Of a DNA stretch of 64,000 nt, positions 1 through 64,000 are shown in pieces. How positions within the stretch are numbered: the first letter of the stretch is position 1; each line of letters begins with the position of its first letter. The notes below the pieces were generated by a model. The model had not been told where the DNA came from. It saw nothing but the letters and a program-made list of their open reading frames with translations, and made no database searches. The DNA is from Natronosalvus caseinilyticus (GTDB taxonomy: Archaea; Halobacteriota; Halobacteria; Halobacteriales; Natrialbaceae), in NCBI RefSeq assembly GCF_017357105.1, contig NZ_CP071596.1, positions 310,001-374,000 on the forward strand, read 5' to 3'. Made by a program: the position numbers and the translations under genes.

Positions 1-696
1 GATGAGAAGTGGGGGATGAGTCGGACATCAGAGCAGTCTAAACGCCTTGAGGAGGACGAAAATTACGCTGTGACGGAAAAAGATGTCCGTCTCATGGAAG
101 AAAACGTAAACCAACACCGGATACGTGACCAACTGATAATTCGCTTACTCTGGCAGACCGGTATTAGAAGAGGTGAAGCGTCCAATTTGCTAATATCAGA
201 CGTATGCCGTGACAAAAGGGAGATTACAATCAGGAAAAAAGTGGCGAAATATGGTAAGAAACGGATGGTGGCCTACCAATCGTCGTTAGATGGTCTATTG
301 ACCGAGTGGTTAGACTACGGATATCGTGAAGAGATGGCAGCAGGTTATGACCACAACCATCTACTGGTCGGTGAACGAGGCGCACCACTATCTGGCGACC
401 GAATCAACGAAATTGTCTACGAATCAGCGGACCGCGCTGGAATTAACCGGAAAATATACGCTGACGCAAATGCCGGAACGAATGAAAGCGGCGACCCTAA
501 ACCTAACCGTTGGAAAATCACGGCTCACAATATCCGTCACGGGTATGGAACGTACCTTGTGAACGAAACGGATGCTGGAATCTGGGAAGTCTCAAAGCAA
601 CTCGGACACGCCTCAGTATCAATTACTGAGGATATTTATGTTGAGGATGACCCGCGCGCCGGGATTGACCATGCCCATAAATACGGACCTGACTGA
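1..696 (+). CDS. Tyrosine recombinase / integrase (XerC/D-like), N-terminus possibly outside window
   Basis: Catalytic domain of a tyrosine site-specific recombinase, which cuts and rejoins DNA at attachment sites. Counting from the ATG at 16, the signature residues are the first arginine in TGIRRGE (about R51), HNIR (H171 and R174), LGHAS (H198) and the tyrosine nucleophile near Y208, followed by a short tail. From the ATG at 16 it would be 226 residues, short for a full integrase, and the frame stays open to base 1, so the N-terminal arm-binding/SAM-like domain probably lies upstream of the window. It most likely mobilises the AT-rich element that follows. The family is certain; the specific target site is unknown. 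Confidence 0.88.
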   Translation, partial: DEKWGMSRTSEQSKRLEEDENYAVTEKDVRLMEENVNQHRIRDQLIIRLLWQTGIRRGEASNLLISDVCRDKREITIRKKVAKYGKKRMVAYQSSLDGLLTEWLDYGYREEMAAGYDHNHLLVGERGAPLSGDRINEIVYESADRAGINRKIYADANAGTNESGDPKPNRWKITAHNIRHGYGTYLVNETDAGIWEVSKQLGHASVSITEDIYVEDDPRAGIDHAHKYGPD

Positions 697-732
697 TTCC
701 CGACTAAAGTCCTCTGTTTTATTGTAATTATT

Positions 733-942
733 TTAAATTGTTTTATATATTGGCCCCTCGTGTTGTATCTCATTGACTGTATCTAAGAGTAGGTCGGGGT
801 TTTCAATTCCGACCCGGACAATCGCAGTATGAACATCAGCAACCTGCGCATCCCATAGCGTGTCGTATTCTAACTCCAACCGTTTGAGTTCGCGTCTAAA
901 CGCCCTACGGTCATGCAGTTGTATTGTTGTTGATTCTGCCAT
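733..942 (-). CDS. Small acidic hypothetical protein, 69 aa
   Basis: I do not recognise this protein. It is an unbroken 69-codon frame convergent with the integrase, mostly helical in appearance, with a basic N-terminal third (RRAFRRELKRLE) and an acidic remainder. The start codon lies inside a near-palindrome, ATGAATGTTCAT (perfect five-base arms, ATGAA and TTCAT, around a two-base centre), which could be an operator for self-control. Small proteins of this kind are common next to recombinases in haloarchaeal elements. It may be a real gene, but there is no domain to confirm it. Confidence 0.5.
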   Translation of the reverse strand: MAESTTIQLHDRRAFRRELKRLELEYDTLWDAQVADVHTAIVRVGIENPDLLLDTVNEIQHEGPIYKTI

Positions 943-1052
943 GAATGTTCATTCAGTTGTTAGAATAAAGATGTGTGGTGCAGCAAAGTCGGAAATCTAC
1001 CACTCCGGTCGGCAATAGTTATTTATGCAACCACTCTATACGCGTGCCCCTT

Positions 1053-1132
1053 ATTTAGGGGTAATTAGAGGGGGTGATTTCCAGCACCGGATATAGACAG
1101 CAAAAGCCCCCCACCCCCAAATACCCCTAAAT
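1053..1132. repeat. 11-base inverted repeat pair ATTTAGGGGTA / TACCCCTAAAT
   Basis: ATTTAGGGGTA at 1053-1063 reappears as its exact reverse complement at 1122-1132. Other G- and C-runs lie between and around the arms. The pair could be binding sites for a replication or partition protein, or simply a hairpin. No function can be assigned from sequence alone. Confidence 0.5.
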
Positions 1133-1209
1133 GCGAGGGTGAGATGACCTCATTTATAACATACTCTAAGAGGTAAAGGGGTGCTATCAAGAGGGATTCG
1201 CTATCATTC

Positions 1210-1257
1210 GGGACACTATGTGGGTTGATGTGTCCCAATTCGACCCGTGTCGGGACA
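1210..1257. promoter_or_regulatory. Mutually exclusive hairpins sharing one arm
   Basis: GGGACAC (1210-1216) can pair with GTGTCCC (1230-1236). The same TGTCCC (1231-1236) can instead pair with GGGACA (1252-1257). Because the two stems share an arm they cannot form together, an arrangement known from attenuators, antisense control RNAs and operator arrays. A small hairpin CCCG-TGT-CGGG (1244-1254) adds a third option. The repeats are seen directly; a regulatory role is inference. Confidence 0.4.
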
Positions 1258-1348
1258 ACACTTATACGAGTCATTTTATATTGGGCTGATAAGTCGAAAT
1301 CAAGGCGGCTAACGCGTCTGGCTCGACTCTAAACAACGCACGAGAACA

Positions 1349-1528
1349 ATGGTTCGAAATCACGACACAATAACGAGGCTCAAAGAACGAACGAGTCGTA
1401 GCGTCTCTGATGGACGGGTACGAATCCCATCAGCGTGGTTGCGCAGCGTAGGAAACCCAGACATTGCGACGATAGACTGCATCGAACTAGCAGATGGAAC
1501 AACGGAGGTGCGCCTCCGGTTCGAGTGA
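1349..1528 (+). CDS. Small AbrB/SpoVT-like protein, 59 aa
   Basis: An ATG-initiated 59-codon frame. Its centre reads DGRVRIPSAWLR, close to the swapped-hairpin (AbrB, MazE, SpoVT) DNA-binding signature in which a Gly-Arg-hydrophobic-x-Ile-Pro stretch is followed by a helix. The C-terminal part (IELADGTTEVRLRF) would form the returning strands. Such proteins act as transcription regulators or as antitoxins; no obvious toxin partner follows. It sits just before the replication-type operon, so it could control it. The frame is clear; the fold assignment rests on a short motif. Confidence 0.5.
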   Translation: MVRNHDTITRLKERTSRSVSDGRVRIPSAWLRSVGNPDIATIDCIELADGTTEVRLRFE

Positions 1529-1694
1529 TGAGTTCCCCGCGTCACCTGTTAGAGCAGGCGACGCGGTGAAAATCCGTCGAACCCCTCTGGGTCACGGCTG
1601 TTGGGTGGTCTTGGCGACCTGCACTGGCATTAATCGGCACACATCTAATGTCTTGCGACTCGGCGACTTTCACCCGGAGGTGTTCACGTTTTAA
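1494..1694 (+). CDS. Possible small protein, 66 aa (doubtful)
   Basis: A frame overlapping the end of the AbrB-like gene by 35 bases and ending 20 bases before the next gene. Its second half (GDAVKIRRTPLGHGCWVVLA and on) looks more protein-like than its first half, so the true start may be internal. No domain is recognised. It may equally be a chance frame in the leader of the downstream operon. Confidence 0.25.
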   Translation: MEQRRCASGSSDEFPASPVRAGDAVKIRRTPLGHGCWVVLATCTGINRHTSNVLRLGDFHPEVFTF

Positions 1695-1712
1695 TTAATA
1701 TACAAGGTTTAA
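1688..1712 (+). promoter_or_regulatory. AT-rich TATA-like promoter for the helicase-primase operon
   Basis: The bases just before the ATG at 1715 are almost purely A and T (TTTTAATTAATATA, then TTTAAAT). An archaeal TATA box centred near 1694 would place transcription start within a few bases of the ATG, giving a leaderless or very short-leader message. This is inferred from sequence and spacing only. Confidence 0.45.
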
Positions 1713-1714
1713 AT

Positions 1715-2665
1715 ATGAGTTTAACACACGACAACCCGGCCGAGGAACAGTCCGATAACGACAGCAGCAGCGACATACACAACGTCTGGGTCGAATTCAA
1801 GGACCGCCTCGACAACGTTGAGGACAATCCTGCGACCACTGGAAAGCTCGCGTCAGAATTCGCGAGGAACCTCGCGACAGCACACGTCTACGATGGTGCC
1901 GACAGCGTGGTCATTGACAGCTTGCTCGGGCAGTTCGCACGGAATGCTAACGTTCAAAAAGGTAAGCTCGAAGAGACGTATGAGACCTACGTCGAAACCC
2001 TAGAAGCCGAAGCAGAGGCAGACAAGGAAGAGAACGCTGATAATGACGGTATAGTCGTCATCTCCCCGGATAAGCTCCTGACAAATCACGTGGCAAAGGT
2101 CATCAAGTACTGTCCTACTGATGCGAGTGCCGACGCGCGTTATCTCTGGGTGTTCGAGGACGGTGAGACGATGGAGACTAAACGGCAGCACCTCGCCCTG
2201 AATTCATTCAGCGACGAAGCCCACGACCAACTTGGTCGAATCGTCTCCGACAACACGTCTGATGATTGTGACCTTCCGTGGCGAACGTTCGTGAAGCTAT
2301 TCATTGAGCGGCATAAGGAGGAACGCGAAGAGAAAGGGGACCGGTCCTACGCTGTCGAAGACCTGCGTGCCGTCATTGAACAGCGTCCGGCCACTACTGA
2401 AAAAGACGACGCAGCCATGTCGAGCTTACCGTGGGTCAATGAGGACGAAGACGGTGTCCTTTACGTTCCCAGCGATATCGTCCAGCGTGTCCTCATCGAC
2501 TATGATACCATCAATGCGCGCGATTTACAGGTGGAACTTGACGAAAGAGGCGTTAAGCTCGGTAACGTAAAGCAGACCTCGGCCGCCGGAACACTCGTCC
2601 GGTTCTGGCCTCTTACGCGCAACTTTGCAGACGTCTCTCTCGAGGAGTGTGATGACGATGAATGA
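1715..2665 (+). CDS. Hypothetical protein of replication-type operon, 316 aa
   Basis: Not recognised. It is acidic with a charged, disordered start (about residues 1-25), then mostly helical sequence. The last 80 residues (from SLPWVNEDE) look like a small winged-helix/primase-C-terminal type domain, ending with LVRFWPLTR. Its end overlaps the start of the UvrD-like helicase gene, and that gene overlaps the primase gene, so the three are translationally coupled. The context suggests a role in replication or copy control of the element, perhaps a loader or DNA-binding partner; this is inference from position. Confidence 0.6.
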   Translation: MSLTHDNPAEEQSDNDSSSDIHNVWVEFKDRLDNVEDNPATTGKLASEFARNLATAHVYDGADSVVIDSLLGQFARNANVQKGKLEETYETYVETLEAEAEADKEENADNDGIVVISPDKLLTNHVAKVIKYCPTDASADARYLWVFEDGETMETKRQHLALNSFSDEAHDQLGRIVSDNTSDDCDLPWRTFVKLFIERHKEEREEKGDRSYAVEDLRAVIEQRPATTEKDDAAMSSLPWVNEDEDGVLYVPSDIVQRVLIDYDTINARDLQVELDERGVKLGNVKQTSAAGTLVRFWPLTRNFADVSLEECDDDE

Positions 2666-4457
2666 TGGGGTCGAGGTCCCACGATACCCTATCGTAGGTT
2701 GTGAAGATGTCCCTATTACCGAATCGGCGAAAATAAATGGGCCACCGGGAACTGGAAAAACAACACAAGGTCTGTGCAGAGTACAGTGTCTCGTAGCGGA
2801 GGAGGGTTACGACGTAGACGACGTCACGTGGATAACCTACCGACGCTCGCTCGCAGATGACCTCATTGAGCAAATGGTTGACTGGGGACTTATCGAGGAA
2901 AAACAATTGATTGACCCCCAACACGGCGCTACGAAACAAATCAGCACCGCTCACGCGGTCTGTTATCGCCTCCAACGAGATGAATTCCAAAATCGCCGTA
3001 CACCATCATGGGATGATTATCGGAGATTCTGTGACGAATACTACTCAGTTCCGTATTCGACCCCCGTATCCTCTGGTTCGAAACCCCGTGGTGAGACTCT
3101 CTTTGGCGTCTACTATTGGCTCAAGAACAATCGGAAGAGCATGCTGGAGGCGACAGACTGTGACCGGTATATGGACCTCATGGAGATATGGCCGACGTCA
3201 CCGTCGCTTCAGCGATTCGAGACCGACTGGGAGGGTTTCAAGGAGCAAGAAAGTTTAGTCGATTATCATGAATACCTCGAACGGGCTCTGGAGCGCAGTA
3301 TTACTCCCGAGACGGATATTGTGGTCATTGACGAATACCACGACGCGTTCCCGCTCTTACACGCTCTGGCGAAGGAATGGATAAACGACGCTAAGACAGC
3401 AATAGTCCTTGGCGACCCACAGCAAGTAGTCAACCACCACGAAGGTGCGTCACCTGCATTCTTCGAGGAACTCGACCTCCCCGAGATACATCTGATGAAG
3501 ACTCACCGGGTCCCCAAATTGTTGTGGAATGCCGCTTCGAACGTTCTGAAGGGGTACCACACCCCGCACACCCCTGATTTCGCCTCCTCATACGAAGGAA
3601 ACGCACTCGACGAGGTACACGCACCGACGTTCTGGTACGACCAGCAAACGAATACGTGGGAAGCGCCCACTGGCCAACGCGGTTCACCAGATTCCCTCAT
3701 CGAACGCTACGTTGAAGCAGGAGAACAGTCACTGTTCCTCGTTAGAGCGCGGTTCCAACAGCACGGAATCGCAGCAGGTTTCAAAGACACTGGAATTATA
3801 TTCTGCGCTCAGGAACGGTCTGCGGGCTGTTGGCATCAGGATAACCGGAAGCGCCACCTGTACAATGCGCTCAAGCGTCTCGAAGGATACGATGAGAATA
3901 CAGCCGTCTATCTCCGGGGGCCAGAGGTCCAAGAACTGTTGCACTATACCCGTGCGGAAGATTTGGAATATAATCACTCGACCATTGAGACGGTCGCCAA
4001 CTCACGGTGGATGCGGAACTCCGTTGTCCATGTCAATGCAATAGACGACCTCGTCACCGACTCGTGGTGGAACCGATACACGCGAGGTGAGACATCGGTT
4101 GCCTTTCTTGTCGAACGGGAGGGTGAACACGCACTCCCGCGCGCTGAATTAATGGCTGCACTGGCCCGGAACGCTGAACCCACGGTTGATGTGGAGAGGG
4201 AAGGTGACGGGCTCGCGAACGCACCGACCATTATGACGATACACGCGAGCAAAGGCACTGAAGCAGACCGAGTGTTCGTCTACGATGGTGTCACCAAGCG
4301 AATTCGCCGCGAAACACGGAAAAACATCCGAGCAGACGCTAATGAAGATAGGACGTGGTATGTGGCTCTCACGAGGGCATCGAAACAAACAATAGTCGTT
4401 CGTGGAGCGTTCGAATTCATGTCTAGCCACCTTCCATCGAAGGGAGTATTAACATGA
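2652..4457 (+). CDS. UvrD/Rep-type superfamily 1 DNA helicase, 601 aa
   Basis: An ATP-driven DNA helicase. Walker A NGPPGTGKTT lies at about residues 29-38. Walker B is VVIDEYHDAF, the DEYHD corresponding to DEFQD of UvrD. GDPQQ is motif III, THRVPK resembles motif IV, TIHASKGTEADRVF is motif V and YVALTRASKQ is motif VI. I chose the ATG at 2652 because GAGGAG sits four bases before it; an in-frame ATG at 2625 lies well inside the preceding gene. It overlaps the upstream gene by 14 bases and the primase by ATGA. It is somewhat short for UvrD because the 1B/2B subdomains are reduced, as is common on archaeal mobile elements. It likely works with the primase. Confidence 0.85.
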   Translation: MTMNDGVEVPRYPIVGCEDVPITESAKINGPPGTGKTTQGLCRVQCLVAEEGYDVDDVTWITYRRSLADDLIEQMVDWGLIEEKQLIDPQHGATKQISTAHAVCYRLQRDEFQNRRTPSWDDYRRFCDEYYSVPYSTPVSSGSKPRGETLFGVYYWLKNNRKSMLEATDCDRYMDLMEIWPTSPSLQRFETDWEGFKEQESLVDYHEYLERALERSITPETDIVVIDEYHDAFPLLHALAKEWINDAKTAIVLGDPQQVVNHHEGASPAFFEELDLPEIHLMKTHRVPKLLWNAASNVLKGYHTPHTPDFASSYEGNALDEVHAPTFWYDQQTNTWEAPTGQRGSPDSLIERYVEAGEQSLFLVRARFQQHGIAAGFKDTGIIFCAQERSAGCWHQDNRKRHLYNALKRLEGYDENTAVYLRGPEVQELLHYTRAEDLEYNHSTIETVANSRWMRNSVVHVNAIDDLVTDSWWNRYTRGETSVAFLVEREGEHALPRAELMAALARNAEPTVDVEREGDGLANAPTIMTIHASKGTEADRVFVYDGVTKRIRRETRKNIRADANEDRTWYVALTRASKQTIVVRGAFEFMSSHLPSKGVLT

Positions 4458-5926
4458 CCCGGAACATCGACTGGGAGGCTGTAGGAGACCGAGTACGAGA
4501 GAAAACAGACGACCCGATGACTCCAGTTTCTTACGAAGTACTCTCCGATGCACTTTGCGACGTTGAACAGGACATCGGCCTCCCCGGAGGCTACATTGAG
4601 AATGCTGTCTGTGAGGGTATTCTGAAAGAACATCGAGGCGGTTCTGATGCTACGTACAGTTTCAACCTCAATACACGCCAAGAGAACAATAATAATGACA
4701 AGGAGAAGGTTCCCGACCCAATCAAGACGGGGGAGGTTGACCTTCCGAGCGTACTAACGGTTGAAGACGACCCTGAGTGGCCCGAGTATATGGCCTATCG
4801 AAACAATTGGGTACTTGGGCTGTATGGCGAAAAACAGCCGCGAGCACCGTGGCAGGGCTCTGGTCTCTACCCATGCAAATGGAAAAGTACCCTCCGTGGA
4901 GATGAGAGACCGGAGACCAGCTTCGATGCTGTCTGCCAGTGGGTCAAGCTCGTGAATGGGTCTTATCGAAACGGTCTCTCCCAACCCGACAACACGGACT
5001 ACGGAAGAGCAGTCCCTGCGTATCAACTCCCACCTAGCGAGGACTGGTTGGATGAGAACCGAGTCCTGTTGTTCATCGATTGGGACGATGTTCGCGACCC
5101 TGAAACTGGGGAGATAATCGAAGAATGCCTCGAATGGCTGGAAAAGCTGAACTCAGTTACCGAGGTCTCGTCGAGTGGGACTGGTCTACACACGTTCGTT
5201 GTCGCGACAAAGATGAGTATCAATTCACTCGCCGAAGACCTACATACTGAGGGGAAAGTCGAGATATACCAAACAAAGCGTTTTGCAAGCATGACTGGGG
5301 AATTTATCGCGGAACTCCCTAGTGATGTCGCTGAAGCGGAATACGTCGTTGAAGAACTCATTGACGAATATCACGAATTCAATAAGACGGCCGACGCGTA
5401 CATGGAGGCTGACGCAAACGAAGTTTCGAACAGTGAGTTCAACCAGTTTGGGGCAAGTTCGGGAGAGTATTCACCATACTACGCGGTAAACTGTATGAAT
5501 CTCATCATTGAGCCGCACAGAGTCGGGTCGGAGATACGTGGTGGACACCCGGAACACGGTGCGAACTCACGGATGAATAATATCGCAGTAACCGGCGACG
5601 GTGAAATATGGAGATGCTACCAAGATGAACACAGAAGCGGAGGGAACGCTCTTCATCTAGTCGCCGTATGTGAGGGGTATATTTCCTGTAGTGAAGCAGG
5701 CTCTGGCTGTTTGAAGAACCTCTCTGATGTCGAGTTCACACGGCTCTGTATGGACGCTCGAGACTACTACGATGGCTTCACCTCGGAAATGAAGCCACCC
5801 TCCCGCGCACTCCTCGGTGCCGCTAAAGCAGTCGGACTTGCGTCTGGGTCGGCTGACGAGTTCGATGCTACTCTCTATGACATCGTTCGTGACGTCTACG
5901 ACAATAACTTGTCCAAAGATATCTGA
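4454..5926 (+). CDS. PrimPol-type primase (archaeo-eukaryotic primase superfamily), 490 aa
   Basis: Likely primes or copies DNA of the element. The acidic motif FIDWDD (D209, D211, D212), the SSGTGLH motif (240-246), EIY (270-272) and SMTG (279-282) match the metal-binding and nucleotide-binding motifs of AEP/PrimPol enzymes of plasmids and viruses. A later segment resembles a primase zinc finger: GGHPEHGANS (H365, H368), WRCYQDEH (C388, H393) and further cysteines near 412-419. The first 90 residues look like a winged-helix adaptor plus a polar linker. It starts at ATGA, four bases overlapping the helicase. The superfamily is well supported; the exact subfamily is uncertain. Confidence 0.8.
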   Translation: MTRNIDWEAVGDRVREKTDDPMTPVSYEVLSDALCDVEQDIGLPGGYIENAVCEGILKEHRGGSDATYSFNLNTRQENNNNDKEKVPDPIKTGEVDLPSVLTVEDDPEWPEYMAYRNNWVLGLYGEKQPRAPWQGSGLYPCKWKSTLRGDERPETSFDAVCQWVKLVNGSYRNGLSQPDNTDYGRAVPAYQLPPSEDWLDENRVLLFIDWDDVRDPETGEIIEECLEWLEKLNSVTEVSSSGTGLHTFVVATKMSINSLAEDLHTEGKVEIYQTKRFASMTGEFIAELPSDVAEAEYVVEELIDEYHEFNKTADAYMEADANEVSNSEFNQFGASSGEYSPYYAVNCMNLIIEPHRVGSEIRGGHPEHGANSRMNNIAVTGDGEIWRCYQDEHRSGGNALHLVAVCEGYISCSEAGSGCLKNLSDVEFTRLCMDARDYYDGFTSEMKPPSRALLGAAKAVGLASGSADEFDATLYDIVRDVYDNNLSKDI

Positions 5927-6282
5927 CGACCTATTGTACCTTAATCAGGTATACTCCCCTCTTCTCGTCGGTTCTACCTTGTCTTATTGCCTTCACCTAT
6001 CTTTCAGTTACTTCTTGATTCTTACCCTATCCTCGAGTAATCTATAGTCCCCTACTTACACTCTTGTGCAGTACTCCCCTGACCTGCCTTCTTGGTGCTT
6101 TTCCGAGGTAGGGCGGTCCTTTCCATACCCTCTCAAACAGGATAACCGCATTTGCAAATGCCTCTATTTGAACATGTGGCTGTGTAACCTCTCTTCGAAT
6201 CCATAAGAGAGGTGTCGTATGCATCAAATACACGTCAAAAATTGACGGCAATACTTTTGCATCTCCTTGATATTATATCATT
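5927..6282. other. AT-rich intergenic region with one hairpin
   Basis: No gene is seen. The first 120 bases after the primase are pyrimidine-rich and may hold its terminator. A nine-base-pair hairpin lies at 6187-6213. Immediately before the next gene are two AT strings (near 6251-6259 and 6269-6278) that could be TATA boxes for starts at 6283 and 6298 respectively. Confidence 0.5.
6187..6213. promoter_or_regulatory. Perfect 9-bp hairpin ACCTCTCTT / AAGAGAGGT
   Basis: ACCTCTCTT (6187-6195) and AAGAGAGGT (6205-6213) are exact reverse complements around a nine-base loop. It is 70 bases before the winged-helix gene and 260 bases after the primase. It could be an operator for the winged-helix protein that follows, since a palindrome with a nine-base centre spans about two helical turns, or a structured RNA end. 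Confidence 0.45.
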
Positions 6283-7032
6283 ATGGATGGCCCAGTAATG
6301 AAGGTTAATGGAGCACGTATTGATGAACTCTCCCAACAGATACTCATCGCACTATACGACGCTAGCTCGCCTCAAACTGTCGCAGACTTGAAGAGTACAC
6401 TTGGAGAGAAACGCCAGCGGGTGTGGTATCGAGTCCATGAACATCTCTCTAGCGCCGGACTCGTTTCTCGGATAGATAACCCCGAGCGCACGATGATTAG
6501 AGAAGGACCGTTCTGGAAGTTGTCCGTCTCTGGTCAAATGTTCGTCAAAGACAATCATGACGAACTGGCTCGTCCGAAGTCGCTCGACATGATGTCTAAG
6601 GACGTCTACGAAGCGTGTCAGACAGCCAAATCCGCGAAGGACTCTGTTCAAGGATATCGACAAAAGCTCTACAGGCTCAAGAAGGAACAACAGGAAACAG
6701 AGGTCGTCCTCAACCATCTCACGTCGAAGGAAACCATTACGCGAAACGAGATGGTCACTTTCGTCAATGATAAAGTAAGCAACGCAGTGAAGTCGAACAG
6801 CGCGGAAGCAAGCCGTGTCGAGTCACGACTTGACGAATTGGAAGCGAAGTTCGAAGAACTCACTGAGGGCATTCAAGCTGTCAACGCACACGTCCAGAGA
6901 AAAGCTGACCATGACGATGTCAAAGAACTAGGCCAGAAACTTGAACGAGTGTGCCACCTCTATCAAGAGATAGAGGACGGACTGAACGATATACAGAACC
7001 GTTCAATGTTCAACCGTCTCCGAATATTTTAA
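6283..7032 (+). CDS. Winged-helix and coiled-coil protein, 249 aa
   Basis: Residues 10-85 look like a winged helix-turn-helix (ELSQQILIALYD, then VWYRVHEHLSSAGLV and a strand-turn-strand), the form of ArsR/MarR-type regulators. Residues from about 105 to 235 are a long heptad-rich coiled coil (KLYRLKKEQQETEVVL, RVESRLDELEAKFEEL). This layout is common in DNA-binding partition or structural proteins of plasmids and viruses. It stands alone and convergent to the BREX-like operon. An alternative start is ATG 6298, which sits about 25 bases after a TATA-like string and would be leaderless. The function is not known. Confidence 0.7.
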   Translation: MDGPVMKVNGARIDELSQQILIALYDASSPQTVADLKSTLGEKRQRVWYRVHEHLSSAGLVSRIDNPERTMIREGPFWKLSVSGQMFVKDNHDELARPKSLDMMSKDVYEACQTAKSAKDSVQGYRQKLYRLKKEQQETEVVLNHLTSKETITRNEMVTFVNDKVSNAVKSNSAEASRVESRLDELEAKFEELTEGIQAVNAHVQRKADHDDVKELGQKLERVCHLYQEIEDGLNDIQNRSMFNRLRIF

Positions 7033-7080
7033 TGTGGATGCTAAATCAATATGATGTCACAAGAAACTTGGTTGGCTTCT

Positions 7081-7470
7081 CTACTTCCGCGCTACAGCAT
7101 GTGTTGCACTCATTGGTCGAGGTTCTTCGACGAACATCTGACCAATGTCTAGGTAGACCCCGCCTTCACTCCGTTCTATACGCACACGGAACTCCACATC
7201 GTCTACGAGCGTGCCCTCAACCAAAAACTGCACAGCATCCATCGACCCAAGGGACTGAGTGGTTCGAAGCATTTGACGGAGGTCGGTGAGGATATCGTTT
7301 CGTTCCTCCTCTACTGCATTATAGAGAAGGTCGTCAAGGCCAGTGACCGTGACTGGGGTCTCTACATCCTCGTCGGCAGCTACCCGGCGGAAGAATTCCA
7401 GCGCAGCTAGTTCACTCTTGGTGCCAGCCTCGCGTTCCGTCGTGATGTTGTAACCGGGATGGAGTGTCAT
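7081..7470 (-). CDS. Unknown protein, last gene of the BREX-like operon, 129 aa
   Basis: Not recognised. It starts two bases after the stop codon of the DUF1156 methylase, so it belongs to the same transcript as the ATPase, PglZ-like protein and methylase. The sequence has a helical, acidic N-terminal half (ELAALEFFRRVAADED, DLRQMLRTTQSL) and a strand-rich C-terminal half (VDDVEFRVRIERSEGGVYLDIG). It has no cysteine cluster, no membrane helix and no catalytic signature I can name. It may be an accessory or specificity subunit of the defence system. It does not resemble BrxA, BrxB or BrxF as I know them. Confidence 0.7.
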   Translation of the reverse strand: MTLHPGYNITTEREAGTKSELAALEFFRRVAADEDVETPVTVTGLDDLLYNAVEEERNDILTDLRQMLRTTQSLGSMDAVQFLVEGTLVDDVEFRVRIERSEGGVYLDIGQMFVEEPRPMSATHAVARK

Positions 7471-7472
7471 GG

Positions 7473-10016
7473 CTAGAACTGGCTGAGGCTCATCTCCATC
7501 ACATTCTCATAGCGTTCATCGTCGGTAACATCAGCCATAAATTCAGCTAGTTCTTGAAGGTCGTCATTCTTCCATTCTTTGAGATACTCGGTCGTGTTCT
7601 GGTCGGTCTTGTAAAGATGATAGAGGTACTGTACCTTGTCAATATCTAATAAAGCATCGCTGCCCTTGCCATTATTATTGAGCTTGGAATCAATGTAGTT
7701 GACGCGTTCGTCCGCGATTACGGGCTCTTTCTTGTCACGTGGTCCTTTCACGAGTTTCTCGTCTTCAAGGTCGCTAACGTTCAGATTCTTGGCAAGAAGG
7801 TGTTTGTTCAGGTCATCGAATTTCTCCCATCCGCGCCGGTAGAACGCCGCGTATGCCTGTGTGATAGAATCAATACTTGACGGCAAATTGACCGAGCTTT
7901 CAAGAACCTGTTCAATGACTGAATCGACTGTATCAAGAGCTTCGTCAATACCAACTTGCTCACCTTCTGAGTACACATGCGGGTAGTGCTTTGAGTAGTA
8001 GTACATACACTTCCCACGAAGAATGACACCAAGGTCTGCCAGTGAAAGAGACTGATGACGTTTTCGTTCAGTATCCGCGATGTTCTGCAATTCGAAGAAT
8101 AAGTCTTGACGGAGTTCGTCAAGAGTAGTCTCATTCTCCGTGTCTTCCTTATTTGCGAATATTAGGATGTCGTACTCTGCATTGTCTAGATTGGTGATGT
8201 GGGGATTGTTGGACCGCTCAGATTGGACAGGATATGCGGCAGTAACCGTAAATCCACTATCAATGATAGCTTGTAGAATCACGGACCATGCTTCATTTTC
8301 GTTATGGTGATACGTGAACACCATTTCACCATCATCTTTTAAGACTCGGTGACATTCTGAGAACACATTTGATAGACTTGATATAAAGAACTGCTCGCTT
8401 TTGCCAGATTTACTGTTTGCAACAATCTCCCTAGCTTTTGGAACTAATTCTGGTTCGAATTCCTTATAATCCTCTTTCAATGCTTCACGCAGCCACACAT
8501 AAAAATAATCAGAGAGTTCACTATATTGGACATTATCATAATATGGTGGGTCAGTAATCACATAATCTACACTCTCATCTGGTTCCTCTAATCTTTCAGA
8601 CGTTTTGCTGTGCAGTGAAACCAGCCGGTCTTCCGAGATGGATTCGTTCTGGATATGTCGCTTATCAATATCTCCTGTTTGAGTGTTCTTCACCTTCTCA
8701 AATGGACGGTCACAGTAATCCTTAGCATCGTATACTTTTTCAAAATGATTCTCTAAGGCTGTGATATTTTGCGCCCGGTTTAGTGGGTTCCCCTCAACTG
8801 GTTGAACTACAGGAATATACGCGTGGCGCTGGAACACATTTAATGAGGTCTTCCGGCCAGTATTCCACTTACAGAGTTTCCCGTTTCTAGTAAGCGCTGC
8901 AGATATTGACGTTATAAGGAATTCTCGGACATTTGGGTTCTCGACCTTTTGGACACGTTTGAGAAGTTTCCCAAACGTGAGGAGGTGTCTTTTTGTGAAT
9001 AGTTCCGAGTACCGTTCATAATTATAATTTGTAAGAGCCCGTGTTTTATCACCCTCTGGTATCTTTTGAGAGGGTATTGGGAGTGAGTCTTTTATATTCT
9101 CAAACTCACTCTCAGCTTCCTGTATTGTAGCATAATCTTCTTCATCTGGTTCTTTAAATTTCTTCTTCCCAGAAGGCGTTCGGTAATATATGGCAAAATA
9201 GTCGAATTCTGGCTTGCTATTATTTCTTTGGAGGGTCTCCTTCACGTCATTTTTATGCCCATTAGAGCAAGTGAATTTGCCATATCCATAATTGCCATCG
9301 CTTGGGTTGAATTCTTTACCACAATTGCTACATGTTTCTGACTCCCCAATTTTATGGTTTAGGTATTCAATCCGGTTATCACACTCATCATTCTTACAAT
9401 AGATAACAGCAGGTGAAGTCTTCTTTTTCTGTCCTAATTCATAACGCGGGAATAAATGGACAGTTTCATCACAGGACAGACAGTTAAGTTTCTGAGTTTG
9501 GAGGGAATAGAGTATTTCACACTCTCGTCCCGTGTCAGGGTCTTTGGTTGTATAGAATCGGTCCATATCTTTCCGAACATCATCAAGCAATCTATTGAAT
9601 TCACTTCGTAATTTATCTAAATCAACCTCATCAATAGATTTCTTAGCTGTCCACCAAGCAACCGGATTCAGTTCATATCCTATAGTTTGTGCCCCCAATC
9701 TATTTAATTCAAACAATGTTGTTCCTCCGCCAACAAAAGGGTCAAGAATAACTTCATCTTCAAATCTATCTCCTTGGTTTTGGAAAAACAATCCATCAAA
9801 AGAGCCCGAACTAGTTTCTCGTAGAATATCGTCCGCTTCTACGTTGTCATCAGTGAGCGTCGCTAGGCCTAATGTACGGAAAGTAGTACCCGGCCGTCTA
9901 GCCCACCATTTGTGAATTGAATAAATCGGTCGGTAGTAATTTCGATTGATTGCTTCTCGTTCGGCGAACCAGTCTATAGCTTCTAACGGAAGTTTGTCCC
10001 AAGTTTCCATTTTCAT
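7473..10016 (-). CDS. DUF1156 adenine-type DNA methyltransferase, PglX-class, 847 aa
   Basis: A large DNA methylase of the type found in BREX type 3-like and related loci. The N-terminus has the DUF1156 signature HKWWARRP (about 35-42). DPFVGGGTT (92-100) followed by GYELNP is the SAM-binding motif I, and ITDPPYYDN (about 488) is the catalytic motif of N6-adenine/N4-cytosine amino-methylases. Between these, about residues 174-255 hold zinc-ribbon pairs (CLSC, CKNDEC, CSNC, CSNGH). In BREX the methylase marks host DNA and is also needed for defence. It starts by ATGA overlap inside the end of the PglZ-like gene. Its A+T content is high even for this element, pointing to recent transfer. Confidence 0.88.
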   Translation of the reverse strand: MKMETWDKLPLEAIDWFAEREAINRNYYRPIYSIHKWWARRPGTTFRTLGLATLTDDNVEADDILRETSSGSFDGLFFQNQGDRFEDEVILDPFVGGGTTLFELNRLGAQTIGYELNPVAWWTAKKSIDEVDLDKLRSEFNRLLDDVRKDMDRFYTTKDPDTGRECEILYSLQTQKLNCLSCDETVHLFPRYELGQKKKTSPAVIYCKNDECDNRIEYLNHKIGESETCSNCGKEFNPSDGNYGYGKFTCSNGHKNDVKETLQRNNSKPEFDYFAIYYRTPSGKKKFKEPDEEDYATIQEAESEFENIKDSLPIPSQKIPEGDKTRALTNYNYERYSELFTKRHLLTFGKLLKRVQKVENPNVREFLITSISAALTRNGKLCKWNTGRKTSLNVFQRHAYIPVVQPVEGNPLNRAQNITALENHFEKVYDAKDYCDRPFEKVKNTQTGDIDKRHIQNESISEDRLVSLHSKTSERLEEPDESVDYVITDPPYYDNVQYSELSDYFYVWLREALKEDYKEFEPELVPKAREIVANSKSGKSEQFFISSLSNVFSECHRVLKDDGEMVFTYHHNENEAWSVILQAIIDSGFTVTAAYPVQSERSNNPHITNLDNAEYDILIFANKEDTENETTLDELRQDLFFELQNIADTERKRHQSLSLADLGVILRGKCMYYYSKHYPHVYSEGEQVGIDEALDTVDSVIEQVLESSVNLPSSIDSITQAYAAFYRRGWEKFDDLNKHLLAKNLNVSDLEDEKLVKGPRDKKEPVIADERVNYIDSKLNNNGKGSDALLDIDKVQYLYHLYKTDQNTTEYLKEWKNDDLQELAEFMADVTDDERYENVMEMSLSQF

Positions 10017-10951
10017 TTACCTCTATCCGCGTTAGTGTTGATTCTCAATACAGGAGTCATACACTCTGGCAGGCTAATCCCACCGTGCATGACTTTTTTC
10101 GTTGCACCCCGCGTCGTCCATTTGTAGTGTCCCTGTACCACATAGTGGTTGTCTATTCGTTTAATAATGTTCGCCTGTTCTAGTAATCGGAATGCCTGAC
10201 TGTTCGAGACCTTAGTGAACCGGCTGCTGAACTTGCTACTCAACGATACTTCCTCCTCATCGGAGAGGGTATACGGTGAATTGCCGAGATGATTGATGTA
10301 ACCGTGGTCACTTGTTACGAGGAATTCAGTGTGTACACTCTCGTAGATGATATTCTCTAAAAGTGCCTTTACGTCTTCGTAGATGTCTCCAATCTCTTCG
10401 GTAGAGTAATTCCCTTTGAGTGCCCCTTCAAGTCGTTCATCAGGATGACGTGTCCATACGAATTCAGGTGACGTGTCCGGGAGTTGGGGTACATCAAGGT
10501 CACCAATATATCGGTAGTCATCGCGTGTGACAACCGACGGACTATGCGCGTCAAACCATTCTCGGCAAATGAACTGAGTCTCACTCGGCAGGCCCTCAAT
10601 AGGTGCCCATGAAAGCGATACGTCCCAGTCGTGTTCCTCGGTAAGTTCCTGTTCAAGCCGGAATCCCTCACGAAGGCTGAGAGCGTCCATGATGACACCA
10701 CAACCCTCTTCCAATTCTGTAATGGGGTGGTCACCCATCTGGTTGCGGAGGTCTTCATAGACTTGGGGATATAGTTTCGCTAGTTCACGCTCAAGCAGGC
10801 GTGTCTGGTATTCCGAGTCTGCGAGGTGCCGGTCGCCAAGTGCGTCTTTGTTTGCCCAAATACGGCGAAGGCATTCGAATACGCCATCAAGGATGTTGTC
10901 TTCGCGAAGCAGCGCTTCGAACTCCGACCGATTGTACAATCCGTTACTCAT
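10013..10951 (-). CDS. pglZ: Compact PglZ-like (alkaline-phosphatase fold) protein, 312 aa
   Basis: A short form of PglZ, the phosphatase-fold component of Pgl and BREX systems. It keeps the family's landmarks: a metal-site aspartate in GVIMDALSLREG (D89), TSDHGYI (D215, H216) and HGGISLPECMTPV (H289). It is only 312 residues, whereas BREX PglZ proteins are usually 600 or more, so the extra N- and C-terminal domains are missing. It lies between the DUF499 ATPase (8-base overlap) and the DUF1156 methylase (4-base overlap), the expected company for PglZ. The first 80 residues are helical. The symbol is by homology of motif and context; activity is unproven. Confidence 0.78.
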   Translation of the reverse strand: MSNGLYNRSEFEALLREDNILDGVFECLRRIWANKDALGDRHLADSEYQTRLLERELAKLYPQVYEDLRNQMGDHPITELEEGCGVIMDALSLREGFRLEQELTEEHDWDVSLSWAPIEGLPSETQFICREWFDAHSPSVVTRDDYRYIGDLDVPQLPDTSPEFVWTRHPDERLEGALKGNYSTEEIGDIYEDVKALLENIIYESVHTEFLVTSDHGYINHLGNSPYTLSDEEEVSLSSKFSSRFTKVSNSQAFRLLEQANIIKRIDNHYVVQGHYKWTTRGATKKVMHGGISLPECMTPVLRINTNADRGK

Positions 10952-13733
10952 TCTTGTCCACCTGAAGACTGACGGACAGAGACGCCTGTTCGGGTACGTT
11001 CAGGTCCCAGACGAGACTCAAGAAGGACTGTCGACTCATCGGTTCGTCCGGGTCGATAACAAAGGTCTCGTCCAATGAAACTTTCTCGTCAAGCGCGCCC
11101 GCGCTAATTCCATAGTCCGTCAAATCGTCCGACGTCAGGGTTCCGCTCACAGAAATTTCTGCTTCGTGGATGTCCCATTCAATGCCGATTTCTCGCTCGA
11201 GCGTATCAATGAGGTCTGGTTTGTTGTCTGCATCAAGTGTCCCCATGATGGGGTGGGACTGAATCTTCGGCCCGACTTCTTCCTCAATGCCAAACGTGTC
11301 GAGCATCTCGTCGGTTGACCCGCCTTCAACAGAGACCTTCCCTTCGCGGATGTCGCTTGCATCGAACTCGAACCCGCATTCACAGGACGTTCCTTCTAGC
11401 TCGCTCCCGCACTGAGGGCATTCGAATGCGGTCGAAGCTCCCTCACCACCTGTCTTGGTTCCTCCGGTCGATGTCGCCGTCCCACTGGTTTCGGAGCCAT
11501 CACCACCGTCTATTGACCCAGTCTTGTCGATAGTGATGGTCTCTTCTTCCTCGTCATCATCATCTTGTTCGAGGTACTGCTGGTGAACAAGATTAGTATC
11601 GTTTCCGAGGCTTCCAACACGTTCATCAAAGTAGTTACCTGCCTGAATAACACCATCTCGGCAGAGAGAATCGATAGCCTCTTCCAGTTCATCTTCGCTT
11701 GTCAGTGTCGTGTAGGAAGGATTCCGATAGAAGTCGTTTTTGAGGTGTTCGTACTGAATTCCGCTCGCATCTGCATCTTTGACCGCATTTTTGACCTCCG
11801 ACCGCAGTTGGCTGCTGTCTGGTTTGACGACCTCCTTCGTTGCAGTGTAGAAATCCACATTCCCCCCACTCGGGAGGTCCTGCGGGAACAGCCCGCGCTT
11901 AGTCGATGTGTGGATGGTACCGTACTTGTCCCGGACGCGGTCACGGAGGTTCTGGTAGTTCTGGTCGTGAATTTCCTCGAATCCCTCGGGGAGGACTTCC
12001 TCTTCCCGTTTGAGTTGCTCGCCTGCAACAACCTTCCGTGCAAGTTCGATGATTCCCGTGTTGGTGTCGACACTCGACCGCTTTTCGGGGGTGACTAAGA
12101 CAAGCGTATTATTGAATTCCCGTTCTTGACCTGTCGTAAGTTCCTCGAAGTCTTCATCATAGTTGCGCTTTGCACCGAGCGAGACCGCGATTTTCAGCGC
12201 TTTAGTGTCGGGAATATCCTGCTCAGTGTTGACCGGGTCAAGAATGTAGACGTTGTTGTGACCATCGAAGAGGTCTTCCCGGGTGAGCGACTCAACGCGA
12301 TGAATCGCGTCATGTTTATGAATGTCCTCTGATTTCTTCTCGATGCGTGCTGCTGGGTTTTCGTCTACGTCGAACGCGTACTCGCCATTGATACGATGGA
12401 TGTGCCATGCGTGGCCGTAGACCTCCTCAGTGAACGTCTGTACGATGCGGTGAGCGTTGATTCCTTTTCGCATCGTGCCCATCAGCATCTGGCGTTTATT
12501 TGCTCCTTCCTCGCCTGCCCGCGCGAGACTATGAAGCAATACGATATTGAGGAGTTCTTCATGGAATTCTCCAAAACTACCATCGGGCTTCTGGATTCGG
12601 TGATAGTCGTTCACGTATTTGCCGACGAGTTCGGAATCGATGTATTGGAAGCGGTCGGTGTACGTGAATACATCAACATCGCCCGTCAGGATGAAGTCTA
12701 CGGATGTGTAGTTGTCTCGGAGAATCTCAGCGAGGAACCGGAGAAGGCCTCGAGCATCCGAACTGATGCGCTGTTCCGAATACTTCTCCATCAATAGTTG
12801 GAGCAAGACCGGGTGGAACGGATAGTATCGTTCGATGCGGTCTTGCATGTCGTGATAGTCCTCAAGTTGAATCTGGTCGTTCTGTCGGTAGACGTCCGTG
12901 TATTCCTTTGCAAGGGAAGAAACACCTCCCGAGTCGGTGACTGTTCCGACGAGACGGTGAAGGATAAAGTCGATTTTCTCGTCGCGACGGGAAGAGAGGT
13001 CGTGTGTAAACGGATTTGTCCGCTGCGTAATAGCTTGGACGTCCGCGTCTTCGTAGAGTAACGAGACGAACACGCTCAGCCGCGTGTCATCTCTGCCAGC
13101 AGCTTCAAGAAGGTTCTGAAGGAACGCAAGATTGTCATCTTTATACTCGGAGCGATTCGCCATCCCGAACCAACGCTCGAACTCATCAATGAGAATGAGG
13201 GTTGGCTCATTTTCAAGCGTGTCCCGAATCTGATGAACAGTTGGAAGGTCTGTGTCGCCAGCCCACTGGTCGATGCCCAGATAATCACCAACTGCTTCGG
13301 AAAGGCGGTTATAATCCTTATCGAGATTGAACATTTGGAGGGCCGCAGACCGCGTTTCATCGGGTATATCTACGTCAATCCCTCGCTGGTCTAGCCAGCG
13401 TTGTCCAAGGTTCGGGGAGTTGAACAGGTGATAGACGACGAGTTCGATGTGACTTTTCCCGCTCCCGTAGCCACCACCAACGATTTGACCGCCCTCGGAA
13501 AAACCGTCATTGCCATTGAGCTTCTGAGTCGTGTTTTCGATAATGGTCGTGAGCGTCTCCGTAGGATACGTGATTTCGAGGATACGCTCCGCGTCCTGCT
13601 CTGGCGAATCGCGGTCGTCATAGAGATTGTAGAGTGAAACTTCGTCGAGGAGGCCGGAAGGGTCGATACTTCCATCAGAATCTTGTATCTCATCACTTGG
13701 CGAAATATAATCCGCAATGACTCCCTCAGCCAT
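10944..13733 (-). CDS. DUF499 / BrxC-PglY-like AAA+ ATPase, 929 aa
   Basis: The large P-loop ATPase of a BREX-like operon. Walker A GGGYGSGKSH lies at about 86-95 and Walker B LILIDEFERW at about 179-188, both in the form typical of DUF499 proteins. A zinc ribbon (CPQC and CECG) is near 767-790, after an acidic Gly/Ser/Thr-rich linker, and the C-terminus is beta-rich. I chose the ATG at 13733 because GAGGTG lies six bases before it; the frame extends to 13778 without a ribosome site. It is the first gene of the operon. In BREX, BrxC/PglY is essential for defence and probably forms a DNA-bound complex with PglX and PglZ. Confidence 0.85.
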   Translation of the reverse strand: MAEGVIADYISPSDEIQDSDGSIDPSGLLDEVSLYNLYDDRDSPEQDAERILEITYPTETLTTIIENTTQKLNGNDGFSEGGQIVGGGYGSGKSHIELVVYHLFNSPNLGQRWLDQRGIDVDIPDETRSAALQMFNLDKDYNRLSEAVGDYLGIDQWAGDTDLPTVHQIRDTLENEPTLILIDEFERWFGMANRSEYKDDNLAFLQNLLEAAGRDDTRLSVFVSLLYEDADVQAITQRTNPFTHDLSSRRDEKIDFILHRLVGTVTDSGGVSSLAKEYTDVYRQNDQIQLEDYHDMQDRIERYYPFHPVLLQLLMEKYSEQRISSDARGLLRFLAEILRDNYTSVDFILTGDVDVFTYTDRFQYIDSELVGKYVNDYHRIQKPDGSFGEFHEELLNIVLLHSLARAGEEGANKRQMLMGTMRKGINAHRIVQTFTEEVYGHAWHIHRINGEYAFDVDENPAARIEKKSEDIHKHDAIHRVESLTREDLFDGHNNVYILDPVNTEQDIPDTKALKIAVSLGAKRNYDEDFEELTTGQEREFNNTLVLVTPEKRSSVDTNTGIIELARKVVAGEQLKREEEVLPEGFEEIHDQNYQNLRDRVRDKYGTIHTSTKRGLFPQDLPSGGNVDFYTATKEVVKPDSSQLRSEVKNAVKDADASGIQYEHLKNDFYRNPSYTTLTSEDELEEAIDSLCRDGVIQAGNYFDERVGSLGNDTNLVHQQYLEQDDDDEEEETITIDKTGSIDGGDGSETSGTATSTGGTKTGGEGASTAFECPQCGSELEGTSCECGFEFDASDIREGKVSVEGGSTDEMLDTFGIEEEVGPKIQSHPIMGTLDADNKPDLIDTLEREIGIEWDIHEAEISVSGTLTSDDLTDYGISAGALDEKVSLDETFVIDPDEPMSRQSFLSLVWDLNVPEQASLSVSLQVDKNE

Positions 13734-14052
13734 TATCATCACCTCTGGCGGTAATCCCACAAGTTCTAACCATATCAAACTCCATTCTAGTCACGATTTA
13801 TAGTTGTTTTGAGTAATGGCTTCTGGAAGAGACCTGCATATAGATAGTATTAGTCTCGCACTTCATTCACGGCAGTGGCTATACAGTCATCCTCAGCCTC
13901 GCGGTCGAGATACCATTGACGCTATTCATTGTTTTGATGGATATTAGAAAGAGTCTGACGCGTGCAGTTCTAGCTTCATTTCAACCGAATTAACCACGAA
14001 CAGACAGCGGATTGTCTTTCTCGAAGTATATTCCGACTATATTATGTGGATT
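13734..14052. other. Promoter region between Kiwa-like and BREX-like operons
   Basis: No complete gene. The minus-strand TATA box at 13796-13802 probably drives the BREX-like operon. A short minus-strand frame ending in TAA at 13850-13852 reads like the C-terminal 23 codons of a haloarchaeal protein (REAEDDCIATAVNEVRD) but is preceded by an in-frame TAG, so it may be the relic of a lost gene. The rest is AT-rich with no clear structure. Confidence 0.5.
13796..13802 (-). promoter_or_regulatory. TATA box (TATAAAT) for BREX-like operon
   Basis: On the minus strand TATAAAT is centred 66 bases before the chosen ATG at 13733. Archaeal transcription would start about 25 bases downstream, near 13772, leaving a leader of about 40 bases that contains the GAGGTG ribosome site. 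Inference from sequence. Confidence 0.5.
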
Positions 14053-15033
14053 TTACTCGTTCTGGACCCGCTGTTTACCACCAGTTGTGATATAGGGAGT
14101 TTCCGTAAGCCGGGAATCAACGTGGTCTTCGTTAAAAAGACTGAGAACTTTCCATACGTCACGCTTGTCGCGCATTTTCAATGCCTCTTCACCATTGTCG
14201 TTTGAAACAACATTGAGTTCGACTTCAAAATCGTCAATAATTCCCTTAGCAGCACCCATGTCCATTTCTTCGTATACCCCTAGCTGCTTTACTTCGTACA
14301 TTTTTCGCATTGCATCCGGATACGACTTGGCTGCCTCCTTGAACAGGTCAAAATTAGCAATGGGTACGTCACCGTCTTCGAGGTCGTCAAACACGTCTTC
14401 TGCTACGCGTTCGAATTCATCCATATAATCGAAAATCTTCTCGAAATTCCGCTGGTTGAAGATTAGTATCGTGTCAGCGTAGTAGAGACAGTCAATTCGA
14501 TTTGGAATTGCCATCACTGTCTCATCAATGGGTGTGTACACTTCGTCGGTGATACGAAGACGAAGCCGCGATTTTCGGCCGAGAATTTGTCTCCGCGAGT
14601 AAAATTGGAACGCAATCACCATATCATTGGAATCATGTAGTCGGATAGCTTGGAACGAGGGTATAGGAGACTCTTCGTAGTCAGTCCCTCGAAATCGCTC
14701 TCCTTCGATAAGACGTTCGAAGTTCTCGAATTGGGGGATATCAGCCGTAGACACGTACTGGATTAGGTCCTCATCACGGTCCTTGTTCGAAATAGAGTAG
14801 GAATCCGTCTCCTTGTTGTTGTTAGCAAGGGCCGTTCTCTTATTTTCCACCTTCTCGTAGACCAGTTCCTCAAGCTCACTAAGAACACGTGATTTGGCCA
14901 TCACGCGCTTGAAACTATAGTCGTGGTTCTCCGCATCGGATTCTTCATCCCGAGCTAAAATGAGGTCAACTCCCTTATCAGTTGACCGCTGGAAGACCTC
15001 ATTCACTTCATTTAGCGTTTCCTCAACAGTCAT
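14053..15033 (-). CDS. kwaB: KwaB-like protein (DUF4868) of a Kiwa defence system, 326 aa
   Basis: Resembles KwaB, the cytosolic DUF4868 partner of Kiwa. The central and C-terminal part carries the family's typical string of features: AIPNRIDCLYYADTILIFN, then NFEKIFDYMDEFERVAEDV, and a C-terminal segment ending in strand-rich sequence. The length (326) is close to the roughly 315 residues of known KwaB. It directly follows and overlaps by one base (TAATG) a four-helix membrane protein, exactly the Kiwa gene order. Known Kiwa proteins form a membrane complex that senses phage and blocks phage DNA replication or expression. Assignment is from motif memory plus context; no alignment was run. 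Confidence 0.7.
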   Translation of the reverse strand: MTVEETLNEVNEVFQRSTDKGVDLILARDEESDAENHDYSFKRVMAKSRVLSELEELVYEKVENKRTALANNNKETDSYSISNKDRDEDLIQYVSTADIPQFENFERLIEGERFRGTDYEESPIPSFQAIRLHDSNDMVIAFQFYSRRQILGRKSRLRLRITDEVYTPIDETVMAIPNRIDCLYYADTILIFNQRNFEKIFDYMDEFERVAEDVFDDLEDGDVPIANFDLFKEAAKSYPDAMRKMYEVKQLGVYEEMDMGAAKGIIDDFEVELNVVSNDNGEEALKMRDKRDVWKVLSLFNEDHVDSRLTETPYITTGGKQRVQNE

Positions 15034-15602
15034 TACTTTACTGTCACATAGACGCCGGTACTTAATTCCACGGTTTTGAGAGAGACTATCTCGTCCTTTA
15101 GCGTCTGTTTGGTTAGGATGAGTCGCTTTCCATTATCGTCTTCTACTTTATAAATATTGTATCGAAAGAATGCTAATACTGGGTTCGCGTATAGTTTGTT
15201 AGAACGGACCTGCACTGCGCCAATCGCTAGGAACAAGATGAGAAATGCGCCGATATTGAACGGGTCTGTGTAATCAAACACGATGAACGGAAAGATGTAT
15301 ACGATAAGATATTCAGTCACCATCTCCGTTTGATTTTCATAGTTTTCGACATCTTCCCGAACGCCTCCTCGACTTCGTTTTAGATGCAGTACCAATAACA
15401 GAAATCCAACCGAAAAGATAGTGAACAGTATCGCGCCAATCGATAGTGCCGACACTTCAACTCCGCCTAATTCATGCAATCCGAATTCAATGCCAAATGT
15501 AGAAAACTTCGCTTCATGTCCACGAAGAGCAACAACCAAGTAGAGAGGCGCGTACGAACTGAAAAAAAGTATCCAGCGCGCCCACTCCTTTACGTTCCCC
15601 AT
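15033..15602 (-). CDS. kwaA: KwaA-like membrane protein of a Kiwa defence system, 189 aa
   Basis: A small membrane protein with four likely helices: ILFFSSYAPLYLVVAL, SIGAILFTIFSVGFLLLVL, EYLIVYIFPFIVF and IGAFLILFLAIGAVQV, followed by a soluble tail of about 50 residues containing NPVLAFFRYNIYKVE. Size, topology and position just before a DUF4868 gene match KwaA, the membrane anchor of Kiwa. I use the ATG at 15602 (MGNVKEW); a TTG at 15632 would add ten residues. Neither has a strong ribosome site. Together with kwaB it forms a two-gene operon; the low GC content agrees with acquisition by transfer. Confidence 0.7.
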   Translation of the reverse strand: MGNVKEWARWILFFSSYAPLYLVVALRGHEAKFSTFGIEFGLHELGGVEVSALSIGAILFTIFSVGFLLLVLHLKRSRGGVREDVENYENQTEMVTEYLIVYIFPFIVFDYTDPFNIGAFLILFLAIGAVQVRSNKLYANPVLAFFRYNIYKVEDDNGKRLILTKQTLKDEIVSLKTVELSTGVYVTVK

Positions 15603-15718
15603 TGGGTCTTTTTCTTGGGACTGCTTGCACAAGTCGCTTCTGATAGTCCTGCCATGTGACAGAATCTCCGGAATTGCAAGTCATCGTATTACAGGTAATA
15701 AAGCCCGAGCTAAGGGGA

Positions 15719-15901
15719 TTATGGGCCAAAAATTGAAGGCGGTTTCTCAATTGCGAGGCCCGAAACCTCGCTCCACTGTCGCATTTGCCATTCTTGTAGT
15801 TCCCGGCACGTCTCAGCTAACTCCATCATGTCGGTATTCTCGTCATCACCTGCAGATACTTGGACACTCAATGCTCCCGCACTCATATTGATTGACGCCA
15901 T
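15719..15901 (-). CDS. Small hypothetical protein, 60 aa
   Basis: Not recognised. The ATG at 15901 (MASINMSAGALSVQVSAG) follows a minus-strand TTTTAATA string about 24 bases upstream, suggesting leaderless transcription. An upstream in-frame ATG at 16018 exists but would overlap the neighbouring small gene. The N-terminal 20 residues alternate like a beta-strand pair; the rest is an acidic helix (ELAETCRELQEWQMRQW). It lies 28 bases after the next small gene and 116 bases before kwaA, so it may be part of the same defence cluster. Confidence 0.55.
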   Translation of the reverse strand: MASINMSAGALSVQVSAGDDENTDMMELAETCRELQEWQMRQWSEVSGLAIEKPPSIFGP

Positions 15902-15929
15902 GTTGGTGTTTGAGGGTGTATTAAAAGGA

Positions 15930-16118
15930 CTAATCTGGTCGAACCACGCGAACTTCGGTTTGGTCAATATACGCCATATCGTCTTTTGACCAAATCCACT
16001 GGAACTCGGTGTGCGCACATCTACACACGTCTTTTAAGTTGTCGTCAGGGCCACCACGGATACGGCAGTGAACCATCGAGTCAGTTGCTGTTAACTCAAC
16101 TTCTGGGCCTTGCTTCAT
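15930..16118 (-). CDS. Small cysteine/histidine protein, 62 aa
   Basis: Not recognised. It begins with strand-like sequence (GPEVELTATDSMVHCRIRGG) and has a cluster C18, C32, C34, H36 that could bind a metal. A minus-strand TATAATAC lies about 40 bases before the ATG at 16118. It is divergent from the zinc-finger gene at 16205 and followed by another 60-residue gene. Small divergent gene pairs like this are often toxin-antitoxin or self-regulated modules, but I see no known toxin signature. Confidence 0.55.
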   Translation of the reverse strand: MKQGPEVELTATDSMVHCRIRGGPDDNLKDVCRCAHTEFQWIWSKDDMAYIDQTEVRVVRPD

Positions 16119-16204
16119 TTCAAATGTAGATAACTCAGTCTACTGTATTATACCGCTGACTTTTCTGCATAACGCCAATGCAATTATTTTTCTAAGACCA
16201 ATGT
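16119..16204. promoter_or_regulatory. Divergent promoter region between two small genes
   Basis: Eighty-six bases separate the ATGs at 16118 (minus) and 16205 (plus). TATTATA near 16146-16152 serves the minus direction, and CAATTATTTTTC near 16181-16192 lies about 20 bases before the plus ATG. Both messages would be leaderless or nearly so. Inferred from spacing. Confidence 0.4.
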
Positions 16205-16375
16205 ATGAAATCTGGTCAACAGGACAAAATACGCATCTTGAATGAACGCTATATCCACGATACTGGCAATTGGTACGTATGCACAGAGTGTTCAATCAAA
16301 ATACATGCAGGTGACCGCGATGATTCAGATTTTTGGCTCCATGAGGTGAGACACCACAAATCAGTAGACGTGTAA
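16205..16375 (+). CDS. Small zinc-finger protein, 56 aa
   Basis: A 56-codon frame with a clear zinc-finger layout: CTEC at residues 26-29 followed by histidines in FWLHEVRHH (45, 49, 50), so a C2H2-like site. The N-terminal part (DKIRILNERYIHDTGNWYV) would form the hairpin in front of the knuckle. Such mini zinc-finger proteins are numerous in haloarchaea and regulate diverse processes, though usually with two CPxCG pairs. It is the last gene I assign to the foreign element. Confidence 0.65.
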   Translation: MKSGQQDKIRILNERYIHDTGNWYVCTECSIKIHAGDRDDSDFWLHEVRHHKSVDV

Positions 16376-16484
16376 TTATGCTTCTTGATAAAGTCAAAGC
16401 AGTGCTAGTGGAGACTCGAGTGTAAATCGAATCTGATGGAAGACTACTAGCCAGAGGGAAAATGCGCTGTAAAAGGGTTAAACC

Positions 16485-16513
16485 GTCCGGATTTTTGGTT
16501 TGGGGGTCCGGAC
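16485..16513 (-). terminator. Hairpin GTCCGGA / TCCGGAC after ferredoxin
   Basis: A seven-base-pair GC-rich stem with a 15-base loop lies about 50 bases after the ferredoxin stop codon, read on the minus strand, and is followed by a short T-rich stretch. It probably marks the end of the ferredoxin message. Archaeal termination relies mainly on the T-run, so the hairpin could instead stabilise the RNA end. Confidence 0.5.
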
Positions 16514-16561
16514 AGAAGTTGCACCGGTTCCGTTTGTTAAACGCACGTTGTACGTTATTGG

Positions 16562-16951
16562 TTAGATGACGCGGTTCTGCAGGTAGTCGAGGTGTTTCGC
16601 GTTGTAGACGATCTTGACCTCCTCGGACTCGGCAGTACCGATGCAGGTCAGGCGGACGTTCTTGTCCTCGACTTCCTCGTCGCTGAGGATCTGCTGCATG
16701 TCCATCTGGATCTCGCCCTCCTTGATGATGGCCGCACAGTTTGCACAGGCGCCGGCACGGCACGAGAAGGGCCAGTCGTAGCCCTGGGCCTCGGCGGACT
16801 CGAGGATGTACTCGCCCTCGTTGACCTCGAGGGTACCGTAGTCCTCGGCGTCGAAATCGGCGTCGGCGGCTTTTTCGAAGACGTCGTCGTCGTCGACACT
16901 CCATCCCTGGTCGTCCAGTACTTCGTAGTTGAGGTATTCTACCGTGGGCAT
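16562..16951 (-). CDS. Halophilic [2Fe-2S] ferredoxin, 129 aa
   Basis: Plant-type 2Fe-2S ferredoxin, the soluble electron carrier that in haloarchaea takes electrons from pyruvate and 2-oxoglutarate oxidoreductases. The cluster cysteines are in CRAGACANC and in VRLTCIG. The highly acidic N-terminal insertion ([20 protein letters not shown]) is the hallmark of the halophilic form. Length and sequence are typical. It is a single-gene unit with its own terminator. Confidence 0.95.
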
Positions 16952-17044
16952 CAGGTGGCGCTTCGAGGCCCGTACTGGTATAGCTTGCTGTTCATTTGCA
17001 ACGGTTTATCAGTCCGGACAGTCCAGATCCGAGAACGGTCGGGC

Positions 17045-18226
17045 TCAAAACCCGAACAGCGGGACGAATCGGAAGGTGAGAAACGCTGCGACCGTCGAGA
17101 TGAGCGGAACGACGTTTTGCATCAGGATGACGCGAGCGGTCGTCGACGGGTCGAACAGGTCGGCCGCTTTCGGGATGTCCTCGGCACTCTCCTCGCCGAT
17201 TTCGGGCGGTCGTTCGCCCTCTTCGTCAGCCGTGAGCGCGCCGATCGAGACGGCCGTTTCCTCACCGCGGGCGGCGTCAGATAGCGTCGTCGTCCGGGTC
17301 GCGCGTCCCCAGCCCAGCCCGACGATGCACATGGTCGCGACGACGACAAAGCTGGCGGGAATCCCGATGAGCGAGAGGAAGATGACGATCGCCGAGGCCA
17401 CGACCGCGACGACGATCGCTGCCGTCAGCGGCAGGTTCGTGATGTCGTTGCCAAGCGTATCGAGTGTCCGGCGGGCGATGGTGAACGCCCCGACGGCGAC
17501 GGCGATCGAACCGATGACGATGAGCGGACCCAGGTCCAGGCCGCCGGCGCCGTAGATCGGGGCGATGGCGTTAGCGATGTTGCTCGTGCCCGAGCTGAAG
17601 GCCATCAAACAGCCGATGGCGACGACGACCAGGGCGCCGGTTCGCTGTCGACGGCCCGAGCCGTCGCGATAGGCAATCCTCGGGACCAGTCCGGATCGGT
17701 CGAGCGAGAGCATCGGCTCGCCGCCGCGTTTGGACTCGATGGCGACCCAGGCGTTGATTTGTGGGTAGAAGTACCGGCCGATGACGCCGGACACCCAGAA
17801 GCCGATGACCGGTGCAACGACCCACCAGATGGCGATCTCGAGGACGACGCCGACGTTCAACTCGCCGGTCGCGAACCCGAGCGCGGCGATGGCACCGACG
17901 GCTGTCATCGAGGTCGACGCGGGGACGCCCGCGTAGTTCCCGATGAAGAGCGCGCCGCCGATGAAAAAGAGGACGGCGACGTTGGCCTCGAGCGTGAAGA
18001 TGTCGCTGTCGGTGATGAGGTCGTTGCCGAGCGTGTCGACGACGGCAGGGCCGATGGTCCAGGCGCCGACGAAGAAGAAGATAGACATCAGTCCCGCGGC
18101 GGCGACCTTCGTGATGACGTTCGCGCCAACGGCGGGGCCGAACGCCGGGCCCGTGGTTGCGCCGCCGATGTTGTAGCCGACGAAAATCGCGACGAGAACA
18201 CCTGCGTATAACAGTATCTCCGACAC
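17045..18226 (-). CDS. PiT-family inorganic phosphate permease, 393 aa
   Basis: A membrane transporter that brings in phosphate with a cation. The two inverted PiT signatures are present: GYNIGGATTGPAFGPAVG near the N-terminus and SSGTSNIANAIAPI near the middle, with about ten hydrophobic helices and a charged loop between the halves. I start it at GTG 18226 (VSEILLYAGV); the frame runs further upstream but that part is hydrophilic and overlaps the promoter of hisA. It is divergent from hisA. Confidence 0.88.
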   Translation of the reverse strand: MSEILLYAGVLVAIFVGYNIGGATTGPAFGPAVGANVITKVAAAGLMSIFFFVGAWTIGPAVVDTLGNDLITDSDIFTLEANVAVLFFIGGALFIGNYAGVPASTSMTAVGAIAALGFATGELNVGVVLEIAIWWVVAPVIGFWVSGVIGRYFYPQINAWVAIESKRGGEPMLSLDRSGLVPRIAYRDGSGRRQRTGALVVVAIGCLMAFSSGTSNIANAIAPIYGAGGLDLGPLIVIGSIAVAVGAFTIARRTLDTLGNDITNLPLTAAIVVAVVASAIVIFLSLIGIPASFVVVATMCIVGLGWGRATRTTTLSDAARGEETAVSIGALTADEEGERPPEIGEESAEDIPKAADLFDPSTTARVILMQNVVPLISTVAAFLTFRFVPLFGF

Positions 18227-18413
18227 GGGTGAACGTATGGGGCAGGGGCCTAAAAACGCGCCTATTTGGGTCGGTCGGACGGTCAGACGCTTCAGCGGGC
18301 GACGATTCCGGGGGTCGGTACGAGCGTCAACAGGAGTGGAAAACGACGACCGTGGGACCGTATCGTAACCGAAAACCGGGGGCTTTACTCGCGTCGCCAC
18401 CTGCGTACTCCGC

Positions 18414-19151
18414 ATGAGCCAGCAGTTCACGACGTTCGAGGTGATTCCGGCGGTTGACGTCCAGGACGGCGAGGTCGTCCAACTCGTGCAGGGCGAACGC
18501 GGCACCGAGAAACGCTACGGAGACCCTGTCGACGCTGCGAGGCGGTGGATCGACGCCGGCGCGCGCAGCCTCCACCTGATCGACCTCGACGGTGCGTTCG
18601 AGGGCGAGCGAGCGAACGCCGACGCCATCGACGCCGTCCTCGAGGCCGTCGACGTGCCAACCCAGCTCGGCGGCGGCATTCGAACCGCCAGCGACGCGTT
18701 CGACCTCCTCGAGCGGGGCCTCGATCGAGTTATCCTGGGAACGGCAGCCGTCGAGAATCCCGACGTCGTAGCCGAGATCAGCGCCGAGTACCCGGACTCC
18801 GTCGTCGTCAGCCTCGACGCAAAAGACGGCGAGGTCGTCGTCGAGGGTTGGACCGAAGGCGCCGGCATCACGCCCGTCGACGCCGCGAGGCGGTACGACG
18901 ACCTCGGTGCCGCGGCGATCCTCTTCACGAACGTCGACGTCGAGGGCCAACTCGAGGGCGTCCGGACCGGCCCGGTCCGCGACCTCGTTGCGGCGACCGA
19001 CGTTCCAATCGTCGCGAGTGGCGGGGTAGCGTCGCTCGAGGACGTCGTGGCGCTTCGCGAGGCCGGGGCCGCGGCGGTCGTGGTCGGGAGCGCGCTCTAC
19101 GAGGGAGCGTTCACGCTCGAGGCGGCCCAGCGAGTGGCCGACGACGAGTGA
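18414..19151 (+). CDS. hisA: HisA, ProFAR isomerase, 245 aa
   Basis: Catalyses the fourth step of histidine synthesis, isomerising the aminoaldose ProFAR to the aminoketose PRFAR. The (beta/alpha)8 barrel signature is complete: IPAVDVQDGEVV with the N-terminal catalytic Asp, LGGGIRT, LGTAAVENP, SLDAKDG and ASGGVASLEDV phosphate-binding loops. Length is normal. hisB lies about 750 bases downstream on the same strand, separated by a convergent membrane gene, so the two are probably transcribed separately. Confidence 0.95.
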   Translation: MSQQFTTFEVIPAVDVQDGEVVQLVQGERGTEKRYGDPVDAARRWIDAGARSLHLIDLDGAFEGERANADAIDAVLEAVDVPTQLGGGIRTASDAFDLLERGLDRVILGTAAVENPDVVAEISAEYPDSVVVSLDAKDGEVVVEGWTEGAGITPVDAARRYDDLGAAAILFTNVDVEGQLEGVRTGPVRDLVAATDVPIVASGGVASLEDVVALREAGAAAVVVGSALYEGAFTLEAAQRVADDE

Positions 19152-19250
19152 TTCGGCGGACGATGTGACGATCGTTTGCCGACGATGGACGAACGTATCG
19201 CCAATCGAGGTGTCCGATGACGTGTGAAAAGTGGAGTAGATTGTGGTACG

Positions 19251-19350
19251 TGAGTCGAGGGTGGAGGGTCGAGGTTGGAAGAGTGGAAGTCGGGGTCGAG
19301 GGCGGAGGGCGGAGGGCGGAGGACAGGGGTGGAGTTGGAGGGTTGGAGGG
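19251..19350 (+). repeat. Purine-rich low-complexity tract with G-quadruplex motif
   Basis: About 100 bases of almost pure G and A on the plus strand, built from GGAGGG-like units, including a GGAGGGC unit repeated in tandem. Bases 19292-19316 fit the canonical quadruplex pattern, four runs of at least three G separated by loops of exactly four bases. It lies in the gap between convergent genes, where it could affect termination. Confidence 0.75.
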
Positions 19351-19368
19351 CCCCAGCAGTGTCGACCG

Positions 19369-19644
19369 TCAGTGCTGATTGTAGCCGTGACCGGCGTACA
19401 GGGCGAAGACGTTGACGACCAGCAACGTCACGAACGTCAGGGCGATCGTCGGATCGTTCAGGCCGCCCGCGAGGAGGGGCAGGTACGCGAACGGCAGCGC
19501 GATGGCGATCCAGAAGCTCAGGAACTGTGCTGAGGGCCTGACGACGCCGAGCGTCTGGCGAAGTCGGGAACTGTACTGGCTGACTGCTTCGGGGGAGGGC
19601 GTGAGCGATTCAGTCGAGGGCGGGGACGGATTTGGCATGGTCAT
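19369..19644 (-). CDS. Two-helix membrane protein, 91 aa
   Basis: Not assigned to a named family. The N-terminal 20 residues are Pro/Ser/Thr-rich, then two hydrophobic helices follow (FLSFWIAIALPFAYLPLLAG and ALTFVTLLVVNVFALYAG). It ends GYNQH. I start at the ATG at 19644; one two codons later is equally good, and further-upstream ATGs give a non-conserved-looking tail. Small two-helix proteins like this are common and conserved in haloarchaea. Confidence 0.7.
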   Translation of the reverse strand: MTMPNPSPPSTESLTPSPEAVSQYSSRLRQTLGVVRPSAQFLSFWIAIALPFAYLPLLAGGLNDPTIALTFVTLLVVNVFALYAGHGYNQH

Positions 19645-19907
19645 CGAACACCTCTGGGTAGCAGAGACATTCACTGCACCCATCATATAAGGGGACGAAC
19701 ATTGGGGTCGTTTCGGTCCGTTTCACCGATTATGGACCGGGGTATCGAGTGCCTGAAACTCATTTAGAACGCTCATAAAATTTTAAAACCGTATTAGAAG
19801 CGGTAATTTCTGTCGTCGAGTACAGCCCCAATTGAGGGCCCAACCCGAGCCGATCTGACGCCGTCTCGAGCGCAATCGCCTTGTATCGGCCGCCGCATAC
19901 CTCGAGC

Positions 19908-20495
19908 ATGAGCCAGCGAACGGCGACCGTCTCCCGCGAAACGGGCGAGACCAGCATCGAGTGCACCCTCGCCATCGACGGATCGGGAACGGCCGAGGTC
20001 GACACCGGGATCGGCTTCTTCGATCACATGTGTACCGCCTTCGCCAAGCACGGCCTGTTCGACCTCGAACTCGAGTGCGACGGTGACCTCCACGTCGACG
20101 ACCACCACACCGTCGAGGACGTCGCCATCGTCGTCGGGACCGCGTTCGACGAGGCGCTGGGCGATCGCGCGGGAATCGTCCGGTACGCCGACCGGCGCGT
20201 CCCGCTCGACGAGGCGGTCGCCGACGCGGTCGTCGACGTGAGCGGGCGCTCCCGGTTTTACTTCGACGGCACGTTCTCACAGGATCGGATCGGGGAGTTC
20301 ACGAGCGACATGGCGCGTCACTTCGCCGAGTCGCTGGCGATGCACGCCGGACTCACCCTCCACCTGGCCGTCGACGGCGAGAACGCCCACCACGAGGTCG
20401 AGGCGCTATTCAAGGCACTCGCACGAACGCTCGACGACGCGACGCGAATCGACGAGCGGCGCGAGGGAACGCCGAGCACCAAAGGAACGCTCTAG
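19908..20495 (+). CDS. hisB: HisB, imidazoleglycerol-phosphate dehydratase, 195 aa
   Basis: Removes water from imidazoleglycerol phosphate in histidine synthesis. The metal-binding repeats are intact: [28 protein letters not shown] and [14 protein letters not shown]. The ATG at 19908 gives the standard N-terminus ([12 protein letters not shown]). Very AT-rich sequence near 19784-19798 lies upstream and could be its promoter. Length matches stand-alone archaeal HisB. Confidence 0.95.
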
Positions 20496-20522
20496 CGACG
20501 GCGACGATGACGACGACGTCCG

Positions 20523-21173
20523 CTACGGCCGTCGCAACTGGTCCCCGTCTTCGACGAGTTTCCCCTCCGCAAGCGCGTGGTCGATGATCGCGTCGACCTC
20601 GTGGTTCTCGAGGTCGTAGGCGCCGGCGGCGAGTCCTTCGAGGTCGGCGCGGTCCATCGGGAGTTCGCGGTTGCGGAGGAGTCGAAGGACCTTGCCGTAG
20701 GCGGCTGGCGGCTGCGAGTCGTTGCCCGACGCGGATTCAATATTTCGATCGTCGGGTTCAGCGTCGACTTCAGCTGACTCTTGCTCGATGTCGGCGTTCG
20801 GTTCTGTCGTGACGCCCTGTCCGCTTGCTCGAGCGGCGCCTCCGGCGTTGTCGCTTCGGCTTCCGTCAGCGGCCCGAGTTTCGTCGTTTCCGCCGATCGA
20901 TACGGCGACGTCATCGGTTTCGGGAGGCGTGCCGCCGATTTCGGAAGCGACGCCGTCGCGCGAGGAACGTCCGTTTCCGTCGCGCCCGCTCTCGTTCCCG
21001 CCCTCGAGTCGGTCGAGTAACGGCTCGAGAAGCGTCTCCAGGCGGTCGTGGCAGGCATTACAGAGAACCGCGCGCCGTTGTTCGTGCTCGCCCGGCTCGA
21101 GCGCCGCCGGGACGATCTCGAACGTGCCGGCGGCCGGTTCTCCACAGAAGTCACAGGTATGGATTGCGCGCAT
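20523..21173 (-). CDS. Zinc-finger and winged-helix-like protein, 216 aa
   Basis: Haloarchaeal protein of unknown role. The N-terminus has a four-cysteine zinc site (C7-x2-C10 and C38-x2-C41). Residues 55-145 are polar, repetitive and probably disordered. The last 70 residues (KVLRLLRNRELPMDRADLEGL and on, ending KLVEDGDQLRRP) look like a small winged helix. It is probably a transcription-related protein. The ATG at 21173 starts right before the zinc site and is preferred over the one at 21200. Confidence 0.75.
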   Translation of the reverse strand: MRAIHTCDFCGEPAAGTFEIVPAALEPGEHEQRRAVLCNACHDRLETLLEPLLDRLEGGNESGRDGNGRSSRDGVASEIGGTPPETDDVAVSIGGNDETRAADGSRSDNAGGAARASGQGVTTEPNADIEQESAEVDAEPDDRNIESASGNDSQPPAAYGKVLRLLRNRELPMDRADLEGLAAGAYDLENHEVDAIIDHALAEGKLVEDGDQLRRP

Positions 21174-21435
21174 AGCCGTTCGTCCGAACCGGACGACCAA
21201 AAACGTGAGTCAGACGCGATGGGCTCGGTAGATCGAACAAATGTCACATCGTCACGAATCGGACCGCCGCACTCGTATCTCACTGGCCGACAACGAGCGG
21301 CAGAGTCATGTTCATTGAGAACATATCACACATAGCCTGTCCTGGGTAGGGGTACCTGCGACGGGCCACGAATCCGACGGTGGCGACGTCACACGCGTCG
21401 TCCATCCCCCGTATTCTGCGACACACCAGCCGTGA

Positions 21436-22596
21436 TCACTCGAGTGCCAGCACCGACGAGGCCGTTCGTTCGACGGCCTCGAGATCGGCCTCCGGGGCGT
21501 AGACGCCGAGTCGCCACTGGGCGCGCTGAGCGGCCTGCAACCCCTGGACGAGCGGCGACTGTTCGTGGAGTCGGCGGATAGAGCCGCCGACGACGACGCG
21601 CGTCTCGGTCTCGGGCATGCTCGGCCGGCCGGGACAGTCGACGACGACCGACCGGGGGTCGACGTCGGCCCGGTTGGCGACGTCGTCCTCGAGTTCCCGG
21701 ACCTCGTCGTGGTCGGCCTCGAGCAGCCACTCCGGAACCGCCTCGAGTTCGGCCCAGGCCGCTCGTTTGTAGAGGCGCCGTTCCGCGAGTCGGGCCGCGA
21801 AATCGGTAGTGGACTGGCACTCGCGCAGCGCCGACAGGAGGTCCGCATCGGTCATCCGGGCGAACCGCTCGGCAGTCAGGTCGGTCTCCTCGAGCAGGGT
21901 CTCGGAGGCGCGCTCGAGCATCGAGCCCGCAATTCGGGAGACGTGATGGCGATAGACGGTCGCGTTCATCAGCGCACGGGCAACGAGCAGGCTCTCGGCG
22001 GTAGCGACGTTGCCCTCCTCCAGGACGAGTGCGTCGTCGACGAACTGGAGGACTCGAACGAGCCGCCCCGGGTCGACCGTGCCGTAGGGGACGCCCGTGT
22101 GGTGGGCGTCGCGCACGAGGTAGTCCATCCGGTCGACGTCGAGGTCCCCCGAAACGAGCTGGCCGAGTTTGCCCTCACCGGCGATCAGGTTCGCGACCAC
22201 CTCCGGTGCCAGGCCATGGGACTCGAGAACAGCCGCCAGTTCTGAGTCCTCGAAGAGGTGGTGAACGTCGTCGTGGTGACGTCCGAGGTGGCGCTCGATG
22301 ATCCGTTCGGTCTGGTGGCCGTAGGGGCCGTGGCCGACGTCGTGGAGCAGGGCCGCCGCACGGACGGCCTCCGCGCGGGCCCCCTCGATACCGAGGTGGG
22401 TGAGCGCCTGGCGCGCGAGGTGGTAGACCCCGAGGCTGTGTTCGAACCGGGTGTGGCTGGCTGAGGGATAGACCAGTCGGACGGTCGAGAGCTGTTTGAC
22501 GTACCGGAGTCGCTGCATCGCCGCCGTGTCCAGGAGATCCTGTGCGACGCCGTCGACCTCGACGTAGTCGTGGACGGCGTCTTTGATCGCGTTCAT
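21436..22596 (-). CDS. HD-domain phosphohydrolase (dGTPase-like), 386 aa
   Basis: Metal-dependent phosphohydrolase. The HD metal ligands are visible as H53 (RFEHSLG), H85-D86 (LLHDVGHGPYGH) and a later Asp in VDRMDYLVRD. This layout (VYPSASHTRFEHSLG, then LLHDVGHGPY) is that of SAMHD1/dGTPase-type HD proteins, which hydrolyse nucleotides, but the exact substrate cannot be read from sequence. The length is typical of archaeal members. Confidence 0.88.
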   Translation of the reverse strand: MNAIKDAVHDYVEVDGVAQDLLDTAAMQRLRYVKQLSTVRLVYPSASHTRFEHSLGVYHLARQALTHLGIEGARAEAVRAAALLHDVGHGPYGHQTERIIERHLGRHHDDVHHLFEDSELAAVLESHGLAPEVVANLIAGEGKLGQLVSGDLDVDRMDYLVRDAHHTGVPYGTVDPGRLVRVLQFVDDALVLEEGNVATAESLLVARALMNATVYRHHVSRIAGSMLERASETLLEETDLTAERFARMTDADLLSALRECQSTTDFAARLAERRLYKRAAWAELEAVPEWLLEADHDEVRELEDDVANRADVDPRSVVVDCPGRPSMPETETRVVVGGSIRRLHEQSPLVQGLQAAQRAQWRLGVYAPEADLEAVERTASSVLALE

Positions 22597-22739
22597 GGGC
22601 GTACTCGCGGCGGGAGTGTCAAAACGAAATCGGAACCGTCGCGACCGGGTTTTCGTTCACGATCTCGTTCTCGGTTTCGTCCCCGAGTCGACGCACACGA
22701 ATCGAAACGCCCCTGTGCTCCCGGTCCCTCGAATACCGT

Positions 22740-23588
22740 ATGCCGACCGTACGGAACCGCGGCGCGTCGCTGTTCTACAGCGCCGAGGGCGAGGATGGCG
22801 ACGAGGGCCCGCCGGTCGTCTTCGTCAACGAGGCCGGACTCGGCGGCTGGCTCTGGAGCTGGCAACACGCCTCCCTGGCCGGTCCCTTCGAGACCGTCGT
22901 TTGGGACCTTCGCGGGACCGGACGCTCCGAGGAAACGGCCGGGCCGCACGACCTCGAGACGCTCGCGAGCGATTTCGAGGCCATCTGCCGCGAGGTCGAG
23001 AGCCGGAGCGTCCACGCCGTCGGCCTGGGACTCGGCGGTGCCATCGCTCTCGAGGCCGCCCGCTCGAGCGGGCGCGTCGAAACGCTGACGCTCCTGGGAA
23101 CCGCCGCACACGGGTCGGTATTCGACCTCGAGCCCCTGCTCGACGCGCCGGAGTCCAACGGGAGAGAACCGAGCGGCGATCCGACGGCCGCCCCAGACGA
23201 CCGACGCAACGCGATTCGAACCACCCTCGAGTCCGCCCTCTCCGCGGACTTTCGGGACCGCCAGCCGGACGTCGTCGACGGCATCGTCGACTGGCGCCTC
23301 GAGGGCGACGCCGATCCCGCCGGGCGACAGGCACAACTCGCCGCTCTCGCCGAGTTCGACGCCCGAGATTGGCTCGTCGAGGTCACCCAGCCGACACAGG
23401 TCCTCCACGGGACGGCCGACGCGCTCGTTCCACCCGACGCCGGACGCGACCTCGCCAACGGCCTGCCGAGAGGGACGTTCGTTCCGCTCGAGGGCGCTGG
23501 CCACCTCGCGAACGTCGAACGCTCTCGGGCGGTGAACGATCGCTTGTTCGGGTTCCTCGAGGGTCACACCGATGGCCTCGAGCGGTGA
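22740..23588 (+). CDS. Alpha/beta-hydrolase fold protein lacking the nucleophile serine, 282 aa
   Basis: Has the whole alpha/beta-hydrolase layout: VVFVNEAGLGGWLWSW oxyanion region, VVWDLRGTGRSE, nucleophile elbow, ...GTADALVPPDAG with the acid Asp, and GAGHLANVER with the His. At the elbow, however, the residue that should be Ser is glycine: GLGLG at 95-99, coded GGC CTG GGA CTC GGC. With Asp and His kept but no nucleophile, it is either a non-hydrolytic member (lyase, binding protein or accessory) or uses a different residue. The gene is intact and codon use is like its neighbours. Confidence 0.8.
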   Translation: MPTVRNRGASLFYSAEGEDGDEGPPVVFVNEAGLGGWLWSWQHASLAGPFETVVWDLRGTGRSEETAGPHDLETLASDFEAICREVESRSVHAVGLGLGGAIALEAARSSGRVETLTLLGTAAHGSVFDLEPLLDAPESNGREPSGDPTAAPDDRRNAIRTTLESALSADFRDRQPDVVDGIVDWRLEGDADPAGRQAQLAALAEFDARDWLVEVTQPTQVLHGTADALVPPDAGRDLANGLPRGTFVPLEGAGHLANVERSRAVNDRLFGFLEGHTDGLER

Positions 23589-23891
23589 GTGCTTAGAGCG
23601 AAGGCCTTGAACAGCGCCTCGAGCGGCGAGTACCACAGCGGTACCAGCCGCAGACGAAGGGGCTGACACCAAAAATCGGATGGGGAACTGACGGTATCCG
23701 GTGGATTCATGCTCGCTCAGTCCGCAGTAGAACCTGCACGGGGGCGGGCGGAATCAGTCTGTCGACTCGATCGTCAACGTTCCACCCACATCACCTATCA
23801 ACCACCACATCCCCCGTGTTTTTCCCGAAAGCGATCGGTCGAGTCGACCACGGGCACAAGGTCTTACTGTCCAGAGCACGTGGCTAGACCA
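23589..23891. other. Intergenic region
   Basis: No gene is seen in these 303 bases. The frame of the following amidotransferase stays open back to 23709, but that part lacks the acidic composition of the protein and I treat it as leader. Nothing structured was noticed. Confidence 0.45.
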
Positions 23892-24626
23892 ATGACACAG
23901 GTGCGGCTCGCGCTGCTCAACGCCGCCTACGAGGGCGAGAGCACGCGGCGGAACTTTCGACGCGAACTCGACGCCTCGCTCGCCGAGTTCGACATCACTG
24001 ACGGCGAACTCCCGGAGACGTACGACTACGACGGCGTCGTCGTGACCGGCTCCCGAGCGTCGGTCTACTGGGACGAACCGTGGATCGGTCCCACCAGAGA
24101 GTGGGTCGCCGAGGCAATCGACCGCGACATCCCTCACCTGGGGGTCTGCTGGGGACACCAGCTGCTCGCGGACGTACTAGGGGGGACCGTCGACGACATG
24201 GGCGACTACGAAGTCGGGTACAGCGAGATCGAACGCCTCGAGGACAGCCGGCTGTTCGAGGGCCTCGACGAGCGCTTCACCGCCTACACCAGCCACTCGG
24301 ATGCTGTCGTCGAACTCCCGCCCGGTGCCACGCCGCTGGCCGAAAACGAATACTCGAATCACGGATACGCCTGCGGCCGGGTCTTCGGAGTGCAGTTCCA
24401 CCCCGAATTCGACCAGCCGACGATGCGAAAACTGCTCGAGAACAAGGACCTCGAGCCGGTCTACCGTGACCACTTGCTCGAGCAGGTCACAGACGAAAAT
24501 CACGCCAGAACCCGCCCTGCGAGCCTGGTTTTCGAGAACTTTACCGACTACGTCCGCGAGTTGCAAGCGAGTGCCGATAGGGAGCACGAATCGACGGGAC
24601 TGGACACCACCGATATTTCAGCCTGA
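23892..24626 (+). CDS. Class I glutamine amidotransferase, 244 aa
   Basis: Hydrolyses glutamine to ammonia, or a related gamma-glutamyl bond. The nucleophile is in GVCWGHQLLAD (C86), and the catalytic His/Glu pair in GVQFHPEFD. It is a free-standing single-domain protein of the GMP synthase-glutaminase type, not guaA itself (no partner domain or neighbour). The ATG at 23892 begins MTQVRLALLN, the proper first strand. The physiological substrate is unknown. Confidence 0.85.
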   Translation: MTQVRLALLNAAYEGESTRRNFRRELDASLAEFDITDGELPETYDYDGVVVTGSRASVYWDEPWIGPTREWVAEAIDRDIPHLGVCWGHQLLADVLGGTVDDMGDYEVGYSEIERLEDSRLFEGLDERFTAYTSHSDAVVELPPGATPLAENEYSNHGYACGRVFGVQFHPEFDQPTMRKLLENKDLEPVYRDHLLEQVTDENHARTRPASLVFENFTDYVRELQASADREHESTGLDTTDISA

Positions 24627-24713
24627 CAGGGCCGCTACCAGCGGCGACCGGAATTCCCAGCCTACAGGAATCAGCGAGTCGGATAGATGTGCATGCTCCG
24701 TACCGGTAGCTAC

Positions 24714-25916
24714 ATGAGATCGTTTCACTCGAGTGGCAAACGAACGGTATCGCGACGACGGGTGCTCTCGACCGCCGGCGTCGCCGGACTCGCAACGCTT
24801 GCCGGCTGTACGTCGCCGACGAGTAGCCGAGAACCGGGAGAGGATCGAACTGAGTCGGACAGCAGCTCCAGCGGGGCATCCAGTTCGACCGACAACTGGA
24901 GTGGCGCGGACGCAACGGACGTCGAAACCGACCACCCATACACTTCGTCCCCCGAAATCGTCGACCTCGACGAAACCGACGGCGCGGTGACGCTGACGAC
25001 CGAGGCCGCTCGCCACCAGTTGCTGGGGGACGACGCCAGCGGCGGACCGTGGGAACTCCCCGAAGTGTGGGCCTGGAAGACGGCCGACGGCGGCCCGAGC
25101 GTGCCGGGCCCGCTGCTCCGGGTGACCGAGGGAACGGAGATGGAGATCACCTACGACAACACCGAACACAACCGCCCGCACACCTTCCACGTCCACGCCC
25201 TGAAGAAGAACTGGATGGACGATGGAGCCCCGACGACGACCGGCCGGCAGGTCGACGCCGGGGAGACGGGAACTTACGAAATCACGGCCAACGTGCCCGG
25301 CACCCACCTCTATCACTGCCACTTCCAGACACAGAATCACCTCGACATGGGAATGTACGGCATTCTCCGCGTCGATCCCGTCGATTACGACCCACCGGAC
25401 AAGGAGTTCTTCCTCACGATCAAAGACTGGGACAGTCGACTCTCGGCCTCGATGGCAGGCGGTGACGTCACCTTCAGTCATCGCGACCGGAACCCCGACG
25501 TGTTCACCGTCAACGGGCGAGTCGCACCGTACAGCCTCCATCCGGAAGAGGGGTCACCCATGATCGTCGAGCAAGGTGACCGGGTCCGCATTCACATCAC
25601 CAACAACGGTTATCAGCCTCACTCGATGCATACCCACAACCACCGCTTCGAGGTCGTCGAAAAGGACGGAAGCGTCGTCCCCGAGACGGCCCGATACAAG
25701 GAGGACGTGGTCCCGATCTCGCCCGCCGAGCGAAAGACCATCGAGTTCACCGCCGACGCAGATCCCGGCATCTACGCGATGCACTGTCACAGAGTCAACC
25801 ACGTGATGAACGGCGAACGCTATCCCGGCGGCATGCTCACCGGAATCGTCTACGAGGACGCCCTCGAGACCGAACAGTTCGCGGCGTTGATGAAGAGCGC
25901 AGGGTACGAGGGCTGA
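24714..25916 (+). CDS. Tat-exported multicopper oxidase lipoprotein, 400 aa
   Basis: Copper oxidase of the laccase/nitrite reductase type exported folded through Tat. The N-terminus has SRRRVL (13-18), a hydrophobic stretch and a lipobox LAGC (29-32), then a Ser/Thr-rich linker. Copper ligands are complete: HTFHVHAL, HLYHCHFQTQNH, HSMHTHNHRFEV and AMHCHRVNH with a downstream Met. The number of cupredoxin domains is two, shorter than three-domain laccases. It probably oxidises metals or phenols, or serves copper resistance, outside the membrane. It is convergent with the Fe-S oxidoreductase gene. Confidence 0.88.
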   Translation: MRSFHSSGKRTVSRRRVLSTAGVAGLATLAGCTSPTSSREPGEDRTESDSSSSGASSSTDNWSGADATDVETDHPYTSSPEIVDLDETDGAVTLTTEAARHQLLGDDASGGPWELPEVWAWKTADGGPSVPGPLLRVTEGTEMEITYDNTEHNRPHTFHVHALKKNWMDDGAPTTTGRQVDAGETGTYEITANVPGTHLYHCHFQTQNHLDMGMYGILRVDPVDYDPPDKEFFLTIKDWDSRLSASMAGGDVTFSHRDRNPDVFTVNGRVAPYSLHPEEGSPMIVEQGDRVRIHITNNGYQPHSMHTHNHRFEVVEKDGSVVPETARYKEDVVPISPAERKTIEFTADADPGIYAMHCHRVNHVMNGERYPGGMLTGIVYEDALETEQFAALMKSAGYEG

Positions 25917-25946
25917 CCTCGCACGCGACGACGGGGCCTGTCAGTC

Positions 25947-28094
25947 TCACTCGAGGCCCGCCGTCTCTCGCTCGCCGATTGCCTCGACGAGCAGTTCTGC
26001 GACGTCGACGATCTCGATGTCCTCTTCGAAGCCGCCGGTCTTGCGCCCGTCCTCGTACATCGTCATGCACATCGGGCACGCGACGACGAACTTCTCGACG
26101 CCAGCGCCGGCGTCGGTGTCCTCGAGCGCCTCGCGAAGCCGCTCCTCGCTCGGCTTCGGCTCCTCGTCGAAGTCCATCCAGAGGCCGCCGCCACCGCCAC
26201 CACAACAGAACGAGTCGGCGCGGTTTCGGGGCATCTCCTGGAGGTCACAGCCGGTCGCCCGGATGAGTTCGCGCGGGGCCTCGTACTCGTCGTTGTACCG
26301 CCCGAGGTGACAGGGGTCGTGGTAGGTGACGGTGTAGTCGAGTTCGGTACCCGACAGGGCCAGCTTCCCGTCGGTGACCAGCTCCTCGACGGCTTGCGTC
26401 CAGTGAAGTACCTCGACGTCGCCGTCCTGGTTCCAGTACTCGTCGTACTCGAACGGCATCATCGGATCGTCGGCAAACTCCTCGAAGTCGACCTCGGGGT
26501 ACTCGTTCTCGAACGTGTTGTAGCTGTGTGGGTCGGTACAGATCAGCTTCTCGAAGTCACAGGCCTCGAAGGACTCGACGTGGTGGCCCGCCAGCTCGAG
26601 GTAGAGGAACTCCTCGCCGATGCGGCGGATGTCGTTGCCGTCGTACTTCTCGTCCTCGAAGAGGATGCCGAAGCTGACGTCGGCGGCCTCCAGAATAGTT
26701 GCCAGCGAGCGGGCGACTCGCTTGTTGCGCTCGTCGTAGCTCGGGTAGTCGCCGACGTACCAGAGGTACTCGACCTCCTCATCGCGAGCGTCCGCGAGGT
26801 CGAACTCGAGGTCGTCAGCCCAGTCGGCGCGATTTCGCGGCGAGTCGCCGAAGGTGTTGCCGTTCTGCATGACGTTCTGGAAGACGTCCTGCATGTTCGA
26901 GTCGACGTCACCCTGGTCGACCAGCTGGCGGTTGAGTCGCGTAAAGGACTGGAGGTGCTCGATCTCGACGGGACAGGCGTCCATGCAGGCCATGCAGGCC
27001 ATGCACGATTCCATCGTCTCCGCGTCGATGACGCTCGTGCCGCCGTCGGCGATGATCGGACGTTCCTCACCGCCGGCGTCGAGACTCTCGCGGTAGGACT
27101 TCAGATCGAGGATGACGTTCCGCGGGTCGAGCGGCCGGTCGGACGCTTTCGCGGGGCAGACTGCCGAGCAGCGCCCACACTTGGTACAGGCGTCCTGGTC
27201 GAGAATCTCCTTCCAGGTGAAGTCGTCGATGGACTCGGCGTTCGTCGCGTCCAGGTCGGCGGGGACGCCGGGCAGGCGCTTGCCGGCCTTCTCGTCGCGC
27301 GTGACGACGTTGGCGAACGAGGAGAGCATGTGGAACGGCTTCGCGTAGGGGATCCACGCGATGAAGAAGAACGCGAGCAGCGAGTGCGACCACCAGGCCC
27401 ACCAGTGCATCGAGGTCGCGAGCGACTCGGTCATACCCATCGACTCGAGCGCCCCGAGACCCATCGCCAGGCCGTAGCCGACGAAGCTCACCACCTCGAA
27501 CTCGGGCATGCCGGTCGCGTAGATCCGAATCCCCTCGAGAACGAACCCGCCGAGGCCGAGTAAGAAGAGAATCCAGACGAACGCGGTGTCCTCGAGGGAG
27601 GTGTGTCGTCCCCATAGGCGTTCGTTCTGTACCCAGTACCGGCGGTACATCGCCATCCCGAGGCCGACGACGAACAGCAAACCCATCGCGTCGACCATAA
27701 ACTGGTAGGCCAGGTAGAAGTCGCCGTGCCAGAAGGAAGTCGCGAGCAGAGCGCCGAAGGCGTACTCGTCGAAGGCGAGAATCGAGGTCGCGATGAACAG
27801 CGAGAGAAAGCCCCAGAAGATGAAGGCGTGCATCAACCCGCCATAGAGGTCGCGATTGAACTGCTTCTCGTTCGTCAGGACGATTTTCGCCGCGGCGACG
27901 ACGCGACTCGCGAGGTCGTCGACGCGAGGGAAGGGGTCGTCGTCTCCCTCGGCGTAGCGCGCGAACCGCGCGTAGACGCCGAACAGGAAGACAAGGATGG
28001 CGACGGCGGCGAGGAAGTAAAACAGCACCTTCTCCACGGAGGAGATGCCGTAGTACGTTTCCCTGGTCACCTCCGTCTGTGCGACAACGTTCAT
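25947..28094 (-). CDS. Membrane Fe-S oxidoreductase (HdrD/GlpC-like with NarI-like domain), 715 aa
   Basis: Membrane-bound electron-transfer protein. The N-terminal 260 residues hold about six hydrophobic helices of the NarI/HdrE type, which would bind haem b. Next are two 4Fe-4S motifs, CTKCGRCSAVCP and CMACMACMDACP, and then CCG domains of the heterodisulfide-reductase type (CDFEKLICTDP, DPCHLGRYN, FCCGGGGGG, VACPMC). Haloarchaea have no methanogenic heterodisulfide, so the partner is probably an electron-transfer flavoprotein or a dehydrogenase passing electrons to menaquinone. The second Fe-S motif is encoded by a visible tandem ATGCAGGCC repeat. Confidence 0.85.
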   Translation of the reverse strand: MNVVAQTEVTRETYYGISSVEKVLFYFLAAVAILVFLFGVYARFARYAEGDDDPFPRVDDLASRVVAAAKIVLTNEKQFNRDLYGGLMHAFIFWGFLSLFIATSILAFDEYAFGALLATSFWHGDFYLAYQFMVDAMGLLFVVGLGMAMYRRYWVQNERLWGRHTSLEDTAFVWILFLLGLGGFVLEGIRIYATGMPEFEVVSFVGYGLAMGLGALESMGMTESLATSMHWWAWWSHSLLAFFFIAWIPYAKPFHMLSSFANVVTRDEKAGKRLPGVPADLDATNAESIDDFTWKEILDQDACTKCGRCSAVCPAKASDRPLDPRNVILDLKSYRESLDAGGEERPIIADGGTSVIDAETMESCMACMACMDACPVEIEHLQSFTRLNRQLVDQGDVDSNMQDVFQNVMQNGNTFGDSPRNRADWADDLEFDLADARDEEVEYLWYVGDYPSYDERNKRVARSLATILEAADVSFGILFEDEKYDGNDIRRIGEEFLYLELAGHHVESFEACDFEKLICTDPHSYNTFENEYPEVDFEEFADDPMMPFEYDEYWNQDGDVEVLHWTQAVEELVTDGKLALSGTELDYTVTYHDPCHLGRYNDEYEAPRELIRATGCDLQEMPRNRADSFCCGGGGGGLWMDFDEEPKPSEERLREALEDTDAGAGVEKFVVACPMCMTMYEDGRKTGGFEEDIEIVDVAELLVEAIGERETAGLE

Positions 28095-28239
28095 GTACTA
28101 TGACGCGGAGAGAACGTACTTAACTCTTGTCACACCGTCCACGGGGTGTCCCGGAGCCGTCGTCCGAGAATCGATATGCCGTTGAAAGTTTATTGAGAAC
28201 GATTCGCTCACTCGTCGGCCAACGCTATACGGCAACAGG

Positions 28240-28249
28240 CTTAAATATC
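28240..28249 (+). promoter_or_regulatory. TATA box for the cmi4 gene
   Basis: CTTAAATATC is centred about 27 bases before the ATG at 28272, so the transcript is expected to be leaderless, the usual haloarchaeal form. Confidence 0.6.
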
Positions 28250-28271
28250 CACCCGACGCCAGTGTGCATCC

Positions 28272-28862
28272 ATGAACGAGAAAACCGAAGAACTCCGAGA
28301 CATCTTCACGAGCGTCACCGACGGCGAAGAGACCGTCACCGAATCCCAGGAAGACACCCGTGGATCGCTCGAGAAGGACGAGCGAACCGTCGAAGAGCGC
28401 CTCGAGAACGTGATCGCACAGATGCGCGAACGCTACGGTTTCGAGACGCCGTTATCGGAGGCGGAACTACAGACCGTCGCGAGACGATACTACGAACGCG
28501 ACGGTGACGACGAGATCGCCGCCGACCTCGAGGTCGACCCGCAAGACGTCTTCGAGGCCCGGTGTGCCCTGCACCTGGTTGACGAGGGCGACGCCGACGA
28601 GATCGACCTGGTAGCGATTCGCGAACGGGACGAGGCCGACGCGACCCTCGCCGAGGAGTACGGCGTCGACCCGAAGACGATCCGGCGCTATCGCCTGGTC
28701 GCGGCCGCGAAAGCGGAATCACGAGCGGCGAACGACCGCTACCGCGACGAGTTCGATAGCCTGCTTGCCGACTCGGAACTCGCCTCCAAGATGGCGAGCG
28801 ACGTCCGGGAGGACGGCCTCGAGGACGCGACCGAAGGCATGGAAACGGACGTCTCCTTCTAA
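28272..28862 (+). CDS. Conditioned medium-induced protein 4 family, 196 aa
   Basis: Matches a conserved haloarchaeal family annotated as conditioned medium-induced protein 4. It is very acidic and helical. The middle third repeats a helix-turn-helix-like module twice (ERDGDDEIAADLEVDPQDVFEARCALHL and RDEADATLAEEYGVDPKTIRRYRL), so it probably binds DNA or another factor. The first 50 residues are charged. The name reflects induction at high cell density in Haloferax; a mechanism is not known. Confidence 0.75.
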   Translation: MNEKTEELRDIFTSVTDGEETVTESQEDTRGSLEKDERTVEERLENVIAQMRERYGFETPLSEAELQTVARRYYERDGDDEIAADLEVDPQDVFEARCALHLVDEGDADEIDLVAIRERDEADATLAEEYGVDPKTIRRYRLVAAAKAESRAANDRYRDEFDSLLADSELASKMASDVREDGLEDATEGMETDVSF

Positions 28863-28969
28863 TCAGTCACACCGTACCGCTGTTTACCTCTGATTGGCCA
28901 ACCGACCGCTGTTTCCTCCTCACCGCGCTACCCCTGTGCGGCACAGTCCCGTCCCCATCGAGCCGATGG

Positions 28970-28977
28970 TTTATATA
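28970..28977 (+). promoter_or_regulatory. TATA box for Cas4-like gene
   Basis: TTTATATA is centred 26 bases before the ATG at 29000, indicating a leaderless transcript. Confidence 0.6.
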
Positions 28978-28999
28978 CCAATACGCGACCAGACCGACC

Positions 29000-29737
29000 A
29001 TGACGCACGTCGCGTTCAGCGACCTCCGGACGGCCACCTACTGTCCGCGAAAGCTCTACTACGCCCGACGCGCCGACGACCGCGAGCCGCCACCCGGAGT
29101 CGCCGCCGTCCGCGACCTCGCGACCCGGTACGACTCCCTCCTCGCGGCGACCGACGAGGCACTCGCCGACGAGCCGATCGACCTCGAGCCGTCCGTCTAT
29201 CGTGCCAGGCTCTGTCGAACGCGCGACCGACTGACGAACGCCACTGAGGAGACGCGGTTCCAGCCGCCGCCGAATCGCGACCACGGCGCGACGGCGGTAG
29301 ACGGGAATCGGTGGGCGGCGACCTGTGACCCTGCCACCATTGACGCCCTCGTCACCGGTCGAGAGTGCCGCGGAATCGTACACAAGGTGTTGACCGATCC
29401 GCTCGAACCGGCGCTCGTCTCCGTCGGCAAACCGCCCGACCAGGGCGTCTGGAAATCCCAGCGCGTCCACGCCGTCGCTGCCGCGAAGGCCCTCGCCTGG
29501 GAACACCAGCGGCCGGTCGGCGGCGCCTGGCTCGAGTATCCGGCCTACGGAGAGATCCGGTACGTGCCGATGACGACGCGCCGAAAGGCAGAGTACCGAC
29601 GGGCACTCCGAACCGTCCGCGAACTCGAGGAGCCACCGTCGCGACTCAGCAACCGCGAGAAGTGCACCGCCTGCGAGTACGCCGACACCTGCAGCGTCCG
29701 GACGCGGAGCCTCCGGTCGTTGCTTGGGTTCGGGTGA
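29000..29737 (+). CDS. Cas4-like (PD-D/ExK family) protein without CRISPR neighbours, 245 aa
   Basis: Resembles Cas4/Dna2-type nucleases. The N-terminal YCPRKLYYARR and the C-terminal cysteine set EKCTACEYADTC are the iron-sulfur cluster ligands of this fold. The usual catalytic ExK strand is not obvious: the corresponding place reads LVSVGKPPDQGVW. There is no CRISPR array or cas gene nearby. It could be a solitary DNA-processing protein or a degenerate member with a structural role. Its promoter suggests leaderless expression. Confidence 0.7.
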   Translation: MTHVAFSDLRTATYCPRKLYYARRADDREPPPGVAAVRDLATRYDSLLAATDEALADEPIDLEPSVYRARLCRTRDRLTNATEETRFQPPPNRDHGATAVDGNRWAATCDPATIDALVTGRECRGIVHKVLTDPLEPALVSVGKPPDQGVWKSQRVHAVAAAKALAWEHQRPVGGAWLEYPAYGEIRYVPMTTRRKAEYRRALRTVRELEEPPSRLSNREKCTACEYADTCSVRTRSLRSLLGFG

Positions 29738-29767
29738 CGCGATCCGGCGGTGAGGACGTGGGCGTCG

Positions 29768-30352
29768 TCAGTGGGCGGCGAGCCACGCCTCGATCTCGTC
29801 GGCGAGCGCGCCACGCCGGTGGATCGTCCCCGAGGCGACGTCGACGACGGTGCTTTCGGTGCCGGCCGTCTCACCGACCTCGAGGACGACGGCGACGGCC
29901 TCTCGGACCTCGGAATCGAGATCGGCGGGACGGCGAACGCTCCCACGGCCGCTGACGTTGGCACTCGTCGCCGTGATCGGTGTTTCCGCGCGTTCACAGA
30001 GACGGAGTGCGAGGTCGTGATCCGGAACGCGAACGCCCACGCGCTCGTCGCCGGCGGTGAGCACGTCGGGGACGATCTCGCGGCGACGACAGAGCACCGT
30101 CACTGGACCGGGGAGAAATCGCGCCATGAACTGACGTTCGCGGTCGCTCGCGTTGACGTGCTCGAGGGCCGCCGGAACCGAGGGGACGGCGAACGAGATC
30201 GGCTTCGATCGATCCCGGCGTTTGACCTCGAAGACGCGCTCGACGGCCGTGGGGTCGAGGGCGTTCGCTGCGAGGCCGTACACCGTCTCGGTCGGGTAGA
30301 CGACGAGGCTCCCGGTCCGAATAGCCGTCGCCGCTCGCTCGAGGTCGGACAT
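29768..30352 (-). CDS. Threonylcarbamoyl-AMP synthase (Sua5/YrdC), 194 aa
   Basis: Makes threonylcarbamoyl-AMP from threonine, bicarbonate and ATP, the first step of the universal t6A37 modification in tRNA; KEOPS (its Cgi121 subunit is encoded at 35477) uses the product. The family motifs are there: VVYPTETVYGLAANAL, KRRDRSKPISF, RFLPGPVTVLCRR and ATSANVSG. It is the short YrdC form without the C-terminal Sua5 domain. The ATG at 30352 gives the standard N-terminus. Confidence 0.93.
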   Translation of the reverse strand: MSDLERAATAIRTGSLVVYPTETVYGLAANALDPTAVERVFEVKRRDRSKPISFAVPSVPAALEHVNASDRERQFMARFLPGPVTVLCRRREIVPDVLTAGDERVGVRVPDHDLALRLCERAETPITATSANVSGRGSVRRPADLDSEVREAVAVVLEVGETAGTESTVVDVASGTIHRRGALADEIEAWLAAH

Positions 30353-30441
30353 GTGCGTGTGCGAGCGTCGGGTCGTCGAGTGCAAAAACGTACCGTCCCG
30401 GGACCGTCGATTCGCTCGACGATCGATCGAGCGCTACGGGG

Positions 30442-31992
30442 TTACTCGAGGTCGCGACTCGCGGGCTCGAGGTCCTCGGTCGCCGGCCCCTCGAGCAGGG
30501 TTCCGTCCGGTGAAAAGCGCGACCCGTGACAGGGACAGTCCCAGGTGGACTCGGCGTCGTTCCAGTCGACGACGCAGTAGGTGTGGGTACAGACGGCCGA
30601 CACCGCGTGGAGGTCGCCCTCGTCGTCGCGAGCGGCCGCGATTGGTTTCGGTCCCCGCCGCAGAACTCGTCCCTCCCCCGATTCGATCGACGCGACGGCC
30701 GGCGAGAGGAGCGTCCGTGCCCAGTCGGTGACGAACTGGCTCGCGGCGTCGGCGTTCTCGGTGAGCGTCTTCGAGAGCGAGGGCTTCGGCGTGAATCGGA
30801 GCGGGTCGAACGTCTCGAGGGACTGTGGTGTCGCCGCGTCGTCGGCGATGGTTTCGGCGAGCAACCGACCGGCAGCAGTGCCGTTGGTCATCCCCCAGCC
30901 CCCGAACCCGGTCGCGACGAGGACGCGTTTCGCTCCCGGACCCGCGGAGCCGACGAACGGCAGGTTATCGACCGAGACGTAGTCCTGCGTCGACCAGCGG
31001 TACTCGATCGACGCCACGGGAAAGTGCTCGCGCGTCCAGCGGGCCAGTCGGCGGTACCGGTCGGCGGTCGAGCCCCCCTGTCCAGTCTTGTGGTTCTCGC
31101 CGCCGACCAGCAACAGCGTCTCGTCGTCGCCGCGGTACGTGCGGACGGACCGATACGGGTCGTCGTCCCGGTAGTACATCCCCTCGGGTGGCTCGTCCTC
31201 GAGGCGGACGCCCAGGACGTACGACCGTTTCGGGTATAGTCGGGTGAAGAAGCCGACCCGATCGAGGAGGGGAAAGCCGGTGGCGAGGACGACCCGGTTT
31301 GCTCGCACGGTTCCTCCGTCGGTCTCGACGCGTGGCTGGTTCCCCGGTGCGACGTCGGTCACGCGCGTTCGTTCGTGTATTCGAGCCTTGTCGTCCGCCT
31401 CGAGTGCGCTGGCGAGGCCGAGCAGGTACTTCCGCGGGTGAAACCACGCCTGGTCGTCGAACTTGACGGCTGCGGCGGCGCGCTCGAAGGGCGGTACCGA
31501 TTTGACGAAGGACGCGGGGAGGCCGACCTGCTGAGCGGCGTCGGCCTCTCGCCGGAACTCGTCGGGGTCGTCGCCGTAGCAATAGGACGGCTGGCGTTCG
31601 AACCCGCAGTCGATCTCGAGGGCGTTCACCCGCGACTCGACGGTGTCGATAGCGGCCTCGTTGACCCGGGCGTACGTCCGCGCCGTCTCCCGGCCGAACT
31701 CCCGGCGCAGGTGATCGTAGCACAGACCGTGCTGACTCGTGACCTTCGCCGTCGATTTGCCCGTCACGCCGGACGCGATCCGGTCGCGCTCGAGGACGAT
31801 TACCGACAGCCCGCGCTCTCGGAGTTCGTACGCCGTCGAGAGGCCGGTGATGCCGGCACCGACGATACAGACGTCGGCCGTCGCGTCGCCCTCGAGCGCC
31901 GGGTAGGTCGCATCGGGGGTCGTCGCGAGCCACGGGGAGGTCGGTTCGCCGGAGAGGGTCTCGTCGTCGTGGAAGGATGGAGGCTCAACCAT
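30442..31992 (-). CDS. FAD-dependent oxidoreductase with C-terminal Rieske domain, 516 aa
   Basis: A DadA/glycine-oxidase-type flavoprotein. The Rossmann motif CIVGAGITGLS is at about 42-52, and GKSTAKVTSQHG is typical of this subfamily. The C-terminal 75 residues form a Rieske 2Fe-2S domain with CTHTYC and CPCHGSRF ligands. Flavin-Rieske fusions of this sort are widespread in bacteria and haloarchaea, oxidising an amine or alcohol and passing electrons to a 2Fe-2S cluster. The substrate is not known. Confidence 0.88.
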   Translation of the reverse strand: MVEPPSFHDDETLSGEPTSPWLATTPDATYPALEGDATADVCIVGAGITGLSTAYELRERGLSVIVLERDRIASGVTGKSTAKVTSQHGLCYDHLRREFGRETARTYARVNEAAIDTVESRVNALEIDCGFERQPSYCYGDDPDEFRREADAAQQVGLPASFVKSVPPFERAAAAVKFDDQAWFHPRKYLLGLASALEADDKARIHERTRVTDVAPGNQPRVETDGGTVRANRVVLATGFPLLDRVGFFTRLYPKRSYVLGVRLEDEPPEGMYYRDDDPYRSVRTYRGDDETLLLVGGENHKTGQGGSTADRYRRLARWTREHFPVASIEYRWSTQDYVSVDNLPFVGSAGPGAKRVLVATGFGGWGMTNGTAAGRLLAETIADDAATPQSLETFDPLRFTPKPSLSKTLTENADAASQFVTDWARTLLSPAVASIESGEGRVLRRGPKPIAAARDDEGDLHAVSAVCTHTYCVVDWNDAESTWDCPCHGSRFSPDGTLLEGPATEDLEPASRDLE

Positions 31993-32068
31993 CGTCTCGC
32001 CTCGATACTCGTCGTCGAGGGAGAAAAAACGGGTGTGCGCCGTGGTGAGGCGACCTGGTTGGATACGA

Positions 32069-32941
32069 TTACTCGAGCAGATCCGGCAACTCGTCGATCG
32101 TCTCGAGAACTGCGGCGGCCCCCTCGGCGTCGTACTTCCGGCGGCCTTCCTCGCCGGTCAGTCCGCCGGTGAGGACGCCGATGCCGTAGTAGTCGCGGTC
32201 GGGGTCGGCCTCGTCGGCGTTCGTCGCGGTTCGGACGTCGTCGAGCGTATCGCCCACGAAGACGACCTCGTTGGCGTCGAAGCGTTCGGCGAGTGTCGTC
32301 AGGGCCCGCGGGTGCGGTTTGCCCTCCTCCCAGTCGTCCATCGTGAAGCGGTGCTCGGCCGGAACGTCGAGCCCCGCGCGCTCGAGGGCAATCTCGGCTT
32401 CGGCGGCCGGTCTGCCGGTGACGATCCCCACGTTGTATCGCCCGGTGAGGTGCTCGCGGGTCTCGTCGGCGAGCAACAGCGGTTCGTCGTGGATGAACCC
32501 GTGGGTCTCCAGGTCCGGATCCGGGTCGCCGCCCTCGAGTCCGCGGTAGAGGTCGCTTCCGAGGTAGCGCTGTTGAAAGACGTCCCGGAGCCGTTGGCGA
32601 TCCCATCGCTGCTTGATTCGCTCGGTGGCTCGAGCGCCGCACTCCTCGCGGACGACGGACTCGGCGGCCTCGAGGCCGCCACCGTTGGCGGCGATAGCGT
32701 CGGTGAAGTCCTCGAGCGATCGCTGAAACCCCTCGCCGGTAGCCAGCAGGTAGAGCGCCGCGGCGTACGTGAGTTCCCAGTCGTTGTTAAACCCGCCCGC
32801 GTCCTTGAACAGCTGAATGTCGGCTTTCTCGATGGTCCGGCCGTAAACGTGGTCGATGGACTCGACGATGGCCCGGCGGTAGGAGTCGGCGACGTCGACG
32901 ATCACTCCGTCGATGTCGAGGACGACGGCGTCTGCGTGCAT
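32069..32941 (-). CDS. HAD-superfamily phosphatase (subfamily IA), 290 aa
   Basis: A haloacid-dehalogenase-type hydrolase. The nucleophile motif is [12 protein letters not shown] (D9, D11), the Lys-bearing and acidic loops are [14 protein letters not shown] and [11 protein letters not shown]. The long alpha-helical cap between residues 20 and 190 and overall length match TIGR01548, a family found in archaea and cyanobacteria; some members sit near histidine biosynthesis genes. The substrate is unknown. It starts at ATG 32941 and is divergent from hel308. Confidence 0.85.
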
Positions 32942-33054
32942 GGCTGATTCCTGGGCGGCCTCCCGTATGGACGTATCGACTTTCGACGTCGAGCGCCGTC
33001 GACACTCGAGCGCGCGAGCGTTGGCCAGCGTCGTTTCCCCGGCCAGAGACGACA

Positions 33055-33062
33055 CTTTAAAC
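33055..33062 (+). promoter_or_regulatory. TATA box for hel308
   Basis: CTTTAAAC is centred 28 bases before the ATG at 33087, which fits a leaderless hel308-cgi121 transcript. Confidence 0.6.
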
Positions 33063-33086
33063 CCGAGCACGGCCCAACGAACGGCA

Positions 33087-35477
33087 ATGAACGTCGAGGA
33101 CCTCTCGGGACTGCCCCCCGGCGCCCGCGAACACTTCCACGAGGAAGGGATCGAGGAGCTGTACCCGCCCCAGGCCGCGGCCGTCGAGGCGGGTATCCTC
33201 GAGGGCGACAGCCTCGTCGCCGCGGTGCCGACCGCGAGCGGGAAGACGATGATCGCCGCCCTCTCGATGCTATCGGCAATCGAACGTGGCGGGAAGGCAC
33301 TGTACATCGTCCCGCTCCGGGCGCTCGCCAGCGAGAAGAAGGCCGAGTTCGACACCTACGAGCAATTTGGCGTGACGACGGGCGTTACCACGGGCAACTA
33401 CGAGTCCACGAGCGACTGGCTCGCCACGAAGGACCTGATCGTGGCCACGAGCGAGAAGGTCGACTCGCTCGTGCGCAACGGCGCCGACTGGCTCTCGGAA
33501 CTGACCTGCGTCGTGAGCGACGAGGTCCACCTGATCGACGACCGCAACCGGGGACCGACGCTCGAGGTGACGCTGGCCAAACTGCGGCAACTCAACCCGG
33601 CCCTGCAGGTCGTCGCGCTCTCGGCGACGGTCGGCAACGCCGACGAGATCGCCGGCTGGCTCGGCGCCGAACTGGTCGACAGCGACTGGCGGCCGATCGA
33701 CCTCCAGACGGGGGTCCACTACGGCAGCGCGCTACACTTCGACGACGGGACGACACGCGAGGTACCCGTCGAGGGCTCGGAAAAGCAAGAGGAGGCCCTC
33801 GTCAGGGACATCCTCGAGGAGGGGGGCTCCTCGCTCGTGTTCGTCAACTCGCGGCGGAACGCGGAGGCAGCGGCTCGCCGGTTAGCACGGACCAGCGGTC
33901 CCCAGCTCACGCCCGAAGAGCGAGGACGACTCGCCGACCTGGCGACCGAAATTCGGGACGTGAGCGACACCGAGACGAGCGACGACCTCGCGACTTGCAT
34001 CGAGCAGGGCTCGGCGTTTCATCACGCCGGCCTGGCGAGCGAGCACCGGACGCTGGTCGAGGACGCCTTTCGAGATCGGTTGCTCAAGGTCATCTCGGCG
34101 ACCCCGACCCTCGCCGCTGGCGTCAACACCCCCGCGCGCCGCGTCGTCGTTCGGGACTGGCGGCGTTTCGACGCGACCGCGGGCGGGATGGCCCCCCTGA
34201 ACGTCCTCGAGGTCCACCAGATGATGGGACGGGCGGGCCGTCCGGGGCTCGATCCTTACGGCGAAGCCGTCCTGCTCGCGAAGAACCACGACGAGATGGA
34301 CGACCTCTTCGAGCGCTACGTCTGGGCCGAGCCCGAGGACGTCCGCTCGAAGCTCGCCGCCGAGCCCGCCCTCCGGACGCACGTGCTGGCCACGGTCGCG
34401 TCCGGATTCGCCACCACGCGCGAGGGGCTGCTCTCGTTTCTCTCGGATACGCTCTACGCCAGCCAGTCGGGTGAGGCCGGTCGCCTCGAGACCGTCACCG
34501 ACGACGTGCTGGGCTATCTCGAGCGAAACGACTTCATCGAGCGCGAAGGCAGGGAAAGCGGGAACGGGAGCAAAACAGAACCCGCCGACGAGGGCGCGTT
34601 CGTCTCCGCGGCCGACCTCGCCGAATCGGACTCGAGCGACGAGGCGGTGACGCTTCGAGCGACGAGCCTCGGCCACACCGTCTCGCGGCTCTACCTCGAT
34701 CCGATGAGCGCCGCCGAAATCGTCCACGGGCTCGAGTCCGCCGACGAACGACCCACGCCCCTCGGCCTGTACCAGCTGATCGCCCGCACGCCGGACATGT
34801 ACGAACTCTACCTCCGGTCGGGCGAGGACGAGAAGTTCGGCGAGTTGTTCTACGAACGCGAGGCCGAGTTGCTCGGCGACGCCCCGAGCGAGTACGAGGA
34901 CGCCCGCTTCGAGGACTGGCTCGCCGCCCTCAAGACCGGAAAACTGCTCGAGGACTGGGCCGAGGAGGACGACGAGGATCGGCTCACCGATCGCTACAAG
35001 ATCGGACCCGGTGACCTTCGCGGGAAGGTCGACACCGCCGAGTGGCTCCTGGGCGCCGCCGAATCGCTGGCCGGCGAGATCGGCAGCGAGTGGACGGTCG
35101 CGGTGCGGGAGGCTCGCGCCCGCGTCGAACACGGCGTCCGCGAGGACCTGCTCGAACTGGTCGGGATCCGCGGCGTCGGTCGCAAGCGCGCCCGGCAGCT
35201 GTACGCCGCGGGGCTCGAGACGCCCGCGGATCTCCGGGCAGCGGACAAGGGTATCGTGCTCGGAGCGCTCAGAGGGGAGAAGACCGCCGAGACGATCCTC
35301 GAGAACGCCGGTCGCGAGGACCCGTCGATGGACGGCGTCGAGCCGCGAGCGCCGGACGGGTCGCCCCGAAGTGGCGGCAGTGGCAGTCGCGCCAACGAGA
35401 GCGAAGCCATCGAATCCGCCGGCGGCAATGGAGAAGACGATGACGACGAAACGCAGGCCTCCCTGGGGGATTTCTGA
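33087..35477 (+). CDS. hel308: Hel308 superfamily 2 DNA helicase, 796 aa
   Basis: Archaeal 3'-5' helicase acting at stalled replication forks. Motif I is PTASGKT (48-54), motif II DEVH (145-148), motif III SATVGN, and motif VI is [12 protein letters not shown]. Later domains follow the Hel308 plan: winged helix, ratchet helices and a C-terminal helix-hairpin-helix ([19 protein letters not shown]). It has extra acidic, Ser/Gly-rich inserts near residue 490 and at the C-terminus, common in halophiles. Starting from ATG 33087 gives the known N-terminus. Its stop overlaps the next start by one base. Confidence 0.95.
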
Positions 35478-36046
35478 TGGAGCTCCTCGCAGGCCGACTC
35501 CACGTGGCCGACCTCGATTCGTTCGTCGCGGACCTCGGCGAAATCGGCGAGGCACACGACGTGACGATCCAGGCGTTCGACCCCCAGTACGTCGCGGGTC
35601 GGCGCCACCTCGAGCGAGCCGTCACTCTCGCGGATCGGGCCATCGAGCGCGGCGAGAACGTCGCCCGTGACCGGGCCGTCGAGCTCCTGTGCTACGCCGC
35701 CGGACGACGCCAGATCGATCGCGCCCTCGAGATGGGCGTCGACGAGGGGGAATCCGACGTGATCGTGCTGGTCGACGGACCAGGCGACGAACTGGCGGCT
35801 CGCGCCCACCTCGAGGACCGGTTCGGGCTCGAGTCCGTGTCGGCGCTCGAGACGGTAGAAGGAGGCGTGGGCGCAGACGCGAATGGAGATGTAGACGTAG
35901 ACGTGAACGCAAACACGAACGTGGACCCGAACCTGAACACCCTGCGTTCGTTCTTCGAAATCAGCGACGCCGAACGGGCGGCGACGGCGGCGAGCCTCGA
36001 GGATCTCGTGTGTGAGCGGGTTGCGTTGCTCGAGGTCGAGAAGTAA
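35477..36046 (+). CDS. cgi121: KEOPS complex subunit Cgi121, 189 aa
   Basis: The Cgi121 subunit of KEOPS, which helps bind tRNA and stimulates Bud32 during t6A formation. The core reads FDPQYVAGRRHLERAVTLADRA and ELLCYAAGRRQIDRALEMG, typical of the family. Residues about 128-155 are an unusual linker of alternating Asp/Asn/Val, encoded by a hexamer-like repeat, inserted before the C-terminal helices. It is co-transcribed with hel308 (TGATG). The threonylcarbamoyl-AMP synthase gene 5 kb away makes the same pathway's substrate. Confidence 0.9.
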   Translation: MELLAGRLHVADLDSFVADLGEIGEAHDVTIQAFDPQYVAGRRHLERAVTLADRAIERGENVARDRAVELLCYAAGRRQIDRALEMGVDEGESDVIVLVDGPGDELAARAHLEDRFGLESVSALETVEGGVGADANGDVDVDVNANTNVDPNLNTLRSFFEISDAERAATAASLEDLVCERVALLEVEK

Positions 36047-36073
36047 GACGTAGCTCGGACGACGTTCGCGAAA

Positions 36074-37387
36074 TCAGACGACGACATACAGCACCGCACC
36101 CGCGAGCGCACCCGCGACCGTCGCGAGGAAGTTCACGCTCTGGTTGCCGAGGAGGTCGCCCTCGAGCGTCGCCCCCAGAACGCTATCGGCGGTCATCCCC
36201 AGGAAGCCGGCGACGCCGATGACGAGCGCTCCCGTGAGCCCAACGACGGGATACGCCACGTAGCTCACGCCCGCAACCGCCGTCGCGCCGACGACACCGG
36301 CGAGTTCGCCCTGCCAAGTGACGCCGCCATCGGTTCCCGGTTCGACGGGCTCGAGTGTCGTGATCAGCCGCGGGGAATCGAAGACGCTTCCAATTTCGCT
36401 CGAGAGCGTGTCGCTAAGTGCGGTCGCGATCGAGCCGGCGAACGCGAACAGAAAGAGGTCGGGGTCGACGGCGAGCAGGTCGGCTTCGCTGGCAGCGAAG
36501 CCGACAACGGCGACGAGCGCGGCCGCGGTGTTGCCGATGACGTTCGAACTCCCGCGCGCGCCGTCGTTTTCCTCGGCGACGCCACGGTCGGTCTTTTGAT
36601 CGTATCGAAATCGCGTCGAGACGCTTCCAACGCCGAAGAACGTGATGAGGACGGCGAACCAGCCGTAGTCGCCGAGAACGATGGTCAAGAGCGCGAGCAA
36701 GATACCGGTGAGCATTCCGGCGATAGAGGCCGCACCCAGCGCGTAGGAGACGTAGCCGATCGCCATCGTGATCGCGATGGCGACGAATATCCCCACAACG
36801 CCGACGCTCGGCTCGAGTTCGTACAGGAGCCACAGCGAGAGGCCGACGGTGAGCAGGACGATCGGATCGTCGTAGCTAATCAGCACGTCGCGGAGCAACG
36901 CTGCGAGGAACGTCCCGCTCACGGCCAGAAACACGACCACCGGGAACGCGCTCTCGAGCGGGGCATCGGTAGCCAGTCGAGCGCCGAGCTGTCCGGCGAT
37001 GGCGGCGATCGAGCCGACTGCTCCGAACGCGATCGTCTGGAGAATGTCGGCGTCGGTTCGCGTTCGAGCGAGGGTCTCCGCCAGACTGCCGTATCCCACG
37101 AGAAAGACGACGCCGACGAAGATCGAGAGCGGGAGCGACCAGTTGACGGCGAGCAGGCCGAGCGTCGTCACGGCGAGGACGAACGTGAGGAGCCCGAACA
37201 GGCGTCCCTCGGCGTAGTCATCCGGAAACGCGAAGAGGTCGAAGACGGGGCCGTCGGTGACGGCGACGGCCACCAGCGCGAGGACGAGGGCGATCGGGGC
37301 CGACAGCTCCGGGCCGAGGATCGGCACGGCCAACGAGAGCGTACAGAGTGCGGCGAAGGCTCCTGCCCGTCGAACCGGTGTCGTCAC
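36074..37387 (-). CDS. DUF92 (TMEM19-like) integral membrane protein, 437 aa
   Basis: A protein of about 11-12 hydrophobic helices. The second half matches DUF92 with its conserved loops: ATALSDTLSSEIGSVF, TDGGVTWQGELAG and TADSVLGATLEG. Related eukaryotic and bacterial members include phytyl-phosphate and similar lipid-phosphate kinases, so a CTP-dependent prenyl phosphate kinase role is conceivable; this is inference. The first half adds about six extra helices. It is convergent with cgi121. Confidence 0.85.
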   Translation of the reverse strand: MTTPVRRAGAFAALCTLSLAVPILGPELSAPIALVLALVAVAVTDGPVFDLFAFPDDYAEGRLFGLLTFVLAVTTLGLLAVNWSLPLSIFVGVVFLVGYGSLAETLARTRTDADILQTIAFGAVGSIAAIAGQLGARLATDAPLESAFPVVVFLAVSGTFLAALLRDVLISYDDPIVLLTVGLSLWLLYELEPSVGVVGIFVAIAITMAIGYVSYALGAASIAGMLTGILLALLTIVLGDYGWFAVLITFFGVGSVSTRFRYDQKTDRGVAEENDGARGSSNVIGNTAAALVAVVGFAASEADLLAVDPDLFLFAFAGSIATALSDTLSSEIGSVFDSPRLITTLEPVEPGTDGGVTWQGELAGVVGATAVAGVSYVAYPVVGLTGALVIGVAGFLGMTADSVLGATLEGDLLGNQSVNFLATVAGALAGAVLYVVV

Positions 37388-37514
37388 GGTGTCGATTCCT
37401 TTCTGTGGGGGGTACTTGAAGGTTCGTCAACGGCCCCGGGCGTATAGAGACGACGCATTCGGCCGCTCGAGTGCTCAGGCGGATCAGATGGGTGGTCTGG
37501 TCGATTCGAATATC

Positions 37515-37609
37515 GCCCTACTATCGTCCCACTATCAGCTCACTCTTGGTCTACTCTCGTCCAACTACCAGCCTTCGCTCCACTACCAGCGCTCCCCCAC
37601 TGCCAGCCT
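37515..37609 (+). repeat. Imperfect CCACTAYCAGC repeats
   Basis: Four imperfect copies of an 11-base unit CCACTAYCAGC occur (near 37528, 37561, 37580 and 37597) in a pyrimidine-rich leader between two divergent genes. The spacing is about 33, 19 and 17 bases. It may be a degenerate repeat or binding-site array. Confidence 0.4.
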
Positions 37610-37667
37610 ACGTGACGAACGGGTCCACACCGTAATCCGTATCTACCGGCCGGGAATACGAGACGCC

Positions 37668-38273
37668 GTGGGCCTGTACGAACGGTATCTCGCCGCACGA
37701 ATTCGCCATCACGAGGGGGAGCCACCCGCTCACGTCGCGCTCGTGATCACCGAGCGTGACCTCCTCGAGCGCGGCGCCTACGAGACCCTCGCGGAGTTCT
37801 TCCGCTGGGCCTTCGAGTACGCCGAACGCGTCACCGTCTACGTGAGCGTGCTCGACGCGGCGGCCGTACCGACGTTGCGACGCGAACTCGAGGAAATCGA
37901 CGCCCCTCGAGCGGTGGCCGTCCGGGGACCGGACGACCGACAATCGGCGGATACGCCCATCCAGATCGGAATCGGGCTCGGTGGAAAACACGAATTTACG
38001 AGTGCAGTCCGGACGCTCGCCGAACACGTCGAATCGGGCGACCTCGAGCCGTCGATGATCGACGACGACGACGTCGAAGCACACCTGATCTTTCCGGACG
38101 AACCCGACCTCGTGATCAAGACCGGTGCCGAGCGGCTCTCGGACTTCATGATCTGGCAGTCGGTCTACTCCGAACTGTACTTCACCGACGTCAACTGGCG
38201 CAACGTTCGAAAGCGGGACTTCCTCCGGGCGGTCCGGGAGTTCTGCAATCGCTCGAGGCGGTTCGGGCGGTGA
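37668..38273 (+). CDS. Degenerate cis-prenyltransferase paralogue, 201 aa
   Basis: The C-terminal two thirds follow undecaprenyl diphosphate synthase closely (VIKTGAERLSDFMIWQSVYSELYFTDVNW), but the catalytic P-loop is gone. Canonical enzymes, including the one at 45241, read HVAVIQDGNRRYAR; this protein reads HVALVITERDLLER, losing the essential Asp. That is the pattern of NgBR/Nus1, the non-catalytic subunit of two-component cis-prenyltransferases. I start it at GTG 37668 (GLYERYLAARIRHHEG); the frame remains open further upstream, where the sequence becomes repetitive. The subunit role is inference. Confidence 0.75.
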   Translation: MGLYERYLAARIRHHEGEPPAHVALVITERDLLERGAYETLAEFFRWAFEYAERVTVYVSVLDAAAVPTLRRELEEIDAPRAVAVRGPDDRQSADTPIQIGIGLGGKHEFTSAVRTLAEHVESGDLEPSMIDDDDVEAHLIFPDEPDLVIKTGAERLSDFMIWQSVYSELYFTDVNWRNVRKRDFLRAVREFCNRSRRFGR

Positions 38274-38799
38274 TCGGTCAGCACGGTTCGATCCGTGTTT
38301 GCGTCGGGGGACGGGCGATGTCACTTTCGACCATACCGAAGTATTTTGGGACAAGGACAAAGCCCCCTCAGTTCCCAGAATTGGAACAGAGATAGCAAGT
38401 CTATCGGAAGGGTCCCCTCACGAATATCGAGCACCCCGTACGACGCCGTGAGTGGGCCGGGGAAGCGTGTATCCGAATCAGGTTGGCGGTGCAACCAATC
38501 CTCGACGGTCGGAGAACGGCTACACGAGCACAATCACGACAAGACGCGTGCTGTCTGGACAAATGGCAAGAAAACGTAACGGTAGCGCGGTTCAGTCGAG
38601 TCGTCCACCGAACGATGGACGACGTACTTCAGCAGCGGCCAGGTACCGTGGGAGGGAACGACGGTACGGCCGCGGTCGATTGCGACGGCTATCGGCGGAA
38701 CCGACGAGTGATGTTCGGTCAGAGGCAACGACGAGGGGCACACGGCACCTGGTCCCGATCAAGATGGTAAACAGATGACAAACGGCACCTAATACGCGC
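38274..38799. other. Intergenic region, 526 bases
   Basis: Several short frames exist on both strands, none with haloarchaeal codon bias or a recognisable motif. The segment is less GC-rich than its neighbours and lacks CTCGAG beyond its first 50 bases or so. It could hold the remnant of a decayed gene or a long regulatory leader for the signalling cluster. I see no hairpin or repeat worth listing. Confidence 0.4.
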
Positions 38800-40107
38800 A
38801 TGAAATTAGAGGAATTCAAACGAGAGCACATTCGGGAGGGGACGAACGTTCTCGTTCTCTCGCCGCTCACCCCCCATGGGACGAAAGCGTTCACGGAGCT
38901 GCTTTCGACGACCAACCCATCCAGGACGAACATGGCCGTCGTGACGTACACGCAGCCACCGAGCATGTGGTTGACCGACTGGGAAGCGGCCAACAACGGC
39001 CCACCGAACGAAATTACCTTCATCCACAACGGATCGGAACCTGGCGAGGAGATCAGTACCGACCAGCAGCGACCGAGAACGATAAACACGGTCCGTACGA
39101 GCCCACAGGACCCCATCGACGTCGTCACCCACCTCGGTGACGAACTGAAACGCTGGCAAGACGAGGGCAGGCAGTCGGTCATCTCCGTCCAGACGTTGAC
39201 GATCCTGCTCGAGTACATCGATTTCGACACCGCATTTCGGTATCTGCACATTCTCATCCACCGCGTGCAGGCTGCTGGAGCGATCGGGTACTACCAGATG
39301 GATCCTACGATCCACGACGAGGAAACGATCAACACGCTCTCGGTGCTCTTCGACGTCGTCGCCGAGGTCAGTCAGACCGAAACCGGTGAAGACGACTGGA
39401 CGCTCGTCGGAAGCAAGTCGCGTGCGGACGCCCCTCACGAGCCCGATCACGATCAGGACGCTGCAGCGTTGAAATCGGAGCGAGAGGAGGTGGATCAATC
39501 GACCCACGAACGTGCGCCCGACGTCGAACGCCACCACGAACCGCGACGGGACAGCGGCGGAGACGAACACTCGCCGCTCACCGAGTTCAAGACCTGGGTT
39601 AGCTCGCTCTGGTCAGGCGATGGAAGCAAAAGAAGCGACGGAGACGGTGGAGATGGCAGTGCTCAGACACACACACGCGACCGGACGCTCGACGGAGGCG
39701 AAACCGGCCCCACAACTAACGGATCGGTCGATACGGACCAGCCATCCCGTGATGCCGACACCGAACCGCCAACACCATCCCAGAACGGATCGAGCGGAAC
39801 CAGCGAATCGATCGAATCGTCAACGACACCCGAGTCGGACGATCCGCTGCTGACGGACCAGGAACAGATCCAGCAGTTGATCGCCCAGTCCGGCGGCCGA
39901 ATGCGGCAGTCGGACCTCGTCGACGAGACCAAATGGTCGAGTTCCTCCGTCAGCCGCAAGCTCTCGAGCATGGAAGAAGATGGATTGATCACGCGCGTGC
40001 AGGTTGGCCGCGGCAATCTCGTTTTCCTCGCCGGCTACGAACCCGACGCGGCCGTCTCTCCATCCGGCACGTCGAGCGAACGAACGACGCCGCTGAGAGG
40101 CGAATAG
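38800..40107 (+). CDS. KaiC-fold (non-ATPase) protein with C-terminal winged helix, 435 aa
   Basis: The first 205 residues resemble the inactive RecA/KaiC-like domain found in haloarchaeal DUF7504-type regulators (NVLVLSPLTPHGTKAF, then VISVQTLTILLEYIDFDTAFRYLHIL), with no Walker A. A long polar, Ser/Thr/Asp-rich linker follows (about 205-345). The last 80 residues are a MarR-type winged helix (QQLIAQSGGRMRQSDLVDE, SSSSVSRKLSSMEEDGLI). It probably senses a signal and binds DNA, and its place in front of a response regulator, KaiC ATPase and kinase suggests one pathway. Confidence 0.75.
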   Translation: MKLEEFKREHIREGTNVLVLSPLTPHGTKAFTELLSTTNPSRTNMAVVTYTQPPSMWLTDWEAANNGPPNEITFIHNGSEPGEEISTDQQRPRTINTVRTSPQDPIDVVTHLGDELKRWQDEGRQSVISVQTLTILLEYIDFDTAFRYLHILIHRVQAAGAIGYYQMDPTIHDEETINTLSVLFDVVAEVSQTETGEDDWTLVGSKSRADAPHEPDHDQDAAALKSEREEVDQSTHERAPDVERHHEPRRDSGGDEHSPLTEFKTWVSSLWSGDGSKRSDGDGGDGSAQTHTRDRTLDGGETGPTTNGSVDTDQPSRDADTEPPTPSQNGSSGTSESIESSTTPESDDPLLTDQEQIQQLIAQSGGRMRQSDLVDETKWSSSSVSRKLSSMEEDGLITRVQVGRGNLVFLAGYEPDAAVSPSGTSSERTTPLRGE

Positions 40108-40286
40108 GTCGTCTGCCATCAGTCTGACGGTTGCACGACCGTGCTCGAGAGTGGCTGTACGCGCCGGTAACGCTGGATGGGACGGAACGGGATTGGTTGG
40201 GATGGCCGAAATTACTAAGGTACGGAAGCAGATACCAAAGAGCGTCAATATACGAGACGAGCGACACCATCTTTCCTGTATAATAC

Positions 40287-40874
40287 ATGGCGACATCAAC
40301 AAACACATCGGACGACTCGAATGGGGGGACGGTGCTCATCGTCGACGATGAGCCCGCAATTACCAGTGCATACGCGAGGTGGCTCGAGGGGAGTTACGAG
40401 GTCAGAGCCGCAAACAGCGGCCCGGATGCGCTCGAGAACCTCGACGAGAGGGTCGACGTCGTCCTGCTCGACAGACGCATGCCGGACGTCTCCGGCGACG
40501 AACTCCTGGAGACAATTCGGGAGCGCGACCTGGATTGTCGGGTTGCGATCGTCTCGGCCGTCGAGCCGGACTTCGACATCATCGACATGGGATTCGATAT
40601 GTACCTCGAAAAACCGGTTTCGGAGCCGAACGAACTCCGGGAGACGGTCTCGAAACTGCTGGACCGGTCGACGTACGACGAACAGATGCAACAGTTCCTC
40701 TCGCTCGCCTCCAAGAAGGCGTCCCTCGAGGCGAAAAAGGCCGAAGACGACCTCTCTTCGAACGAGGAGTACCAGAAACTCGCCGAACAGGTCGATTCTC
40801 TGCGAGAGGACCTCTCGGCCACAGCGACAGAGCTGGACGACGAAGATCTCCGTGCGGAGTTCCACAACCACTGA
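40287..40874 (+). CDS. HalX-type response regulator, 195 aa
   Basis: A receiver domain with acidic pocket VLIVDDEP (D20, D21), phospho-acceptor D62 (LLDRRMPD), and K109 (YLEKP). The C-terminal 80 residues are a helical HalX domain (KASLEAKKAEDDLSSNEEYQKL) without a DNA-binding motif. A TATA-like TGTATAATA lies just before the ATG, so a leader of a few bases or an internal start is possible. It is likely phosphorylated by the histidine kinase two genes downstream. Confidence 0.88.
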   Translation: MATSTNTSDDSNGGTVLIVDDEPAITSAYARWLEGSYEVRAANSGPDALENLDERVDVVLLDRRMPDVSGDELLETIRERDLDCRVAIVSAVEPDFDIIDMGFDMYLEKPVSEPNELRETVSKLLDRSTYDEQMQQFLSLASKKASLEAKKAEDDLSSNEEYQKLAEQVDSLREDLSATATELDDEDLRAEFHNH

Positions 40875-40982
40875 TTCGTCCGTCGGTCATCGGACGCCGA
40901 ACGCATCGGGTCTCGTGAGACCGCTCGAGGATTGATCGACACAGAGACGAATACCTACACCACCGACGAAACGAGCGTATCC

Positions 40983-42473
40983 ATGCCACCAGCAGATCGA
41001 ATCTCGACCGGAATCGCCGGTCTCGACACGATTATCGACGGCGGATTGATCCCGAACAGAAGCTACCTGATACGAGGACGCCCCGGAACGGGGAAGACGA
41101 TGATCGGCCTGCACTTCCTGCTCGCAGGAGCCGAAAACGGCGATCCCGAGGACGTCCTCTGTATCAATCTCGAGGAGTCCACTGCGGACATCGAACGAAA
41201 CGCCGAATCCGTCGGTCTCGATCTGTCCCCCGTCGAGTTTCTGGACATGAGTCCGAGTTCGGATCTGTTCCGCGAGTCACAGAACTACAGCATCTTCTCC
41301 CCCGACGAGGTAGACCAGGAGTCGTTTGCCGACGAAGTAACCGCCCGAATCGAAGAGATCGAGCCCAGTCGCGTGTTCATCGATCCGATCACGCGACTTC
41401 GTCACCTCGTCCCCGACGAGTACCAGTTCCGCCAGCAGGTCATCTCCTTCATGCGATTTTTACAGAACATGGACACCACCGTGATGTTCACCTCTCAGCA
41501 CATGGAGGGGACTTCCGACGACGACCTCCAGTTCCTGAGCGACGGGACCTTTCACCTCGAAAATTCCGAGCACGGGCGGACGATTTCCGTCCCGAAACTT
41601 CGCGGTTCGAACGCCAGGCGGGGCCCACACTCGCTTCGAATTCGAGACGACGGCGTCGACGTGTTTCCCCGCCTCACGATTCCGGAGCAGACCGGCGACG
41701 ATGGGTTGGGAACGGTCCAGTCCGGCGTCCCGGCGTTCGACGAACTGCTGATGGGCGGTATCGACCGGGGGACGATCACCGTCATCAGCGGGCCGACCGG
41801 CGTCGGCAAGACGACGACCGGTGCCCAGTTCATGAAAGAGGCCGCCGGTCGCGGGGAGCGGTCTGTCATCTACATGTTCGAAGAGACCAAGAAGACGTTC
41901 TTCACGCGAGCTGAGAACGTCAACATCCCGGTCACGAACATGGTCGAACACGGGACGCTCGCCGTCGAGGAAGTCGAACCGCTCAACCGCTCCGCCGAAG
42001 AGTTCGCACACGAGGTACGGCGCGAGGTCGAGGAAAACGACACGAAAATCGTGATGATCGACGGCATCAACGGGTACCGACTCTCGCTGCGTGGCGAGCG
42101 TGAACGGCTGATTCGGAAGCTTCACTCGCTGGGCCGATACCTGAAGTCTCGGGGGGTAACCGTGATTCTCGTCGAGGAGGTCGGGACGGTGACGAGTCAG
42201 TTCGAAGCGACCGACGTCGACATCAGCTACCTCTCCGATAACATCATCTTCCTTCGATACATCGAGGTCGATGGTGAGATGAAGAAGGTCATCGGCGTGT
42301 TGAAAAAGCGGACGAGCGACTTCGAGCGGACGATGCGCGAGTTCGAGATCTCGAGTCACGGCATCAAAGTCGGCGAGCCGCTCAGGAACCTCCAGGGCAT
42401 TCTCAGCGGGATTCCGACGCGAACCGACGAGCGACCTGCTCATCCCGATTCGACCCTCCACTCAGGTGAATGA
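40983..42473 (+). CDS. KaiC-like double-RecA ATPase, 496 aa
   Basis: Two KaiC/RadA-type ATPase domains in tandem: Walker A GRPGTGKTMIG in the first and SGPTGVGKTTTG in the second, with Walker B strands VFIDPITRL and IVMIDGIN and glutamates nearby. Archaeal KaiC homologues act in signalling and motility rather than in a full clock; no KaiA or KaiB is present. I start it at ATG 40983; a TTG at 40932 would add 17 polar residues. It overlaps the kinase gene (ATGA), so ATPase and kinase are made together. Confidence 0.88.
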   Translation: MPPADRISTGIAGLDTIIDGGLIPNRSYLIRGRPGTGKTMIGLHFLLAGAENGDPEDVLCINLEESTADIERNAESVGLDLSPVEFLDMSPSSDLFRESQNYSIFSPDEVDQESFADEVTARIEEIEPSRVFIDPITRLRHLVPDEYQFRQQVISFMRFLQNMDTTVMFTSQHMEGTSDDDLQFLSDGTFHLENSEHGRTISVPKLRGSNARRGPHSLRIRDDGVDVFPRLTIPEQTGDDGLGTVQSGVPAFDELLMGGIDRGTITVISGPTGVGKTTTGAQFMKEAAGRGERSVIYMFEETKKTFFTRAENVNIPVTNMVEHGTLAVEEVEPLNRSAEEFAHEVRREVEENDTKIVMIDGINGYRLSLRGERERLIRKLHSLGRYLKSRGVTVILVEEVGTVTSQFEATDVDISYLSDNIIFLRYIEVDGEMKKVIGVLKKRTSDFERTMREFEISSHGIKVGEPLRNLQGILSGIPTRTDERPAHPDSTLHSGE

Positions 42474-43903
42474 CGCCATCGTCGACCGGAGAACGGCAGG
42501 GAGCGAGCGGCGACGAGTCGGCCGTCACGCCCCGAACGCGAGTCTTACTACTCGTCGATCACGACCGGAACCGGCAGTTGCTCGTCGACTGGTTGACGCC
42601 GAGGTACGACGTCGTCGTCCCCGACGTCGTGGAGACGGTCGACGTCGCGTTCGACCTCTGTATCGTCGACGAAGGGGCGTTTAGACGGCTCGAGGAGTGG
42701 TGTACGTCCCGTAAGGAAGCCGTCCGGCCGACGTTCTTGCCGTACCTGCTGGTCACGAATCGATCCCACACGCCGTCCGCGCTGGACCGTCATTGTATCG
42801 ACGCGATCGTGACGGTCCCGGTCAGGAAAGCCGAGTTGCGCGAGCAGATCGACGACCTCCTCGCCAAACGGCGAGAGTCGGTCGCGCTCACCGAGCAAAA
42901 GCGACAAAGTCGCGAGCGATTCCAGACGTTCTTTCACACGGCACCGGATCCAGCGTTCGTCTTTCGAGCCGACGGCCTCGTCAGGGAGGTCAATCGGGCG
43001 TTTTGTTCGAAGACGGGCCTCGAGCCCGCGCAGGTCGTCGGCGAGCGCTTACAGAACCTGGACACGTTTTCGGACGACGTTCTCGAACAGCTCCGTCCAG
43101 TGGACGAGACAGGGGACGAGGAACGCGAAGTTGCGTACCGAACCGTCGACGGACGCCGCCGAATTGCGGAGATCAACACCGCCAGGATCGGCACCGCGGA
43201 CGAACCCGAGGAGATCATCGGAACGTTTCGCGACGTGACCGAGCAACGCCGACAGAAGCTCGAACTCGAGCGCCAGAACGAGCGTCTCGACGAGTTCGCG
43301 AGCATTCTCGCTCACGAACTTCGAAATCCGCTCGGTATCGCCCAGATGTACCTCTCCATCGCTCGGGAGAGCTACGAACCGGAGGATTTCGAGCAGATCG
43401 ACGACTCACTCGAGCGGATGAGTGAGATGATCGACGAACTGCTCTCGCTCGCCAGAGAGGGCGAGACGCTCGACGTCACCGAACGGGTCTCGCTCGACGC
43501 CGTCGTCGACGACGCTTGGTCACAGGTGGCCGCGCCCGAGGCAACGCTCCGAACGGAGTCGCTATCGGGAACCGTCGAGGCGGACGTCGATCGACTCGAG
43601 CGAGTGTTCGAGAACCTGTTTCGAAACGCTATCGAGCACGCGGGGGACGACGTGACCGTTCGGGTCGGGGTGCTCGAGGACGGACGATCGGGCGTGTTTG
43701 TCGAGGACGACGGCCCCGGCATCGACCCCGACGACCGCGAGACGATTTTCGACCGGGGGTTCACGACCGGAGGCAACGGGACCGGCCTCGGCCTCCCGAT
43801 CGTCAAGCAAATCGTCGAGGCACACGGGTGGGAGATCGAAGCGGTCGACAGCGAGCGCGAAACCGGTGCTCGATTCGAGATCGGCGGACTGCATCCTTCC
43901 TGA
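42470..43903 (+). CDS. Histidine kinase with receiver-like and PAS domains, 477 aa
   Basis: A cytosolic sensor kinase. Residues 20-140 look like a degenerate receiver (VLLLVDHDRN, CIVDEG), 155-265 form a PAS domain (FQTFFHTAPDPAFVFRADG to GTFRDVTEQ), followed by a HisKA domain with phospho-His H282 (LAHELRNPLG) and a HATPase (NLFRNAIEHAG, DDGPGIDPDD, GNGTGLGLPIV). There is no membrane segment, so the signal is internal, perhaps redox through PAS. Its overlap with the KaiC gene and the response regulator upstream suggest a KaiC-kinase-regulator relay. Confidence 0.9.
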   Translation: MTPSSTGERQGASGDESAVTPRTRVLLLVDHDRNRQLLVDWLTPRYDVVVPDVVETVDVAFDLCIVDEGAFRRLEEWCTSRKEAVRPTFLPYLLVTNRSHTPSALDRHCIDAIVTVPVRKAELREQIDDLLAKRRESVALTEQKRQSRERFQTFFHTAPDPAFVFRADGLVREVNRAFCSKTGLEPAQVVGERLQNLDTFSDDVLEQLRPVDETGDEEREVAYRTVDGRRRIAEINTARIGTADEPEEIIGTFRDVTEQRRQKLELERQNERLDEFASILAHELRNPLGIAQMYLSIARESYEPEDFEQIDDSLERMSEMIDELLSLAREGETLDVTERVSLDAVVDDAWSQVAAPEATLRTESLSGTVEADVDRLERVFENLFRNAIEHAGDDVTVRVGVLEDGRSGVFVEDDGPGIDPDDRETIFDRGFTTGGNGTGLGLPIVKQIVEAHGWEIEAVDSERETGARFEIGGLHPS

Positions 43904-44473
43904 GAGGAGCCTCGGCTTCGACGGCAGACCCTTACGAGCGAGTACCCTGGCACGGCACGGTGGGGCCGAGAACTCGTCTCTCGAATCTCGAGTGGCGTCG
44001 TCTCGAGAGAGTTCGTACTGTACAGTGCCGATCCATCGCCGCGTGCAACGATGTGTGAGTTGCAACTCGAGAACGCGGCAAGACGGATTCGACACTCCTC
44101 GAGGGCGGGCGTGGCTCCACCGTGAGACGCCTGTCGCGACACGTGGAGACGGCGGGCCGCACGCGCGCCTCACACAGGAACACTGACGAATAGCGCTCGA
44201 TCCGAAAGCCACTAATAAAACTTTTGGCCGTCCCGGGCGATTGCACGGCAACCCGTGAAAGAGCGTGAAATGGCGCGAAAAACGCAAATTGCAAGCAACG
44301 TTTACACCTCGGTAAGCACCGTTTACGATTTCCAGGTATTGTCGCCACTGCTGTGGGTTTTGGATTCTGCAACAGTTTTCGAACGGCGGAAACAATTGTA
44401 GAGGTCACTGCAACTGTTCGAAATCTACCGGACGGGGTTTATCGCTTTATTACCCTCTCCGCTATCGTACCTG
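43904..44473. other. Intergenic region with a direct-repeat operator candidate
   Basis: No gene is supported in these 570 bases. The first 300 bases are host-like in composition, while 44200-44470 is AT-richer and likely regulatory. It holds two near-identical 13-mers 21 bases apart (44293 and 44314) and a TATA-like CTTTATTACC near 44443-44454 before the DUF7344-type gene. Confidence 0.45.
44293..44326 (+). promoter_or_regulatory. Direct repeat AAGCAACGTTTAC / AAGCACCGTTTAC
   Basis: Two 13-mers differing at one base occupy 44293-44305 and 44314-44326, starting 21 bases apart, which is two helical turns, so a protein could bind both on one DNA face. They lie about 120-130 bases before the likely TATA box of the next gene, in the place of an upstream activator site. 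Confidence 0.4.
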
Positions 44474-45121
44474 ATGATGAGTCAGTCACGAACCGCATCC
44501 ACGACGCACGACACACCGGCCGTCGACGAATCCCCCATCAGCGGCTCCGCGCCCGAAGACGCAGACACGGAGGAAGAGCCCACCCTTTCGAAGGATGAAA
44601 TCTTCCACCTGCTGCAAAACGAGCGTCGTCGCTTCGTCCTGCAGTACCTGCAGGGGAAAGACGAGTCCGTGCGCATGCCCGACATCGCAGAACAGGTAGC
44701 CGCCTGGGAGAACGACACGACGGTCGAGCAACTGTCCTCCCAGGAGCGCCAGCGCGTGTACATCCCGCTCTACCAGTCCCACCTGCCCAAGCTGGACAAG
44801 GCCGGGATCATCGACTACAACCAGAGTCGCGGCATCGTCGAGCGGAAACCCCTCGCCGACGAGATGGACCAATACATCGACGCCGAACGAGACGGCGACG
44901 GGCAGGGGCCCGACGCCAGCGCACGTCCCGACTTCGCGTCGGGTCGCTTCGTGGGCTTCACCGGCGTCTCGGCGATGGTGTTCCTCGGTGCCGTCCTCGA
45001 GGTCACGGCCTTCTCGCCGCTCTCGATGGCCATCCTGTTCGCCGTCGCGCTCCTGGGCTACACCCTGATGACGGCAGAGAAGTTCAACGACGGCGTCTTC
45101 GGCCGAACCGACCAGTCCTAA
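44474..45121 (+). CDS. DUF7344-type HTH protein with two membrane helices, 215 aa
   Basis: A haloarchaeal family: a conserved winged-helix-like domain (SKDEIFHLLQNERRRFVLQYL, then YQSHLPKLDKAGIIDYNQSRG) after a disordered acidic start, then two hydrophobic helices at the C-terminus (SAMVFLGAVLEVTAF and MAILFAVALLGYTLMTA). A DNA-binding-like domain tied to the membrane suggests a membrane-bound regulator. An ATG one codon later (44477) is equally possible. Confidence 0.8.
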   Translation: MMSQSRTASTTHDTPAVDESPISGSAPEDADTEEEPTLSKDEIFHLLQNERRRFVLQYLQGKDESVRMPDIAEQVAAWENDTTVEQLSSQERQRVYIPLYQSHLPKLDKAGIIDYNQSRGIVERKPLADEMDQYIDAERDGDGQGPDASARPDFASGRFVGFTGVSAMVFLGAVLEVTAFSPLSMAILFAVALLGYTLMTAEKFNDGVFGRTDQS

Positions 45122-45240
45122 GTCTCTTTTATCGTCGCTCGTCGCGGTGACGCTCCGGCTACGCGAGTTGCAACCGTACTGAGATTCCAGCCCGTACGCT
45201 GACTCGCCGTCACGCGGATAGGTTCCTGCCAGAGCGTCGA

Positions 45241-46206
45241 TCAGTCCGCCACCCGCCCGCTCGAGTCGACCGTTTCGACTCGTCCGTCGGCATCGCCGCT
45301 CAGGTTCTCGAGTTCGTCGACCGCCGACTGTTCGGCCGTCGGCAAGGAATCGCGAAACCGCGAGAGGATCGCCCGCGCGTCGGCGAGTTCGGGTTCGCTC
45401 ACGGCACCCAGCAGCGCCAGCGCCCGTCGAGCACGCGTCCGTCGCCAGGATTCCTCGCGGTGTTCGTAGGTCCTGATCCCGCGCAGGAAGTCGGCTTTGG
45501 AGAACTCCGGCCAGTACGGCGCACAGAAGTAGACCGCAGCCTCGTTGCCATTGGCGTGCCAGGGCAGGAAGTTCGAGGTTCGTTCGTCGCCGCCGGTTCG
45601 GATGATCAGGTCCACGTCACGAACCGACTGGCCGTACAGGCGCTCGTCGATCGTCTCGACGTCGATGTCCGCCGGCGAGAGCGTGCCCGCCTCGACGTCT
45701 CGAGCGACGCTCCGGGCGGCCTCGAGCAGGTGGGTCCGACCGCCGTAGGCAAGTGCGATGTTGAGGACGAACCGGTCGTAATCGGCAGTCCGCGACTCCG
45801 CATAGTCGATCGTCTCGCGAACCCGGGGAGGCAGGCGTTCGATGTCGCCGATGGCGCGGATGCAAACGCCGTTGTCGTGGACGCGGTCGGCGTCGGCGAA
45901 CTCCCGGAGTTTCTCACAGAGCAGGTCGAACAACGCCTCCCGTTCGTGTTCGGGTCGGGAGAAGTTCTCCGTCGAGAACGCGTAGAGGGTGAGTTCCTCG
46001 ACGCCGATTTCCTGGCACCACTCGAGGACCCGCTCGGTCGTGTCGGCGCCGGCGCGGTGTCCATCGGGGGCGTCGTCGCCGCGTTGACGGGCGTAGCGGC
46101 GGTTTCCGTCCTGGATCACGGCGACGTGTGTCGGCGCGCCGGAGACCTCGCTCGAAAGCAGCCGCTCGTAGCCCCAGTTGATCCGCCGGCGAAGCCAACT
46201 CCTCAT
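45241..46206 (-). CDS. uppS: cis-prenyltransferase (undecaprenyl-type diphosphate synthase), 321 aa
   Basis: Builds long-chain polyprenyl diphosphate, the precursor of the dolichol-type lipid carriers used in protein glycosylation. All key motifs are intact: HVAVIQDGNRRYAR with the metal-binding Asp (about D33), LYAFSTENFSRP, and IIRTGGDERTSNFLPW. The C-terminal 70 residues are a halophile-specific extension. ATG 46206 is preferred; another lies four codons upstream. It has a degenerate paralogue at 37668. Confidence 0.93.
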   Translation of the reverse strand: MRSWLRRRINWGYERLLSSEVSGAPTHVAVIQDGNRRYARQRGDDAPDGHRAGADTTERVLEWCQEIGVEELTLYAFSTENFSRPEHEREALFDLLCEKLREFADADRVHDNGVCIRAIGDIERLPPRVRETIDYAESRTADYDRFVLNIALAYGGRTHLLEAARSVARDVEAGTLSPADIDVETIDERLYGQSVRDVDLIIRTGGDERTSNFLPWHANGNEAAVYFCAPYWPEFSKADFLRGIRTYEHREESWRRTRARRALALLGAVSEPELADARAILSRFRDSLPTAEQSAVDELENLSGDADGRVETVDSSGRVAD

Positions 46207-46374
46207 CGTCGATACCAAGAATGGCTAACGTTATGGTTCTTGTGTGTGTTTCGTCCGCAAACAGCTCGTTCGAGTCGCGAGGTCGGTTCGGTATCGCAGT
46301 CGCACGGGGCCGGGGAAGGAGAGGTATCGACGAGAACCGTGACGGCTATCCGTCGGCACACGAACCCTCGAGGC

Positions 46375-46776
46375 ATGGCAAACACGATCGACGAGGACCT
46401 CTACCAGCGGACGAAGGCGTTGCTCGAGCCGGGGGACATCCAGCTCAACGGGGCAGTCGTCCACACCGAGTACGGCTCCGACGAGGACGTCCAGATGATG
46501 CAGGCGACGATCGACGTCGGCGACGTCATCGCCGAGCACGCGGGTCACGACCCGAAAGACTGCTTCGTCTACTCGGGCAACGACGACCCGAACTTCTCCT
46601 CGAACCAGCACCAGGGGCTGACCCTCGAGGACGAGGACTTCGTCTGGGAGTGCCAGCAACTACTGCGCCAGGGGACGTTCGACGTCGTGATCTACTACGA
46701 GGCGAGCGCCGACCACGAGGCGATCCTCGAGGATATCGAGGAGTTAGGCTACGACGTGACTGGCGTCGAAGGCTAG
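46375..46776 (+). CDS. DUF5778-type conserved haloarchaeal protein, 133 aa
   Basis: An acidic single-domain protein conserved in haloarchaea, without known activity. It reads as alternating strand and helix (GDIQLNGAVVHTEYG, MMQATIDVGDVIAEHAGHDP, FDVVIYYEASADHEAIL) and has no catalytic signature. I start at the ATG at 46375 (MANTIDEDLYQRTK), the only position that gives a conserved-looking N-terminus. Confidence 0.75.
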   Translation: MANTIDEDLYQRTKALLEPGDIQLNGAVVHTEYGSDEDVQMMQATIDVGDVIAEHAGHDPKDCFVYSGNDDPNFSSNQHQGLTLEDEDFVWECQQLLRQGTFDVVIYYEASADHEAILEDIEELGYDVTGVEG

Positions 46777-47000
46777 TTCGGAACGGTGTCCCTGTTTCAG
46801 CGTGTTTCGTCGAACCGCTACCGTTCTGGCTCTCGTCATTATAGCTATAGAATGTATAGTATCGTTCGGTACTCCGCGAACTCGTCCACTTTCGGCGCCG
46901 TAAACGGCCGCGGTATTCGAGTGTACGTTCGTTGCCATCGGCTATCCGGTCGATCGGCGGTCCCGAGGCCCTTATGTCCCGTCCGTCCCGACACCCGTGT

Positions 47001-48119
47001 ATGAACACGGACGTCGACCTCACCGAGCGCGAACGGGCGGTCGTCAACGCCTTCCAGGGCGGGTTTCCGGTCGTCGAATCGCCCTTCGAACCGGCGGCGA
47101 ACGCCATGCGCGAGGCTGGGGTCGAGCTCACCGCGAGCGAACTCCTCGAGACCCTGGCCGACCTCGACGAACGTGGTGTCCTCTCCCGGTTCGGCCCCCT
47201 CGTGAACGCCCAGGAGATCGGCGGCGCGGCAACGCTGGTCGCAATGCACGCCCCCGAAGACCGATTCGACGAGGTCGTCGAGGCGGTCAACAGCCATCGA
47301 GAGGTGGCGCACAACTACGAGCGCGAGCATCCGCACCTGAACGTCTGGTTCGTCGTCTCGGTTGCCGACGAGGCGGAGGTCGAGCGAGTGCTCGAGGAAA
47401 TCGAGTCCGAAACCCGTCAGGAGACGTACAACCTACCCAAACTGCAGGAGTTCCGCGTCGAGGCAAAATTCTACGTCGACGGGCCCCTCCAGGACGGCGG
47501 CCTCGACCTCACTCACCAGGGCCCCGCCGTCGAGCCGACCGACCGCGACTCGCTCACTCCCGCGGAGCGCGACCTCGTCCTCGAGGTCCAGGACGGATTC
47601 CCGATCACCGAGACGCCCTACGCCGACGTGGCCGAGGCCATCGAGCAGGACCTCGAGTGGACGCTCGAGACGCTCGCCCGGTTCGACCGGGAGGGGAAGA
47701 TCCGTCGGATCGGCGTGATCCCGAACCACTACGCGCTTGGCTACACGGAAAACGGGATGACGGTCTGGAACGTCCCCGACGAGGTGGTTTCCGAGGTCGG
47801 TCCCGAGGTGGCCGCCCTGCCGTTCGTCACCCACTGCTACGAGCGCCCGCGCCACGAGGGCGTCTGGCCGTACAACGTCTTCGCGATGACCCACGGCCGG
47901 AGCGAGGTCGAGAGCGACCGTCGCGTCGAGCAGGTTCGCGAGACGATGGCTCAGTACTGGGACGTCGCGGACGACGACTGGGACACCCTGTTCTCGACGC
48001 AGATCCTGAAGAAGACCGGAATCAGGCTCGCGGAGCGAGCGGACGCGAACACCGAGGCGAAGACGGGAGCAGAGACGGACACGGACACGCAGACGCAATC
48101 CGAGCCGGAGCCACGATAA
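47001..48119 (+). CDS. ahbAB: Siroheme decarboxylase, fused AhbA-AhbB, 372 aa
   Basis: Removes two acetate carboxylates of sirohaem to give didecarboxysirohaem, the second stage of the archaeal haem pathway. The protein has two tandem Lrp/AsnC-like halves: the first with GGAATLVAMHAPEDRF and HNYEREHPHLNVWFV, the second with LGYTENGMTVWNVPDE and HCYERPRHEGVWPYNVF. The latter two motifs contain the residues that mark AhbA/AhbB as distinct from true Lrp regulators. The C-terminal 30 residues are a repetitive Thr/Glu/Asp tail. It starts a haem gene cluster. Confidence 0.9.
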   Translation: MNTDVDLTERERAVVNAFQGGFPVVESPFEPAANAMREAGVELTASELLETLADLDERGVLSRFGPLVNAQEIGGAATLVAMHAPEDRFDEVVEAVNSHREVAHNYEREHPHLNVWFVVSVADEAEVERVLEEIESETRQETYNLPKLQEFRVEAKFYVDGPLQDGGLDLTHQGPAVEPTDRDSLTPAERDLVLEVQDGFPITETPYADVAEAIEQDLEWTLETLARFDREGKIRRIGVIPNHYALGYTENGMTVWNVPDEVVSEVGPEVAALPFVTHCYERPRHEGVWPYNVFAMTHGRSEVESDRRVEQVRETMAQYWDVADDDWDTLFSTQILKKTGIRLAERADANTEAKTGAETDTDTQTQSEPEPR

Positions 48120-48138
48120 CCCCCTCGAGACGCTACCG

Positions 48139-48792
48139 ATGATCCCACTGTTTCACGACTTCACGGATACGACCGTGCTCGTCTTCGGCGGCGGTCCCGT
48201 CGGCGCCCGGAAGGCCCGGCGGTTCGCCCGCGAGGCGCAGGTGTACGTCGTCAGTCCCGACTTCAGCGACGCGGACTTCGGCGACGCCGAGCGGATTCGA
48301 GCGGCTCCCGACCCCGTGGACGTGGCGGGCTGGCTCGAGCGCCACGACCCCGCGCTCGTCGTTGCCGCGACCGACGACGAGACGGTCAACGACGCCGTCG
48401 TCGCCGCCGCTCGAGACCGCGGCGTCCTGGTCAACCGAGCCGACAGGGCCGGATCGCGCGACCCGGGGAGCGTCGTCGTGCCCGCGACCGTCGAGGACCC
48501 GCCGGTGACCGTCGCGATCGGAACCGGGGGAACCGCACCCGCGCTGAGCAAGTACCTCAGGCAGGAACTCGAGGACCCGCTGGCAGGCGCCGGCGAGATG
48601 GCGACGGTGCTCGCGGAACTGCGGGCGGAACTGAAGGTCCGCGAGGTCGAGCCCGAGCGACGTCGGCAGGTCGTCACAGACGTCGTCAATACGTCGTCGG
48701 TTTGGACAGCTTTACGTACGGGTACCACCAACCACCGGCAAGTGATCGACGACGTGCTAGCTGAGGAACGACTGGGTGGTGAGTCACGGTGA
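48139..48792 (+). CDS. Precorrin-2 dehydrogenase / sirohydrochlorin ferrochelatase, 217 aa
   Basis: Oxidises precorrin-2 with NAD to sirohydrochlorin and probably inserts iron to give sirohaem, feeding AhbAB. The Rossmann start VLVFGGGPVGARKARRF and the second motif VNRADRAGSRDPGSVVVPATV, then IGTGGTAPALSKYLRQELE, match the CysG N-terminal/Met8p family. Its length fits the stand-alone archaeal form. It lies 19 bases after ahbAB and overlaps hemA by GTGA. Confidence 0.92.
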   Translation: MIPLFHDFTDTTVLVFGGGPVGARKARRFAREAQVYVVSPDFSDADFGDAERIRAAPDPVDVAGWLERHDPALVVAATDDETVNDAVVAAARDRGVLVNRADRAGSRDPGSVVVPATVEDPPVTVAIGTGGTAPALSKYLRQELEDPLAGAGEMATVLAELRAELKVREVEPERRRQVVTDVVNTSSVWTALRTGTTNHRQVIDDVLAEERLGGESR

Positions 48793-50129
48793 TCCGCGCG
48801 GGCGTGGTCTCCGGGATGCGGGTGACCCACGAGAGCGGCGGCGTCGACGACATCGCCGCAGCCAGCCCCGAGAGCCAGCGACTGGCCGTACACACCCTGG
48901 TGTCCGCGCCGGCCGTCGAAGAGGCGTACGTCCTCTCGACGTGTAATCGGGTCGAAGCCTACGTCGTCACCGCCGATCCGGCCGACGGACGGGCAGCCCT
49001 CGAGGCGTTCTTCGAGGGCGTCGACGCGGATGCCCTCCTCGCGAGCGACCACGAATCGAGTCTCAGACACCTCCTCCGGGTCGCCGCCGGCCTCGAGTCG
49101 GTCGTCGTCGGCGAGGACCAGATCATCGGGCAGGTGCGGGCTGCCTACGAGGACGCCCGTACCGGGGGCGGCATCGGCGAGTTGCTCGAACGGGCCGTCA
49201 CCAAAGCGATCCGGGTCGGGGAACGTGCACGCACCGAAACGGCGATCAACGAGGGCGTCGTCTCCCTGGGCTCGGCCGCGACCCGACTCGCCGCCACGGA
49301 CCTCGACCTCGAGGGCGAAACCGCCCTCGTCGTCGGGGCCGGCGAGATGGGGCAACTCGCCGCCCGCAGTCTCGCCGAATCGGGCGTCAATAAGGTCGTC
49401 GTCGCCAACCGAACCGTTCCACACGCCGAACACCTGGTCGACGACCTCTCAGTCGAGGGAGCGGCTGTTCCCCTCGAGGCGCTCGAGTCGGTCGCGGCCG
49501 ACGCGGGAGTCGTCGTCGCGGCGACCGGAAGCGCCGACCCGGTCCTGGAGCCGACCCACCTCGGCGCGCGCGAGCAGGTCGTCGTCGACCTCGGCCAGCC
49601 CCGCGACGTCCGCCCTGCCGCCGGTTCTCTCGAGACCGTGACGCTCTACGACCTCGACGACCTCGAGGAACTCACCGCGGAAACCCGCGAGCAGCGCCTC
49701 GACGCCGCTCGCGACGTGGAAGCCATCGTCGACGCGGAGTTCGACCACCTCTGTGCGCAGTACAAGCGCGCCCGCGCCGACGAAGTGATCGCGGCGATGT
49801 ACGAGTCCGCCGAGCGACTGAAACGACGCGAACTCGAGACGGCACTCTCGCGACTCGAGGCGACGGACGAGGGCCTCACCGACGACCAGCGCGAGGTCCT
49901 CGAGGCGATGGCCGACGCGCTGGTCGGTCAGTTGCTCGCACCGCCGACGAAGAGCCTGCGGGAGGCCGCCGCCGAGGACGACTGGGCGACGATCAACACG
50001 GCCCTGCAGTTGTTCGATCCGGACTTCGGCGACGACGGGGTCGGTACGGCCGGTGTGAGAACGGCGGCGGTCACGAGTGAGACGACCGCCGACCACGACG
50101 CCTCGATCGGCGCACTCGACGACGATTGA
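48789..50129 (+). CDS. hemA: Glutamyl-tRNA reductase, 446 aa
   Basis: Reduces glutamyl-tRNA to glutamate-1-semialdehyde, the committed step of tetrapyrrole synthesis. The catalytic cysteine lies in VLSTCNRVEAYVV, the NADPH site in VVGAGEMGQLAARSL, and the signature GEDQIIGQVRAAY follows the active site. It starts at GTG 48789, overlapping the previous stop, so the three haem genes are one transcript. The C-terminal 30 residues are a halophile extension. hemL and hemB are not in the window. Confidence 0.95.
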   Translation: MIRAGVVSGMRVTHESGGVDDIAAASPESQRLAVHTLVSAPAVEEAYVLSTCNRVEAYVVTADPADGRAALEAFFEGVDADALLASDHESSLRHLLRVAAGLESVVVGEDQIIGQVRAAYEDARTGGGIGELLERAVTKAIRVGERARTETAINEGVVSLGSAATRLAATDLDLEGETALVVGAGEMGQLAARSLAESGVNKVVVANRTVPHAEHLVDDLSVEGAAVPLEALESVAADAGVVVAATGSADPVLEPTHLGAREQVVVDLGQPRDVRPAAGSLETVTLYDLDDLEELTAETREQRLDAARDVEAIVDAEFDHLCAQYKRARADEVIAAMYESAERLKRRELETALSRLEATDEGLTDDQREVLEAMADALVGQLLAPPTKSLREAAAEDDWATINTALQLFDPDFGDDGVGTAGVRTAAVTSETTADHDASIGALDDD

Positions 50130-50179
50130 GGCGGGTCGTCGGCACAATCGTTATTTCACTGGCTTGCGTTCGAGGGATT

Positions 50180-50461
50180 ATGGCTGACGTACTCTCCGAC
50201 GACGAGATCTCGGACCGACTCCCGGCAGCGTGGGACCGCGAGGGCGACGAAATCGTTCGCGTCTACGAGTTCGACGACTACCTGCGCGGCGTGAACTTCG
50301 CCCAGATGGTCGGCGAAATCGCCGAATCACAGTTCCACCACCCCGAGATAACGATCCGCTACGACGAAGTCGAAATTCGACTCACGACCCACGACGCGGG
50401 TGGGATCACGGAAGACGACCTCGAGATGGCGGAGTTGATCGAGTCCGAACACGGGGCCTGA
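50180..50461 (+). CDS. Pterin-4a-carbinolamine dehydratase, 93 aa
   Basis: Dehydrates 4a-hydroxy-tetrahydropterin; the archaeal role is not settled since pterin-dependent hydroxylases are rare there. The active-site histidines are in SQFHHPEITIRYDEV, and TTHDAGGITEDD completes the family signature. The length is standard. It starts at ATG 50180, following hemA by 50 bases on the same strand. Confidence 0.9.
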   Translation: MADVLSDDEISDRLPAAWDREGDEIVRVYEFDDYLRGVNFAQMVGEIAESQFHHPEITIRYDEVEIRLTTHDAGGITEDDLEMAELIESEHGA

Positions 50462-50487
50462 AATCGGCTCTGTACCAGAACGAAACG

Positions 50488-50904
50488 ATGGAGGCACACT
50501 ACGCGTTCCTGGTCGAAGCCAGACTCACGCCCGTCGACCCCGGGCTGACAATCGACTCGCCGGTCGTCGAGCGCCGCTGTCTGCTCGCGGCGGCCGAACC
50601 CGGCGACCAGGGGTGGCGACTGTTTCGCGACCTCCTCTGGCGCGGCGAACTCGGCGACGAGCGCCATGCTCGAGCGCTGATCGCCGAGAAACTCGGACAG
50701 CCGGTCGAGGCCGTCGAGTTTCGGGCGTTCTACGCGGACGAACCCTACCTCGAAGCCCTGAAATCGGCAATCAGGGACGACCTCGAGTCGTTCAAGGCCG
50801 ACGACGTCACCGAGGTCCTCTCGAAGTACTTCGGGTCATCGCTCGAGGTTGGCGTCGATCCGATGGGCGGGCCCGACGGGTCCGGCAACTCCGGCACGGA
50901 CTGA
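50488..50904 (+). CDS. LWR-salt protein, 138 aa
   Basis: Matches the haloarchaeal family named for its LWR motif (RDLLWRGELGDERHARAL). It is an acidic alpha/beta protein of unknown function. It begins at ATG 50488, 26 bases after the pterin dehydratase stop, so the two are likely co-transcribed. The C-terminus is a short Gly/Ser/Asp-rich tail. Confidence 0.8.
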   Translation: MEAHYAFLVEARLTPVDPGLTIDSPVVERRCLLAAAEPGDQGWRLFRDLLWRGELGDERHARALIAEKLGQPVEAVEFRAFYADEPYLEALKSAIRDDLESFKADDVTEVLSKYFGSSLEVGVDPMGGPDGSGNSGTD

Positions 50905-51045
50905 CGCCGTCGAATCGAACTCGAGGCCGAGTGCAACGTCGCGACCAGGTCCGAGCCTGTTGCCACCAGATTCGAACCCGGTGCCAACCGTTTCGACCTC
51001 GACCTCACCAACAGCGTTAACCCACCTGCGTGACAGAAGTCGGGT

Positions 51046-52332
51046 ATGCTCGGCTATCACCTCGCGTTTCTCGTCCTGGTCGTCGGGACGACCGCATTCT
51101 TCAGCGCGCTCTCGTTCCTGAACGTCCGTTACGGCGAACGGGCGCTCGAGCGCGAGCGGGAGTGGGTCACCTCGCGTCTGGACTTCGACGACCTCGACCG
51201 CGTGGCCGCCTACCAGCGGGCGACGACCCGGCTCTCGCAGGTCCAGACCTGGGTCACCCTCGCGCTCGTCCTCGCCGCGCTCTACTCCGGGGCGCTCGCC
51301 GCCGTCGTGGACGCACTCGAGGGACTGGGCTACGGCCCGGTCATCACCGGCGTCGGCTTCTTCGCCGGCGTCGTCGTCGCCCTCCAGCTGTTCTCGCTCC
51401 CCTTCGACGCCTACGACACGTTTGTGATCGAGGAGCGGTTCGACTTCAACGAACAGACGCCGGCCCTGTTCGTCAAGGACCTCGTCCTCGGGACGCTCGT
51501 CGGCCTCTGCATCACCGCTGCGCTCGCCGCCGGCGTCCTCTGGTTTATCGCTACCGTCCCGACCTACTGGCCCCTCGCCGCCGTCGCCCTCTACGTCGCC
51601 TTCTCGCTCACGATGCTCGTCGTCTACCCGCGTGTGATCGCCCCGCTGTTCAACGACTTCGAGCCCATCGAGACCGGCGACCTCCGGGAGGCCGTCGAGC
51701 GCGTCTTCGAACGCGCGGGCTTCACCTGCGACGGCATCTACCTCATGGACGCGAGCAAGCGCTCCTCGCACTCGAACGCTTATTTCGTCGGCTTCGGACG
51801 GACCAAACGGGTCGTCCTCTTCGACACGCTGGTCGACCAGATGACCCTCGAGCAGGTCGAGGCCGTCCTGGCTCACGAACTCGCCCACTGGAAGCGCGCG
51901 CACATCTGGAAGCAGTTCGGCGTCGGTACCCTCCGCGTGGGTGCAATGTTCGTCGCGCTCTGGGCACTTCTCCAGACCTCGTGGCTGTACGCGATGTTCG
52001 GCCTCCCGGAGACGGCCTACGTCGGCCTCGTGGTCGGCGCCCTCTGGATTCAGCCGCTGGCGAAACTCACTCGGCCACTCGAGAACAAACTGTCACTGGC
52101 CCACGAGCGAGAGGCCGACGCGTTCGCGACCGAGGTCATGGGAAGCGGCCAGCCGCTGATCGACGGGCTCTGTCGGCTGACCAGCGAGAACCTCTCGAAC
52201 CCGTTCCCACACCCGTGGTACGCGACGTTCCACTACACCCACCCGCCGATTCCCGACCGGATTCGCTACATCCAGGGCCTCGACGGCGGGTCGCCGGAAC
52301 CGACGGATCCGGCGGCGGCAGACGGTTCCTGA
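51046..52332 (+). CDS. STE24-type M48 membrane metalloprotease, 428 aa
   Basis: A zinc protease embedded in the membrane. The active site HELAHWKRAH (HExxH) and the third ligand in SLAHEREADAFA are clear, along with FHYTHPPIPDRI, which is typical of the CAAX-protease STE24/HtpX group. There are about six hydrophobic helices, the first at residues 3-23. Archaea lack CAAX prenylation, so it probably degrades damaged membrane proteins. The long N-terminal helical part separates STE24 from the shorter HtpX. Confidence 0.9.
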   Translation: MLGYHLAFLVLVVGTTAFFSALSFLNVRYGERALEREREWVTSRLDFDDLDRVAAYQRATTRLSQVQTWVTLALVLAALYSGALAAVVDALEGLGYGPVITGVGFFAGVVVALQLFSLPFDAYDTFVIEERFDFNEQTPALFVKDLVLGTLVGLCITAALAAGVLWFIATVPTYWPLAAVALYVAFSLTMLVVYPRVIAPLFNDFEPIETGDLREAVERVFERAGFTCDGIYLMDASKRSSHSNAYFVGFGRTKRVVLFDTLVDQMTLEQVEAVLAHELAHWKRAHIWKQFGVGTLRVGAMFVALWALLQTSWLYAMFGLPETAYVGLVVGALWIQPLAKLTRPLENKLSLAHEREADAFATEVMGSGQPLIDGLCRLTSENLSNPFPHPWYATFHYTHPPIPDRIRYIQGLDGGSPEPTDPAAADGS

Positions 52333-52372
52333 ACGTCACCTTCCGCCGACCGAAACCATTTATGCCCGCCGG

Positions 52373-52385
52373 TTTAAATCAGGAG
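52373..52385 (+). promoter_or_regulatory. AT box and ribosome site before padR-type gene
   Basis: TTTAAATC (52373-52380) is followed by AGGAG (52381-52385), which sits four bases before the ATG at 52390. A second TATA-like string, CATTTATG (52357-52364), is about the right distance to start transcription just before AGGAG. The short leader with a ribosome site contrasts with the leaderless genes elsewhere in the window. Confidence 0.45.
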
Positions 52386-52389
52386 CATA

Positions 52390-52917
52390 ATGCGGAAAAG
52401 TGGGCCGCCGAAAGGCATCATCGCGTACCTCGTCCTCGAGTTGCTCGAGGAGAAACCCCGATACGGCTACGAAATTCTCAAGGAAATCCGCGAGATCAGC
52501 GGTGGCCACTGGGAACCGTCCTACGGGTCGGTATACCCGATCCTCTACAAGTTCGAGGAGAAGGGGTGGGCCGAGCGCATCGAACGCGAGGACGAACCCG
52601 ACCGGAAGTACTTCGAACTGACCGACGATGGCCGGGCCGAACTCGAGAACCGACGGGATGACAGCGCGGAGAAGGCGCGCGATTTCGCGGACGTGATCCT
52701 GGGCTTCTTCCACGTCTACGCTGCCTTCTCGACCGACGAACGGTTCGAAATCCCGGAACTCGAGGGACAGTGGCGCTTCGACGAGACGTTCAGCGCGTGG
52801 GTCGTCGAGCAGGTGGTTCGCCACCACGAGCACTACTTCGATGCGACGTTCGAGCGAATCGACGACACGCCCGAGGAGTTCTACGAGCGACAGGGAATCG
52901 ACGAGTCCGACTCCTGA
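52390..52917 (+). CDS. PadR-family transcription regulator, 175 aa
   Basis: A winged-helix regulator. The family start is clear: AYLVLELLEEKPRYGYEILKEI and GSVYPILYKFEEKGWAERIE form the helix-turn-helix and wing (residues 10-85). The C-terminal helices make the dimer. Such proteins usually repress neighbouring transport or stress genes in response to small molecules; the target is unknown. It is convergent with the histidine kinase at 52946. Confidence 0.92.
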   Translation: MRKSGPPKGIIAYLVLELLEEKPRYGYEILKEIREISGGHWEPSYGSVYPILYKFEEKGWAERIEREDEPDRKYFELTDDGRAELENRRDDSAEKARDFADVILGFFHVYAAFSTDERFEIPELEGQWRFDETFSAWVVEQVVRHHEHYFDATFERIDDTPEEFYERQGIDESDS

Positions 52918-52945
52918 ACGTCGGGCTCTCGAGGCCCTCGACAGA

Positions 52946-54655
52946 TCACGACCCGCGTGCCTGCTCGGACGGTAGCCCCGTAATTTCGAAGCGTGCGCCC
53001 TCAGTCGATCCGTCATCGAGCGAGAGCGTCCATCCGTGGGCGTCGACGATCGTTCGAACGAGTTCGAGGCCGTACCCCGTGCCATCGGGCGAGGTCGTGT
53101 ACCCTGGATCGAAGATCGCCTCGCGCTCGGTTTCAGGGATACCGGTGCCGGTGTCTTCGACGAAGATTCCACCGTCGACGTCACCGACGGTTATTTCGAC
53201 GTCCGGGCCGCCGTGCTCGATGGCGTTCCGCAGGAGATTCTCGAACACGTGCTGGATCGTCGTCGGGTCGGCGTGGATCGTCCGGTCGGTCTCGACGACG
53301 AGGGTCGCCTCCTTCCTGTCGACGGTGCTCCAGGCAGTGTCCAGCACGCTCCCCAGGGAGAGGTTCTCTCGCTCGCCGACTCGGTCGCCTCGCCGGGCCA
53401 ATGCGAGGATGTCGGTCACGATGCTCTCCATTCGCGAGTGTGCAATCGCGACGTTCTCGAGTGCCTCGCTGTCTGCGTCTGCGTCTTCACGAGCGAGTTC
53501 GAGGTATCCCTGGGCGACTGCCAGCGGGTTCCGGAGGTCGTGGGAAACGGTCGCCGCGAACGCGTCCATCTGTTCGTACTGCGCCTCGAGTCGGCGCCTG
53601 GAACGTTGACTCTCGGTGACGTCGCGCAAGACGACGACCCAGCCGACCCGTCGGTTTCCTCGTTCGAGCGGTTCGGCGAGCGGTCTGACGTATCGGATCT
53701 CGCCGTCGACGTCGATCGGAATCGGATCGTCCTCACTCGCGAGCGTTTCGAGGTCGAACGAGGGGAGCACCGACGCGAGCGGCGACCCGAAGTCGCCATC
53801 GAGGTGCTCGAGCAGCGTTCGTCCCCGCTCGTTCACATGCACGATCCGACCATCGGCGTCGAGGACGAACGTGCCGTCGGGCGAGTATTTGATGACCGTG
53901 GCGTAGGCGAGCGGCGGGAGCGAAAAGAGGCGGTAGCGAAAGATGGCGACCGCGAACGCGGTGGCGGCGATCGCGCCCGATACCGGGACCAGGTTTATGG
54001 TCTCGAATCCGAACGGTGGCACGCCAACTCTCGACAGAATCACGAACACGAGTGGGCTCGTGGCGCCGACGGTGAGCAGGCCCGCCTGCTGGTAATACGA
54101 CGGTCCGACGCGTCTCGCCTCGAGGCCGATGACGACGATCGCGGCGACCGTCAACGTGAGGTTGTACAGACTAAATACGTAGAATACAGGCCCGTCCTCG
54201 ACGCGAACCAGGGTCAAGTCCCCTTCGATGACGTTTACGCCAGCGATGACGGCGTCGTCGGGTCCGACGAAGAGCAACACGACGAACAGCGTTGGAATAG
54301 CCATAACGCCAGCGACGACGTCCCATCGAAGCCACCGATGGCGGTCAGTGTAGGCGAGGGCGAACAGGAACAGCAGTGGCGAGACGAGCGCTACGCCGAC
54401 GTGGAGGAGCTGGTAGAACAGCAGTTTCACGTCCGGGTCGGTGTGAAGCAGTTTGAGGGCCGAAAATTCCGTCCACAGGAACGCACCGAACGAGAGGCCG
54501 AAGAAGAGGACGACCGACGGGTCCGCTCCCCGGGTTCGCACGCGAAACAGCGTGTAAACAACGATTATAAACGTAACTATCGTTGCAAAGAGAATTGGGA
54601 GTACGACTGGCGTGTATTGCCAACTCACAGGATAGAGAGGGAGAGCATACCACAT
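52946..54655 (-). CDS. Membrane histidine kinase with 7TM and PAS domains, 569 aa
   Basis: A seven-helix N-terminal sensor of the type often found in haloarchaea (VVLPILFATIVTFIIVVYTLF and on, to about residue 235), a PAS domain (VIKYSPDGTFVLDADGRIVHVNERG to VVLRDVTESQRS), HisKA with the phospho-His in TVSHDLRNPLAVA, and a HATPase with NLLRNAIEHGG, FVEDTGTGI and GTGYGLELV. There is no adjacent response regulator. ATG 54655 is preferred; an upstream ATG adds ten residues. Confidence 0.9.
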   Translation of the reverse strand: MWYALPLYPVSWQYTPVVLPILFATIVTFIIVVYTLFRVRTRGADPSVVLFFGLSFGAFLWTEFSALKLLHTDPDVKLLFYQLLHVGVALVSPLLFLFALAYTDRHRWLRWDVVAGVMAIPTLFVVLLFVGPDDAVIAGVNVIEGDLTLVRVEDGPVFYVFSLYNLTLTVAAIVVIGLEARRVGPSYYQQAGLLTVGATSPLVFVILSRVGVPPFGFETINLVPVSGAIAATAFAVAIFRYRLFSLPPLAYATVIKYSPDGTFVLDADGRIVHVNERGRTLLEHLDGDFGSPLASVLPSFDLETLASEDDPIPIDVDGEIRYVRPLAEPLERGNRRVGWVVVLRDVTESQRSRRRLEAQYEQMDAFAATVSHDLRNPLAVAQGYLELAREDADADSEALENVAIAHSRMESIVTDILALARRGDRVGERENLSLGSVLDTAWSTVDRKEATLVVETDRTIHADPTTIQHVFENLLRNAIEHGGPDVEITVGDVDGGIFVEDTGTGIPETEREAIFDPGYTTSPDGTGYGLELVRTIVDAHGWTLSLDDGSTEGARFEITGLPSEQARGS

Positions 54656-55033
54656 GAGTGTACTGGCAGATTTCGGGGCGTTCAACGACGACGTGGCAGG
54701 AAAGAATCACCCCGTTGGGTTCCCTCGAGGTGGCCGATTGACTCGTTTCGTTTCCCCATCAGCTGTGGCTCGCGCTGGTTCTGCGAGCGCGACTTCTGTA
54801 ACGACTCGAATCAAACGTTGAGATGGCACGTGAAGAGAGGCCACTTCCCCTCCCCCTACCCTGCAGGCCGGCTTCGGGTTCTCGCACGTGCTCGGCGAGT
54901 TCGATGGCGGCCAGGCGGAGTAGTTGCGCGCACTCTACGTCGACGTCGGCTCAGTCACGATCGAATCGGACCTCGAGGGACGCTCGGGCGCCAAAGGACG
55001 TCTCGAGGCTTTCGGCCGTTCAGGGGATGTCGC
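54656..55033. other. Gap between two kinase genes, possible gene remnant
   Basis: About 380 bases with no intact gene. On the minus strand, bases near 54830-54950 read as host-like protein sequence (ECAQLLRLAAIELAEHVREPEAG) but without a start and with an in-frame stop just upstream, which suggests a decayed gene. The section from 54656 to 54830 is AT-richer and should hold the promoter of the 52946 kinase. Confidence 0.4.
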
Positions 55034-56185
55034 TTACGCCGCGATCGGTTCAGGCATCGTCTCGTCGTCCGACGATTGCGCGAGCGGGAGTTCAATCGTG
55101 AACTGGCTTCCGTCGGGTCCCGTCTCCGTAACCTCGACGGTGCCGCCGTAGGTACTGACCAGTTCTTCGACAAGGTACAACCCTAGCCCGTGGGTGGTTC
55201 CTCGTCCTTTCTTGCGCTCGAAGAGCGAGTCGATCGCGTCCGCTCGAATCCCGGGTCCGTTGTCTTCGATCCGAACGCGGACGGTGTCGTCCATCCGTTC
55301 AGCACTGACGCTCACGGCCGGGGTGTCGGCGTCGTTGTGCGTGACCGCGTTCGAGAGCACGTTCCCGAAGACGCGAGGCAACAATTCGTCGGCCTGGACG
55401 GCGAGTTCGTCCGGGACGTCCGTCCGAACCTCGACATCGCCGTATCGGTTCGTGAGCTTGGTCACTTCGTCGGCCAGAACCCGAGTGAGGTCCACCGGGT
55501 ACAGCTCGTGCGTCCCGGAGGCCGCCTCGAGGAGGACGCGAACGTCGGCGATGACCGTGCTCATCTCGTTTGCCTCCTGGTGAATGATGGTGGCGTACTC
55601 CCTGTGCGCTGGATCCAGTTCCGACTCCGCTTCCAGGATCTGTGTCGCGTATCCGTCGATGATGTTTGCAGAGTTGAGAACCTCGTGTCTGAGCACGCTA
55701 TTCAGGTAGTCGAGCATCGTCCGTTGCTCCTCGAGCTGCTCGGATCGGACCGTCGCTCGTTCGGCGGCGATCGCCTGGTCGATAGCCCGTCCCTCGAGGA
55801 TGCCGAGCAACACGCCGACACCGGCGCCGAAGGCGACCGACCACCGCGTCCAGCCCACCACGATGCCCCACGATTCGGTCGGCATGACGGCCATGAATCC
55901 GACGTTGAGAAGGGTGAACGTGACGAACCCGCCGATCCACCACCAGGCGATGCGGGGATACCGACGGGACGACACCCGAGCCCCTTCCAGCCAGTACCCG
56001 CCGTAGATAATCCCGATAGCGGCGATAGCGGTCGAGGCCGCACCCATCGCGAACGCGCCGTTGAGGAGGACGTTCGCACCGAGGATCCAATGTGTCAACA
56101 CCTCCCCGGCCAGGACGGCGAGTAGCAGGGCGCCAAACCACCGTAACAGCCGAGGAAGTGTTTCGTGCATACCTATACCGGTCAT
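55034..56185 (-). CDS. Membrane histidine kinase, 383 aa
   Basis: Four hydrophobic helices fill the first 130 residues, then a HisKA domain with the phospho-His in YLNSVLRHEVLNSANII, and a HATPase domain with NVLSNAVTHND, DNGPGIRADAI and GTTHGLGLYLVEEL. There is no PAS or receiver; the sensor must be the membrane part. ATG 56185 is used; an ATG five codons later (56170) is also credible. An AT-rich element ATAATAAG lies about 15-25 bases upstream. Confidence 0.88.
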   Translation of the reverse strand: MTGIGMHETLPRLLRWFGALLLAVLAGEVLTHWILGANVLLNGAFAMGAASTAIAAIGIIYGGYWLEGARVSSRRYPRIAWWWIGGFVTFTLLNVGFMAVMPTESWGIVVGWTRWSVAFGAGVGVLLGILEGRAIDQAIAAERATVRSEQLEEQRTMLDYLNSVLRHEVLNSANIIDGYATQILEAESELDPAHREYATIIHQEANEMSTVIADVRVLLEAASGTHELYPVDLTRVLADEVTKLTNRYGDVEVRTDVPDELAVQADELLPRVFGNVLSNAVTHNDADTPAVSVSAERMDDTVRVRIEDNGPGIRADAIDSLFERKKGRGTTHGLGLYLVEELVSTYGGTVEVTETGPDGSQFTIELPLAQSSDDETMPEPIAA

Positions 56186-56716
56186 TGAACTGGAGGGGAT
56201 CTTATTATGGGTTGTGGCTAACTCATCAAAAATTCGACTAGTTGTCGATCGCAAGGCAAAGCGCTTACGGCTGATTCCTACGGGACTCGAGCATGTCCAC
56301 CTGAGAGATGTTATCATCCATATGAATTCGTAGTCTACTCACTCGAGATCAGTTCGGGCGTCGACCAGATCGGACGGCGATCCGCGTTTGGTCGCGAATC
56401 GTCGACAGACTTCTGTGTGCCGACCCAATTGCTTGCGTCTCAGTCGTGCCGAAACCAAGGAAGGACATCGCTTCGCTCGTCCGTCGAGATATCGGCATGC
56501 CTTCGTTTCACTCAGTCATGCCGAAACGACCGCTGCCCCGTAAACACCATCCTGCATCCACCTTTTTCTCGACGGGTTCTCTTCGATCACCCGTCTCCAA
56601 AAATCTGGACTAAAAACCGCTCGTTCACTGTGCTCACTCGCGGCTTAGTCGTGCCGAAACCAACGAAGGACATCGCTTCGCTCGTCCGTCGAGATATCGG
56701 CATGCCTTCGTTTCAC
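56186..56716. other. Intergenic region with a 109-bp direct repeat
   Basis: Apart from the repeated segment the region holds no gene. It includes the promoter area of the kinase at 55034 and the end of the purH message. Confidence 0.5.
56442..56550. repeat. Direct repeat copy 1 (duplicated purH 3' end)
   Basis: The 109 bases match 56647-56755 with one difference, exactly 205 bases apart. On the minus strand this copy still encodes the last 12 residues of PurH (MVFTGQRSFRHD) and the stop, without the rest of the gene. So it is a tandem duplication of the gene's 3' end and its downstream flank. Each copy also contains two variants of GTCRTGCCGAAAC. Confidence 0.9.
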
Positions 56717-56755
56717 TCAGTCATGCCGAAACGACCGCTGCCCCGTAAACACCAT
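56647..56755. repeat. Direct repeat copy 2, overlapping the purH end
   Basis: The second copy of the 109-base repeat; its right third is the true 3' end of the purN-purH gene. Within it GAAACCAACGAAGG and CCTTCGTTTC could pair as an interrupted stem, possibly part of the transcript end. Confidence 0.9.
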
Positions 56756-58342
56756 GCTCATGCCGAGTTCGTTCGCCGCCTCGATCACGTCCTCGTCGTT
56801 GACCGACCCGCCGGGCTGGACCACCGCCTCGATCCCCGCCTTCGCCGCCTCCTCGAGCCCGTCCGGGAACGGGAAGAAGGCGTCCGAGGCCATTACCGCG
56901 CCCTCGGCGGACTTGCCCTCGGCGTGTTCCTCCGCCTTCATCGCCGCGAGTCGTACCGCGTCGACGCGAGAAACCTGGCCCATTCCCACGCCGACCGTCT
57001 CCGTGCCCGTCGCGAAGAGGATACCGTTCGACTTCACGTGTTTGAGCGTCTGCCAGGCGAAGACCATCGTCTCGAGTTGCTCGTCGGTCGGTTCGCGGTC
57101 GGTGACGACCTCGAGATCGCTCGTCGAGAGCCGCTGATCGTCGCGCTCCTGGACGAGTCGGCCGCCGACGAGGGGTTTCTCGGTGAACCGTTCGATGGCG
57201 CCGTCCAGGTCGCCGACGTCGAGCACGCGCAGGTTCTTCTTTTCGCACAGAATCTCGAGGGCGTCCTCGGCGTAGCCGGGAGCGACGACGACCTCCTTGA
57301 ACGAGTCGGTGATCGCCGCAGCGGTGTCGGCGTCGCACTCCCGGTTGAGGGCGACGATGCCGCCGAAGGCGCTCATGGGGTCAGTCGAGAGCGCGCGCTC
57401 GTAGGCCTCGGCGACGGTGTCGGCAGTTGCACAGCCGGCCGGGTTCGTGTGCTTGATGACCGCGGCGGCGGGTTCGTCGAACTCCGTGATCAGGTTCAGG
57501 GCACCGTCGGCGTCGTTGTAGTTGTTGTAGCTGAGCGCCTTCGCTCCCTCGTTCAACTGCTCGGCGTGGACGACGGATGCCTCCTCGCAGGTGTAGTCGG
57601 CGTAGACGGCCGCGTTCTGGTGGGGGTTCTCGCCGTATCGCAGGGTGTCGAGGCGATCGCTCGAGGTGAGTCGGCGAGTTGGGAGGCCGCCCTCGTCGTC
57701 GGCTGCGTCGGCGTCGACCGTAGCCTCTTCAGCGTCCAGATCCACGTCAACGGCACCCTCGGCGAACCACTTCACCACGCGCGGGTACGCGCGGAACTCG
57801 CCCTCGTAGAGGACGCGCTCCTTGAGCGTCTCGCGGGTGTCACCGTCGTAGACCGGCACCGGTTCCTGGGTGACGATCGGACCCATGTCGACCTCGCTCT
57901 CGACGACCTCGCCGTCCTCGTCGGTGGCGTCGGTGACGACATGGACCGTACAGCCCGTGACGGCGACGCCAGCCTCGAGGGCGTCGCCCCAGGCGTCCAT
58001 GCCGGAAAACGCCGGGAGCAAGGACGGGTGAACGTTGAGCGTCGTGGGCTGAGCCTCGAGGAAGGTATCCGAGAGGATGCGCATGTAGCCGTCGAGACAG
58101 ACCAGGTCGTAGTCGTAGCCCTCGAGTGCGACGTTGACGGCCTCCTCGTGGTCGCGTCGGCTCATATCGTCCTCGAGCGGGACGACCTCCGTCGGAACTC
58201 CGCGTTCGGCGGCGGCCTCGAGCACCGGCGCGTCGGCGTCGTTCGTCAGGACGACGGCGAGTTCGGCGCCACCGGGCGCACGGTCGGCGACGTTCAGCAG
58301 GTTCCGGCCGCGGTTGCCGGCGAGTCCGGCGAGTCGTGTCAT
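56717..58342 (-). CDS. purH/N: PurN-PurH(AICAR transformylase) fusion, 541 aa
   Basis: Two folate-dependent transformylases of purine synthesis in one chain. The N-terminal part (about 1-195) is PurN-like, with NVHPSLLPAFSGMDAWGDAL and GCTVHVVTD. The C-terminal part (about 220-541) is the AICAR transformylase of PurH, with RYGENPHQNAAVY, IKHTNPAGCATA and MASDAFFPFPDG. The IMP cyclohydrolase domain of bacterial PurH is absent, as is usual in haloarchaea, which use a separate PurO for that step. A spacer rich in Asp/Glu/Ala joins the two. Starting at ATG 58342 (MTRLAGLAGNRG) gives the correct PurN beginning. Confidence 0.9.
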   Translation of the reverse strand: MTRLAGLAGNRGRNLLNVADRAPGGAELAVVLTNDADAPVLEAAAERGVPTEVVPLEDDMSRRDHEEAVNVALEGYDYDLVCLDGYMRILSDTFLEAQPTTLNVHPSLLPAFSGMDAWGDALEAGVAVTGCTVHVVTDATDEDGEVVESEVDMGPIVTQEPVPVYDGDTRETLKERVLYEGEFRAYPRVVKWFAEGAVDVDLDAEEATVDADAADDEGGLPTRRLTSSDRLDTLRYGENPHQNAAVYADYTCEEASVVHAEQLNEGAKALSYNNYNDADGALNLITEFDEPAAAVIKHTNPAGCATADTVAEAYERALSTDPMSAFGGIVALNRECDADTAAAITDSFKEVVVAPGYAEDALEILCEKKNLRVLDVGDLDGAIERFTEKPLVGGRLVQERDDQRLSTSDLEVVTDREPTDEQLETMVFAWQTLKHVKSNGILFATGTETVGVGMGQVSRVDAVRLAAMKAEEHAEGKSAEGAVMASDAFFPFPDGLEEAAKAGIEAVVQPGGSVNDEDVIEAANELGMSMVFTGQRSFRHD

Positions 58343-58509
58343 ACGTGATGGGGCGCCCGCGAACGGCAAAGTGGTTGCGGTCTCGAGGCGTGAAGTATGC
58401 ACGAACGTGCCGTGAAGCCAGCCGGAAAACGCACAATAGTCCAGACGATATGCACGGCCGTGGGACTCGTTCCGACACGCTTTTGCACGCCGCTCGTGCA
58501 GCCACGCAC

Positions 58510-59898
58510 ATGACTGACACCCACGCACTCTACGCCGTCTCGCCGCTCGACGGCCGCTACGGCTCTCGGACGAGACCCCTGGCGCCATACGCGAGCGAGG
58601 CCGCGCTCATGCGCGCCCGCGTCCGCGTCGAAGTCGAGTACCTGCTCGTGCTGGCCGACCTCGAGGCGACGCCCCTCGACCTCGCATCCGACGAGCGAGC
58701 CCACCTCCGCGGGCTCTACGAGAACTTCGACGAGGAGGACGCCGAGTTGATCAAGACCCTCGAGACCGACGGCTACGCCGGATTCGACGCGACCAACCAC
58801 GACGTGAAAGCCGTCGAGTACTTCGTTCGCTACCACCTGCCAAACGACAGCGAAGCGTCGCCGTGGATTCACTTCGGACTGACCAGCGAGGACGTGAACA
58901 ACCTGGCCCACCGCCTGCTGGTCCGGGGCGCCGTCGAGGACGTCCTCCTGCCGGCGCTGTACGACCTCCGCGATTCGCTGACCGGGATGGCCCAGGAGCA
59001 CCGAGACGTCCAGATGCTCGCGCGAACACACGGCCAGCCCGCGACGCCGACGACGTTCGGGAAGGAACTCGCGGTGTACGCGGCCCGCCTCGGCCGTGCG
59101 ACGGCTCGGGTGAGCACGGCGACCGACGCGCTCTCCGGAAAACTCGGCGGGGCCTCTGGCACCTACGCGGCCCACGTCGCCGCCTACCCCGACGTCGACT
59201 GGCGGGGCTTCGCCCGCGAGTTCGTCACCGGACTGGGCCTCGAGTTCACGCCCCTCTCCACGCAGGTGAATCCGTGTGACGACCTCGCCGCCGTCTTCGA
59301 CGCGTTCCGCGGGGTCAACAACGTCCTGCTCGACCTCGACCTCGACGTCTGGCTGTACGTCTCCGACCGCTACCTCGGCCAGGAGGCCGTCGCAGGCGAG
59401 ACCGGTTCGTCGACGATGCCCCACAAGGTCAACCCCATCGACTTCGAGAACAGCGAGGGGAACCTCTCGAAGGCCAATTCCGACCTCACGTTCCTCGCCG
59501 ACTACGTCACCACCTCCCGTCTCCAGCGCGACCTCTCGGACTCGACGGTCAAGCGCAACGTCGGGGCGGCGTTCGCCCATTGCCTGATTGGGTACGGCAA
59601 AACGCAGGCCGGCCTCGAGAAGGTCGTCCCCAACGAAACGGTCATGCGCGACGCTCTTCGGAAGACCCCCGCGATCATCGGCGAGGCTGTCCAGACAATC
59701 CTCCGGCGTGAAGGTCGAGACGACGCCTACGAGCAGGTGAAGGCGCTCACTCGCGGCCGCGAGGTCACCCTCGAGGACTTCCACGACCTGTTCGCCGACC
59801 TCGAGGTGAGCGACGAGGTTCGCGAGGAACTGCTCGCGCTGCGCCCGGAGACGTATGTCGGCGTCGCGAACGACCTGGTCGACGACCTCGAGGAGTAA
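58510..59898 (+). CDS. purB: Adenylosuccinate lyase, 462 aa
   Basis: Cleaves SAICAR and adenylosuccinate, releasing fumarate, in purine synthesis. Motifs: VSPLDGRYGSRTRPL at the N-terminus, ARTHGQPATPTTFGKEL in the middle, and the signature loop GSSTMPHKVNPIDFEN with the catalytic Ser. It is divergent from the purN-purH gene, so both purine genes may share a control region (58343-58509). The length is standard. Confidence 0.95.
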   Translation: MTDTHALYAVSPLDGRYGSRTRPLAPYASEAALMRARVRVEVEYLLVLADLEATPLDLASDERAHLRGLYENFDEEDAELIKTLETDGYAGFDATNHDVKAVEYFVRYHLPNDSEASPWIHFGLTSEDVNNLAHRLLVRGAVEDVLLPALYDLRDSLTGMAQEHRDVQMLARTHGQPATPTTFGKELAVYAARLGRATARVSTATDALSGKLGGASGTYAAHVAAYPDVDWRGFAREFVTGLGLEFTPLSTQVNPCDDLAAVFDAFRGVNNVLLDLDLDVWLYVSDRYLGQEAVAGETGSSTMPHKVNPIDFENSEGNLSKANSDLTFLADYVTTSRLQRDLSDSTVKRNVGAAFAHCLIGYGKTQAGLEKVVPNETVMRDALRKTPAIIGEAVQTILRREGRDDAYEQVKALTRGREVTLEDFHDLFADLEVSDEVREELLALRPETYVGVANDLVDDLEE

Positions 59899-60373
59899 CG
59901 GAGCACGCGACAACCTCGCGACGACTATTCGTCGAGAGGGACACGCCCCATCGCGTTCGGCGGACCGCGCCTCGGCCACGGTCTCGAGCGTGACTCGACG
60001 ACAATCCAGAACGATCGATGGGCGAGCCCCGTAGCCGAAGCGTTGTCTCGAAAGCGGCTGGCTTGGCTGGAGGCGACGACCGGCTTCCCTCGCATTCATC
60101 GACCCGATATATCAATTCTTGTTCTATCACTAGGAACAGTTATTTATATTTCCAATATTGATCAACAGCTTCGATCTGTTTAGTATAGTTTTTATAGTAT
60201 TGTTGATACTCAATTTATATTCATTATATCCCCTAACTTCTCCGCTTTTTTGCGCTACTAGTAACTATATCAAAATCGTCAGAAATAGTCAACTATCCTC
60301 GAAGTATCTCAATATAGATGATCTATCTCATAAATCCTATTGTATCTTATATATCCAATCGGTCTCGAGCCAG
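59899..60373. other. Convergent gap containing an AT-rich island
   Basis: From 60106 to 60361 the sequence is strikingly rich in A and T, unlike anything else right of 16.4 kb, and has no CTCGAG. A plus-strand frame starts at 60158 (MINSFDLFSIVFIVLL) and looks like a membrane segment, but it then runs into the complement of the next gene, so I do not call it a gene. No terminal inverted repeats are seen. The first 200 bases are host-like with no feature. Confidence 0.55.
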
Positions 60374-60649
60374 TCATTCTCGACTCCGTCGATAGCCCGC
60401 GACGAGCAGTCCCGGACCGAGACACGCGACGACGACGAGTCCGACGGTCTCGAGGCCGAACGAGCCGTTCGTGACGACCCCGACCAGGCCGGCTACGGTC
60501 ACCGGGAGCAACAGGGCCCCAATGACCATCATCACCAGCGTTCGATTGACGAGCGCGAGCCGTTCTCCGCAGTGTGGACACTCACTCGCGGTCGCTCGGA
60601 CCTGCACGTCACACGACTCACAGCGTATCTGCTCGGGCATATCCGTCAT
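60374..60649 (-). CDS. Zinc-ribbon membrane protein, 91 aa
   Basis: The N-terminus has a zinc ribbon (CESC at 10-13 and CPHC at 24-27), followed by two hydrophobic helices (VMMVIGALLLPVTVAGLVGVV and TVGLVVVACLGPGLLVAG). This zinc-ribbon plus helices plan is common in haloarchaeal membrane proteins of unknown role. It ends next to the AT-rich island. An ATG three codons later is possible. Confidence 0.75.
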   Translation of the reverse strand: MTDMPEQIRCESCDVQVRATASECPHCGERLALVNRTLVMMVIGALLLPVTVAGLVGVVTNGSFGLETVGLVVVACLGPGLLVAGYRRSRE

Positions 60650-60733
60650 TGCAGGCGAGGTACCTTATCTCTCTCGCCGGGCGAGCACTACTGCACGCGG
60701 AGCTGGAGTTTGGGCCCGCTCGAGCGACGTCTC

Positions 60734-62986
60734 TCAGCCCTGCTGGGCGTCGACGACCGCCACGCCCGCCAGATTGACGATGTCCTTGACCTCGTCGTCC
60801 CGCTGGAGGACGTGGACCGGTTTGTCCATCCCGACGAGCATCGGGCCGATGGCCTCCGCCCCGCCGAGGCGCTGGAGGAGTTTGTAGCTGATGTTGCCCG
60901 ACTCGAGGTTCGGGAAGACGAGCACGTTCGCGGGCGCGTCGAGCGCGGAGAACTCGTAGGTTCCCTGGAGCAGGTCCTCGACGACGGCCGTGTCGGCCTG
61001 CATCTCGCCATCGACGGGAAAGTCCACGGCTGGATCAGCCTTGAGCAGTTCGACCGCGTGCCGCGGCTTTCGCGTCCCCTCGTTCGTCACCGAGCCGAAG
61101 TTCGAGTACGAGAGTAAGGCGGCGCGAGGTTCGACGTTGAAACGACGCGCCAGGGTAGCCGTGTGTCGGGTAACTTCCGCGAGGATTTCGGCGTCCGGGT
61201 TCTGGTTGACCGTCGCATCGGCCACGAAGAGAACCCGGTTTTTGAACGTGAGGAGGTAGACGCCGGCGGCGTACTCGGCGTCCCTGGCCGTACCGATGAT
61301 CTGGAGCGGCGGCCGCAAGGCCGAGGGATAGTGGTGGGTGAGCCCGGTGAGCATCGCATCCACGTCACCCGACTCGACCATCACGGACGCGAAGTAGTTG
61401 CTGTCGCGAATCAGTTCCTCAGCTTCGCTGCGCGTGATACCCTTACGCCGACGGCGTTCGTAGAGGCGTTCGACGTACGCCTCGTCGGTCCCGCCGGTCG
61501 GGTCCACGACCTCCGGGGTGAACTCGAGGCCGAGGTTCGCCGCCGTACGAGCGATCTCGTCCTCGTCGCCGATCAGCACCGGTTTGGCGATTTCTTGCTC
61601 GACGAGCTGATAGGCCGCCCGGATGATCTTCTCGTCGCCTCCTTCGGCGAGCGCAACGCGCTTTGGGTCGCTCTTGGCCTTGTTGAGGACGACGCGCATC
61701 ATCTCCCGGGACTTTCCCAGACGAGCCTCGAGTCGCTCGCGGTGGGCCTCGAGATCGATCTCGATGCGGGCGGCCCCGCTTTCCATCGCCGCCCGCGCGA
61801 CCGCGGGTGCGACCTCGAACAGGACACGTGGATCGAGCGGTTTCGGGATGATGTACTCGGACCCGAACTGGAGGGGCTGGTCGCCGTAGGCCTTGACGAC
61901 GGCGTCGGGAACGTCCTGGTGGGCGAGGTCGGCCAGTGCCTCGGCTGCCGCAACTTTCATCGCCTCGTTGATCTCGCTCGCGCGAACGTCGAGGGCGCCG
62001 CGGAAGAGGAACGGAAAACCGAGGACGTTGTTGACCTGATTGGGGTAGTCCGAGCGTCCGGTGGCCACGATGACCGTATCGTCACGGGCGTTTTTCGCCC
62101 GTTCGTACGGGATTTCGGGATCCGGATTCGCCATCGCGAAGACGACCGGGTCCCGCTCCATCGACTGAATCATCGACTCGTCGACGATCCCGCCCACCGA
62201 CAGCCCGACGAACACGTCCGCGCCGTCCATCGCGTCCGCGAGGTTGCCCCCGGGCACGTCCCGAGCGAATTCTTCTTTGTACTCGTTGATCTCGCCGCGT
62301 TCGACGCGGTCGGTTGTCACGATTCCAGTCGAATCGCACATCAGAATGTTATCCTTCCGGACGCCGAGAGAGGCGTAGAACCGAGCTGTCGAGAGCGCAC
62401 TCGCACCGGCGCCAGAGAAGACGACTCGCAGGTCCTCGAGGGCTTTTCCGGTGATCTCCGCCGTGTTCAGCAGCGCCGCGCCGCTGATGATGGCCGTCCC
62501 GTGCTGGTCGTCGTGAAAGACGGGGACGTCCATCTCCTCGCGGAGGCGCTTCTCGATGACGAAGCAATCCGGAGAGGTGATGTCCTCTAAGTTGACGCCG
62601 CCGAAGGTCGGCTCCATGGCGACGACGGCGTCCGCGAACTCGTGGGGGTCGTCGTAATCGAGTTCGATGTCGAAGACGTCGATGTCCGCGAAGCGCTTGA
62701 ACAGCACGCCCTTACCCTCCATCACGGGTTTCGAGGCCTGGGCACCGATGTTTCCGAGCCCCAGCACCGCCGACCCGTTCGAGACGACGCCCACGAGGTT
62801 CCCCTTCGCGGTGTAGGTGTAGGCGTCCTCGGAGTCGTCGCGAATTTCGCGACAGGGGGCGGCGACCCCCGGCGAGTATGCGAGGCTCAGGTCTCGCTGG
62901 GTGTTTGTTGACTTGGTCGTCGAAATCTCGATCTTGCCCGGGGGATCCGATCGGTGGTACTCGAGCGAATCCTCGTCTAGTCCCAT
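60734..62986 (-). CDS. maeB: NADP-type malic enzyme fused to phosphotransacetylase-like domain, 750 aa
   Basis: Decarboxylates malate to pyruvate with reduction of NAD(P). The N-terminal 420 residues carry the malic enzyme signatures: [40 protein letters not shown] and [11 protein letters not shown]. The C-terminal 330 residues are a PTA-like domain ([31 protein letters not shown]), which in MaeB enzymes is thought to be regulatory, for example by acetyl-CoA, and not a transacetylase. The TATA box at 63011-63017 implies a leaderless message. Confidence 0.92.
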
Positions 62987-63010
62987 GCCCTGATGCTTTC
63001 GCCGACGTCG

Positions 63011-63017
63011 ATATAAA
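63011..63017 (-). promoter_or_regulatory. TATA box for maeB
   Basis: TTTATAT on the minus strand is centred 28 bases before the ATG at 62986, which fits leaderless transcription. Confidence 0.6.
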
Positions 63018-63176
63018 GGTGGCTGGACGTCGTTCGTGTCTCGAGCGATGCGCTGCTCGCGGTCGATCGCAGTGGCGGCGTCGAAGCAGAGGGAGATTCG
63101 ATCGTGCCCACGGCCGAATCGAGAATCGGGAATTGAAGACCAGGTAAATCAGTAGTCCTGCAGCGGGACGAGCGCG

Positions 63177-64000
63177 TCAGAGGAACAGATCCTCGTTCGG
63201 TCGGAACGCGATCACGCGCTCCTCGGTCATCTCGTGGACGGCGTACTTCGGCCCCTCGCGGCCGATACCGCTCGCCTTGCTACCCCCGTAGGGCTGGTGG
63301 TCGGCCCGGAACGTCGAGATGTCGTTGATCATAACGCCGCCGCAGTCGATGTTCGTCGCCGCCTTCAAACCGACACGGTGGTCGAACGTGAAGATGCCCG
63401 CCTGCAGGCCGTAGTCGGTGTCGTTGGCCAGCTGGATCGCGTCGTCGACGTCGTCGTATGTCTGGATCGCGAGCACGGGGGCGAACGCCTCGCGGCAGAC
63501 GACGTCCATCTCCTGGGTCGCGCCGTCGACGATGGTCGGCTCGAGGACGGCCCCGTCACGATCCCCACCAACGACGAGTTCGGCGCCCTGTTCGGTCGCA
63601 TTTGCGATCCACTCCTCGATCCGCTCGGCGTCTCCCTCGTCGATCATCGGGCCGACGTCGGTCGTTTCCTCGAGCGGGTCGCCGACGGTCAGGTCCTCGA
63701 CGCGGGCGACGAGCGCGTCAACGAGGTCGTCGTGGACCGCCTCGTGAACGAGGACGCGCTGGACGCTGATGCACATCTGGCCCGCGTAGGAGAACCCGCC
63801 GTCGATGATCCGATCCGCGGCGTCCTCGACGTCGGCGTCCTCGTGGACGATCACCGGCGAGTTGTTGCCGAGTTCGAGCGAGACCGACGCCAGGCCGGCA
63901 TTCGCGGTAACCTGCTTGCCGACGGCGCGACTGCCGGTGAACGTGTAGTGATCGACGTCATCGCTGTCGAGTAGCGCCTGGCCGACTGTCGAGCCGCTCC
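63177..64000 (-). CDS. Aldehyde dehydrogenase, C-terminal part (cut by window edge)
   Basis: NAD(P)-dependent aldehyde dehydrogenase. The frame is open to the right edge, beginning in the cofactor-binding domain: HYTFTGSRAVGKQV, then SLELGNNSPVIV, a variant of the usual ELGGKN/ELGGNN motif. The catalytic cysteine is in YAGQMCISVQR, followed by EAFAPVLAIQTYDD, QAGIFTF and PYGGSKASGIGREG. The overall form fits lactaldehyde or succinate-semialdehyde dehydrogenases; the substrate cannot be decided. It is followed on the same strand by maeB after about 190 bases. Confidence 0.9.
   Translation of the reverse strand, partial: SGSTVGQALLDSDDVDHYTFTGSRAVGKQVTANAGLASVSLELGNNSPVIVHEDADVEDAADRIIDGGFSYAGQMCISVQRVLVHEAVHDDLVDALVARVEDLTVGDPLEETTDVGPMIDEGDAERIEEWIANATEQGAELVVGGDRDGAVLEPTIVDGATQEMDVVCREAFAPVLAIQTYDDVDDAIQLANDTDYGLQAGIFTFDHRVGLKAATNIDCGGVMINDISTFRADHQPYGGSKASGIGREGPKYAVHEMTEERVIAFRPNEDLFL

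What the first reader, a model, noticed from the sequence alone, without database searches (positions are those of the whole stretch)
7081..13802. Compact BREX-like operon: DUF499 ATPase, mini-PglZ, DUF1156 methylase and an unknown protein
Seen: four overlapping or abutting genes on one strand with BrxC/PglY-type Walker motifs, PglZ landmarks (MDALSLREG, TSDHGY, HGGISL) and DUF1156 methylase motifs. Known: these three families occur together in BREX, especially type 3-like loci with brxF, brxA and a helicase. Here BrxA, BrxB, BrxF, BrxL and helicase are absent, and PglZ is about half size. This looks like a reduced, possibly self-sufficient BREX relative.
Basis: partly seen in the sequence, partly recalled or inferred. 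Interest (0 to 1): 0.88.

Follow-up and report, generated by a model that had tools for sequence, protein, structure and literature searches.

The report
Helicase-free BREX-related defence operon
A salt-loving archaeon carries a compact four-gene cassette that very likely marks its own DNA and attacks unmarked viral DNA; it belongs to a recently described BREX-related family but consistently lacks the helicase that family is said to need, so it may be one of the smallest systems of this kind.

Summary
The operon is real. Four intact genes lie on the minus strand at 13733-7081: a DUF499 AAA+ ATPase, a standalone PglZ, a DUF1156 DNA methyltransferase and a 129-aa protein (p129). The same genes in the same order occur in 21 haloarchaeal loci (46-81% identical in ATPase and PglZ), mostly in a divergent second haloarchaeal clade (about 28-32%), and in two deeper archaea. 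PglZ keeps all mapped catalytic positions. In a tree the standalone PglZs, including those of bacterial "Type-3 BREX-related (BR)" loci, form one clade apart from full-length BREX PglZ (100/100). The difference is the missing helicase: bacterial relatives read ATPase-PglZ-MTase-(165-173 aa)-SNF2 helicase; the archaeal loci stop after the small gene. No intact BrxHII-type helicase lies beside any of about 30 archaeal loci. p129 sits in the slot of the family's inactive STAND (iSTAND) sensor, but homology tests were inconclusive. The host also has a canonical BREX on another replicon; only 3 of 16 operon hosts have one. Most likely a self-contained, PglZ-nuclease restriction-modification system: a new variant of a known kind.

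The parts
10944..13733 (-). DUF499-type AAA+ ATPase (BrxC-like), 929 aa from the likely ATG; Walker A GGYGSGKS (residue 87), Walker B LILIDE (179). Longest ORF runs to 13778 (TTG, 944 aa).
   Evidence: Pfam DUF499 5.7e-9 above cut-off, NCBIfam DUF499_antiphage 2e-17 (below cut-off), PADLOC HmaC 2e-13; motifs; start by comparison with homologues
10013..10951 (-). standalone PglZ (alkaline-phosphatase/NPP-superfamily nuclease-phosphodiesterase domain), 312 aa; conserved D89, T125, D171, D215, H216, H289
   Evidence: PADLOC PglZ 1.2e-8; profile vs solved PglZ 9nv3 2e-7 / 5.6e-12 and PorX; hhalign to host's own BREX PglZ 94%; positions invariant in 13/13 diverse members; tree
7473..10016 (-). DUF1156-type DNA methyltransferase (N6-adenine by family), 847 aa: DPFVGGG (92), DPPY (489), variable region between them (about 270-480) taken as target-recognition insert
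   Evidence: Pfam DUF1156 and N6_N4_Mtase above cut-off, PADLOC HmaB 1e-42, PglXI 4e-32; identity profile
7081..7470 (-). p129: small conserved protein, no known family; candidate counterpart of the iSTAND (BrxF/BrxB-like) gene by position and a Walker-B-like motif (VTVTGLDDLL)
   Evidence: conserved in 21/21 clade-A operons and 8 of 9 clade-B ones; no Pfam/NCBIfam/PADLOC match; homology to bacterial iSTAND inconclusive
13734..14052 (-). leader/promoter region of the operon; TATA-like 'CTATAAAT' about 65-70 nt upstream of the ATG (inference)
   Evidence: sequence

Best explanation
A compact, helicase-free member of the PglZ-bearing DUF499 'BREX-related' (Type-3 BR) systems: a self-contained restriction-modification-like antiviral module. 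Proposed working. (1) The DUF1156 methyltransferase methylates an adenine-containing site in host DNA; specificity lies in its variable middle region. (2) The DUF499 ATPase forms the DNA-engaging AAA+ scaffold, binding methyltransferase and PglZ. (3) p129 acts as the small sensor/adapter in the position of the iSTAND (BrxB/BrxF-like) subunit. (4) When the complex meets unmethylated invading DNA, PglZ, a metal-dependent phosphodiesterase/nuclease, nicks it and stops replication. Shown here: gene content, order, coupling, conservation, intact catalytic motifs, phylogenetic placement of PglZ, absence of a linked helicase, and absence of canonical BREX in most hosts. Inferred: methylation activity and site, complex formation, nuclease output, antiviral function, role of p129.
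For: Same four-gene order in 21 clade-A loci and in a divergent clade B. An 8-bp ATPase/PglZ overlap in 15 of 15 clade-A operons measured and no internal stops in any of the four genes. PglZ catalytic positions invariant, including T125 and H289, which align with T538/H741 of E. fergusonii PglZ and T272/H500 of PorX, residues shown to matter for metal binding and cleavage (PMC12205998). Standalone PglZs form one clade with those of bacterial ATPase-PglZ-MTase-small-helicase loci, the published Type-3 BR architecture. MTase identity falls to 0.47-0.58 in the middle region and is mostly 0.66-0.89 after it, as expected for a diversifying recognition domain. Defence-island setting: Kiwa KwaA/KwaB directly upstream in the window; pAgo, PbeA and OLD/Gabija-like genes beside relatives; low-GC island of about 18 kb in a chromosome of about 0.66 GC. 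Independence: DUF6079 BrxC in only 3 of 16 hosts; several hosts lack a BrxHII-type helicase.
Against: No experiment on this operon or its haloarchaeal relatives was found. The AlphaFold models of PglZ and p129 were low confidence (pLDDT 45 and 47) and the fold search was empty. p129 was not linked to iSTAND beyond control scores. The published paper describes Type-3 BR with a helicase, which is absent here. One relative (L047) carries a C-terminal BrxHII-type fragment 3.9 kb downstream, so helicase loss, or helicase supplied from elsewhere, cannot be ruled out for every host.
Confidence: 0.75

Rival explanations
1. Ordinary Type-3 BR system that has simply lost its helicase, or borrows an SNF2/BrxHII-like helicase encoded elsewhere in the genome; the four genes are not sufficient.
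For: Bacterial relatives have a helicase directly after the small gene. L047 keeps a BrxHII-type C-terminal fragment near its operon. Some hosts have other 900-1300 aa SNF2 proteins elsewhere, including the window's host (1283 aa, C1:2832321).
Against: No intact BrxHII-type helicase beside about 30 archaeal loci of two divergent clades. Four hosts (G284, G336, G347, G368) have only one SNF2-profile match, a 640-700 aa gene like that seen in the other hosts. The four genes are intact in all 15 operons measured.
Confidence: 0.2
2. Not a defence system: a DNA-modification/regulatory or selfish-maintenance (addiction) module that uses PglZ as a cyclic-oligonucleotide phosphodiesterase, as PorX does.
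For: PorX and BREX PglZ cleave cyclic oligonucleotides (PMC12205998). Several copies lie on plasmids, and RM-type modules can act as addiction modules (established knowledge).
Against: Patchy distribution, defence-island setting with Kiwa and others, kinship with a family classed as antiviral.
Confidence: 0.12
3. A degraded or accidental assembly of BREX fragments without function.
For: PglZ lacks the N-terminal half of BREX PglZ; helicase absent.
Against: Intact ORFs, invariant active sites, an identical 8-bp overlap and identical order across many genera.
Confidence: 0.02

Closest known systems
Type-3 BREX-related (BR) systems (Rakesh & Krishnan 2026, PMC12839542)
   Same: DUF499 ATPase, DUF1156 N6-MTase, standalone PglZ with all active-site residues; small gene after the MTase; same gene order as bacterial examples read here (L100, L102).
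   Different: No helicase in or near the locus; small protein is 129 aa instead of 165-173 aa and not provably an iSTAND. The paper reports 134 archaea with Type-3 BR but the text read gives no helicase count for them, so these loci may be included there.
BREX type 3 (BrxC, BrxXI/PglXI, BrxHII, PglZ, BrxF, BrxA)
   Same: Homologous ATPase, MTase (PADLOC PglXI 4e-32) and PglZ domain.
   Different: ATPase is DUF499, not DUF6079; PglZ about half size and outside the BREX PglZ clade; no BrxA, no BrxHII; no BrxF recognised.
Hma / Type-1 BR (helicase, methylase, DUF499 ATPase)
   Same: HmaB and HmaC are the best PADLOC matches of MTase and ATPase.
   Different: Hma has a helicase-nuclease and no PglZ; here PglZ and no helicase.
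Canonical BREX on the host's own second replicon (G000:C2 45112-61287: BrxC, PglX, PglZ, BrxL)
   Same: Shares the PglZ core (hhalign 94%).
   Different: Different ATPase and MTase families, full-length 812-aa PglZ, BrxL; separate replicon.

Membership tests
Type-3 BR system | DUF499-type ATPase (not DUF6079) | tested here: met
   Pfam DUF499 5.7e-9 above cut-off; no DUF6079 match listed
Type-3 BR system | DUF1156-type N6-MTase | tested here: met
   Pfam DUF1156 4.1e-6 and N6_N4_Mtase 1.3e-15, both above cut-off
Type-3 BR system | standalone PglZ with active-site residues | tested here: met
   312 aa; D89, T125, D171, D215, H216, H289 invariant; on one side of a 100/100 branch with bacterial Type-3 BR PglZ, against BREX PglZ
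Type-3 BR system | iSTAND gene (present in 82% according to the paper) | tested here: inconclusive
   p129 is in the same position and has a Walker-B-like motif, but the hhalign score 13.6 is below the best control, 18.5
Type-3 BR system | BrxHII-like helicase without nuclease | tested here: not met
   absent from window flanks and from about 30 archaeal loci
BREX (canonical, any type) | BrxC of the DUF6079 kind | tested here: not met
   operon ATPase is DUF499; DUF6079 found in the host only on C2
BREX (canonical, any type) | BrxA- and BrxB-like homologues | tested here: not met
   no PADLOC/NCBIfam/Pfam match in the neighbourhood; whether p129 is a distant iSTAND (BrxB-like) remains open
BREX / BR | operon-dependent methylation of a specific site and virus restriction | not testable with these tools
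   needs methylome and plating

The most novel reading that the evidence does not exclude
A four-protein, helicase-free PglZ restriction system, widespread in haloarchaea, in which the DUF499 ATPase alone moves on or scans DNA and a new 129-aa protein family (not an iSTAND) couples recognition to PglZ: possibly the minimal working core of BREX-like immunity.
Probability: 0.35. Interest if true: 0.68.

Novelty: new variant of a known kind. Interest (0 to 1): 0.5.

Why it matters
How BREX stops phage replication is unsettled, partly because so many proteins are involved. A four-gene relative with PglZ as the only recognisable nuclease, and no helicase, BrxA or BrxL, would make the question 'what is the minimal PglZ-based restriction machine?' directly testable, in archaea with usable genetics. 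It would also show that the helicase, treated as a core component of BR systems, is dispensable.

Tried and rejected
Viral-contig scans for PglZ and p129 found nothing and there was no match in phage records, so no sign of viral carriage. Hypothesis that p129 is an iSTAND: motif and position suggestive, but hhalign against bacterial iSTAND genes was no better than the best of 150 control proteins; kept as inference only. Hypothesis of dependence on a canonical BREX in the same host: rejected as a rule, because 13 of 16 hosts show no DUF6079 BrxC. Papers: only one held paper names DUF499, DUF1156 and PglZ together; no experimental work on the haloarchaeal operon was found. In Halorubrum lacusprofundi the plasmid that bears a clade-B copy was lost in a virus-sensitive strain, but a CRISPR system with matching spacers was lost with it, so this is not evidence for the operon.

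Full report
Observation. The ATPase ORF has a TTG start at 13778, but homologues begin at the methionine encoded at 13733. Genes overlap by 8 and 4 bp and then are 2 bp apart; all four are intact. They lie in a low-GC stretch (0.40-0.54) that ends at about 16.5 kb in the window and begins about 2 kb before it, in a chromosome of about 0.66 GC. No tRNA was found there.

Identity of the parts. The ATPase matches DUF499 above the Pfam cut-off; the MTase matches DUF1156 and N6_N4_Mtase above cut-off; PglZ falls under the Pfam cut-off but is matched by PADLOC PglZ (1.2e-8). A profile of 18 archaeal PglZs finds solved BREX PglZ 9nv3 at 2e-7; a wider profile finds it at 5.6e-12 and PorX at 8e-6. hhalign against the host's own 812-aa BREX PglZ gives 94% probability over the core. 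The positions D89, T125, D171, D215, H216 and H289 are invariant in 13 diverse members. By alignment T125 and H289 are the counterparts of T538 and H741 of E. fergusonii PglZ, whose mutation removes or reduces metal binding, nuclease activity and, in part, defence (PMC12205998). p129 has no convincing match in Pfam, NCBIfam or PADLOC.

Relatives. A genome search found PglZ hits in few genomes (8 of 199); p129 was found in 25 of 391 haloarchaeal genomes. Reading the neighbourhoods, 21 loci including the window carry ATPase-PglZ-MTase-p129 (clade A, genera including Halorubrum, Halosimplex, Haladaptatus and Halobacterium). A second haloarchaeal clade (B, about 28-32% identity) has ATPase-PglZ-MTase in nine loci, with a p129 homologue recognised in eight, including Halorubrum lacusprofundi plasmid pHLAC01. 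Two non-haloarchaeal archaea have ATPase-PglZ-MTase plus a 130-131 aa protein (L093, L094); in L093 a HerA-like ATPase follows. In 15 of 15 clade-A operons measured the ATPase/PglZ overlap is exactly 8 bp. MTase identity is lowest between the two catalytic motifs, as expected for a target-recognition region. Occurrence is patchy: none of the seven other genomes of the window's genus that were searched has it.

Placement. A January 2026 paper defines DUF499-centred BREX-related (BR) systems. Its Type 3 has a standalone active PglZ in 569 taxa (134 archaea), an iSTAND in 82%, and a BrxHII-like helicase without nuclease. Three bacterial plasmid loci read here fit that: DUF499-type ATPase, PglZ of 329-339 aa, MTase, a 165-173 aa gene, SNF2 helicase. 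In a maximum-likelihood tree all standalone PglZs, bacterial and archaeal, are on one side of a branch with 100/100 support against full-length BREX PglZ. Relations among the standalone groups are less certain (long branches), so it is open whether the helicase was gained in bacteria or lost in archaea.

What is different. No helicase follows p129 in any clade-A or clade-B locus. Profiles built from the bacterial helicases and from L064's helicase find no intact BrxHII-type helicase in the flanks of clade A or B; L047 alone has a C-terminal fragment 3.9 kb away. Across 16 host genomes SNF2-profile matches vary; four hosts have only a single 640-700 aa match, similar in size to one seen in the other hosts. 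So the helicase is neither linked nor universally available in trans. Likewise DUF6079 BrxC occurs in only 3 of the 16. The window's own host does carry a canonical BREX set (BrxC, PglX, PglZ, BrxL) on its second contig, but on another replicon. p129 stands where bacteria have the iSTAND, and family members show a hydrophobic strand ending in G-L-D/E where a STAND Walker B would be (one deep member reads VVDGLDEFM), but statistical tests did not separate this from controls. p129 homologues also sit beside DUF499 ATPases in loci where no PglZ was found (L062-L064), which suggests that it works with the ATPase or MTase rather than with PglZ alone.

Mechanism. The best-supported account is a BREX-like restriction-modification module: MTase marks self; ATPase scaffold plus small sensor p129 inspects DNA; PglZ nicks unmarked DNA. 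The parts and their integrity are shown; the activities are inferred from the families. Rivals: helicase supplied in trans; a regulatory or addiction role; decay (rejected).

Verdict. Confirmed observation; interpretation partly supported. It is a helicase-free variant of a published kind. Interest moderate: the class was new in 2026, this variant is not discussed in the parts of the paper that were read, and its small size makes a clean genetic test possible.

Noticed in passing
window 14053-15632 (-): KwaA and KwaB homologues (Kiwa system) directly upstream of the operon on the same strand; PADLOC KwaA 7e-26, KwaB 1e-15.
   Followed up: partly
G000:C2 45112-61287 (L096): Canonical BREX-like set BrxC (1206 aa), PglX (1278), PglZ (812), BrxL (675), with two unassigned minus-strand genes (631 and 329 aa) inside.
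   Followed up: partly
window 2625-4457 (+): UvrD/GajB-like SF1 helicase between an integrase-like gene (16-696), a 316-aa and a 490-aa unknown protein; looks like part of the integrated element.
   Followed up: no
L047 14187-15527 (+): C-terminal half of a BrxHII-type helicase (446 aa) 3.9 kb downstream of a clade-A operon: possible relic of a lost helicase gene.
   Followed up: partly
L057 10442-10804 (+): A clade-A-type p129 alone, just downstream of a locus with a divergent DUF1156-type MTase, an SF1 helicase and a 1304-aa SNF2 protein; p129 may be a remnant or a shared part.
   Followed up: partly
L062-L064, p129-like genes at about 10.3-10.7 kb: p129-like genes near a 1077-1086 aa DUF499-type ATPase and DUF1156-type MTase without a detected PglZ, beside McrBC-like genes.
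   Followed up: partly
L066 7963-9387 and L058 196-1623: Short class I pAgo genes (474-475 aa) upstream of operons of both clades.
   Followed up: no
L101 12786-15663 (+), Klebsiella plasmid: Bacterial Type-3 BR locus with a SIR2-family gene and an ATP-binding protein inserted between PglZ and MTase; the plasmid also carries KPC-2.
   Followed up: no

What the first reader, a model, noticed from the sequence alone, without database searches (positions are those of the whole stretch)
10013..10951. Unusually short PglZ that keeps its metal-site residues
The protein is 312 residues with D89, D215-H216 and H289 at the expected places, but the large extra domains of BREX PglZ are missing. It may represent the minimal functional unit.
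Basis: partly seen in the sequence, partly recalled or inferred. Interest (0 to 1): 0.65.

Follow-up and report, generated by a model that had tools for sequence, protein, structure and literature searches.

The report
Helicase-free BREX-like operon with mini-PglZ
A short metal-enzyme protein in a salt-loving archaeon is one of four parts of a stripped-down virus-defence operon related to BREX, in which the part that marks the cell's own DNA appears to be swapped between strains like a cassette.

Summary
In detail: the minus-strand gene 10951..10013 encodes a 312-residue PglZ-type protein with D89, D215-H216 and H289. Six are identical in 39 of 39 mini-PglZ sequences; position 175 is E in all 32 haloarchaeal rows. 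Profile-profile comparison and fold search place it with PorX and BREX PglZ, although Pfam PF08665 stays below its cut-off and the model is of middling confidence.

It is the second gene of a tight operon, DUF499 ATPase > mini-PglZ > DUF1156-type N6-methylase > 129-residue protein, complete in 32 of 32 haloarchaeal loci examined. Standalone PglZ with DUF499, methylase and helicase was published in January 2026 as 'Type-3 BREX-Related (BR)'. The haloarchaeal operons differ: no intact BrxHII-like helicase lies beside any of them, and 4 of 24 carrier genomes show no such match anywhere. In one haloarchaeal family the first ~600 methylase residues are exchanged between operons independently of DUF499 and PglZ. 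Best reading: a helicase-free BREX/BR variant with mini-PglZ as its only recognised nuclease candidate and target choice in a swappable methylase module. No function has been tested.

The parts
10013..10951 (-). mini-PglZ, 312 aa, alkaline-phosphatase/NPP superfamily; overlaps the upstream gene by 8 bp and the downstream gene by 4 bp
10685..10687 (-). codon of D89 (matches PorXFj D237, Zn1)
   Evidence: invariant; PorX ligands from PMC10951265
10577..10579 (-). codon of T125 (matches catalytic Thr: PorXFj T271, E. fergusonii PglZ T538)
10427..10441 (-). codons of D171 to E175 (match PorXFj D360 and H364, Zn2; His replaced by Glu)
10304..10309 (-). codons of D215-H216 (match PorXFj D414-H415, Zn1)
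10085..10087 (-). codon of H289 (matches PorXFj H499, E. fergusonii H741, Zn2)
10944..13778 (-). DUF499 AAA+ ATPase (listed from a TTG; an ATG about 13-15 codons in is the likelier start); Walker A GGGYGSGKS and Walker B LILIDE visible (motif names recalled)
   Evidence: PF04465 34.8 bits, cut-off 23; HmaC E 2.3e-13; NCBIfam DUF499_antiphage E 2.2e-17 but under cut-off
7473..10016 (-). N6-adenine-type methylase with DUF1156 N-terminus and zinc-finger-like cysteine clusters
   Evidence: PF01555 and PF06634 above cut-off; HmaB E 1.1e-42, PglXI E 4.3e-32
8217..10016 (-). exchangeable methylase module (aa 1-600); GC3 0.36 against 0.52-0.59 in the rest of the operon
7473..7976 (-). methylase C-terminal part (aa 681-847) whose divergence follows PglZ and DUF499
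7081..7470 (-). 129-aa fourth gene, candidate inactive-STAND (BrxB/BrxF-like) subunit
   Evidence: found in 31 of 31 other haloarchaeal loci; model pLDDT 89.1; weak matches, nearly all AAA+/P-loop, Z up to 4.9

Best explanation
The gene encodes the PglZ subunit of a four-gene defence operon of the BREX/DUF499 lineage: DUF499 AAA+ ATPase, standalone mini-PglZ, DUF1156-type N6-methylase and a small inactive-STAND-like protein. Proposed working: (1) the methylase marks self DNA at a short motif read by its N-terminal ~600 residues (inferred; BREX PglX is the published precedent). (2) DUF499, PglZ, the methylase C-terminus and the small protein form the surveillance complex (inferred from co-variation and gene overlap). 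(3) On unmarked virus DNA the ATPase brings PglZ into action, which cuts or nicks DNA, or destroys nucleotides, with a two-metal site of D89, T125, D215, H216 (metal 1) and D171, E175, H289 (metal 2) (site shown by conservation; activity inferred from PorX and E. fergusonii PglZ). It differs from published Type-3 BR systems by lacking the BrxHII-like helicase, so PglZ is the only nuclease candidate recognised and the AAA+ protein the only recognised motor.
For: Operon of four abutting or overlapping genes. DUF499, PglZ and methylase in 31 of 31 other haloarchaeal loci (23 fetched at up to 20 kb; 8 more) and the small gene in 31 of 31. Active-site residues invariant; fold of PorX/PglZ; homology to BREX PglZ; purifying selection. 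Helicase-bearing relatives with the same gene set exist: Methanoperedens L097 and Kiritimatiellae L098, whose helicases score as BrxHI/BrxHII (E 1e-125 and 6e-100), tying the operon to Type-3 BR as described. No helicase match beside 30 of 31 haloarchaeal operons; the other has a C-terminal fragment. 4 of 24 carrier genomes have no match to the L097 helicase at E<=1e-3; the only match in the window's own genome is an HKD+Snf2 protein. DUF499 and PglZ distances correlate r=0.95 in family A (n=19) and 0.96 in family B (n=13); methylase aa 1-600 against PglZ r=-0.005 in A (Mantel p 0.45) but aa 681-847 r=0.75 (p 0.0002). DNA-level island: L034/L032 are 84-98% identical across DUF499 and PglZ, 55-63% over most of the first 1.8 kb of the methylase, 92-95% after it. 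PglX as sole specificity factor of BREX: PMC11341690.
Against: No activity or defence phenotype is known for any member. The Pfam PglZ hit is under cut-off. The PglZ model has mean pLDDT 67.3 and under 50 around T125. The iSTAND call for the small protein is weak: no Foldseek hit at E<=0.001, no VIA Z above 4.9. 20 of 24 carrier genomes have some match to the helicase query elsewhere, so a helicase acting in trans cannot be excluded for most; the Haloarcula japonica fragment (L087) hints that some operons once had one. In family B the methylase module still correlates with PglZ (r=0.62), so exchange there is rarer.
Confidence: 0.72

Rival explanations
1. It is an ordinary Type-3 BR system whose BrxHII-like helicase is simply encoded elsewhere in the genome and works in trans.
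For: 20 of 24 carrier genomes have at least one match to the L097 helicase at E<=1e-3, several to 970-1006-aa ORFs; a BrxHII C-terminal fragment lies a few kb from the operon in Haloarcula japonica.
Against: 4 of 24 genomes (G104, G174, G264, G280) have no match, G280 being one contig and 99% complete; the window's genome has only an HKD+Snf2 protein matching 123 of 1176 HmaA positions. Apart from the fragment, none of the matches lies beside an operon.
Confidence: 0.15
2. PglZ is not the nuclease but a nucleotide or cyclic-oligonucleotide phosphodiesterase that regulates the complex or depletes nucleotides.
For: The closest fold is PorX, a phosphodiesterase of cyclic and linear oligonucleotides; E. 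fergusonii PglZ is inhibited by ATP, and the T538A mutant keeps much of the defence.
Against: E. fergusonii PglZ nicks and linearises dsDNA; no other nuclease was recognised in the operon.
Confidence: 0.25
3. Mini-PglZ is catalytically dead and only a scaffold, because the second metal site has Glu where PorX has His.
For: E175 replaces PorX H364 in 32 of 32 haloarchaeal rows, while L097, L089 and L098 keep His.
Against: The haloarchaeal BREX PglZ aligned also has Glu at that place and the BREX PglZ 9nv3 has Asp (alignment); all other ligands are invariant and dN/dS is low.
Confidence: 0.08

Closest known systems
Type-3 BREX-Related (BR) system (Rakesh & Krishnan, NAR 2026, PMC12839542; abstract, section 33 and passages read)
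   Same: DUF499 ATPase, N6-methylase (some with two 4C zinc fingers), standalone PglZ with intact metal site, small iSTAND gene
   Different: The published type has a BrxHII-like helicase as a core part; the 32 haloarchaeal operons here have no intact one beside them. The small protein is only a weak iSTAND candidate.
Hma / Type-1 BR (HmaA helicase, HmaB methylase, HmaC ATPase)
   Same: HmaB and HmaC are the best PADLOC hits of the methylase and ATPase
   Different: No helicase-nuclease; PglZ present instead
BREX types 1 and 3
   Same: PglZ catalytic domain; AAA+ ATPase plus N6-methylase logic; PglXI-like methylase
   Different: PglZ lacks the ~360 N-terminal and ~95 C-terminal residues; ATPase is DUF499; no BrxA, BrxL or BrxHII in the operon
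PorX (type IX secretion response regulator)
   Same: Best fold match, helical bundle plus PglZ domain (Z 15.2); same ligands except H364 to E
   Different: No receiver domain; defence operon instead of two-component signalling

Membership tests
PglZ domain (PF08665) | Pfam score above gathering cut-off | tested here: not met
   14.8 bits against 25
PglZ domain (PF08665) | homology to known PglZ by profiles (judged here instead of the Pfam cut-off) | tested here: met
   hhalign 98.3%, E 1.4e-14 against 10 long-PglZ rows, two of them the same gene; PADLOC PglZ E 1.2e-08; PDB 9nv3 E 4.6e-07
PglZ domain (PF08665) | two-metal ligands D, T, D-H / D, (H/D/E), H | tested here: met
   with PorX ligands
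PglZ domain (PF08665) | ligands cluster in the three-dimensional model | tested here: inconclusive
   Fold matches PorX and ligands follow strands 84-89, 163-170 and 209-214, but no coordinates to measure and pLDDT <50 at 121-152
Type-3 BR system | DUF499 ATPase | tested here: met
   PF04465 34.8 bits over cut-off 23
Type-3 BR system | N6-methylase of the BrxXI/HmaB kind | tested here: met
Type-3 BR system | standalone active-site PglZ gene in the core locus | tested here: met
Type-3 BR system | BrxHII-like helicase in the core locus | tested here: not met
   no match in 30 of 31 haloarchaeal loci, a fragment in one; in the window's genome only HKD+Snf2
Type-3 BR system | iSTAND gene (82% of published taxa) | tested here: inconclusive
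   129-aa gene always present; predicted topology fits; fold hits weak
BREX (types 1 and 3) | multi-domain PglZ and BrxC-type ATPase | tested here: not met
   312 aa aligning only to residues 363-736 of a BREX PglZ; ATPase matches DUF499, no BrxC family reported
Hma / Type-1 BR | HmaA helicase-nuclease | tested here: not met
   own genome only a partial HmaA match inside an HKD+Snf2 protein
any of these as a defence system | protection against viruses and site-specific methylation | not testable with these tools
   needs experiments

The most novel reading that the evidence does not exclude
Haloarchaea carry a self-sufficient four-gene BREX-like immunity in which mini-PglZ is the only nuclease, no helicase is needed, and the complex takes its target choice entirely from an exchangeable ~600-residue methylase module, so that whole operons change the sequence they defend against by swapping that one cassette.
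Probability: 0.45. Interest if true: 0.68.

Novelty: new variant of a known kind. Interest (0 to 1): 0.5.

Why it matters
The effector of BREX has been a long-standing puzzle (so put in PMC12839542), and PglZ is the leading candidate but sits in six-gene systems with large proteins. A four-gene operon with a 312-residue PglZ and no helicase is the simplest setting found here in which to ask whether PglZ alone carries restriction. The decoupled methylase module gives natural swap pairs (L034/L032, L034/L083) to test whether target choice lies wholly in the methylase. Relatives lie in Halobacterium salinarum and Halorubrum lacusprofundi ATCC 49239 plasmids.

Tried and rejected
Unusual isolated PglZ: rejected, since 24 of 292 haloarchaeal genomes carry a mini-PglZ; a 25th genome matched only through a long PglZ. 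Kiwa as part of the system: KwaA/KwaB lie upstream, but tblastn found neither in any other locus of the set searched, so they are taken as a separate neighbour. Genes beside the operon as hidden partners: no other gene cluster recurred in more than 4 of 23 loci. Internal stops reported in four mini-PglZ loci were the genes' own terminators. The 1283-aa Snf2 frame of the window's genome as cognate helicase: rejected, best PADLOC match is HKD+Snf2. The Glu at position 175 as a mark of this lineage: weakened, because the same genome's BREX PglZ aligns a Glu there. Searches giving nothing: phages (tblastn) and viral contigs. The class and phylum samples and the genome-contig scan (21 loci) are not exhaustive. 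Supplements of PMC12839542 could not be read, so whether its 569 taxa include haloarchaeal operons, with or without helicase, is not known to me. Paper searches for such an operon returned that paper, two others (PMC13326643, PMC3710099) for DUF499 with PglZ, and an Antarctic cyanobacterium paper; of these three I read passages of PMC3710099 and only the listings of the others.

In one search the ORF picker missed PglZ in L039 and L041; it is present. In one search methylase columns were counted on L040. In one search the ten long-PglZ rows include one gene twice (L027 and L051).
Full report
Observation. The gene runs on the minus strand, 10951 to 10013, 312 codons. Against PF08665 alone it scores 14.8 bits, below the cut-off of 25, over only the SDHG stretch; PADLOC PglZ models do better (E 1.2e-08). 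An alignment of 23 relatives, down to 27-30% identity, keeps D89, P122-S123, T125, D171, E175, D215, H216 and H289 in every row. In F. johnsoniae PorX, Zn1 is held by T271, D237, D414, H415 and Zn2 by D360, H364, H499 (PMC10951265, passages); order and spacing match, with E175 in place of H364. In the wider set D89, T125, D171, D215, H216 and H289 are identical in 39 of 39 mini-PglZ rows; position 175 is E in 32 of 32 haloarchaeal rows, H in Methanoperedens, ANME-2 and Kiritimatiellae rows, D in three rows and S in one.

Fold and homology. The AlphaFold2 model has mean pLDDT 67.3 and pTM 0.73, weak at 121-152, which holds T125. Its 15 best Foldseek matches are all PorX or BREX PglZ; VIA-align gives PorX 7pvk Z 15.2 (272 residues, rmsd 4.2) and BREX PglZ 9zn5 Z 13.5, against 7.9 for the first chain of another family. 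The PorX match begins at PorX residue 139, inside the three-helix bundle. Profile-profile comparison of mini-PglZ with ten long-PglZ rows gives 98.3% probability, E 1.4e-14, over 297 columns, with the D, T, D, DH and H motifs aligned. I could not measure ligand distances.

Operon. DUF499 ATPase (13778-10944), mini-PglZ, methylase (10016-7473) and a 129-aa gene (7470-7081) overlap by 8 and 4 bp or lie 2 bp apart. 24 of 292 haloarchaeal genomes carry a mini-PglZ, 13 of a family A (56-75% identity to the window among the 12 others) and 11 of a family B (28-31%); a 25th genome matched only through a long PglZ. The 23 loci other than the window, fetched at up to 20 kb, all hold DUF499 and methylase, PglZ and the 129-aa gene. 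Eight further haloarchaeal loci from the genome-contig scan do too. dN/dS of pglZ is 0.05-0.11 in 11 of 11 close pairs.

Relation to known systems. Rakesh and Krishnan (PMC12839542; abstract, section 33 and passages) describe Type-3 BREX-Related systems: DUF499, N6-methylase, BrxHII-like helicase, standalone PglZ and, in 82% of taxa, an iSTAND. The Methanoperedens locus L097 (DUF499, PglZ, methylase, 126-aa gene, 1092-aa helicase) and the Kiritimatiellae locus L098 (917-aa helicase) fit that description. In haloarchaea the helicase is not there: tblastn with three helicase queries over the fetched loci found nothing beside 30 of 31 haloarchaeal operons, and a 446-aa C-terminal fragment in Haloarcula japonica, beyond an oppositely oriented ORF. 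Genome-wide, 20 of 24 carriers have some match at E<=1e-3, none beside the operon except that fragment, and 4 have none. The window's genome has only a 1269-aa HKD+Snf2 protein. In a DUF499+PglZ tree, family A groups with the ANME-2/Methanoperedens pair and family B with another archaeal sequence, so the two helicase-free families are not sisters. Because a defining part was tested and not met, I do not file the operon as a full Type-3 BR member, but as its helicase-free variant.

The 129-aa protein. It has no Walker A motif in its sequence, a confident model (pLDDT 89.1) with strands and helices in an order like the described iSTAND, including three strands after the 79-83 strand. PDB fold matches are weak but nearly all AAA+/P-loop proteins (best Z 4.9); Foldseek has none at E<=0.001. 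BrxB/BrxF-like is therefore a lead, not a finding.

Methylase exchange. In family A (19 operons) DUF499 and PglZ distances correlate at r=0.95, whereas the methylase does not (0.21). In windows, methylase aa 1-600 shows no relation to PglZ (r=-0.005, Mantel p 0.45), aa 681-847 a clear one (0.75, p 0.0002). Crossed pairs make it plain: L034/L032 have PglZ 93%, methylase C-part 98%, module 57%; L034/L083 have 71%, 72% and 92%. At DNA level the L034/L032 divergence is an island inside the methylase with 84% or more identity before it and 92-95% after it. In the window the module has GC3 0.36 against 0.52-0.59 in the rest of the operon. Family B shows a milder form: module r=0.62, yet L042/L043 have PglZ 55% and module 83%. 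Since a new methylation specificity without a matching change in DUF499/PglZ would make a separately reading restriction complex attack its own genome, I infer that restriction reads its target through the methylase, as shown for BREX PglX (PMC11341690, passages). This is inference; no motif is known.

Mechanism and rivals. PglZ of E. fergusonii needs T538 for nicking and cutting DNA, and the T538A mutant loses about 3 logs of defence but not all of it; PorX cleaves cyclic and linear oligonucleotides (PMC12205998, passages). T125 is the equivalent residue here. I take DNA nicking by PglZ, delivered by the DUF499 ATPase, as likeliest, nucleotide or signal hydrolysis as the main rival, and a helicase in trans as the next.

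Setting. The operon lies in a low-GC element (0.40-0.53 against 0.65) bounded by an 18-bp direct repeat at G000:C1:309029 and window 16562, the second being the 3' end of a 2Fe-2S ferredoxin gene, with a tyrosine integrase, helicase and primase genes and Kiwa genes. The same genome has a full-length BREX-like locus with PglX, an 812-aa PglZ and BrxL on its second contig.

Noticed in passing
G000:C1:309029 (L121:19029-19046) and window 16562-16579: 18-bp direct repeat at both GC transitions marks an integrative element of about 17.5 kb inserted at the 3' end of a 2Fe-2S ferredoxin gene; a tyrosine integrase is at 16-696 (+).
   Followed up: partly
window 14053-15632 (-): Kiwa genes kwaB and kwaA, overlapping by one base, directly upstream of the operon; absent from the other loci examined.
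   Followed up: partly
window 1715-5926 (+): UvrD/Dda-like helicase and primase-like genes of the carrying element; a distant UvrD relative (22% identity) also lies next to the family B operon in L049.
   Followed up: partly
L051 (G000 contig 2), 993-12788: Second, full-size BREX-like locus in the same genome: PglX 1278 aa, PglZ 812 aa, BrxL 675 aa.
   Followed up: partly
L097:6699-7391, L089:6693-7385, L075:231-923, L073:5359-6069: A RadC/JAB-domain gene (about 230 aa; Pfam-tested in L097, the others look alike by sequence) directly upstream of DUF499 in four non-haloarchaeal operons; not seen in haloarchaea.
   Followed up: no
L074:13278-14865: In this archaeal operon a HerA/FtsK-looking ATPase (by eye) follows the small fourth gene, where a helicase would be expected.
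   Followed up: no
L087:14117-19225 and L033: Haloarcula japonica: truncated BrxHII-like helicase C-terminus downstream of the operon, beyond a large opposite-strand ORF also found in L082.
   Followed up: partly
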